Origin: Hyphomicrobiales bacterium
Lineage (GTDB): Bacteria > Pseudomonadota > Alphaproteobacteria > Rhizobiales > HXMU1428-3
Direction: 5' to 3'
Length of the DNA: 32,937 nt
Assembly: GCA_017640685.1 (NCBI GenBank)
Contig: JAEPQF010000031.1
Span: forward strand, 1 to 32,937
The notes under the pieces are model-generated. The model was given only the letters and a program-made list of their open reading frames with translations, ran no database searches and was not told where the DNA came from. Shown here piece after piece: positions 1 through 32,937 of this stretch. Each line of letters opens with the position of its first letter. Within the stretch, counting starts at the first letter, position 1. The translations under genes were made by a program, and so were the position numbers.

Positions 1-1108
1 CTGTCATGTCAACCATAGAGGCAAGAAGGGTGGCTGAATTAATACGTTGGTCACCTGTTGCCGCCATATAAGCAAGCGTCGTGGTCAGCAAGATGCCACC
101 AATGCAAAAGCCTAAAGCGTTGGCTTTTTTCTCGCCTGTTGTTTTTAAAACTTCGTCAAGAGCAACAAGCACTCCGTCTTTCATGTAATCAACAAATGCT
201 GTTTGCCCCTCAGCTGGCCCCGGGTTCACCCACGAAATGACAAATAATGTATAGCCTTGGTCAACCACCCATTTAATGTAGCTGTTCTCTGGCTTGAGGT
301 CGAAAACATAGAATTTATTAATCCAGGGAGGAACAAACAATAGCGGAGTTTTATAAGTTTTCTCTGTGCTCGGCGAATATTGAATAAGCTCAAAAAGGTA
401 ATTTTTATAAATCACTTTTCCGGGTGAATTTGCGATATTTTCACCAACCTTAAACGCATCATGGTCTGTCATGCTGACTTTAAGTTGACCATGCCCTCGC
501 TCCATATCACTGAGTAAATTTTTAAATCCATCAAGTAGGTTATTCCCACCTGTATCAATGGTTTTCTTCATAACTTCGGGGTTCGTGAGAAGAAAATTAC
601 TAGGAGAAATAGCACTAGCAAATTGGCGTGTTACAAATTGCACCTTTTTCTTATCTTTTGGAGACATGCCCTTAGCATCTTCAGATAAATTTTGCGCCCA
701 ATCAGAGACAAGGAGGTAGGTCTCTTTTATATAATCAAAGGCAGCATTTTCTTCCCAAGCGGCATCTTTAAAACGACGGTCTTTAACGCTGGAGGATTTC
801 TCCTCAGTTTCCAAACCTAATGAGCGGTTAGCAGCATTGATCCAAATATTAGAAAGGCCGCTCCATAAATTAATCTGCGCATTCATCAAACTGGCTGGGT
901 CACTTGCATAACGCATAGCCATATCTTGAAAGGCTTTAACAGCATTCTCATCAATATTTAATTGAATACCAGTGGCATCTTGTTGTCGGTGAATAAAATC
1001 GGAAAATAGATCAGCACTTTGTTTAGAAGTCTCTAACCATTGTTCAGAAAATCGTGCGGATTGAAAGTCTTGATCATTAAATTCATTATTTTTAGAGCCT
1101 TCACTCAT
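1..1108 (-). CDS. phaC: Class I poly(3-hydroxyalkanoate) synthase, N-terminal part (C-terminus runs off the window)
   Basis: Open reverse-strand frame from ATG at 1108 to the window edge, absent from the ORF track because it is incomplete; translation MSEGSKNNEFNDQDFQSARFSEQWL...SPSNFLLTNPEVMKKTIDTGGNNLLDGFKNLLSDMERGHGQLKVS...TPLLFVPPWINKFYVFDLKPENSYIKWVVDQGYTLFVISWVNPG...ALGFCIGGILL (lipase-like box GFCIGG) is PhaC-like. Confidence 0.93.
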   Translation of the reverse strand, partial: MSEGSKNNEFNDQDFQSARFSEQWLETSKQSADLFSDFIHRQQDATGIQLNIDENAVKAFQDMAMRYASDPASLMNAQINLWSGLSNIWINAANRSLGLETEEKSSSVKDRRFKDAAWEENAAFDYIKETYLLVSDWAQNLSEDAKGMSPKDKKKVQFVTRQFASAISPSNFLLTNPEVMKKTIDTGGNNLLDGFKNLLSDMERGHGQLKVSMTDHDAFKVGENIANSPGKVIYKNYLFELIQYSPSTEKTYKTPLLFVPPWINKFYVFDLKPENSYIKWVVDQGYTLFVISWVNPGPAEGQTAFVDYMKDGVLVALDEVLKTTGEKKANALGFCIGGILLTTTLAYMAATGDQRINSATLLASMVDMT

Positions 1109-1463
1109 GATTATGTCCCTCCTTAATTTATAATGACCAAAAAGAAAGCTGAGGACTTGTGGCTACTTTAGTAGCTCTTTTAAAGATTAGCTATTCAGTC
1201 ATTATTAAAATCAAGCATCCATAGAGGCAGCGCCAAGGTGGAGCTGGCTTGCAAGATGTTTTTTTAAACATCACTCTCTATAGGGGCACACATTCACCGC
1301 CAAATTTAAAATTGGCTTTTTGGAACTCTGGCTCAGGCACCATCACACTAGAGATGATGTCATTAAAAATAAGTCTAACAGACTTTTTTCCCAAAAAGAT
1401 AGATTTTTTTTCGAACTTAAGAATTAAATTTTGGCTTTACAAAGAGATAGGTACAAAAAATAA

Positions 1464-1496
1464 AAAAGCCCAGCTTAAGAAAAGCCAGGCTTAAAA
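1464..1496 (-). terminator. Probable rho-independent terminator downstream of bioB
   Basis: Reverse strand AAGCCTGGCTT-ttctt-AAGCTGGGCTT followed by a T-rich tract; about 40 bp past the bioB stop. Confidence 0.6.
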
Positions 1497-1534
1497 GGAA
1501 ATAATGCCCCCAGATACAAAGGGAGAAATTCTCA

Positions 1535-2590
1535 TTATTTTTGAGTTTTCAATCCAGCACGTTCGATTAGGGAAACATCACCTTCAGCATCATTATTGCC
1601 AGTAGTCAGGAGCTTCTCACCATAAAAGATTGAGTTAGCACCCGCCATAAAACAAAGTAGCTGGGCTTCATCATTAAGGTTCGAGCGACCAGCAGACAAA
1701 CGAACACGCGCCTTAGGCATCAAAATGCGTGCTGTAGCGACCATGCGAACAAGTTCGATTGAGTCAACATGTTTGCGGCCCTCAAGCGGGGTACCACCAA
1801 CAGGAACAAGCGCATTAATCGGAACAGAGCCAGGATGCGGTGTGAGTGTTGCTAAAACTTCGAGCATACGTGCGCGGTCAACAATGGTTTCACCCATACC
1901 GATGATCCCACCAGAGCAAAGTGAGATACCAGCTTTTTGAACATGAGAAATCGTCTCTAAACGATCTTCGAATGTTCTGGTTGTAATGATTTTATCGTAA
2001 AACTCAGGAGACGTATCGATATTGTGATTATAAGAATTAAGACCAGCTTCTTTTAGGCGTTGAGCTTGATCTTCATTAAGCATCCCCAAAGTTACACAAG
2101 CTTCCATGCCCATGTCAGAAACACCTTTGACCATGTCAACTACCTGGTCAAATTCTTTACCTTCTCTCACATTACGCCACGCTGCACCCATGCAAAAACG
2201 TGTCGCTCCAGCGTCTTTAGCAATTTTAGCCTTTTCCATCACAGCTTCAGTCGCAAGAAGCGATTGTTTCTCAAGCCCCGTCTTTTTGCCATAATGTGCC
2301 GATTGCGGGCAATATTTACAATCTTCAGGGCATGAGCCCGTTTTAATGCTCAAAAGACTGGCAAGTTGCACTGTACCATCTTCATGAAACTGACGGTGAA
2401 TGGTTTGCGCTTTATATAAAAGCTCCATCAAAGGGCTTTCAAGTAATTGAACAATTTCGTCTGTTTGCCAATCATGACGAATTAAAGCATCAGAAGGTTT
2501 TGAAATTTCTTCTGGGGTGTTTACATAAGATGAAGTTTCGGTTTCTACGTGTGTAGGTGCGTCTTCATTTGAAAGTGTATAGTCATCCAT
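1535..2590 (-). CDS. bioB: Biotin synthase (radical SAM)
   Basis: [20 protein letters not shown] radical-SAM motif, [20 protein letters not shown]; full-length 351 aa. Confidence 0.97.
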
Positions 2591-2651
2591 GGTACAGCAA
2601 AGGGTTCCTGTTTAAAGAGTGTTCCTGTAAAAATATATCATCTGCATATTT

Positions 2652-2687
2652 TTTGATCTGATTTATCTTGTAAGCTAACAGATCAAA
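2652..2687. promoter_or_regulatory. 9-bp perfect inverted repeat in the bioB/bioF divergent intergenic region
   Basis: TTTGATCTG-18 nt-CAGATCAAA between divergent start codons. Confidence 0.5.
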
Positions 2688-2708
2688 TTACTCAACTAAA
2701 GAGCAATA

Positions 2709-3875
2709 ATGAAAGAATTTGAAAGCGTTTATAAAACATTTTTAGAAGATTGCCATGATAAAAATCTAAGGCGTCATTTGCTGTCTATTGAGCCGGAAAG
2801 CGCGGGTAAAATCAAGATAGATGGTAAAATATACCTAAATTTTGCTTCAAATGACTATTTAGGCCTGAAACACCACCCTAAATTAATCGAAGAAACGTCC
2901 CATTGGGCGCTAAAATATGGCGCGGGCTCTGGCGCATCACGGCTTGTAACAGGAAATTTCCCCTTATTTGCTGGAGTTGAGGAAAAAATCGCCAAACTCA
3001 AAGGCACTGAAGCTGCCTTAATACTCGCCTCTGGTTACCAGGCAAACGGAGCCGTCCTTCACGCATTGTTTGACAAAACAGTTTTAAAACAAAGCCCCGT
3101 GGTTGTCTCAGATAAACTAAATCACGCAAGCATGCATTTTGGATGCTCGGCGGCAAATGTCCGTCAAAAGCGTTATCGGCACCTGGATGCAAACCATGCT
3201 GATGAGTTTTTAAAATCTTCTGAAGCAGGGGGCCCTAAATTTCTTCTAACAGAAACAGTTTTTAGTATGGATGGGGACATAGCTCCAATGAAAGAGCTGT
3301 TAACCATAGCTCAGAATGAAAACACAATGCTCATAGCTGATGATGCTCATGGCTTTGGTGTTTTAGGCGAAGGGGGCAAAGGACTGGCAACGGGCGCTGA
3401 TATTACAATAGGTACATTTTCTAAAGCGCTCGGTAGTTTTGGCGCTTATGTTGCCGCAAGCCAAACCATGATCGATTATTTAACACAGCGGTGCGGCGGT
3501 CTTATTTATTCAACTGGCTTACCGCCAGCTACTTTAGGCGCCATTAATGCAGGGCTAGACCTTCTTCCCGAATTAGGAGAGGAGCGAGAAAGAGTGGCCA
3601 ATCATGCAAAGCGCTTTAGAGAAGAAATGGCGAACTTAACTAAGAAAAAAGGTTGGAGCACTGGTCGCTCAGAAACACAAATCGTACCGTTGATTATTGG
3701 CGACGCGAAAGAGGCGCTTGATCTATCTGCTTATTTAAAAGAACAAGGTCTCTGGGTCACCGCCATTCGCCCTCCAACCGTGCCAGAAGGAACAGCACGT
3801 TTACGATTTGCCTTCACATCATCCCATAGTGAAAGAGACATCGACCAATTATTAACAGTCCTAAAAAAGTGGTAA
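2709..3875 (+). CDS. bioF: 8-amino-7-oxononanoate synthase
   Basis: PLP fold-type I: NFASNDYLGLKHHPKL, GSGASRLVTGN, DDAHGFGVLGE, TFSKALGSFGAYV. Confidence 0.95.
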   Translation: MKEFESVYKTFLEDCHDKNLRRHLLSIEPESAGKIKIDGKIYLNFASNDYLGLKHHPKLIEETSHWALKYGAGSGASRLVTGNFPLFAGVEEKIAKLKGTEAALILASGYQANGAVLHALFDKTVLKQSPVVVSDKLNHASMHFGCSAANVRQKRYRHLDANHADEFLKSSEAGGPKFLLTETVFSMDGDIAPMKELLTIAQNENTMLIADDAHGFGVLGEGGKGLATGADITIGTFSKALGSFGAYVAASQTMIDYLTQRCGGLIYSTGLPPATLGAINAGLDLLPELGEERERVANHAKRFREEMANLTKKKGWSTGRSETQIVPLIIGDAKEALDLSAYLKEQGLWVTAIRPPTVPEGTARLRFAFTSSHSERDIDQLLTVLKKW

Positions 3876-3994
3876 ATAAATAAGAGGTATCTTCATATCC
3901 GAAGAAGGACCTCAACCTACTTCGGGCTGTGGGACATTCAGGCTGTGGAACATGGCGCAGCAAGTACGAAGCCCGGCGCGTTGCTCTGCACAGT

Positions 3995-4112
3995 GCGGTT
4001 GCTAGTGGGCAACCTGAAGCGCAACTAAGAAGCGCGGTTGCTAGTGGGCAACCTGAAGCGCAACTAAGAAGCGCGGTTGCTAGTGGGCAACCTAAAGCAC
4101 ATCAAAAATGTA
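3995..4112 (+). repeat. Three tandem 39-bp palindromic repeat units (GCGGTTGCTAGTGGGCAACCTGAAGCGCAACTAAGAA..)
   Basis: Units start at 3995, 4034 and 4073 (period exactly 39); each holds GGTTGC-TAGTGG-GCAACC; the third diverges at its 3' end (..CCTAAAGCACATCAAAAATG). Confidence 0.95.
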
Positions 4113-4165
4113 GGACTGCAGAGATAGCTGTAGAATAGCCCGTGAGAGAAAAAAGGATTTTAAAA

Positions 4166-4939
4166 ATGCAGTTGCTCTTCATACATGGCTGGGGAATGAA
4201 CAGCACAATTTGGGACAGCACAATTCAAGCTTTAAAGGGCCATGCTGTAAAGAGCCTTGACTGCAAAACTATTGATCTTGGGTTTGTTAAAGGGGGGGGA
4301 ACAAGCCCGTTTGACCAAACACAACCAACCATCGTAATCACTCACTCGCTCGGAACAAGTTGGTTTTTAAAAAACTATCAAACAGAGATGTTTGAAAAGC
4401 TAAACCTAAAGGCATTTATAGCTGTAAACGGTTTTACGAATTTTGCGAGCTTCACGGCTGAAGAGACTTTAAACAAAATGAAAGAAGGCGTGCTTGCAAA
4501 CCCGGCCACTCAAATGGCTCTCTTTTGGCGAAGAGCTGGGTGCAAAAATTTCACAAGTGCTGATAATCTAAATCCAGAAAAATTACATGAAGGCTTAGAG
4601 TGGCTCGCCACCTGGGACGCATCTGAAGAAGCCGCTAGCTTAAACTGCCCCAAATTAATCCTGGCCTCTAAAGCCGATAAGATCGTCCCTGCCAGCGCTA
4701 TAGAGGAGCAATGGTACAGCGCGGTTGCAGGTGGTGGGCAACCTAAAGCGCCATCAAAAAACGCGGTTGCCGCGCCGGTTGCAGGTGGGCAACCGAAGGC
4801 GTACTTAGGAAGTGGGCAACCTAAAGCGCAACTAAACAATCAAAAAATCTCTTGGCATGAAACAGCGCCCCATTGCTTGCAATTAGCAGAGCCAGAATGG
4901 GTCGCTGAAAAAATCATTGAACAAGTTCAAGCCCTTTGA
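4166..4939 (+). CDS. BioH-like alpha/beta hydrolase (putative pimeloyl-ACP methyl ester esterase) carrying an in-frame repeat-derived insert
   Basis: LLFIHGWGMNSTIWD, THSLGTSW nucleophile elbow, ASKADKIVP acid loop, HETAPHC histidine; ATG at 4166 preceded by AAAGGA (track ORF starts at GTG 4142); sits between bioF and bioA. Confidence 0.8.
   Translation: MQLLFIHGWGMNSTIWDSTIQALKGHAVKSLDCKTIDLGFVKGGGTSPFDQTQPTIVITHSLGTSWFLKNYQTEMFEKLNLKAFIAVNGFTNFASFTAEETLNKMKEGVLANPATQMALFWRRAGCKNFTSADNLNPEKLHEGLEWLATWDASEEAASLNCPKLILASKADKIVPASAIEEQWYSAVAGGGQPKAPSKNAVAAPVAGGQPKAYLGSGQPKAQLNNQKISWHETAPHCLQLAEPEWVAEKIIEQVQAL
4721..4836 (+). repeat. Palindromic repeat cluster inside the BioH-like CDS, translated in frame
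   Basis: GCGGTTGCAGGTGGTGGGCAACCTAAAGCGCCATCAAAAA, GCGGTTGCCGCGCCGGTTGCAGGTGGGCAACCGAAGGCG and AGTGGGCAACCTAAAGCGCAACTAAA; encodes AVAGGGQPKAPSKNAVAAPVAGGQPKAYLGSGQPKAQL. Confidence 0.92.
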
Positions 4940-6233
4940 GCAAACCTTCATAGCCCTTCTTGAGTTGAGCCTCAGTGATGGAATAGGGCGGCATGAGATA
5001 TACAACAGGTCCAAGCGGACGAATGTTAAATCCTTCAGCCAAGAAGAAATCTCGTAGTTTCATACTGGTTTCAGATTTATAAGAGCCTTCTAGGTTCGCA
5101 TCCCCCTCATCAATATCAAACGCAAGAAGAGACCCGCACACGCGAACATGTTTTACTTTTGAATGAGAAAGTAAGTCTTTTGCAAACTCGCGGTGGCTTG
5201 CCTCAATGGCTTTAATCCGCTCTAAAGTTTTTTCTTCTTCAAATAGAGCTAAAGAGCGATTAGCAATCGCACAAGCAAGGGGGTTTCCAGTAAATGAGTG
5301 TCCATGTGCCAGCGCTTTTGAAAAATCATCACCTAAAAAAGCATCAAATATTTGCTCGTCAATCACGGTCACAGAAAGGGGTAAAGTCCCAGCCGTTAAC
5401 CCCTTAGAGAGGCAGATCATATCTGGTTTTACATCACATTGTTGATGCGCAAACAAACTGCCCGTGCGGCCAAAGCCGGTCGCAATTTCATCAAAAATCA
5501 CTAGGATGTTTTGAGCTCTTGCCGTCTCGACAACACGTTTTACAAATTCAGGTCGGCAAAATTTCATGCCACCAGCACCTTGGAACAAAGGCTCCATTAT
5601 AATGGCTGCGATGGTAGAACCATGTTGTTCAATTGTTTTTTGTAAAGCTGCAATAGCTCTATCTTCTCGCGCATGTACGTCATTGTCACCAAGCCACGTT
5701 TCGCCATAAGGCACCGTATGAACCTGGCAAAGCAAATCATCAAAGGAAGAGAAAAAGCCAGACCCCTTGCCAACAGCCATCGCACCAAACGTATCTCCAT
5801 GATACGCCCCATCAAAAGCGATGAAACTGGTGCGCTCTGGTTCGTTTTTGTTCTGCCAATATTGGTAAGCAACTTTTAGCGCCACTTCAACAGAGGTCGA
5901 TCCATTATCAGAAAAGAAAACCTTTGAGAGATTGCCACCAAGATGCTGACTTAAACTTTCAGCAATTTTAACAGCCGGCTCATGCGTAAAGCCAGAAAAC
6001 ATCACATGAGACATTTTATTAGCCTGGTTCATCATCGCTTCATTAATGGCTGGATGAGAGTGACCATGGGTGATGGTCCACCAAGAAGAAATAAGGTCAA
6101 TTATTTCTTTGCCATTAACATCAAAAATAGAGGCGCCCTTCGCATGAGAAACTGCAATGGGCTCGCACTCGGTTTTATGCTGAGTAAAGGGATGCCAAAT
6201 GTGGCGCTTATCGCGGGCTATTATATCACTCAT
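4914..6233 (-). CDS. bioA: Adenosylmethionine-8-amino-7-oxononanoate aminotransferase
   Basis: RHIWHPFTQH, ISSWWTITHGHSHP, DGAYHGDTFGAM, FDEIATGFGRTG; ATG overlaps the bioD TGA (ATGA). Confidence 0.95.
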   Translation of the reverse strand: MSDIIARDKRHIWHPFTQHKTECEPIAVSHAKGASIFDVNGKEIIDLISSWWTITHGHSHPAINEAMMNQANKMSHVMFSGFTHEPAVKIAESLSQHLGGNLSKVFFSDNGSTSVEVALKVAYQYWQNKNEPERTSFIAFDGAYHGDTFGAMAVGKGSGFFSSFDDLLCQVHTVPYGETWLGDNDVHAREDRAIAALQKTIEQHGSTIAAIIMEPLFQGAGGMKFCRPEFVKRVVETARAQNILVIFDEIATGFGRTGSLFAHQQCDVKPDMICLSKGLTAGTLPLSVTVIDEQIFDAFLGDDFSKALAHGHSFTGNPLACAIANRSLALFEEEKTLERIKAIEASHREFAKDLLSHSKVKHVRVCGSLLAFDIDEGDANLEGSYKSETSMKLRDFFLAEGFNIRPLGPVVYLMPPYSITEAQLKKGYEGLLKGLELVQ

Positions 6234-6862
6234 GCGGACACCCCCCATTCATTAACTGGAATATTCGGAGAGATAGACAAAAGACTATCTCTTGATAAGT
6301 CATCAAGCCGTGGAATTTCGGCTAAGATTTTAACATTACCATATTGCTTAATCGCTTCTTTATTACCCTCATTAGGCTCACCATTTAAAATCACGCCAGC
6401 GATGTTAATCCCAGCAAGGCGCATAACTGAAATCGTCAGCAGGGTGTGATTGATCGTGCCCAAAGCTGTGCGCGAAACAATAATTGTTGGCAGTTTCAAA
6501 GAAGCCATCATATCAATCATAAAACTGCGATCATTAATAGGCACCATCACCCCGCCGGCTCCTTCCACAATAAGAGGACGAGAGCTTTGAAGCAGAGTAA
6601 AATCACTAAGCTCAATTGAAACGCCATCAAGTTTTGCAGAAGCATGAGGAGAGAGTGGCGCGTTTAATTCAAACTGAGGAGAAAAATAACGGTCATCATC
6701 AAGAGCCGTAATGCGTTGAACCAGTTGAGTGTCTGTTTCACCTTCGAGACCAGATTGTATGGGTTTCCAATAGGTGCCATCTAAATGCAACTGCACATAG
6801 GCACTTGCAACACTTTTACCAACATCAGTGTCAGTGCCAGTGATAAAAAATCCTTCAGCCAA
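6230..6862 (-). CDS. bioD: Dethiobiotin synthetase
   Basis: FFITGTDTDVGKSVAS P-loop, YWKPIQSG, VEGAGGVMVPI. Confidence 0.95.
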   Translation of the reverse strand: MAEGFFITGTDTDVGKSVASAYVQLHLDGTYWKPIQSGLEGETDTQLVQRITALDDDRYFSPQFELNAPLSPHASAKLDGVSIELSDFTLLQSSRPLIVEGAGGVMVPINDRSFMIDMMASLKLPTIIVSRTALGTINHTLLTISVMRLAGINIAGVILNGEPNEGNKEAIKQYGNVKILAEIPRLDDLSRDSLLSISPNIPVNEWGVSA

Positions 6863-6937
6863 AATAAGCGCTTTCTAAAAAATATAATTCATTATGAGTT
6901 GGTCTTATCGACGCAACGTTATTTATTTCCATGATAT

Positions 6938-8695
6938 TTATTTAATACCATGTGCCAATTTTTTAAGAGCAAAGCTTAAGAAAAATAGCAAAACACCAAT
7001 GCCAATAGCATAAAGCCCAATATCTTGGAACACTTTAACATAAGTGGCCAAAGAGGCCGCTGGGTCAAGCACCTGGCCAGCAATGGTTTTCGTAGCTGTT
7101 AGTTTAGCTATCAAAGAGCCTAGCCATTGGGCCCATGCAGCCGCTAAAAACCAAACGGACATTAATGTTGAAATCAATGTAACTGTGGCAAGTTTCGTCA
7201 TTTGGCTAAGGCCAACAGGAGAAATAAAGAGCTCACCCGTTGTATGAAACAAATAAGCTATCATCAAAAAAATTAGCGGGACTTTATAATCATCACCAGC
7301 AAATTGCGCCCCATAAACCAGAACCAAAAATCCAAGCCCAACTTGAACAAGCGCAAAAGAAAATTTCATCGGCGCTGAAAAATCTCGATCACGCCGACCA
7401 AGAAAAGCCCAAAGCGCACTAAAAATAGGCGCTAAAATCAAAATGAACCCGGTGTTGAAAGATTGCGTCTGCGATGCTTGAAGGGAAATACCAGCAAGAG
7501 TAAGCTCAGTATTCCTGTAGGCAAATTGATTAAGCGAAGAGCCAGCCTGCTCAAAGAGTGTGAAGAAAACTGTAGCCGCAAAAATTAATATGAGCGCTAA
7601 AATAATCCGATGACTTTCGACCCTGGTGAGAGATGTCATCATCAAATAGGCAAGATAAGAGAGAATAAAAATAGAGCTCACCATTAAGAGATACCCCACC
7701 ATCTCATGCCGTTGTACCAAAAGCCATAAAAGCCCAAGCCCTAAAATTGAAAGTGCATAAATTCCCCATTCTTTATTAAGAGGCCCAATAAAAGATTGTT
7801 TTAAAAGAGCAGGCTTATTTGGCTCTCCCCGTCCATCAAGCATCGGTGTCCCCCAAACAAAAACAATCCAGCCTGCCAGCATACCAAGCCCGGCAAGTCC
7901 AAAGCCTGCCCACCAGCCAACGGTTTGTCCAAGCAAGCCACAAAGAATAGAGGCCCAAAAAGCACCAAGATTAATACCGTAATAATAAAGCGTGAAACCG
8001 GGGTCGCGCCGTGGATCATTTTCCTCATAAAGCTGCCCGACCAGAGAAGAGATATTCGGCTTTAAAAAGCTGACCCCCAGAATAATAAATGAAAGGGCGA
8101 GAAATAATACATTCTGAGCCGTGATGTCTCTATTCGTCACAGAAAGGGTGTAGCTATCTTTCTCGAGCTTTGAGGGAAGCTGTTCACTGCCCTCATAACC
8201 ATTAATGAGAAGCGCACCATCTTTTTCAGGTGAGAAACTATAAAGCTTATCAGAAATCTTAATTTGCACATCTCTGCTACTACCGCGACCAGAGACCACA
8301 AAATCATATGTTTGATTGTTATAGGTTAAAACTTGCTGAGCAGGTTTCCCCTCATAGGCCATTAAAAAATGCCCCGCCACAAGAAGCAAGGCTCCAAAAG
8401 CCACGGCCTTGCGCGTTCCTAAATATCGATCGGCTAAAATTCCGCCAACCAAGGGAGTGAGATAAACAAGAGAGGTATAAGACCCATAAAACCCTTGAGC
8501 AGTTGAGTCATCAAAGAGGAAATGTTGCGTTAGATAAAAAATCAAAAGTGCGCGCATTCCATAAAAAGAAAAGCGCTCCCACATCTCCGCAAAAAACACA
8601 ACTAAGAGGCCGCGTGGATGAGACTTAAATTGGCGCCACACAGGAATAAGTGTGAGAAAAGTGATAATCAATCCAATTAAGATAATACTATTCAT
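6938..8695 (-). CDS. POT/PTR2-family proton-dependent oligopeptide transporter
   Basis: FFAEMWERFSFYGMRALLIFYL signature and NLGAFWASILCG; about 80 aa soluble insert after TM3. Confidence 0.9.
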   Translation of the reverse strand: MNSIILIGLIITFLTLIPVWRQFKSHPRGLLVVFFAEMWERFSFYGMRALLIFYLTQHFLFDDSTAQGFYGSYTSLVYLTPLVGGILADRYLGTRKAVAFGALLLVAGHFLMAYEGKPAQQVLTYNNQTYDFVVSGRGSSRDVQIKISDKLYSFSPEKDGALLINGYEGSEQLPSKLEKDSYTLSVTNRDITAQNVLFLALSFIILGVSFLKPNISSLVGQLYEENDPRRDPGFTLYYYGINLGAFWASILCGLLGQTVGWWAGFGLAGLGMLAGWIVFVWGTPMLDGRGEPNKPALLKQSFIGPLNKEWGIYALSILGLGLLWLLVQRHEMVGYLLMVSSIFILSYLAYLMMTSLTRVESHRIILALILIFAATVFFTLFEQAGSSLNQFAYRNTELTLAGISLQASQTQSFNTGFILILAPIFSALWAFLGRRDRDFSAPMKFSFALVQVGLGFLVLVYGAQFAGDDYKVPLIFLMIAYLFHTTGELFISPVGLSQMTKLATVTLISTLMSVWFLAAAWAQWLGSLIAKLTATKTIAGQVLDPAASLATYVKVFQDIGLYAIGIGVLLFFLSFALKKLAHGIK

Positions 8696-8879
8696 AACTC
8701 AGTCCCCATTTGTGAGTGTGTATTCAATCCGAGAAGTATGGCATTCCATGAAAATATGTACATCAGATCAGCACAGATTTGATAGAGGCACAAGTTCACA
8801 TTAAAGCGATCAGAAAAATGAACCGATAATCATTTTTGAAAGACCAATAGGTATAAGCATTCACCTTTTGGAGAGTCTC

Positions 8880-9245
8880 ATGAAAATCATTCAAAAAAGA
8901 AAACTGTTTTTTATGCTTGCAGCACTAACCCTAAGCTCATTTTTACTTGTCAGTTCCCATTCACCATCAAAAGCATTTTCAGGCAGTAAATGTTCTACAA
9001 GCTACAAATTAGCCAAAGCAAAGCATAAATTTAAAAACTTTGCAGGAAAGAAGGCCATTATAAATTGGAACGCAACCGTTTCAGCTAGTCTTGGTTCTAA
9101 TTGGGCCTCTTGGAAGAGAGCAAAAGCTAAATCAATTCCGTGCACCTTTTCAAAACAATCAAATCAATGGGGCTGTAGGGCCATCGCTAAACCTTGTGTC
9201 AGAAGGCAGGGAAATAAAGTAGGGGCGCTTAAGCAAAAAAATTAA
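8880..9245 (+). CDS. Small secreted Cys/Trp-containing protein, paralogue of the next gene
   Basis: Signal peptide MKIIQKRKLFFMLAALTLSSFLL...; C-terminal W..WKRAKAKSIPC....W.C...AKPC; ATG at 8880 with GGAG upstream. Confidence 0.7.
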   Translation: MKIIQKRKLFFMLAALTLSSFLLVSSHSPSKAFSGSKCSTSYKLAKAKHKFKNFAGKKAIINWNATVSASLGSNWASWKRAKAKSIPCTFSKQSNQWGCRAIAKPCVRRQGNKVGALKQKN

Positions 9246-9331
9246 AAAATTTTGAACCAAACCAAAATTCATAACGACGAATAAGCAAGAAACAAATTGA
9301 TCGAGATTTAAAATTGAAAAGGAAAAATAAA

Positions 9332-9658
9332 ATGAAACTTTTATCTACAACTCTTGCTGCTGCAATTCTAACTTCTGTACTTGGTGTCGGCCTTGTTACG
9401 CAATCAAGCGAAGCTCAAGCATATGCCTGTAAATCATACCCAACACAAGCTGTGGGTGTTCGCAAAGGAAAATTCAAAGCAAGAAATGTCGCTAGAAAAG
9501 GCTGGTCAATCAATGTGAAATCTCAATTCGGTGTGCCGTGGTCACTGTGGTCGATAGCTAAAAACAAATCAATTACATGCAGCAAAATTAACACCAACCA
9601 AGGAAAAAAATGGCGCTGTCTATCTTCAGCTAAACCATGTCTATATGTTGTGAAATAA
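9332..9658 (+). CDS. Small secreted Cys/Trp-containing protein, paralogue of the preceding gene
   Basis: Signal peptide MKLLSTTLAAAILTSVLGVGL..; shares W..W..AK.KSI.C........W.C...AKPC with the upstream ORF. Confidence 0.75.
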   Translation: MKLLSTTLAAAILTSVLGVGLVTQSSEAQAYACKSYPTQAVGVRKGKFKARNVARKGWSINVKSQFGVPWSLWSIAKNKSITCSKINTNQGKKWRCLSSAKPCLYVVK

Positions 9659-9737
9659 CAAATACTCTATTCCCCAATTAGAGTTTAGCGCAGCCCTTGT
9701 CCCTTACCCTCAAGCGCTAACAAAAATAGACATGTCA

Positions 9738-9780
9738 CTCCGCAACTCTCTCCCGGTTAAGAGTTGCGGAGTTTTTATTT
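9738..9780 (+). terminator. Rho-independent terminator
   Basis: CTCCGCAACTCT-ctcccggtta-AGAGTTGCGGAG followed by TTTTTATTTT; 12-bp perfect stem. Confidence 0.9.
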
Positions 9781-10281
9781 TAATCTCTTGCGCATTAGAA
9801 AGTCATTGAAGTTTTCAGCATAAAGGCTATCAATGGTGCAGGTTTTTTGATAGCCCATAGCTAAGTAAAATTCATAAGCTGCCAAATTAAAGTCAGAACA
9901 CAACAGCCAAAGGCTGCGCGTTGTGTCTGGAGCTTGTAAATCAAACCAAGTCATTAACTCACGGCCAAGGCCAAGCCGTTGCACTGATGGTAAAAGCCCA
10001 AGCAATTCAAGGTAAGGCCCTTTCAACCACGGGTCCCGAACAGAAATAGCACCGACAAGTTCTTCCCCATAGTGAATAGAAAAACGATTGAGCGCTGGGT
10101 CCACCCGTGTAAAATGGTCAAATAGGCTCTCTTCCCCAAGAGCAATTTCACTCCAGGGTAATATGTGAGAAAGTTTAGAGGCTAAAAATTGAGCGAAATC
10201 AGGCGTTACACTCTCTAATGCAAGAGCCTCTCCGTTTACCTCCCCCAGGTAATAACGTGAATTTTTATATCCGTTGGTCAT
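9775..10281 (-). CDS. GNAT-family N-acetyltransferase
   Basis: LLGLLPSVQRLGLGRELMTWFD acetyl-CoA binding motif; NLAAYEFYLAMGYQKT C-terminal motif. Confidence 0.88.
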   Translation of the reverse strand: MTNGYKNSRYYLGEVNGEALALESVTPDFAQFLASKLSHILPWSEIALGEESLFDHFTRVDPALNRFSIHYGEELVGAISVRDPWLKGPYLELLGLLPSVQRLGLGRELMTWFDLQAPDTTRSLWLLCSDFNLAAYEFYLAMGYQKTCTIDSLYAENFNDFLMRKRLK

Positions 10282-10407
10282 TCATGTAACTCTTTACTTT
10301 AAGTCTGCGAGTTGGAGGAAAAATACGCAAGTTCGTATGAATACGTATGAAAATAGCTTAAATTGAGTAACAGTATTAATACGCTCATCAAATCGGGTAG
10401 ATCTAAA

Positions 10408-11484
10408 TCAATAATGAGAATTATCACCTGGCCTATTTTCATAGCAAGTTGGCGCAATTTGCGGTTCTCCAGCCGCCAGGAGTTCACTCACAGTCACAAA
10501 TTGATAGCCTTTCTTTAATAAGTCAGGAATAAAAAGAGGCAAAGCCTGCGCCGTGTTTCGCCCTCGTCCATTCGCATGAGCAATAATAATCGAGCCGGGT
10601 TTTACCCGTTGTTTAATAATGGACGCAATCCGCCGAGCTGATTGGCCAAACGCTGGGTCTCCAGTCACAATATTCCACTGAATTGGCAATTGCCCTTGTT
10701 TGTAAACTTCTTTCAAGGCCTGCTTGTGGCAAGTCCCAAAAGGAAAGCGAAAAAGTTTTAACTGTTTTTGCAATGGGGCAGCTTTTCTAGACAAATGTGA
10801 AGTTTGAGCGGAAAGGTCTGATGTCATAAAAAAATTTGTCTGAGAAGGGGCAAAACATGCCTTTTTCTTAAGAGAAGTAATGGCGCGATCATAAGCTCCA
10901 CGAACAGCGCTGATTTCTCGCGCCAAAACTTTACCATAAGTTTTGCGTAAATTCTTATGAGACCAGCCATGGCTACCAATTTCAAAAAGCGGATCAGCAA
11001 TAAGTTGTTGAGTGCGCTCACTATGGTGGTCCATCCACTTCCCTCCTAAAAAGAGGGTGGCTTTGATTTTATGTGCCCGTAAATAATCAATCACACCACC
11101 ATCATAACCAGAGATTTCGTAAGCCGCTTCGCAAAGATCTAACGTGAGGGCAATATATTTTTTCCCCTTTGGCAGCTTTACCCAACGAACGGTACCTTGA
11201 GGATTAGTTTTATTAATGAAGTTTGAGTTTAGCGGATAAGAAACTTCAGATTGATCTTGAGGAGGGAGAACACCATGACGCGAACGTTTGGAGCGAACTT
11301 CTTTTATCTTCCCCTTTAATTGCTCAACACTCCAACAGCGGTTCAATAAATTCTCATCCCCTTGAGCAATGGCAATTGAAAAAGGAAAAAGCAAACATAG
11401 TACGAAAGAGAATAAAATAGAAAAGGTAAGGTGCTTTCTAAAGAGGGGGCTGCAAGAGTGCAAAATACAGTAGATAAATTTCAT
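10408..11484 (-). CDS. Secreted polysaccharide deacetylase (NodB-homology) family protein
   Basis: Signal-like N-terminus; IALTLDLCEAAYEISGYDGGVIDYLRAHKIKATLFLGGKW, IGSHGWSHKNL, FRFPFGTC, GSIIIAHANG; likely ATG at 11484. Confidence 0.85.
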   Translation of the reverse strand: MKFIYCILHSCSPLFRKHLTFSILFSFVLCLLFPFSIAIAQGDENLLNRCWSVEQLKGKIKEVRSKRSRHGVLPPQDQSEVSYPLNSNFINKTNPQGTVRWVKLPKGKKYIALTLDLCEAAYEISGYDGGVIDYLRAHKIKATLFLGGKWMDHHSERTQQLIADPLFEIGSHGWSHKNLRKTYGKVLAREISAVRGAYDRAITSLKKKACFAPSQTNFFMTSDLSAQTSHLSRKAAPLQKQLKLFRFPFGTCHKQALKEVYKQGQLPIQWNIVTGDPAFGQSARRIASIIKQRVKPGSIIIAHANGRGRNTAQALPLFIPDLLKKGYQFVTVSELLAAGEPQIAPTCYENRPGDNSHY

Positions 11485-11662
11485 TTGCCCCACTCCAAAT
11501 TGTTGAATTGAAGAAAGTAAAAAATCACCATAATTCAATTATATACTAAAAAATCAAATTAGACGATCTAATCAACGATTGGGAGAATCAAGCGGTTAAT
11601 GTATAATAGTGATTCGTAGGCGGGTATTATTAATTGTAACTCTAAATTGTGTGGGGAGTTTG

Positions 11663-12127
11663 ATGCGGCAAAGACTTGCACCAGAATCAAATCGTATAGC
11701 TGACAAATTATGGGCAGCAATGCGCGACAACGAAAAATGGTGGTCAGTGAACGACATTTCAACAGAAACAGGGGCGAGCGGACGATATACAAGGCGCTAT
11801 GTAAGAGCCCTGAAAGAGGCCGGTTATGTTGAAGCTTCAGATGAAGCAAAGCGGTTTCACTCAACCTATTATAAACTGATTAAAGACACAGGCGAAACAG
11901 CACCGATTTTACGCGGACGTGATGGAAGCCTTGCGGTTTATGATCCTAACCTTTCGGACATGACAGGCGAAGAGCTTGAGCAAATTCGCAGTCAATTGAA
12001 TTTAACATTACGTGAGTTCGCAGATATCATAGGCGTTCGTGATCCAAGAACCGTGCGTCGCTATGAGACCATGGATCATGTACCACCTCAAGTCGCTGAA
12101 ACAGCACGCAAAGCACACTTAAGATAG
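11663..12127 (+). CDS. Helix-turn-helix DNA-binding protein with two putative HTH segments
   Basis: N-terminal winged-HTH-like WWSVNDISTETGASGRYTRRYVRALKEAGYVE; C-terminal XRE-like LNLTLREFADIIGVRDPRTVRRYE; likely start MRQRLAPES (track ORF begins at 11609). Confidence 0.65.
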   Translation: MRQRLAPESNRIADKLWAAMRDNEKWWSVNDISTETGASGRYTRRYVRALKEAGYVEASDEAKRFHSTYYKLIKDTGETAPILRGRDGSLAVYDPNLSDMTGEELEQIRSQLNLTLREFADIIGVRDPRTVRRYETMDHVPPQVAETARKAHLR

Positions 12128-12128
12128 A

Positions 12129-12168
12129 CCTTAAGTCAAATCTTTGACTTAGGCTCATTTTTTTAATG
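12129..12168 (+). terminator. Probable terminator
   Basis: TAAGTCAAA-TC-TTTGACTTA followed by a T-rich tract, directly after the HTH gene stop. Confidence 0.6.
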
Positions 12169-12415
12169 TCATCAAATTTCCAAAAGCCTCAAAAATAACT
12201 TGCCTTTAAACTTAAGGCAAAAGAGGCTTTTGGAACATCCAAAAACATCAGCCATTAAAATTGCCGTTAAATATAGCCTTGCAGGCAATTGTCTCTCGCG
12301 CTATTACAGGGAAGCTGAAAAGAAATTTAAGGGCTAAAATGCCTTTTTTCCAATAATATGAAATTTTGAAGTGCGGAGAAATCCCACTAACCATCAGATT
12401 TTAAAGGTTCATAAA

Positions 12416-12703
12416 ATGCAAATCAATGAGGCCACGGTGAAAAAAATCGCCAAACTGGCGCGCATTAAGGTCACTGATCAGGAAACAAAATCATTGGAAG
12501 GAGAATTGAGCTCAATTCTCTCCTGGGTCGAGCAACTTAATGAAGTCGACACGGATGATGTAGAACCTTTAACAAGTGTTGTTGAAACAACCATGAAAAA
12601 ACGCGAAGACGTTGTAACGGATGGTGGTTACGCTTCAAGAGTGACGAAAAACGCACCACTTTCTGAAGATAATTTCTTTGTTGTGCCAAAAGTGGTGGAG
12701 TAG
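12416..12703 (+). CDS. gatC: Asp-tRNA(Asn)/Glu-tRNA(Gln) amidotransferase subunit C
   Basis: [16 protein letters not shown]...[25 protein letters not shown] at 12416. Confidence 0.95.
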
Positions 12704-12706
12704 AAA

Positions 12707-14185
12707 ATGCCAGATTTACTAGATTTATCAATCGCTGAAGCTCGCGAAGGGCTTGATAATGGTGACTTCTCAGCCAAAGAATACACTGAAAGCCATATCA
12801 AAGAAATTGAAAGCGCAAATAAAACCTTAAATGCGTACATTCTAGAAACACCAGAAAAAGCGCTTGAAATGGCCGCTAAATCTGATGAGCGCATGGCAAA
12901 AGGTGAAGCAGGTCTTCTTGAAGGCATTCCCTTAGGCATTAAAGATTTATTCTGCACCAATGGTGTGCGCACAACCGCATGTTCACATATTCTAGATGGC
13001 TTTGAGCCACCTTATGAATCCACCGTGACTGAAAACCTATGGAATGCTGGCGCTGTCATGCTTGGTAAACTCAATTTGGATGAGTTTGCTATGGGGTCAT
13101 CAAATGAAACAAGTCATTATGGGGAAGTAATCAACCCGTGGCGCCGTGAAGGTGATGACGCTAAATTGGTTCCTGGCGGGTCATCTGGTGGGTCAGCTGC
13201 TGCAGTCGCCGCTCATCTTTGTGTTGCAGCAACAGCAACAGATACCGGCGGTTCAATTCGCCAACCAGCAGCTTTTACAGGCACCGTTGGCTTAAAACCA
13301 ACTTATGGCCGTGTCTCGCGCTGGGGCACAATTGCTTTTGCTTCAAGTCTTGATCAAGCAGGCCCAATCACAAGAACTGTCGAAGATGCAGCCATTATGT
13401 TGCAAGCCATGGCTAGCCATGATGAAAAAGACACAACATCTGTCGACATCGCCGTGCCTGATTATCGCAAAGAATTAGCCGGTAAAGTGAAAGGTATGAC
13501 AATAGGTATTCCAAAAGAATATCGTGTTGATGGCATGAGTGAAGAGATCGAAGCTCTTTGGCAGCAAGGCATCGAGTGGTTTAAAGATGCTGGCGCTAAA
13601 ATTGTTGAAGTGAGCTTACCGCACACAAAATACGCTCTTCCAGCTTACTATATCGTAGCTCCAGCTGAGGCTTCATCTAACCTTGCTCGTTATGATGGTG
13701 TGAAATATGGCCTCAGGGTTGAAGGTGACGGCATCGACGGTATGTATGAAAACACCAGAGCGGAAGGCTTTGGTGATGAAGTGAAACGCCGGATTTTAAT
13801 GGGCACTTATGTGCTCTCTGCTGGCTATTATGATGCGTACTACCTTAAGGCTCAAAAGGTGAGAACCCGCATTAAACAAGACTTCGATGAAGCCTTTAAA
13901 GATGTTGATGTGATGCTCACACCAACCACACCAAGCCCTGCCTTTGCAATGGGTGAAAAATCTGGTGACCCGTTAGAGATGTACCTAAACGATATTTTCA
14001 CAGTGACAGTGAATATGGCAGGGCTTCCAGGACTTTCAGTTCCAGCTGGTATGTCAGCTTCTGGCTTGCCATTAGGTTTGCAACTTATCGGCAAACCATT
14101 TGACGAAGGCACACTCCTAAAAGCAGGCCAAGTCATCGAACAAGCCGCCGGCGAGCTACCCAAACCAACAAAATGGTGGGCTTAG
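12707..14185 (+). CDS. gatA: Asp-tRNA(Asn)/Glu-tRNA(Gln) amidotransferase subunit A
   Basis: Amidase signature [15 protein letters not shown]...[29 protein letters not shown]. Confidence 0.97.
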
Positions 14186-14220
14186 CACGGTTGCTAGTGG
14201 GCAATCTGAAGTGCATAAGC
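14186..14220 (+). repeat. Copy of the GGTTGC/GCAACC palindromic repeat immediately after the gatA stop
   Basis: CACGGTTGCTAGTGGGCAATCTGAAGTGCATAAGC, same order as the 3995-4112 units. Confidence 0.85.
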
Positions 14221-14257
14221 AGCATAGAAATTACATTACTAAACTCTGTAGGTAACA

Positions 14258-14299
14258 GCGACGGTTGCCATGTGGGCAACCGAAGGAGCGTCAAAAATG
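14258..14299 (+). repeat. Copy of the palindromic repeat forming the translation initiation region of chorismate mutase
   Basis: GCGACGGTTGCCATGTGGGCAACCGAAGGAGCGTCAAAAATG; AAGGAG Shine-Dalgarno and ATG lie in the repeat-like 3' arm. Confidence 0.85.
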
Positions 14300-14611
14300 A
14301 CAACGATTAAAGCACCTCAAGACTGCACATCAATGGAAGATGTTCGCAAAGAAATAGACCGGCTGGATGAACAGTTGGTAACGTTAATAGGAGAGCGTTT
14401 TACTTATGTTGACCGTGCCTGGCAGTTAAAAGACAACCCAGCTGATGCAACAGTGCCGTGGCGCATTCAGCAAGTCATTGAAAAAGTGCGCGCTCACGCG
14501 GAAGAAAAAGACGTTCCTCCAAGGCTTGTTGAGGCACTTTGGCGGCAAATGATCGGCTGGTTCATTCAGTATGAAGAAGAAAAATTGGATGAAAAGCAAT
14601 CAAATGAATAA
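14297..14611 (+). CDS. Chorismate mutase (AroQ/type II fold)
   Basis: SMEDVRKEIDRLDEQLVTLIGERFTYVDRAWQLK..WRIQQVIEKVRAHAEEKDVPPRLVEALWRQMIGWFIQYEEE; ATG 14297 with AAGGAG upstream. Confidence 0.88.
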   Translation: MTTIKAPQDCTSMEDVRKEIDRLDEQLVTLIGERFTYVDRAWQLKDNPADATVPWRIQQVIEKVRAHAEEKDVPPRLVEALWRQMIGWFIQYEEEKLDEKQSNE

Positions 14612-14701
14612 TTTCTCTTGAAATTGAATCAAATATAGACTTAAGTATCACCAACAGATTCAACTCACACGAGTTTTAAGAACCTCTGGGGAGGGGTCGT
14701 G

Positions 14702-14755
14702 AAAGAGGAACGAAGCAAAGAGAGGCATTTAATTGCCCCTTGTTTTGTTCCTCTT
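14702..14755. terminator. Long imperfect hairpin between convergent genes (terminator or small element remnant)
   Basis: AAAGAGGAAC .. GGCA-tttaat-TGCC .. GTTCCTCTTT. Confidence 0.6.
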
Positions 14756-14814
14756 TTGCTTTTCAGGCTAGCTTTTTCAAAAATATATTTGTCTAAAAAC
14801 AAAATGCTTCAAAC

Positions 14815-16056
14815 TCAAGAAGCTTTGCGAACATAGGTTTTATCAGCCTGAATAATGCGCCAGAGATAATAAACGGTTGAGTGAAGCAAAGTATGTTTCC
14901 GTCCAAAACGAACGATTACCAGGTCATGTTTGGGCAATAAGTAAACAAGTTGCCCCCCGTGCCCCACAAAATAAGTAAAGGGGCCTTGAATAGATTCTCC
15001 TTCACGATCCAGAATATCATGGCGCACATGCAAACCATAGACGCCCTCGCGAAGATCTGCCTTTTTAAACCGCTCTGGCATCATAGATTTGATCACGTTT
15101 GAAGATTGAAGAAACGGAGTGAGGTCTTGAGGCTCACGTTTTTCTGTTATTTGTTCAATGGTCATACCATTTTTAGAGAGGAAATAAGCTACCTTGGCCC
15201 AATCTTCCACTGTAGCAAATAGACAGCAATAGGGCGTTACACTTCCTTCATTCGTGTATGTTCGCCAGTGGGCGCGAGAGGCACCAGCAGGCTTCCATAT
15301 TTTTTCAGACAAAAGAACATTCAATGGCTGCTTATAAATGCGGGTGAGCATAAGCCCAAGCAGAGCAGTGTTAACATTTTGATAGTGATAGTCAGAAGAA
15401 GGGTCCATTGGCATTTTTAATTGATCCATAATGCCAGGAAGGCCTTCAATGTGCATTTGCGCAAGGAGCGTAAACGGGTTAGACGCATCTTTATCAGGCC
15501 CCCGTTTGGCATCTTTGGCCAAAGGTTTAGGCGGGCCTTTCTTTTCGATTTGAAGCCCACTACGCATGGTTAAAAAACGTTCAATTTTTTGATTTCTTAA
15601 AGCCTCATCTTTAATATCGAGTAGATAAGTCCCAATGGAGCTATCAAGCCCATCAATTTCCCCTTCATCAATAGCTTTTAAAACAAGATAACCAATGAGG
15701 CTTTTGGCCATAGAATAAGAATTGAACTGCGTTTTCTCATTAAAACCGGGGCGGAAATAGGCATATTTTAATTCCCCCTTGTGATAGGCTACCAAAGCAT
15801 CTGTCTCATTTTCTAAATTGAGCTGTTGTAATTTCTTGCCAAATTCATGAGAAAGAGCTGCATCCGCTTTAAATTTGTGAGGCCATTGTTGTGGCTTACC
15901 GTTTACATCAACATATAAGCCTTTCGCGGGCCAAATTTTGGCAGGAAACCCTTCTTCAGCGATTGCAATCACATGCGGGTAGCGATAAGCCACAGCGGCT
16001 GAGCCGAGCACGAGAAGCAGGAAAATAACCAAAAGAAGGATCAGAAACTTTTTCAT
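14815..16056 (-). CDS. Beta-lactamase-fold (class C/serine hydrolase) family protein, N-terminally membrane anchored
   Basis: SYSMAKSLIGYLV (SxxK), YHYQNVNTALLGLML (YxN-type), GHGGQLVYLLP; N-terminal TM MKKFLILLLVIFLLLVLGSAAVAY. Confidence 0.88.
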   Translation of the reverse strand: MKKFLILLLVIFLLLVLGSAAVAYRYPHVIAIAEEGFPAKIWPAKGLYVDVNGKPQQWPHKFKADAALSHEFGKKLQQLNLENETDALVAYHKGELKYAYFRPGFNEKTQFNSYSMAKSLIGYLVLKAIDEGEIDGLDSSIGTYLLDIKDEALRNQKIERFLTMRSGLQIEKKGPPKPLAKDAKRGPDKDASNPFTLLAQMHIEGLPGIMDQLKMPMDPSSDYHYQNVNTALLGLMLTRIYKQPLNVLLSEKIWKPAGASRAHWRTYTNEGSVTPYCCLFATVEDWAKVAYFLSKNGMTIEQITEKREPQDLTPFLQSSNVIKSMMPERFKKADLREGVYGLHVRHDILDREGESIQGPFTYFVGHGGQLVYLLPKHDLVIVRFGRKHTLLHSTVYYLWRIIQADKTYVRKAS

Positions 16057-16239
16057 AATTTATCCCTAGTGAAATAAAGTCCTAAATACCACGAAAAATC
16101 ATTTATACGGCCACAAACTAGCATGTGATAACCGTACTGTGAGCCAAAATCATGACAAGAACGATGAAAAGCGCACAGATAATATTGCCCTTCACCAAAC
16201 ATTACGGTAAAGAATTCCCTTCAAGCAAGAAAAGCCAAT

Positions 16240-16285
16240 AGAGATGAGCCATTATTTCATCTCTGTGTGCCACTTTTGCGGCACA
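16240..16285 (+). promoter_or_regulatory. Two consecutive hairpins in the gatB 5' leader
   Basis: AGAGATGA-9 nt-TCATCTCT (16240-16264) and TGTGCC-8 nt-GGCACA (16266-16285). Confidence 0.45.
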
Positions 16286-16308
16286 TCCATATTTCTTAAG
16301 AGGTCAAA

Positions 16309-17772
16309 ATGTCATCTGAAAACTCACATCTAATCAAAGGCGCGACAGGAGATTGGGAGGTCGTTATTGGCCTTGAAGTGCACGCTCAGGTGACATCTAA
16401 TTCTAAACTGTTCTCAGGCGCGTCAACTGAGTTTGGTGGCGCAGCAAACGACCATGTTTCGTTGGTTGATGCAGCCATGCCTGGCATGCTCCCGGTGATA
16501 AATGAAGAATGCGTCAAGCAAGCGATCCGTACGGGACTTGGTTTAAAATCAGAGATCAATCTCTTTTCACGCTTTGATCGTAAAAACTATTTCTACCCTG
16601 ATTTACCGCAAGGCTATCAAATTTCCCAATTCCAATACCCCATCGTTGGCGAAGGCGTTGTGGTGCTAGATATGAAAGACGGCTCTACCTTTAACGTGGG
16701 TATTGAGCGCCTTCACTTAGAGCAAGATGCCGGTAAATCCATGCATGACCAACATCCAGACTACTCTTATGTGGATTTTAACAGAACTGGTGTGGCCTTG
16801 ATGGAAATCGTCTCTAAGCCCGACATGCGCTCTTCAGAACACGCAAAAGCTTACGTGACGAAACTGCGTACAATCCTCCGTTACCTTGGCACCTGTGATG
16901 GCAATATGGACCAAGGCTCTATGCGCGCAGACGTGAATGTTTCCGTGCGCCGCCCGGGCGAAGAGTTGGGAACAAGAACAGAGACCAAAAACGTTAATTC
17001 AATTCGCTTCATTGGCCAGGCCATTGACCATGAAGTGATGCGGCAAATTGATGTGCTTGAAGATGGCGGCACCATCGACCAAGAAACTTTGTTGTTTGAC
17101 CCAAAAACCGGTAAGACAAGATCGATGCGCTCTAAAGAAGAAGCACACGATTATCGCTACTTCCCATGCCCAGATCTGTTGCCGCTCGAGTTCGATCAAG
17201 CCTATGTCGACACACTTGCAAAGGACCTTCCTGAACTGCCAGATGAAAAGAAAGAGCGGTTCATGAAAGACTATGGCCTCAGCAATTACGATGCAGGCAT
17301 CTTGGTGAGCTCAAGAGCTTCATCAGAGTTTTTTGAAAATGTAGCAAAGGGAAGAGACGCAAAACTCGCTTCCAATTGGGTGATCAACGAGTTCTTCGGT
17401 CGGCTGAACAAGGAAGGCTTGGAGATCGGCACCAGCCCAGTAAGCGCAGATCAATTAGGCGGCATCATTGAACTGATTTCAAAAGGCGATATCTCAGGCA
17501 AAATCGCAAAAGACCTGTTTGACATTGTTTGGGAAGAGGGCGGTGACCCAGCCCAAATCGTTGAAGACCGTGACATGAAAGCGGTAACAGACACAGGCGC
17601 CATTGAAGCGATCATCGATGAAATCATCGCGAATAATCCAAAACAAGTTGAAGGCGTGAAAGAAAAGCCCCAACTCGTTGGTTGGTTCGTCGGCCAGGTG
17701 ATGAAACAAACCCAAGGCAAAGCTGATCCTAAGGTTGTGAATGGCATCTTGAAAGAGAAGCTTGGTTTATAA
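16309..17772 (+). CDS. gatB: Asp-tRNA(Asn)/Glu-tRNA(Gln) amidotransferase subunit B
   Basis: [30 protein letters not shown]-like [33 protein letters not shown]. Confidence 0.97.
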
Positions 17773-17872
17773 GGTAAGGCTTGGCTGAGTAACGTAGGCA
17801 AAGCCGTCAAAACCCGTGTTTTGCGCCCGCGCAGCTGTTGTGCCTCAGCACGACTAGCGTGAGCGAAAAAAG

Positions 17873-17924
17873 AGCTGATCCTAAGGTTGTGAATGGCATT
17901 TTGAAAGAGAAGCTGGGTCTTTAA
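17873..17924 (+). pseudogene. Duplicated 3' end of gatB (remnant)
   Basis: 52-bp near-identical copy of 17721-17772 (4 mismatches), both encode [16 protein letters not shown]-stop. Confidence 0.92.
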
Positions 17925-17943
17925 GAAACTTATGTATCTCATT

Positions 17944-17985
17944 AAAAAAGCCCCGCATCATCTCGTATGATGCAGGGGCTTTTTG
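17944..17985. terminator. Bidirectional rho-independent terminator
   Basis: AAAAAGCCCCGCATCAT-ctcgt-ATGATGCaGGGGCTTTTT between convergent genes. Confidence 0.92.
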
Positions 17986-18816
17986 TTATTTCTTGTTAAT
18001 TATAACCTCAAGATAATCGGAAGCGATAATCGCGCTGCCATCATCAGCAGTGTTAAAGCGCCCAATCAGCTGTAACAGATCTTGGGTTAGCTCTTCTTGG
18101 GCGTCAGGCTCAAGAGTTAAAAACGCTTTGTGAACCGGGCCATAATAAGTTCGGAACAAATCAATAAACGCCTCTGGGTTTTCAAACCGCATGTAAAAAG
18201 TCTTAGGTGTGATTGAAATGTTAGACGCCGCTTGAAGGAAGTTACTTTCCAACCACTCACGTGTTCCCCAACGAGCCGGAGATTGCACCCCAGCTGGCGG
18301 TGGCACAAGGCGGCCAAGAGTTTTAAAAAGTTGACCGATAAAGCCCTCTGGCGTCCAGTTCGCTAAGCCAATGCGACCACCAGACTTACAAACGCGCAAG
18401 AGCTCTGATGCAGATTTTTCTTGGTTTGGTGTAAACATCACCCCAAAGGTAGAAACTACGCCAGTAAACTGATCCGTTACAAAAGGAAGGTTCTCAGCAT
18501 CAGCTTCTTTAAACGTAATATCAAACCCTTCAGCTTCAGCCCGCTTGGCACCAAGTTTTAAAAGCGAAGCTACATAATCGCTCGACGTCACATTATATCC
18601 ACGCCGTGCCATAGCTAAAGTAACATTGCCATTTCCAGCTGCCACATCAAGAACCGATGCACCGTAAGGAAGTTGCATTGCCTCAGCTAGGGCTTCACCA
18701 GAAAGCTGCAGCATCACACCAACTTTGGCATAATCACCTGAGCCCCAGGCGGCATTTTGTTTTTTCTTAATTGCTTCATAATCAGGGGAAGCTTTCCCCA
18801 TCATTTCATTACTCAT
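17986..18816 (-). CDS. Class I SAM-dependent methyltransferase (UbiE-like)
   Basis: VLDVAAGNGNVTLAMARRGYNVTSSD motif I; EADAENLPFVTDQFTGVVSTFGVMF. Confidence 0.9.
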   Translation of the reverse strand: MSNEMMGKASPDYEAIKKKQNAAWGSGDYAKVGVMLQLSGEALAEAMQLPYGASVLDVAAGNGNVTLAMARRGYNVTSSDYVASLLKLGAKRAEAEGFDITFKEADAENLPFVTDQFTGVVSTFGVMFTPNQEKSASELLRVCKSGGRIGLANWTPEGFIGQLFKTLGRLVPPPAGVQSPARWGTREWLESNFLQAASNISITPKTFYMRFENPEAFIDLFRTYYGPVHKAFLTLEPDAQEELTQDLLQLIGRFNTADDGSAIIASDYLEVIINKK

Positions 18817-18951
18817 GATCTATCTCCTAAAGTTAGTCAATTTGCTACAGTCTCTCACCGAGAGCTCTGCCGCTCGATGAAGAGGTGATACAAAATTAAC
18901 AAACCCGCTAATGTGCAAAATATCACACAACGGAGAAAGTCAGAAATTCGA

Positions 18952-20262
18952 TTATGAAATGACCTTTTCTGCTTGCAGCTCTAATCGCTCACGAACAAGG
19001 CTAATCGCGCCTCGTAAATGATAAAACTGATCTGAGAAGTCTTTCGGTACGGGGATGAGCTGAACTGTGCTTTCAATCCGCTCCAACTCCGTCATGTTCT
19101 CTGCAAAGTGTTGATAGCCAACATCTTCATTGATATTGTGCTCTAATTTTTTCAGCTGCTGGTACCAGTGAAGCAATCTGTTTCTAATGCGCCAATTATA
19201 TAAAAGCGGCGCCAATTTGATAATAGGAAACAACACTGTTGCAATGGGAAGAAGTAAAATAAATGACCGCTGTAAAAAAGAAGCAAGCCAAAATGGTAAA
19301 TAGCGCTGCAAAAACGGTACCCCATCCTTATAGGATCGTTTCGTATCAGAGGTGACCAGAAATTCAGGATCGGTTACTTTCGGAAATTCTGCCGTCTTTT
19401 GAAAAATATCTCCTTTGCTGTGCACTTCTTTTAAGGCTTGTATCAAAAGCCCGGCAAGCGCGGGGTGTAAATCATCTCGCGCAATAAGAGCCGCTGAAGG
19501 GGCTATAAGAGAGATGTTTTTAGAAGGGATGTTAGCAACAAAATCAATAGTACCCTCGGGCAAAGTCACTTTTGATAGATACGGAAAAATCCGGCTATAA
19601 GCATCAGCACGTTCAAAACTCATAAGTTTGATTGTCGTTTTCTTCAACAAACCTTGAATAAAAGGGGAACTCGGTGCAACAACAAGAAACACGGCATCAG
19701 CTTGCCCTTGCTCGAGTGCAGAAATCGCCTCATTTCCACTTAAAGAGAGAAATTCAGCATTTTCATGAGTAATACCATTCTTGGAAAGCAGTGCATTTGC
19801 TAATTGTCGTGTCCCACTATTTGTTGGTCCAATGGCAATGCGTTTCTCTTTTAAATCAGTGAGCCGATTAATCTCTAATTCAGGGCGATAGAACACCCAA
19901 AGAGGCTCAAGGAAAATGCGACCAAGAGACATAAGCCCATCGCGCTCTCCTTGAGAGGCAACACCACCCTGCATAAGAGCTAACTCAGTTCTTTTTTCTT
20001 TTGAATGAAGCCGTTTTAAATTATCAAGCGAGCCTGCAGAAGAAACAACATCAAGTTCAATTCCAGAACGTTTCAAAATGCGGGCATAGTCTTGACCAAA
20101 GCCATAATACGCACCCGTTGAGCTACCTGTTGCAATTGAGATATGTTTGGGGGGAGCTGGTTCTACAAATTGATAAGTTGCCCAAAATGCGCCTCCAATG
20201 ATCAACAAAGCAGGCACCGCCACCAAGAACAGATCTTTTATCTTAGATAAAGACATCCACAC
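18952..20262 (-). CDS. TAXI-family (TRAP-associated) solute-binding protein with N- and C-terminal membrane segments
   Basis: ISIATGSSTGAYYGFGQDYARILKRSGIELDVVSSAGSLDNLKRL; SGTRQLANALL; C-terminal hydrophobic segment FILLLPIATVLFPIIKLAPLLY. Confidence 0.85.
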   Translation of the reverse strand: MWMSLSKIKDLFLVAVPALLIIGGAFWATYQFVEPAPPKHISIATGSSTGAYYGFGQDYARILKRSGIELDVVSSAGSLDNLKRLHSKEKRTELALMQGGVASQGERDGLMSLGRIFLEPLWVFYRPELEINRLTDLKEKRIAIGPTNSGTRQLANALLSKNGITHENAEFLSLSGNEAISALEQGQADAVFLVVAPSSPFIQGLLKKTTIKLMSFERADAYSRIFPYLSKVTLPEGTIDFVANIPSKNISLIAPSAALIARDDLHPALAGLLIQALKEVHSKGDIFQKTAEFPKVTDPEFLVTSDTKRSYKDGVPFLQRYLPFWLASFLQRSFILLLPIATVLFPIIKLAPLLYNWRIRNRLLHWYQQLKKLEHNINEDVGYQHFAENMTELERIESTVQLIPVPKDFSDQFYHLRGAISLVRERLELQAEKVIS

Positions 20263-20440
20263 ACTCCCTCATACACTTAATTTACATGAAAAACGCTTTT
20301 TATACGCGGCGTCAATACACTGGAGTGAACTTCTAAGTTAACAGGCAAAGTCTCCATTAAACATTTGCCCTCTAAAGCATTGAGTTAAATGAATAAAAAA
20401 AGAAGTTGTTTTAAAAGTGCACTAAATTAAAAACACCTAA

Positions 20441-20466
20441 GGAATAAAACGCTCCTCCTAAACGTT
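20441..20466 (+). promoter_or_regulatory. ECF-type promoter upstream of sorA-like gene
   Basis: GGAAT-N17-CGTT; near copy of the motif at 24271-24296. Confidence 0.65.
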
Positions 20467-20520
20467 AATCAACTAATGCATGAAAGATGCAAATAACAAG
20501 GCGTGGGAGGAGAACGCAAA

Positions 20521-21815
20521 TGACAGATGCCAAAGAGCCAACAAAAGGGCTTTATGAATTTTTCGAAAATAACCCTGAAGAAGCAGACAAGAAGTTTTTC
20601 GGCAGAGAAACTAATGCCGATAGAAGAGGCTTTTTAAAAGGAGCAGGATTAGCAACAATGGGCGCTATGGTCGGCTCAGCCATACCTTTCCATAGAAATA
20701 TGCCTGCCGGTTTTGTCCCTGCAGCATTTGCAAGTGAAGATGTTTTGGTAGGTAAAGATGGACTGACATTGTTAAATGACAGACCAGTAAACGCAGAAAC
20801 ACCAGCTCATTTATTAAATGACCTCATCACACCAACTAACCGACATTTCATTCGAAATAATGGCATTCCACCAGAAAATGTAAACCCAGATACCTGGGAA
20901 TTAACGATTGATGGATTGGTGGAAAAACCAATGAAATTATCAATCGCAGATTTAAAGAAGAATTTTAAAACACACACATTAGCTCTAGCCATTGAATGTG
21001 GTGGCAATGGCCGCTCAGCTTTTGACCCGCCTGCTAAGGGTAACCAATGGACATTAGGCGCAGTAGCTTGTTCAGAATGGACAGGTGTGAAGCTAAAAGA
21101 CGTGCTAAAAAAAGCAGGTGTAAAATCAAATGCGATTTACACAGCCCATGAAGGGGCTGATGCACATTTATCTGGCAAACCTGGCAAACTTCCTATCTCA
21201 CGAGGCATGCCCATTGAAAAAGCAATGACAGATAATATCCTAATTGCTTGGGCCCAAAATGGGGCACCAATTCACCCCAATAATGGAGCACCTTTGCGCC
21301 TTGTGGTGCCAGGTTGGCCAGGTTCTTTATCGCACAAATGGTTAAATCGTATTTATTTGCGCGATGTAGAACATGATGGCCCTAAGATGACAGGAACAGC
21401 TTATCGCGTTCCTAAATACCCAGTAGCTCCTGGCACAAAAGTAGATAAAAAAGATTTTGAAATTATCGAACGGATGCCGGTAAAATCACTCATCACATCT
21501 CATAAAACGGGTAGTAAAGTTGGGAAAGAAATTGAGGTGAAAGGCCACGCCTGGTCAGGTGATAGAAAAGTTAAAATGGTTGAACTTTCAAATGATTTTG
21601 GCACAACCTGGCATAAGGTGAAGCTCAATGATCCTGTAAATGATGGCGCATGGCAAAACTGGAGTGGAACAGTAAAATTCCCTCAAGCAGGCTATTATGA
21701 AGTTTGGGCAAGAGCAACTGATGACGCTGGTGACCAGCAACCTTTTGCTTTGGCATGGAACCCAAAGGGGTATCTAAACAATACATTGCACCGTATTGCT
21801 CTGACGGTCGCTTAA
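20521..21815 (+). CDS. SorA/SoxC-like sulfite dehydrogenase, molybdenum-cofactor (sulfite oxidase family)
   Basis: Tat-type signal NADRRGFLKGAGLATMGAMVGS; ALAIECGGNGRS Mo-ligand Cys region; GVKLKDVLKKAGVK; PLRLVVPGWPG; ATG 20521 with GGGAGGAG upstream. Confidence 0.9.
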
Positions 21816-21848
21816 TTTGACCGGTGCTTAAAACGATTACAACTCTTC

Positions 21849-21875
21849 AAGGACCTGCAAAAGCGGGTCCTTTTC
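21849..21875 (+). terminator. Hairpin between sorA-like gene and cytochrome gene (attenuator/terminator)
   Basis: AAGGACC-tgcaaaagcg-GGTCCTT followed by TTCT. Confidence 0.55.
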
Positions 21876-21901
21876 TCAAAATAATAAAGTGGAGTAAATG
21901 A

Positions 21902-22618
21902 ATGAAACATTTACGCAAAGGAACTGTCATACTCAGTTTCTCAGTAATGCTGCTCACCCCAACAAGCTTGTTTGCTGGAGATATTAAAAAAGGGGAGAAG
22001 GTTTTTAAAAAATGTGCCGCTTGTCACACAATAACCAAGAACCCAAAATCAAAAAAAATAGGCCCCAATCTTTATGGAATAGTTGGCGCGAAAGTGGCCT
22101 CTAACAAAGACTATGCTAAAAAATATTCGAAAGCCTTGAAGGAATATGGAGGAACCTGGACACCAGAACGTTTGGCAGAATTTCTGGAAAAACCGAGAAA
22201 AGTTGTTAAAAAAACAAGAATGACTTTTTCTGGTTTAAAAAAATCTAAACAAAGACATAACTTGATTGCTTATATGAATGCTCAAAGTGATAGTCCGCTT
22301 GCCCTGTCAAAAACAAAAGACCAACCAAAAGGTGAAAATAAAACCGCAAAACAAGAAGTCGCTGTTAAAGACGAACCTTCTGAGTTTGGTGTTCTTGTGC
22401 CGGGAAAAGGTGCTGAAGAAACATACAACAACTGCACAGCATGCCATTCAGAGCGAATTGTTGCCCAACAAGGGCTAACAAGAAAAGGCTGGATTGAAAT
22501 GTTTGAATGGATGGTCGATGAACAGGAAATGGAAAAGATGGAAGAGCCAGATTATACATTGGTTCTTGACTATCTAACAAAAAATTATGGTGAAGATCGA
22601 CCAAACTTTCCAAAGTAA
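21902..22618 (+). CDS. Secreted diheme cytochrome c, presumed electron acceptor of the sulfite dehydrogenase
   Basis: Signal peptide; two CXXCH motifs (CAACH, CTACH); class I cyt c domain followed by a SorB-like domain RKGWIEMFEWMVDEQEM....VLDYLTKNYG. Confidence 0.88.
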   Translation: MKHLRKGTVILSFSVMLLTPTSLFAGDIKKGEKVFKKCAACHTITKNPKSKKIGPNLYGIVGAKVASNKDYAKKYSKALKEYGGTWTPERLAEFLEKPRKVVKKTRMTFSGLKKSKQRHNLIAYMNAQSDSPLALSKTKDQPKGENKTAKQEVAVKDEPSEFGVLVPGKGAEETYNNCTACHSERIVAQQGLTRKGWIEMFEWMVDEQEMEKMEEPDYTLVLDYLTKNYGEDRPNFPK

Positions 22619-22693
22619 AATCAGTGGTAAATCAACAAATGGATGTTAACGAAAACAAACTCATTTAAAAGACCACAGAAAATAAATTAATCT

Positions 22694-22749
22694 AAAAAAG
22701 CCCTCTTTAAATTTTGAGCAATGCGCTGCAATTTAAAGAGGGCTTTTTT
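22694..22749. terminator. Bidirectional rho-independent terminator
   Basis: AAAAAAGCCCTCTTTAAATT-16 nt-AATTTAAAGAGGGCTTTTTT, 20-bp perfect stem. Confidence 0.95.
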
Positions 22750-22757
22750 GCTTAAAA

Positions 22758-23591
22758 CTAACCACAACTTCTAGCAGTTTTATAAACATCACCCATTTTG
22801 TCTTCTAGATTGGAAAGATAAATTTTCTTTGAAGCCGCCGTTGTGTATTCTTGAAGGTAAGCGGTTATAGATGCAAACCGTGTTTTATCCATGCCGCTAG
22901 CTAATACCCAAATCTGAGTATCATTGACCGTCCAATTCTTAAAATTGGTCTCAAGCGACAGCTTTTTAATATCGTCTTTTAAAGATAAGGTAGGACCGAG
23001 GTGAAGAGTAAGACGACATCCTGAAGAGCCAACATAATGCAACAACTGAGTGTGTACCTTATGAGTGGATGTCTTCGCTTTCGTCTTTAAAAGCTTTGCG
23101 CTCACTAAAGCAAGACCAGAGGCTCTCAGGTCAGGCAATAAAAGCTCTGTATTTGAAAGGGCAAGCTTTTGTTGCTTAGGAGTAATATTCGTAAAATCAT
23201 AATGAGTTTTAGAAAACTTAGAATGCCACTCAAACGGGGTTTTATCTTTCTTTAATATCTCTTTGTCTGCTACCTGAATAGGAAGGGAAGAGTTTTGATG
23301 AATGAAGAAAAACGCAATGCCTGAAAGAGCAAAAACAACGAGAAAAGAAGCCGCAATTTTCCAAAGTTGATTAGAAGTAGGAGAATGTTGCGACGTGATA
23401 ATCGCATTCGTTTTTGGCTGAACGGTATAGTTCTTCAAATTAGCTTTAAGAGCTAAAATACATTCATAAGCTGCTTTTGCATCGGTGTCTTCATCAATGC
23501 GTTTTAGCCATATGGCTTTATCAGCAGCTGAGAGTTCATCATCAGCCAAAGCATTAAGCCAAATCATTTCTTCATCGGGGAGGTGGGTCAT
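22758..23591 (-). CDS. Membrane-spanning anti-sigma factor-like protein
   Basis: Short cytoplasmic N-domain (LNALADDELSAADKAIWLKRIDED), single TM IAASFLVVFALSGIAFFFI, periplasmic C-domain; overlaps the sigma gene stop. Confidence 0.8.
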   Translation of the reverse strand: MTHLPDEEMIWLNALADDELSAADKAIWLKRIDEDTDAKAAYECILALKANLKNYTVQPKTNAIITSQHSPTSNQLWKIAASFLVVFALSGIAFFFIHQNSSLPIQVADKEILKKDKTPFEWHSKFSKTHYDFTNITPKQQKLALSNTELLLPDLRASGLALVSAKLLKTKAKTSTHKVHTQLLHYVGSSGCRLTLHLGPTLSLKDDIKKLSLETNFKNWTVNDTQIWVLASGMDKTRFASITAYLQEYTTAASKKIYLSNLEDKMGDVYKTARSCG

Positions 23592-24121
23592 TTTTTACGT
23601 CCTGAATTAAGTGAACAGGATGAGTGGGGAGAGGTCTCAAGCTGTAAAATCATTTCTTTTCTGGCACGGCTTATTCTGCTCATAACGGTGCCTTGAGCAA
23701 TATCAAGTGTTTCAGCAGCTTCTGCATATCGAAATCCTAATATATCAATAAGAATTAATATCTCTTGATGCTCAGGTGTAAGCTGAGCAAAAGCTTCTCG
23801 TATAATCAATTGGTCTTCAGCATCGATAGAAGCAACCAATTCATCATGAGTTAAACGTTTAACCTCGTCTGAATATTCCCAGCGAACCTTTTCTTTGCGT
23901 AAATTATCGATATAGAGGTTGCGTAACATCCGAAACGCATAAGGTTTTAATTTAAAGTCAGCCTGTTTTAAAAGGTCAGTTTTCTCGTAAATTTTCAATA
24001 AGGTATCTTGCACAAGATCTTCTGCCATATCCATATCTCGCACCAGGGCGAGGGCATAAACATTGAGATCTTTTGCTAAGCTTAAATATGGATCATGTTT
24101 CTTGCGAAACTGAAAGATCAT
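23588..24121 (-). CDS. ECF RNA polymerase sigma factor
   Basis: VRDMDMAEDLVQDTLLKIYE (region 2), FRMLRNLYIDNLRK, LTPEHQEILILIDILGFRYAEAAETLDIAQGTVMSRISRARKEM (region 4); likely ATG at 24121. Confidence 0.93.
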   Translation of the reverse strand: MIFQFRKKHDPYLSLAKDLNVYALALVRDMDMAEDLVQDTLLKIYEKTDLLKQADFKLKPYAFRMLRNLYIDNLRKEKVRWEYSDEVKRLTHDELVASIDAEDQLIIREAFAQLTPEHQEILILIDILGFRYAEAAETLDIAQGTVMSRISRARKEMILQLETSPHSSCSLNSGRKK

Positions 24122-24270
24122 TAAAAAAACCTTGTTAAAAAAGAGCTGGAAATTTGAACAAGAATAGCCGAACCGTGAAGAGATGTCTATGCGAGGAATT
24201 TTCAATAACTGATTGTTTTTATTAAAAATATAAAGATTAGTGTTAAATAAATATTTATTTGAAAATTGAA

Positions 24271-24296
24271 GGAATAAAAGCTTGGTTTGAAACGTT
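24271..24296 (+). promoter_or_regulatory. ECF-type promoter upstream of tauE/safE-like gene
   Basis: GGAATAAAAGCTTGGTTTGAAACGTTATTG: GGAAT-N17-CGTT. Confidence 0.65.
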
Positions 24297-24329
24297 ATTG
24301 TTCATAAAAAGAAAAATTTAAAAGGTGAT

Positions 24330-25094
24330 ATGGGGATCAAAGTTTTGAGTTTTGAGCTAATAGGGTTTCTTGCAGTCGCACTCTTTGCAATCGCGATATT
24401 ATTCTCTTCAATAGGTCATGGTGGTGCTTCAGGCTATATAGCCATTTTTGCAATTTTGGGATTAGAGCCAGAATTTATTCGCCCTATTGCTTTGATATTG
24501 AACGTTGTCGTTGCAGGCCTTGGTACTTATAAATTTGCCAAAGCCGGTTACATCAATTGGAAAGCTGCCGCCATCCTCATCGGCGTATCAGCCCCTTTAT
24601 CTTTTCTTGGTGGCACCATTCATCTCCCGCCCGAAATCTACCGTCCCATTTTAGGAAGCTTGCTTCTTTTCTCAGCTCTTTATTTAATTTGGAAAAATAT
24701 ATATGAGCCGAAATTATTATCAAATGAAGCTCTAAAAATACCATTAATTGGTAGCCTCTCGGCAGGCGGGACAATAGGCTTTCTATCTGGGCTTACGGGA
24801 ATAGGCGGCGGTGTTTTGCTAAGCCCTGTATTAATTTTGTTTAATTGGGCCAATGTTAGACAAACAGCCGGGTTAGCCGTCTGTTTTGTGCTCGCAAATT
24901 CTATCGCAGGTTTAGCCGGTAATTTAGTAACCATGAATGGCCTACCAGCATTTGCAGGTGTTTGGGCATTTGCGGTTCTACTCGGCGCTTTAGTTGGCAC
25001 AAAGGTCGGCTTAAAAATAGCCCCCATTAGAATTTTGGTATGGCTTTTGGCTTTCGTAGTTTTTATTGCAGCTGTGAAATTTTTAATTCTGTAA
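24330..25094 (+). CDS. TauE/SafE-family exporter
   Basis: Polytopic; FSSIGHGGASGYIAI and GFLSGLTGIGGGVLLSPVLI repeats typical of TauE/SafE. Confidence 0.9.
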   Translation: MGIKVLSFELIGFLAVALFAIAILFSSIGHGGASGYIAIFAILGLEPEFIRPIALILNVVVAGLGTYKFAKAGYINWKAAAILIGVSAPLSFLGGTIHLPPEIYRPILGSLLLFSALYLIWKNIYEPKLLSNEALKIPLIGSLSAGGTIGFLSGLTGIGGGVLLSPVLILFNWANVRQTAGLAVCFVLANSIAGLAGNLVTMNGLPAFAGVWAFAVLLGALVGTKVGLKIAPIRILVWLLAFVVFIAAVKFLIL

Positions 25095-25152
25095 AAGAAT
25101 ATAAATTGGAGGTAAACTTTTCTTTCGAAGGTGATTAAAGGAGGTTTATCTA

Positions 25153-25773
25153 ATGGCGATTAAACAGAGAAGCATACATGAAGTGATTGCTCATGTTATT
25201 CGAATTAGTTTTATAGCTGGGATCTGCATACCACTCACCAGCCTATCCAGTGCCCATGGTGAAGAAAATAAATCTTTCAAAATTACAACCCCGCCGCTCT
25301 GCATGAATTACAAGAAAGAGAAGGTGCAATTTATAAATACCGATAAGGGGCGACCAGGCATTGCCGCAGGTATGGCCAAAAAAGATAAGAGGGGCAATCC
25401 GGTTATATACAGATCTAACTTTGCTGCAGCTCCAAAAGATTTTCAAAAATTTATCGACAGACACGAATGCGCCCATCATCAAACCGGTGATGTCGACCGT
25501 CCTCACCCGCCGCGCAACGGTCCCGAACATTTAATGAATGAAAGCATCGCAGATTGCATTGCTATCTTAACTCTTAGAGATTTAGAAGGCTATGATCAAG
25601 AAGGGTTTAAGCGTGTGGCAAACGCTATGAAACACGATATGGAAAAAATTGGTTTTCCTGAAATCAGTGTGAGTAGTCGGATCAGTAACATCACAAACTG
25701 TTTTAAAAAAGAAGAAACCGCAGAGGCCTTCGTGAAAAAAGTCCTCAAAAGAAGAGGGCTGTTGAAGGAATAG
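25153..25773 (+). CDS. Secreted protein with HEXXH...E zinc-metallopeptidase-like motif
   Basis: RBS AAAGGAGG; N-terminal hydrophobic segment; RHECAHHQTGDVDRPHPPRNGPEHLMNESIADCIA. Confidence 0.7.
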   Translation: MAIKQRSIHEVIAHVIRISFIAGICIPLTSLSSAHGEENKSFKITTPPLCMNYKKEKVQFINTDKGRPGIAAGMAKKDKRGNPVIYRSNFAAAPKDFQKFIDRHECAHHQTGDVDRPHPPRNGPEHLMNESIADCIAILTLRDLEGYDQEGFKRVANAMKHDMEKIGFPEISVSSRISNITNCFKKEETAEAFVKKVLKRRGLLKE

Positions 25774-25787
25774 TTGAGATCATAAAT

Positions 25788-25950
25788 CTATTCCTCGAAC
25801 TGCTCTGTTAACTCAAGCCAGCTTTCTTCAAGCTCTTCCAATTCGCACTGAGTGGTTCCCCGTTTAATTGAAATCTCTTTCACCAAATCAAGATCTTTTT
25901 CTCAACAGTTTGAATTTTTTACGAAGGAGAGCCTGTAGTGCATGTCTTTC
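25788..25950 (-). pseudogene. Decayed duplicate of the 3' end of the ABC-F gene (27696-29582)
   Basis: Translates as DLVKEISIKRGTTQCELEELEESWLELTEQFEE-stop versus DLVKEISIKRGTTQRELEELEESWLELTEQLEVH-stop; 70-bp internal deletion between two ATCTTTTTC repeats. Confidence 0.93.
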
Positions 25951-26010
25951 TTTAGCTAGATGACATTCTTATCTGTAAGTAGTTTAAATCATTAGGATCA
26001 TTCTTAGATT

Positions 26011-27048
26011 TTATTTTTTGATTGTTCCTACCTGTTGAATGATTGATTTTTGTGAAAATCCTTCGGCCTGTTCTTCAGCTTTATTAAAAATTAGACGGTT
26101 TATCCTACTGTAAACAACAAACACTTTACCATCTTTAAGAGTACCAGTTGTTGGGTATTCATCTGCAGTAAATGTATATTTATCAGTGACATGTCCTGTT
26201 TTCCACCCATCACTGCTAGTCAAGGTAAACACTGTATCAGATTTAACGCCAGCAGCTCTGTTTGTAATGACAACCAACTTATGCTTGTTAATCAGTACAA
26301 GGCCATCAGCACCGATTAAATTTAGATTTGATTGGATTTTTGTATAATTGTTAGGGTTCGAAAGTGGTATTTTAAATAAAAAACCTTCGTTCTTTTTTGC
26401 AACGATAAGAAAACCATCAGGATGGTAAACAATACCGTTCAGATTAAATCCTTCGCCTGAAAAATCCTTTTTACTTTCAAGAAATACAGAAGGCCGACCT
26501 GTTAAATCAATTTTGTAAATGACCGGAGCGAGACTATCTGTGACATAAACATTTCCCCGACCGTCAATAGTGATATCATTCGCTATGTGCTTCTCACTTT
26601 TTGGTCTGAGCGTTGCTAGGTTGATAAATGAAATGGGTTTGCCGCTGGATAATTCATATATCCCCAATGATGCAAAAGATTTGGGGCCAAGCTCACTTTT
26701 TCGTTTGCTAACACCAAGATCGGAAGTGACAACGTACAAACGGTTTCTTTTTGCATCAACTCTAAGGCCCATGCCTGTAATTAGCCGTTTATCTTTTATA
26801 AACAGACGAAAATCACCCTTCTGGTTTACTGCATAAACAGCCCCTTCTCTAAAAGAATTCAGAAGAAATTCACCACTGTAAGGGTTGTATTCAATTCCCT
26901 CAGGGTAGAGTGCGTCTGTTTCAATAGTGAGTAAATTCTTTCCACCCAATTGAATTATTTCTTCAGATTGAGCGGAGTTTGCAAAGATAAATATTGTTAT
27001 GAGGCTTATAATAGTTTGTATCTTTAAATGATTAAACATTGGGTCCAC
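26011..27048 (-). CDS. Secreted SMP-30/gluconolactonase-like beta-propeller protein
   Basis: Signal peptide IISLITIFIFANSAQS; YPEGIEYNPYSGEFLLNSFREGAVYAV, NDITIDGRGNVYVTDSLAPVIYKI. Confidence 0.75.
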   Translation of the reverse strand: MDPMFNHLKIQTIISLITIFIFANSAQSEEIIQLGGKNLLTIETDALYPEGIEYNPYSGEFLLNSFREGAVYAVNQKGDFRLFIKDKRLITGMGLRVDAKRNRLYVVTSDLGVSKRKSELGPKSFASLGIYELSSGKPISFINLATLRPKSEKHIANDITIDGRGNVYVTDSLAPVIYKIDLTGRPSVFLESKKDFSGEGFNLNGIVYHPDGFLIVAKKNEGFLFKIPLSNPNNYTKIQSNLNLIGADGLVLINKHKLVVITNRAAGVKSDTVFTLTSSDGWKTGHVTDKYTFTADEYPTTGTLKDGKVFVVYSRINRLIFNKAEEQAEGFSQKSIIQQVGTIKK

Positions 27049-27079
27049 TATTCCTTAATAATTCATAGGTAAAAATAGA

Positions 27080-27129
27080 TTGCAAAATGCAAGTTATAAA
27101 AACTTATAAAATTAAATTGCATTTTGCAA
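27080..27129. promoter_or_regulatory. Paired operator-like sites between SMP-30 gene and hxlR-family gene
   Basis: TTGCAAAATGCAA (27080-27092) and its exact reverse complement TTGCATTTTGCAA (27117-27129). Confidence 0.75.
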
Positions 27130-27161
27130 GTTAAAATAACAAAAGAAATATGTGAGAAATT

Positions 27162-27578
27162 ATGTCGGTTCAAAATAAACGTTCTGAATATGGATGTCCG
27201 GTCGCTTTTGGCTTGGACGTTTTTGGAGATAAATGGAGTATGATTGTCATACGTGATCTTATGTTTCGAGGCTTCACAACTTTTAAGGAATTCTTGGGCG
27301 CGGGTGATGGAATAGCGACAAATATTCTTTCAAACCGTCTAAAGCATTTAGAAATTCAGGGGATTGTTAAAAAGAAACGTGACCCCGAAAATGCCCGAAG
27401 TTATATCTATTCACTAACTGAAAAGGGCCGTGATCTGGTTCCAGTTATGATTGAAATTGTTAGTTGGAGTGGTAAATATGATGATCGTCCAAATGCACGG
27501 CGTGGTCTAGTTGAAAAAATAAGAAACAATAGAGAAAATGTTGAAAAAAAAGTACGGGCAGGGGCGATCGATTTTTAA
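27162..27578 (+). CDS. HxlR-family winged-helix transcriptional regulator
   Basis: CPVAFGLDVFGDKWSMIVIRDLMFRGFTTFKEFL....IATNILSNRLKHLEIQGIVKKKRDPENARSYIYSLTEKGRDL. Confidence 0.95.
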   Translation: MSVQNKRSEYGCPVAFGLDVFGDKWSMIVIRDLMFRGFTTFKEFLGAGDGIATNILSNRLKHLEIQGIVKKKRDPENARSYIYSLTEKGRDLVPVMIEIVSWSGKYDDRPNARRGLVEKIRNNRENVEKKVRAGAIDF

Positions 27579-27695
27579 AAAGAATACTCTAGTTAAAAGT
27601 CTCGTAGTAAACATGGCAGATAAGCTAATGACAAAAGATGATATTTTCCATTTTTGAAAACGAAACTTAGCTTGTCAGTTTGGATTACAATATCT

Positions 27696-29582
27696 TCAAT
27701 GAACTTCGAGCTGCTCTGTTAACTCAAGCCAGCTCTCTTCAAGCTCTTCCAATTCACGCTGAGTGGTTCCCCGTTTAATTGAAATTTCTTTCACCAAATC
27801 AGGATCTTTTTCATAAAGCGTGACATCATCCAACTGAGCGTCAATGGATTGTAGCTCATCACTTAGCTTTTCCATCTTTTTCTCAACAGTTTGAATTTCT
27901 TTACGAAGGGGAGCTTGTAGTGCACGCTTTTCAGCAGCAATCCTGCGTTCTTCCTTGCGGCTCACTTTTGGTTTGTCATCTAAAAGAGCTTTGTCTTGAG
28001 ATTTCGATTTGCCACCCCGGCTTTGTAAAAGCTCCTTGCGATAGCTTTCCATATCACCGTCATAAGGAACAGTCGTTCCTTGGTCCACTAACCAAAGTCG
28101 GTCAACAGTCGCCTCTAATAAATGCCGATCGTGAGAGATGATGATAACAGCCCCTTCATATTCATTAATCGCATGAATAAGCGCCTCGCAACTATCAACG
28201 TCTAAGTGGTTGGTCGGCTCATCGAGAATAAGAATATGAGGCCCATGAAAACTCGCCAAAGCAAATAAAAGCCGCGCTTTCTCACCACCAGATAGAAGAG
28301 CAGCTTTCGTATCAGCTTTCTGAGGGCCAAATCCAATCGCCGCGCATTTGGCACGTTTTTGAGCTTCTGTGTGATCTTCCATCAATTCTGCAATATGATC
28401 ATAAGGAGAAGCTTGTGGGTTTAACTCATCTAATTGATGTTGCGCAAAATAACCAATGGAGCATTTTTTCGAGCATTTGCGAAACCCGCTCATGGGGGCA
28501 AGTTGACCCATAAGTAATTTCGCCATGGTCGATTTACCATTACCGTTCGATCCAAGCAGCCCAATACGGTCATCAATATCAACGTTCAAATTTAAATCAC
28601 GCAATACAGGCTTATTCTCTTCATACCCAACAGAAACATCATCAAGCCGAATAATCGGATTGCCAAGTTTTGTCGTTGAACTAGGGAAAATAAAAGGAGC
28701 GACTTTGTCATCTATCTGAGCAGCAATAGGTTGCATTTTAGAAAGCACCTTCAAGCGAGATTGCGCTTGCTTCGCCTTGGATGCTTTTGCACGAAATCGA
28801 TCAACAAAAGCCTCAAGATGACGCCGAGCATCATCTTGTTTTTTCATCATCTTCAATTCAAGCCGTTGCTGCTCTCTCCTGGTATCTTCAAATTGGTCAT
28901 AACCACCGGTGTAAAGAGTGAGCTTTTGTTTGTTTAAATGAAGAATGTGCGAAACTGATTTATTCAGTAATTCTCGGTTGTGAGACACCATTAAAACGGT
29001 ATGCGGATAGTTCTTTAAAAAATTCTCAAGCCAAAGCGTGCCTTCAAGGTCAAGATAGTTAGAAGGCTCATCGAGTAATAAAATATCAGGCGCTGCAAAA
29101 AGTGCCGCTGCCAAAGCCACCCGCATGCGCCATCCACCAGAAAACTCAGAAGCATATCTTTGCTGTGCTTCTTCATCAAACCCAAGGCCAGCTAAAATTG
29201 TTGCAGCACGGGCCGGTGCTGAATGAGCATCAATATCAAGCAAGCGAAGCTGAATTTCACTTATGCGCTCAGGATCCGTTGCAGTGTCAGCTTCTTTTAA
29301 AAGGGCATGACGCTCAACATCAGCTTCCAAAACAATGTCAATCAGTGAAGTTTCACCAGAAGGAACTTCTTGCGCCACATGTCCAATTCGCTGGGTTTTA
29401 GGCCAACTAATGCTCCCATCATCGATCGCTAATTCGCCCGTAATCAATTTTAGGAGTGTGGTCTTGCCTGTGCCATTGCGCCCAACAATCCCAACCTTAT
29501 GTCCAGAAGGTATGGCAATGCTGGCATCAGATATTAAAAGACGGCCATCAATTCGATAGGTAAGGTTATTTATATGCAGCAT
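27696..29582 (-). CDS. ABC-F family ATP-binding protein
   Basis: Two Walker A (GRNGTGKTTLLKL, GSNGNGKSTMAKL), two signature motifs (FSGGWRMRVALA, LSGGEKARLLFA), C-terminal coiled coil; no TM. Confidence 0.95.
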   Translation of the reverse strand: MLHINNLTYRIDGRLLISDASIAIPSGHKVGIVGRNGTGKTTLLKLITGELAIDDGSISWPKTQRIGHVAQEVPSGETSLIDIVLEADVERHALLKEADTATDPERISEIQLRLLDIDAHSAPARAATILAGLGFDEEAQQRYASEFSGGWRMRVALAAALFAAPDILLLDEPSNYLDLEGTLWLENFLKNYPHTVLMVSHNRELLNKSVSHILHLNKQKLTLYTGGYDQFEDTRREQQRLELKMMKKQDDARRHLEAFVDRFRAKASKAKQAQSRLKVLSKMQPIAAQIDDKVAPFIFPSSTTKLGNPIIRLDDVSVGYEENKPVLRDLNLNVDIDDRIGLLGSNGNGKSTMAKLLMGQLAPMSGFRKCSKKCSIGYFAQHQLDELNPQASPYDHIAELMEDHTEAQKRAKCAAIGFGPQKADTKAALLSGGEKARLLFALASFHGPHILILDEPTNHLDVDSCEALIHAINEYEGAVIIISHDRHLLEATVDRLWLVDQGTTVPYDGDMESYRKELLQSRGGKSKSQDKALLDDKPKVSRKEERRIAAEKRALQAPLRKEIQTVEKKMEKLSDELQSIDAQLDDVTLYEKDPDLVKEISIKRGTTQRELEELEESWLELTEQLEVH

Positions 29583-29865
29583 GACGAAGCTTTAGGCTTA
29601 ATGAAAATAGAGTTTTAAGAGGTTAAACCAGCAATTGAAGTAATGAGAGAAGAATTGTCAAGCGGGGCAAGCCATCTTTATAAAAGGAATAGACAATTCA
29701 ATGCAAAAATAAAAATAAAAAAATCCAAAACATGCTCACACCTTAGGGGAAAACAAGTTGTTTTTTCCACTAATGAGGGAAAAAAAGCCAAAAAACCCTC
29801 AAAAATGAGCAAAAATTGCTACCAAACGCCTAATTTAAACTTATAAAATTTATGTTAGATTAGAT

Positions 29866-29883
29866 TTCTACCAATTGGTAGAA
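29866..29883. promoter_or_regulatory. 18-bp perfect palindrome upstream of the quinoprotein relay locus
   Basis: TTCTACCAATTGGTAGAA. Confidence 0.6.
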
Positions 29884-30070
29884 TTCGCGAATGTGCATAT
29901 AAAATTATAATGCTCTAAAGCTATAAGCACATGAAATTATGCTTAAAACAAAAATAATTATAAACTCATAGAATAGAGAGTTAAGTAAGCGAATTAAATT
30001 TGGGGATCATAAGCCTGATTTTTGTATTTATTAATCAAATATCGGGCACAAGCTATAAGCGGGAAGAATT

Positions 30071-30943
30071 ATGAGCAAAAAAGAAGCAAAATCTAACTTT
30101 TCAAAGTTTAAGCAGTTTTCATGTGCAACGTTATTAACGGTTGCATTGTCAATACCAGTTGCCTCAATCAGTGTTTCAGCGGCTGAAACATCAATTGCAA
30201 TTCCGAAAGATAGCCTAAATTCCGTTATGTGGGATTTTATGGCCAAGGAACATTTGCTAACTGACAAAAACAGTAAAAAAATAGTCATGAACAGCCAAAT
30301 CCTTGTGCACACACCAAAAGTGGCTGAGGATCAATTAAATTTACCCGTTCATGTTGATGCGAGAAGCGTAAAGAATGCCCAAAAAATTGTAGTAATTGCA
30401 GACCTCAACCCAATTCCTAAAGTTTTAACTTATGAGCCAAAGCAAGCTGAAGCCAGACTAAGCTTCCGCATTAAAGTCGGCCAAGCAACCCCAATTCGGG
30501 CGGCTGTTTTGGATAAAGACGGTGTTTGGCATGTTGGCGGCACATATGTAGATGCCTCTGGTGGCGGTTGCTCGCAACCAGCTGTTGCTTATGGCAATGA
30601 CGATTGGGTAAAAAGACTGGCTGAAATTCGTGGCCAAATCTGGAGAAAACCAGGACAAGAAGCAACGAGATTAAGATTTTCCATTCGTCACCCAATGGAT
30701 ACAGGACTGGCTGATGGCATCCCTGCCTTCTTTATCGAGAAATTAGAATTTAAAGGCGCTAAAGGAAATTTGCTTGGCAATTTATACATCAGCGAGCCAC
30801 TCTCGGAAAACCCAACTGTCACGCTCTTTCCTATTTTAAAGGAAGCGACAACCGCAGTTAATATCAAAGGGCGCGACAATGAAGGCAATTTGATTGATGT
30901 AGCAGTGCCTGCACCATTTCAATCATCTGCTTTAGAAAATTAA
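30071..30943 (+). CDS. Quinoprotein dehydrogenase-associated SoxYZ-like carrier protein
   Basis: SoxY-like part ending YVDASGGGCSQPAVAY fused to SoxZ-like IRHPMDTGLADGIPAFFIEKLEF; adjacent to MBL hydrolase and PQQ dehydrogenase. Confidence 0.85.
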   Translation: MSKKEAKSNFSKFKQFSCATLLTVALSIPVASISVSAAETSIAIPKDSLNSVMWDFMAKEHLLTDKNSKKIVMNSQILVHTPKVAEDQLNLPVHVDARSVKNAQKIVVIADLNPIPKVLTYEPKQAEARLSFRIKVGQATPIRAAVLDKDGVWHVGGTYVDASGGGCSQPAVAYGNDDWVKRLAEIRGQIWRKPGQEATRLRFSIRHPMDTGLADGIPAFFIEKLEFKGAKGNLLGNLYISEPLSENPTVTLFPILKEATTAVNIKGRDNEGNLIDVAVPAPFQSSALEN

Positions 30944-30974
30944 ATCAAAACAAAAAGACAAAAGAGGTGTCCTG

Positions 30975-31949
30975 ATGGATAAAGTTCGTCGCTCGCTATT
31001 AATAGGGGGTGCCTCTAGTCTGGCACTCCCAATTCTGGCAGCTCCATTTTCATCTTTAAATGCTGCCCCCCTAAAATATAATCTAAAAGCACAACGGATC
31101 GCGAATAATTCTTATGTCGTGATTGGTAAAACCGAAGATTACTCCCCTGAAAATGGCGGAGATATCGTCAATGTTGCGTTTATCGATACATCTGATGGTG
31201 TTGTCTTAATTGATACTGGTTCATCAAGAAGGTATGGCGAAGCTTTAAAAGAGCTGATTTATAAAACCACTGGCAAAGATGTTATTCGTGTTTACAACAC
31301 TCATTTTCATCCAGATCATTGTCTTGGCAATCAGCTATTCGATAAGAAAAAAATAGCGGCTCTCCCTCAAACCATCAAAGGTTTAAAAGAATCAGGAGAA
31401 GATTTTTCAAGCAATCTTTATCGGATCCTCGGCGACTGGATGAGAGGAACGGAAGTCATTATTCCTGAACGCGCGATTAATTACAGTTCAGAAAAGTTTG
31501 GCAAACACCGGTTTGAGATGCTCCCCTTTAAAGGTCATACAGACGCAGATCTTGCCATTTTAGATCATGAAACAGGTGTGCTCTATGCCGGTGATATATG
31601 TTTTCTGGATAGAGCGGCAACAACCCCTCATGCTGATCTTGAAAAATGGCATAAATCTTTAAAAGAGATCAAAAAAATTCCGCATAAAATTATTATCCCA
31701 GGACACGGACCAGCAGATACAACAAGCCGTTCAATTGACCAAACTGACACTTATCTGACATGGCTGGAAGAGAATCTTACAAAGTCAGTAAAGAGTGGTA
31801 AGGATATGATTGAAGCGGCTCAAATGCCAATACCGGAAAAATTTCAATCAATTGATGTTATCAAATTAGAAATTGAGCGGTCTGTGGCCCACCTTTACCC
31901 AAAATTTGAAGAAAAATCACTTCCGTTTTTAGGGCAGGGGGAGAATTAA
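30975..31949 (+). CDS. Quinoprotein relay system-type zinc metallohydrolase (MBL fold)
   Basis: VLIDTGSSRRYGEAL, NTHFHPDHCLGN (HxHxDH), FKGHTDADLAILD, IIPGHGP; signal-like N-terminus. Confidence 0.88.
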   Translation: MDKVRRSLLIGGASSLALPILAAPFSSLNAAPLKYNLKAQRIANNSYVVIGKTEDYSPENGGDIVNVAFIDTSDGVVLIDTGSSRRYGEALKELIYKTTGKDVIRVYNTHFHPDHCLGNQLFDKKKIAALPQTIKGLKESGEDFSSNLYRILGDWMRGTEVIIPERAINYSSEKFGKHRFEMLPFKGHTDADLAILDHETGVLYAGDICFLDRAATTPHADLEKWHKSLKEIKKIPHKIIIPGHGPADTTSRSIDQTDTYLTWLEENLTKSVKSGKDMIEAAQMPIPEKFQSIDVIKLEIERSVAHLYPKFEEKSLPFLGQGEN

Positions 31950-32330
31950 GTTGTTGTATTTTATGAAGAAAACGTCACTTCTCATGAAAAACTCAAAAAA
32001 GATGTACTTATTGCCAATAAACTGAAAGCTCAAGCTCAGCTAACGTCTAGAGTAGTCGTTAATTACATTGGAAATAACTCGGTCAGTTTCATTCATAAAA
32101 TAGAAACCAACAGTCTCATTATTTCTGGAATAGACAGAGTTCTTACTTGCTCTCATTAAATTCTAAGATATGATTTGAGTGTTGTCCTTTTTATATTTTG
32201 AACAATATTTGGTTTCATTATTTGAGATTAAATCAAATCATAAGAATGACAATATGAGCATATTCGTTAAGTCCAATTTATGAAACGAATTGAAAATTTT
32301 AACAAAGTCCTAGGGGAAGGGAACATAAGT

Positions 32331-32937
32331 ATGCGCCTAAGAAGAGCAATCTTAGCGGCGGCAAGTATTCTTGCTATCGCAGCTAGTACGCCGGCTTCAG
32401 CCGAAGGTGTTAGCATTGACGACATCCTAAATGACCAAAAAACAGCTGGTGACATCGTAACAAATGGCCAAGACATCCGTGGCCAACGTTTTAGCCCGCT
32501 TGACAAAATCAACACTTCAAACGTTGCAAGCCTAACACCAGCATGGGTATTCTCATTCGGTGGAGAAAAGCAACGTGGACAAGAAGCTCAACCAATCGTT
32601 TCTGACGGCATCATCTACGTAACTGGCTCATACAGCCGTATGTGGGCGATTGACGCAAAAACAGGTGAAGAAATCTGGCAATATGATGCCCGTCTTCCTG
32701 AAGGCATTCTTCCTTGCTGTGACGTGATTAACCGTGGTGCAGCTATCTATGGTGACAAAGTTTACTTCGGTACACTTGATGCACAAATCGTAGCGCTAGA
32801 CAAGAAAACTGGTAAAGTTGCTTGGCGCAAAAGAATTGACGACTTTAAAGCTGGTTTCTCATACTCAGCAGCTCCATTGATCGTTCCATCAAAACATGGT
32901 CCATTGATCGTAACTGGTGTGTCTGGTGGTGAATTCG
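32331..32937 (+). CDS. PQQ-dependent alcohol dehydrogenase (ExaA-like quinoprotein ethanol dehydrogenase type), N-terminal part
   Basis: ATG 32331 after GGGGAAGGGAAC; signal peptide; [105 protein letters not shown]; vicinal Cys-Cys; runs off the window. Confidence 0.93.

What the first reader, a model, noticed from the sequence alone, without database searches (positions are those of the whole stretch)
4721..4836. Same repeat inserted in frame inside the BioH-like hydrolase, adding about 38 residues between the acid and histidine motifs
Repeat-derived DNA encodes AVAGGGQPKAPSKNAVAAPVAGGQPKAYLGSGQPKAQL between ADKIVPASAIEEQWY (acid loop) and ISWHETAPHC (catalytic His). It uses the same frame (AVASGQPKA) as the intergenic units. 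This resembles in-frame Rickettsia palindromic elements that add tolerated peptide segments to housekeeping proteins. The insertion falls where a surface loop is expected in the alpha/beta hydrolase fold.
Basis: partly seen in the sequence, partly recalled or inferred. Interest (0 to 1): 0.75.

Follow-up and report, generated by a model that had tools for sequence, protein, structure and literature searches.

The report
Palindromic repeat inserted in BioH-like enzyme
A short hairpin-forming DNA repeat, present in over a hundred copies in this uncultured Hyphomicrobiales genome, has entered a biotin-synthesis gene without breaking its reading frame and added 40 amino acids; the same repeat sits in frame in several other ordinary enzymes of the genus and points the same way along the chromosome nearly everywhere.

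Summary
The BioH-like ORF (window 4166-4936, +) carries a net 120-nt, 40-residue insert (4715-4834, residues 184-223) built from about 2.5 repeat units. All 11 orthologues found lack it and their flanks abut directly; Ser61, Asp171 and His236 are kept and pairwise dN/dS is about 0.1. The repeat is a hairpin family, exact core GGTTGC-N-GGGCAACC: 127 copies in this genome, 110, 93, 58 and 55 in four congeners, near absent elsewhere in the order. Its outer stem covaries. The same family sits in frame in heme A synthase, NadA, HisH, CobN, Hsp20 and an Smr protein of these genomes. Unexpected: 176 of 188 sites have the repeat on the C-rich chromosome strand, whatever the direction of flanking genes, suggesting replication-coupled insertion. 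In-frame palindromes are already known (Rickettsia RPEs; intragenic REPs in Opitutus, Xanthomonas and others). New here: the family, the host group, the strand polarity. Translation of the insert and enzyme activity remain untested.

The parts
4166..4939 (+). BioH-like alpha/beta hydrolase gene (257 aa from ATG 4166), only bioH-like gene found in the genome
   Evidence: TIGR01738 bioH E 8.4e-11 but below its equivalog cut-off; Abhydrolase_6 weak; single match in own genome; orthologue alignment
4715..4834 (+). Net 120-nt in-frame insert, residues 184-223 (YSAVAGGGQPKAPSKNAVAAPVAGGQPKAYLGSGQPKAQL)
   Evidence: absent in 11 orthologues, flanks abut; breakpoints uncertain by about one codon
4718..4768 (+). 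Repeat unit 1 of the insert (hairpin, loop lengthened by 3 nt)
   Evidence: profile hit E 2.7e-9; DNA fold -9.2 kcal/mol
4773..4811 (+). Repeat unit 2 of the insert (hairpin)
   Evidence: profile hit E 8e-7; DNA fold -9.6 kcal/mol
4811..4839 (+). Repeat unit 3, 5' arm lost
   Evidence: profile hit E 8e-6
3992..4108 (+). Intergenic array of three 39-nt units between bioF and bioH
   Evidence: the repeat finder D1; the composite spacer of congener G002 lacks this array, G004 has a short spacer without it, G003 has its own array
3900..4160 (+). Composite mosaic repeat spacer in which the array sits
   Evidence: shares segments with many other loci and with the G002 spacer
14184..14222 (+). Degenerate copy of the repeat downstream of gatA
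   Evidence: the repeat finder D1
14258..14298 (+). Copy whose 3' arm GAAGGAG lies directly before the ATG at 14297 and looks like its ribosome-binding site
   Evidence: sequence; genome-wide context

Best explanation
The segment is a lineage-specific insertion of a mobile (or formerly mobile) hairpin repeat into a working BioH-like gene. The repeat has one stop-free sense frame (AVASGQPKAQL); copies that enter a gene in that frame, at a multiple of three, in a surface loop, survive selection, and the rest are purged. Shown: the insertion, the repeat family, the conserved host gene, other in-frame cases, the strand polarity. Inferred: that the loop is exposed, that the peptide stays in the protein, that the enzyme works. 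For spreading, the most likely route (about 0.45) is copying or joining of single-stranded DNA at the replication fork, because copies lie on one strand of the replichore whatever the gene direction; no enzyme for this was identified.
For: Orthologues lack the 40 residues with flanks abutting, e.g. G004 24397/24398 and G002 73283/73284. Catalytic Ser61, Asp171, His236 invariant. dN 0.15 against dS 1.3-1.5 to G004 and G002. 127 copies in own genome, 55-110 in four congeners, 0-4 in genomes outside the genus. Outer stem covariation: 3.69 of 5 pairs against 2.58 +/- 0.11 shuffled, with G-C, C-G and T-A exchanges. Other in-frame inserts: CtaA, NadA N terminus, HisH, CobN, Hsp20, Smr. Only 8 of 109 copies lie in genes although about 75% of the sampled DNA is called coding. 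176 of 188 sites on the C-rich strand, Fisher p below 1e-10 in each of three sets; flanking gene direction does not explain it.
Against: No expression, protein or enzyme data. The BioH assignment is below the curated cut-off. dN/dS is pairwise and mostly reflects time before the insertion. AlphaFold without an alignment gave mean pLDDT 33. The genome is a 230-contig assembly. No Y1 transposase was found in this genome, so the mobiliser is unknown; the HisH copy runs against the polarity.
Confidence: 0.87

Rival explanations
1. The insert is there but has inactivated BioH; the gene is a young pseudogene that has not yet decayed.
For: The insert is found in one genome only and lies near the catalytic histidine; the substitution evidence mostly predates it.
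Against: Frame, triad and C terminus intact; only bioH-like gene in the genome, inside a bio cluster with intact bioB, bioF, bioA and bioD-like ORFs; the same repeats are tolerated in NadA, CtaA and HisH, some across several species.
Confidence: 0.08
2. Assembly or binning artefact: repeats misjoined, creating an apparent insert.
For: Fragmented assembly in 230 contigs, and a repeat array lies 600 nt upstream.
Against: Both flanks are contiguous with the orthologous gene, the net length is exactly 40 codons, the units differ from the other copies seen, and independent assemblies of congeners show equivalent inserts.
Confidence: 0.03
3. The repeat is an ordinary REP mobilised by a RAYT (Y1 transposase) that is lost or missed in most of these genomes.
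For: Hairpin of about 35 nt, over 100 copies, two Y1 transposase genes in G004; Y1 enzymes act on the lagging strand (PMC6006769), which would give strand polarity.
Against: No PF01797 match in G000, G002, G003, G005 or G007 despite 11-127 copies, while the controls ring; no GTAG or CGTC tag; neighbouring copies are head to tail, not inverted doublets.
Confidence: 0.2
4. The repeats are a functional strand-polar chromosome signal (like KOPS or Chi) and the polarity is kept by selection, not by the insertion route.
For: Near-complete polarity with GC skew and high copy number.
Against: Known signals of that kind are short motifs (own knowledge); here most copies are intergenic, variable in stem and spacing, and absent from congener G001 and nearly so from G006.
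Confidence: 0.15

Closest known systems
Rickettsia palindromic elements (RPE; Ogata 2000, 2002, as reviewed in PMC10969869 and PMC3733652)
   Same: Palindromic repeat inserted in frame into unrelated conserved genes, with a conserved encoded peptide that is apparently tolerated.
   Different: About 150 bp and ten families in obligate intracellular Rickettsia; here a 36-39 nt hairpin unit, often tandem, in Hyphomicrobiales genomes of about 3.5 Mb, mostly intergenic, with strand polarity.
Intragenic GTAG/CGTC REPs (PMC3733652)
   Same: Small palindromes in high copy, some in frame in housekeeping genes, often as grouped units coding 20-82 residues.
   Different: No GTAG or CGTC tag here, no RAYT in most carriers, head-to-tail arrays.
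REPINs and BIMEs (PMC3116915)
   Same: High-copy hairpins with tandem arrays; in P. [quoted passage not shown]
   Different: REPINs are inverted doublets; here single hairpins repeated in one orientation.
IS200/IS605 TnpA elements (PMC6006769)
   Same: Targeting of the lagging-strand template would give the same replichore polarity.
   Different: No coding capacity in the repeat, and no Y1 gene found in this genome.
PARCEL coding palindromes (PMC2996958)
   Same: Palindromic unit with a coding frame.
   Different: Mollicute-centred intragenic tandem repeat proteins; judged from title and abstract only, not compared by sequence.

Membership tests
Rickettsia palindromic elements (RPE) | Palindromic repeat inserted in frame in unrelated ORFs | tested here: met
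   BioH, CtaA, NadA, HisH, CobN, Hsp20, Smr
Rickettsia palindromic elements (RPE) | Unit length of about 150 bp | tested here: not met
   Unit is 36-39 nt, period mostly 37-52 in arrays
Rickettsia palindromic elements (RPE) | Belongs to the Rickettsia sequence families | tested here: inconclusive
   Pattern found only in Hyphomicrobiales MAGs; no direct comparison with each RPE consensus
GTAG/CGTC REP superfamilies | GTAG or CGTC tetranucleotide at one end of the stem | tested here: not met
   No such conserved tag at either end in the 99 aligned copies
REP/RAYT system | Cognate Y1 tyrosine transposase in the genome | tested here: not met
   No PF01797 match in G000 and six of seven congeners; two in G004
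REPIN/BIME | Inverted pairs of REPs | tested here: not met
   Neighbouring copies share orientation; 5 of 153 sites are mixed
BioH (TIGR01738) | Score above the equivalog cut-off | tested here: not met
   42 bits against 206.95; therefore called BioH-like
Alpha/beta hydrolase | Ser-Asp-His triad in order | tested here: met
   S61, D171, H236 invariant in 7 aligned proteins; roles assigned from motif order
Rfam RNA families | Match at gathering score | tested here: not met
   No match in the window

The most novel reading that the evidence does not exclude
A family of protein-coding hairpins, independent of a Y1 transposase, that spreads through one template strand of the replication fork, giving near-complete replichore polarity, supplying loops to enzymes in its one open frame and ribosome-binding sites (GAAGGAG arm) to genes it lands in front of.
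Probability: 0.25. Interest if true: 0.75.

Novelty: new variant of a known kind. Interest (0 to 1): 0.55.

Why it matters
In-frame palindromes are best known from Rickettsia, where they are tied to reduced genomes. Here the process runs in larger Hyphomicrobiales genomes, with empty and filled sites in sister species, so it can be followed gene by gene. The strand polarity gives a direct clue to how such repeats multiply, a question still open for protein-coding palindromes.

Tried and rejected
PDB sequence search gave only weak BioH matches covering short stretches. Rfam: nothing. Viral contigs: repeat absent. Raw locus GC skew against orientation was inconsistent because gene direction dominates; third-position skew resolved it. 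An orientation exception on contig C111 was checked as a possible origin or terminus: skew does not flip there. No paper in the library mentions these MAGs.

Full report
What was checked. The ORF at 4166-4936 is open and contains repeat-like DNA. A search of 41 genomes found the gene in 12: the own genome, seven congeners and four other genera of the order. In the two best-assembled sisters the match stops at query residue 184 and resumes at 225 on the next base (G004 24397/24398, G002 73283/73284). Alignment of the orthologues shows a 40-residue gap after a conserved Trp (W183) in every one. The net insert is 120 nt, 4715-4834, residues 184-223; breakpoints are uncertain by about one codon. 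The orthologues keep Ser61, Asp171 and His236, as does this protein.

Is the gene alive? It is the only such gene in the genome and lies between bioF and bioA. Comparison with G004 and G002 gives dS 1.3-1.5 and dN 0.15, which shows constraint on the gene but mostly before the insertion. The name BioH is tentative: the best NCBIfam hit is TIGR01738 at 42 bits, cut-off 207.

The repeat family. The core GGTTGC-N(3-12)-GGGCAACC occurs 127 times in the 3.5-Mb genome, control pattern 1. Counts in congeners: 110, 93, 58, 55, 11, 3, 0; at most 4 in any of the 33 genomes of other genera, none in most. A scan of the public genome collection with a longer pattern gave 44 stretches, all in Hyphomicrobiales MAGs (labelled Methyloligella sp. 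DHS20C07, Rhodomicrobium sp. DHS20C08, Hyphomicrobiales OFTM213 and OFTM288, Hyphomicrobiaceae IP29b_bin.21). The aligned copies show an inner stem GGTTGC/GCAACC, a loop, an unpaired TGAA, TAAA or GAA, and an outer stem. Outer-stem pairs swap between G-C, C-G and T-A (GCGC/GCGC, GTGC/GCAC, GCGCC/GGCGC, GGGCC/GGCCC, GCCCC/GGGGC): 3.69 of 5 paired against 2.58 +/- 0.11 when arms are shuffled among copies. Both full units in BioH still fold. A second inner-stem type, GGATGC/GCATC, is visible by eye in the flanks.

Other in-frame cases. Translating around copies found: a CtaA loop in G000 and G004; the NadA N terminus in G000, G002, G003 and G004, with different lengths; CobN in G003; Hsp20 in G003 with three 13-residue units; the linker of an Smr protein in G000; an unassigned 129-aa ORF in G003 with about seven 13-residue units. 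Alignments for NadA, CtaA and HisH show the segment absent or different outside the carriers. HisH is the odd one: the repeat reads on the antisense strand (FSCPPATGA) and is shared by four species, so it is older; G005 HisH has a segment of similar length with a different sequence. All sense cases use the same frame; the other two sense frames contain stops in the consensus unit. Only 8 of 109 copies in the sampled own-genome DNA lie inside called genes, although about 75% of that DNA is called coding. Insertion into genes is thus mostly purged or avoided. The gene calls come from a simple codon-usage caller of my own.

Polarity. In G002, contig C1 (1.16 Mb) has 22 copies + and 2 -, C2 21/0, C3 0/14, C7 0/16. 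In three sets of loci 306 of 315 copies agree with the local majority. Third-codon-position GC skew shows that the repeat strand is the C-rich strand: same-direction genes -0.21 to -0.26, opposite genes +0.09 to +0.17. Per site, 176 of 188 fit. Flanking gene directions are mixed, so transcription does not explain it. By the usual rule that the leading strand is G-rich (own knowledge), the repeat strand corresponds to the lagging strand; origin and terminus were not mapped, so this step is inferred. Replication-coupled insertion of single strands is known for IS608 and ISDra2 (PMC6006769), but Y1 transposases are absent from seven of the eight genomes of the genus. Other routes such as template switching are equally open.

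Start codons. A same-strand gene start lies within 60 nt 3' of 36 copies, an opposite-strand start within 60 nt 5' of only 2. The variant arm GAAGGAG, a Shine-Dalgarno-like sequence, is enriched near starts (odds ratio 3.4, p 0.01). Window 14258-14298 is an example. This suggests that some copies serve as ribosome-binding sites; it was not tested further.

Comparison with the known. RPEs integrate in frame in many Rickettsia genes (PMC10969869). In-frame REPs are also reported in other bacteria including Opitutus terrae and Xanthomonas, with grouped inserts coding 20-82 residues (PMC3733652, section 15). The present family therefore works like these. It is not a GTAG/CGTC REP by tag, not a REPIN by arrangement, and not an RPE by length and host. 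I did not find a paper on this family or these MAGs, within an open-access library only.

Verdict. The finding is real and correctly read. As a phenomenon it is known; the family, the host group and the strand polarity appear to be new.

Noticed in passing
window 25795-25901 and 27706-27812: A 107-nt stretch, 94% identical, corresponds to the 3' end of the ABC-F-like gene at 27696-29582 and is duplicated about 1.9 kb away beside another gene.
   Followed up: partly
window 17721-17773 and 17873-17925: The 3' end of gatB is duplicated (53 nt, 92%) just downstream of the gene.
   Followed up: no
window 14258-14298: A repeat copy supplies what looks like the ribosome-binding site of the chorismate-mutase-like gene with ATG at 14297.
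   Followed up: partly
window 3900-4160: Intergenic composite of several repeat segments (ending TAGCCCGTGAGAGAAAA) recurs at many loci of the genus; G002 has it without the 39-nt array.
   Followed up: partly
L080 1653-2387 (HisH): Antisense-frame insert of the same repeat shared by four species, against the general strand polarity.
   Followed up: yes
L177 862-1248 (G003): ORF of 129 aa made largely of about seven 13-residue repeat units, no known family.
   Followed up: partly
window 4235-4249 (residues 24-28 of the BioH-like protein): A second, 5-residue insertion relative to all orthologues, not recognisably the repeat.
   Followed up: no
L118, L120 (G004 contig C1, about 11.5-15.4 kb): Two Y1 transposase genes, the only ones in the genus sample.
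   Followed up: no
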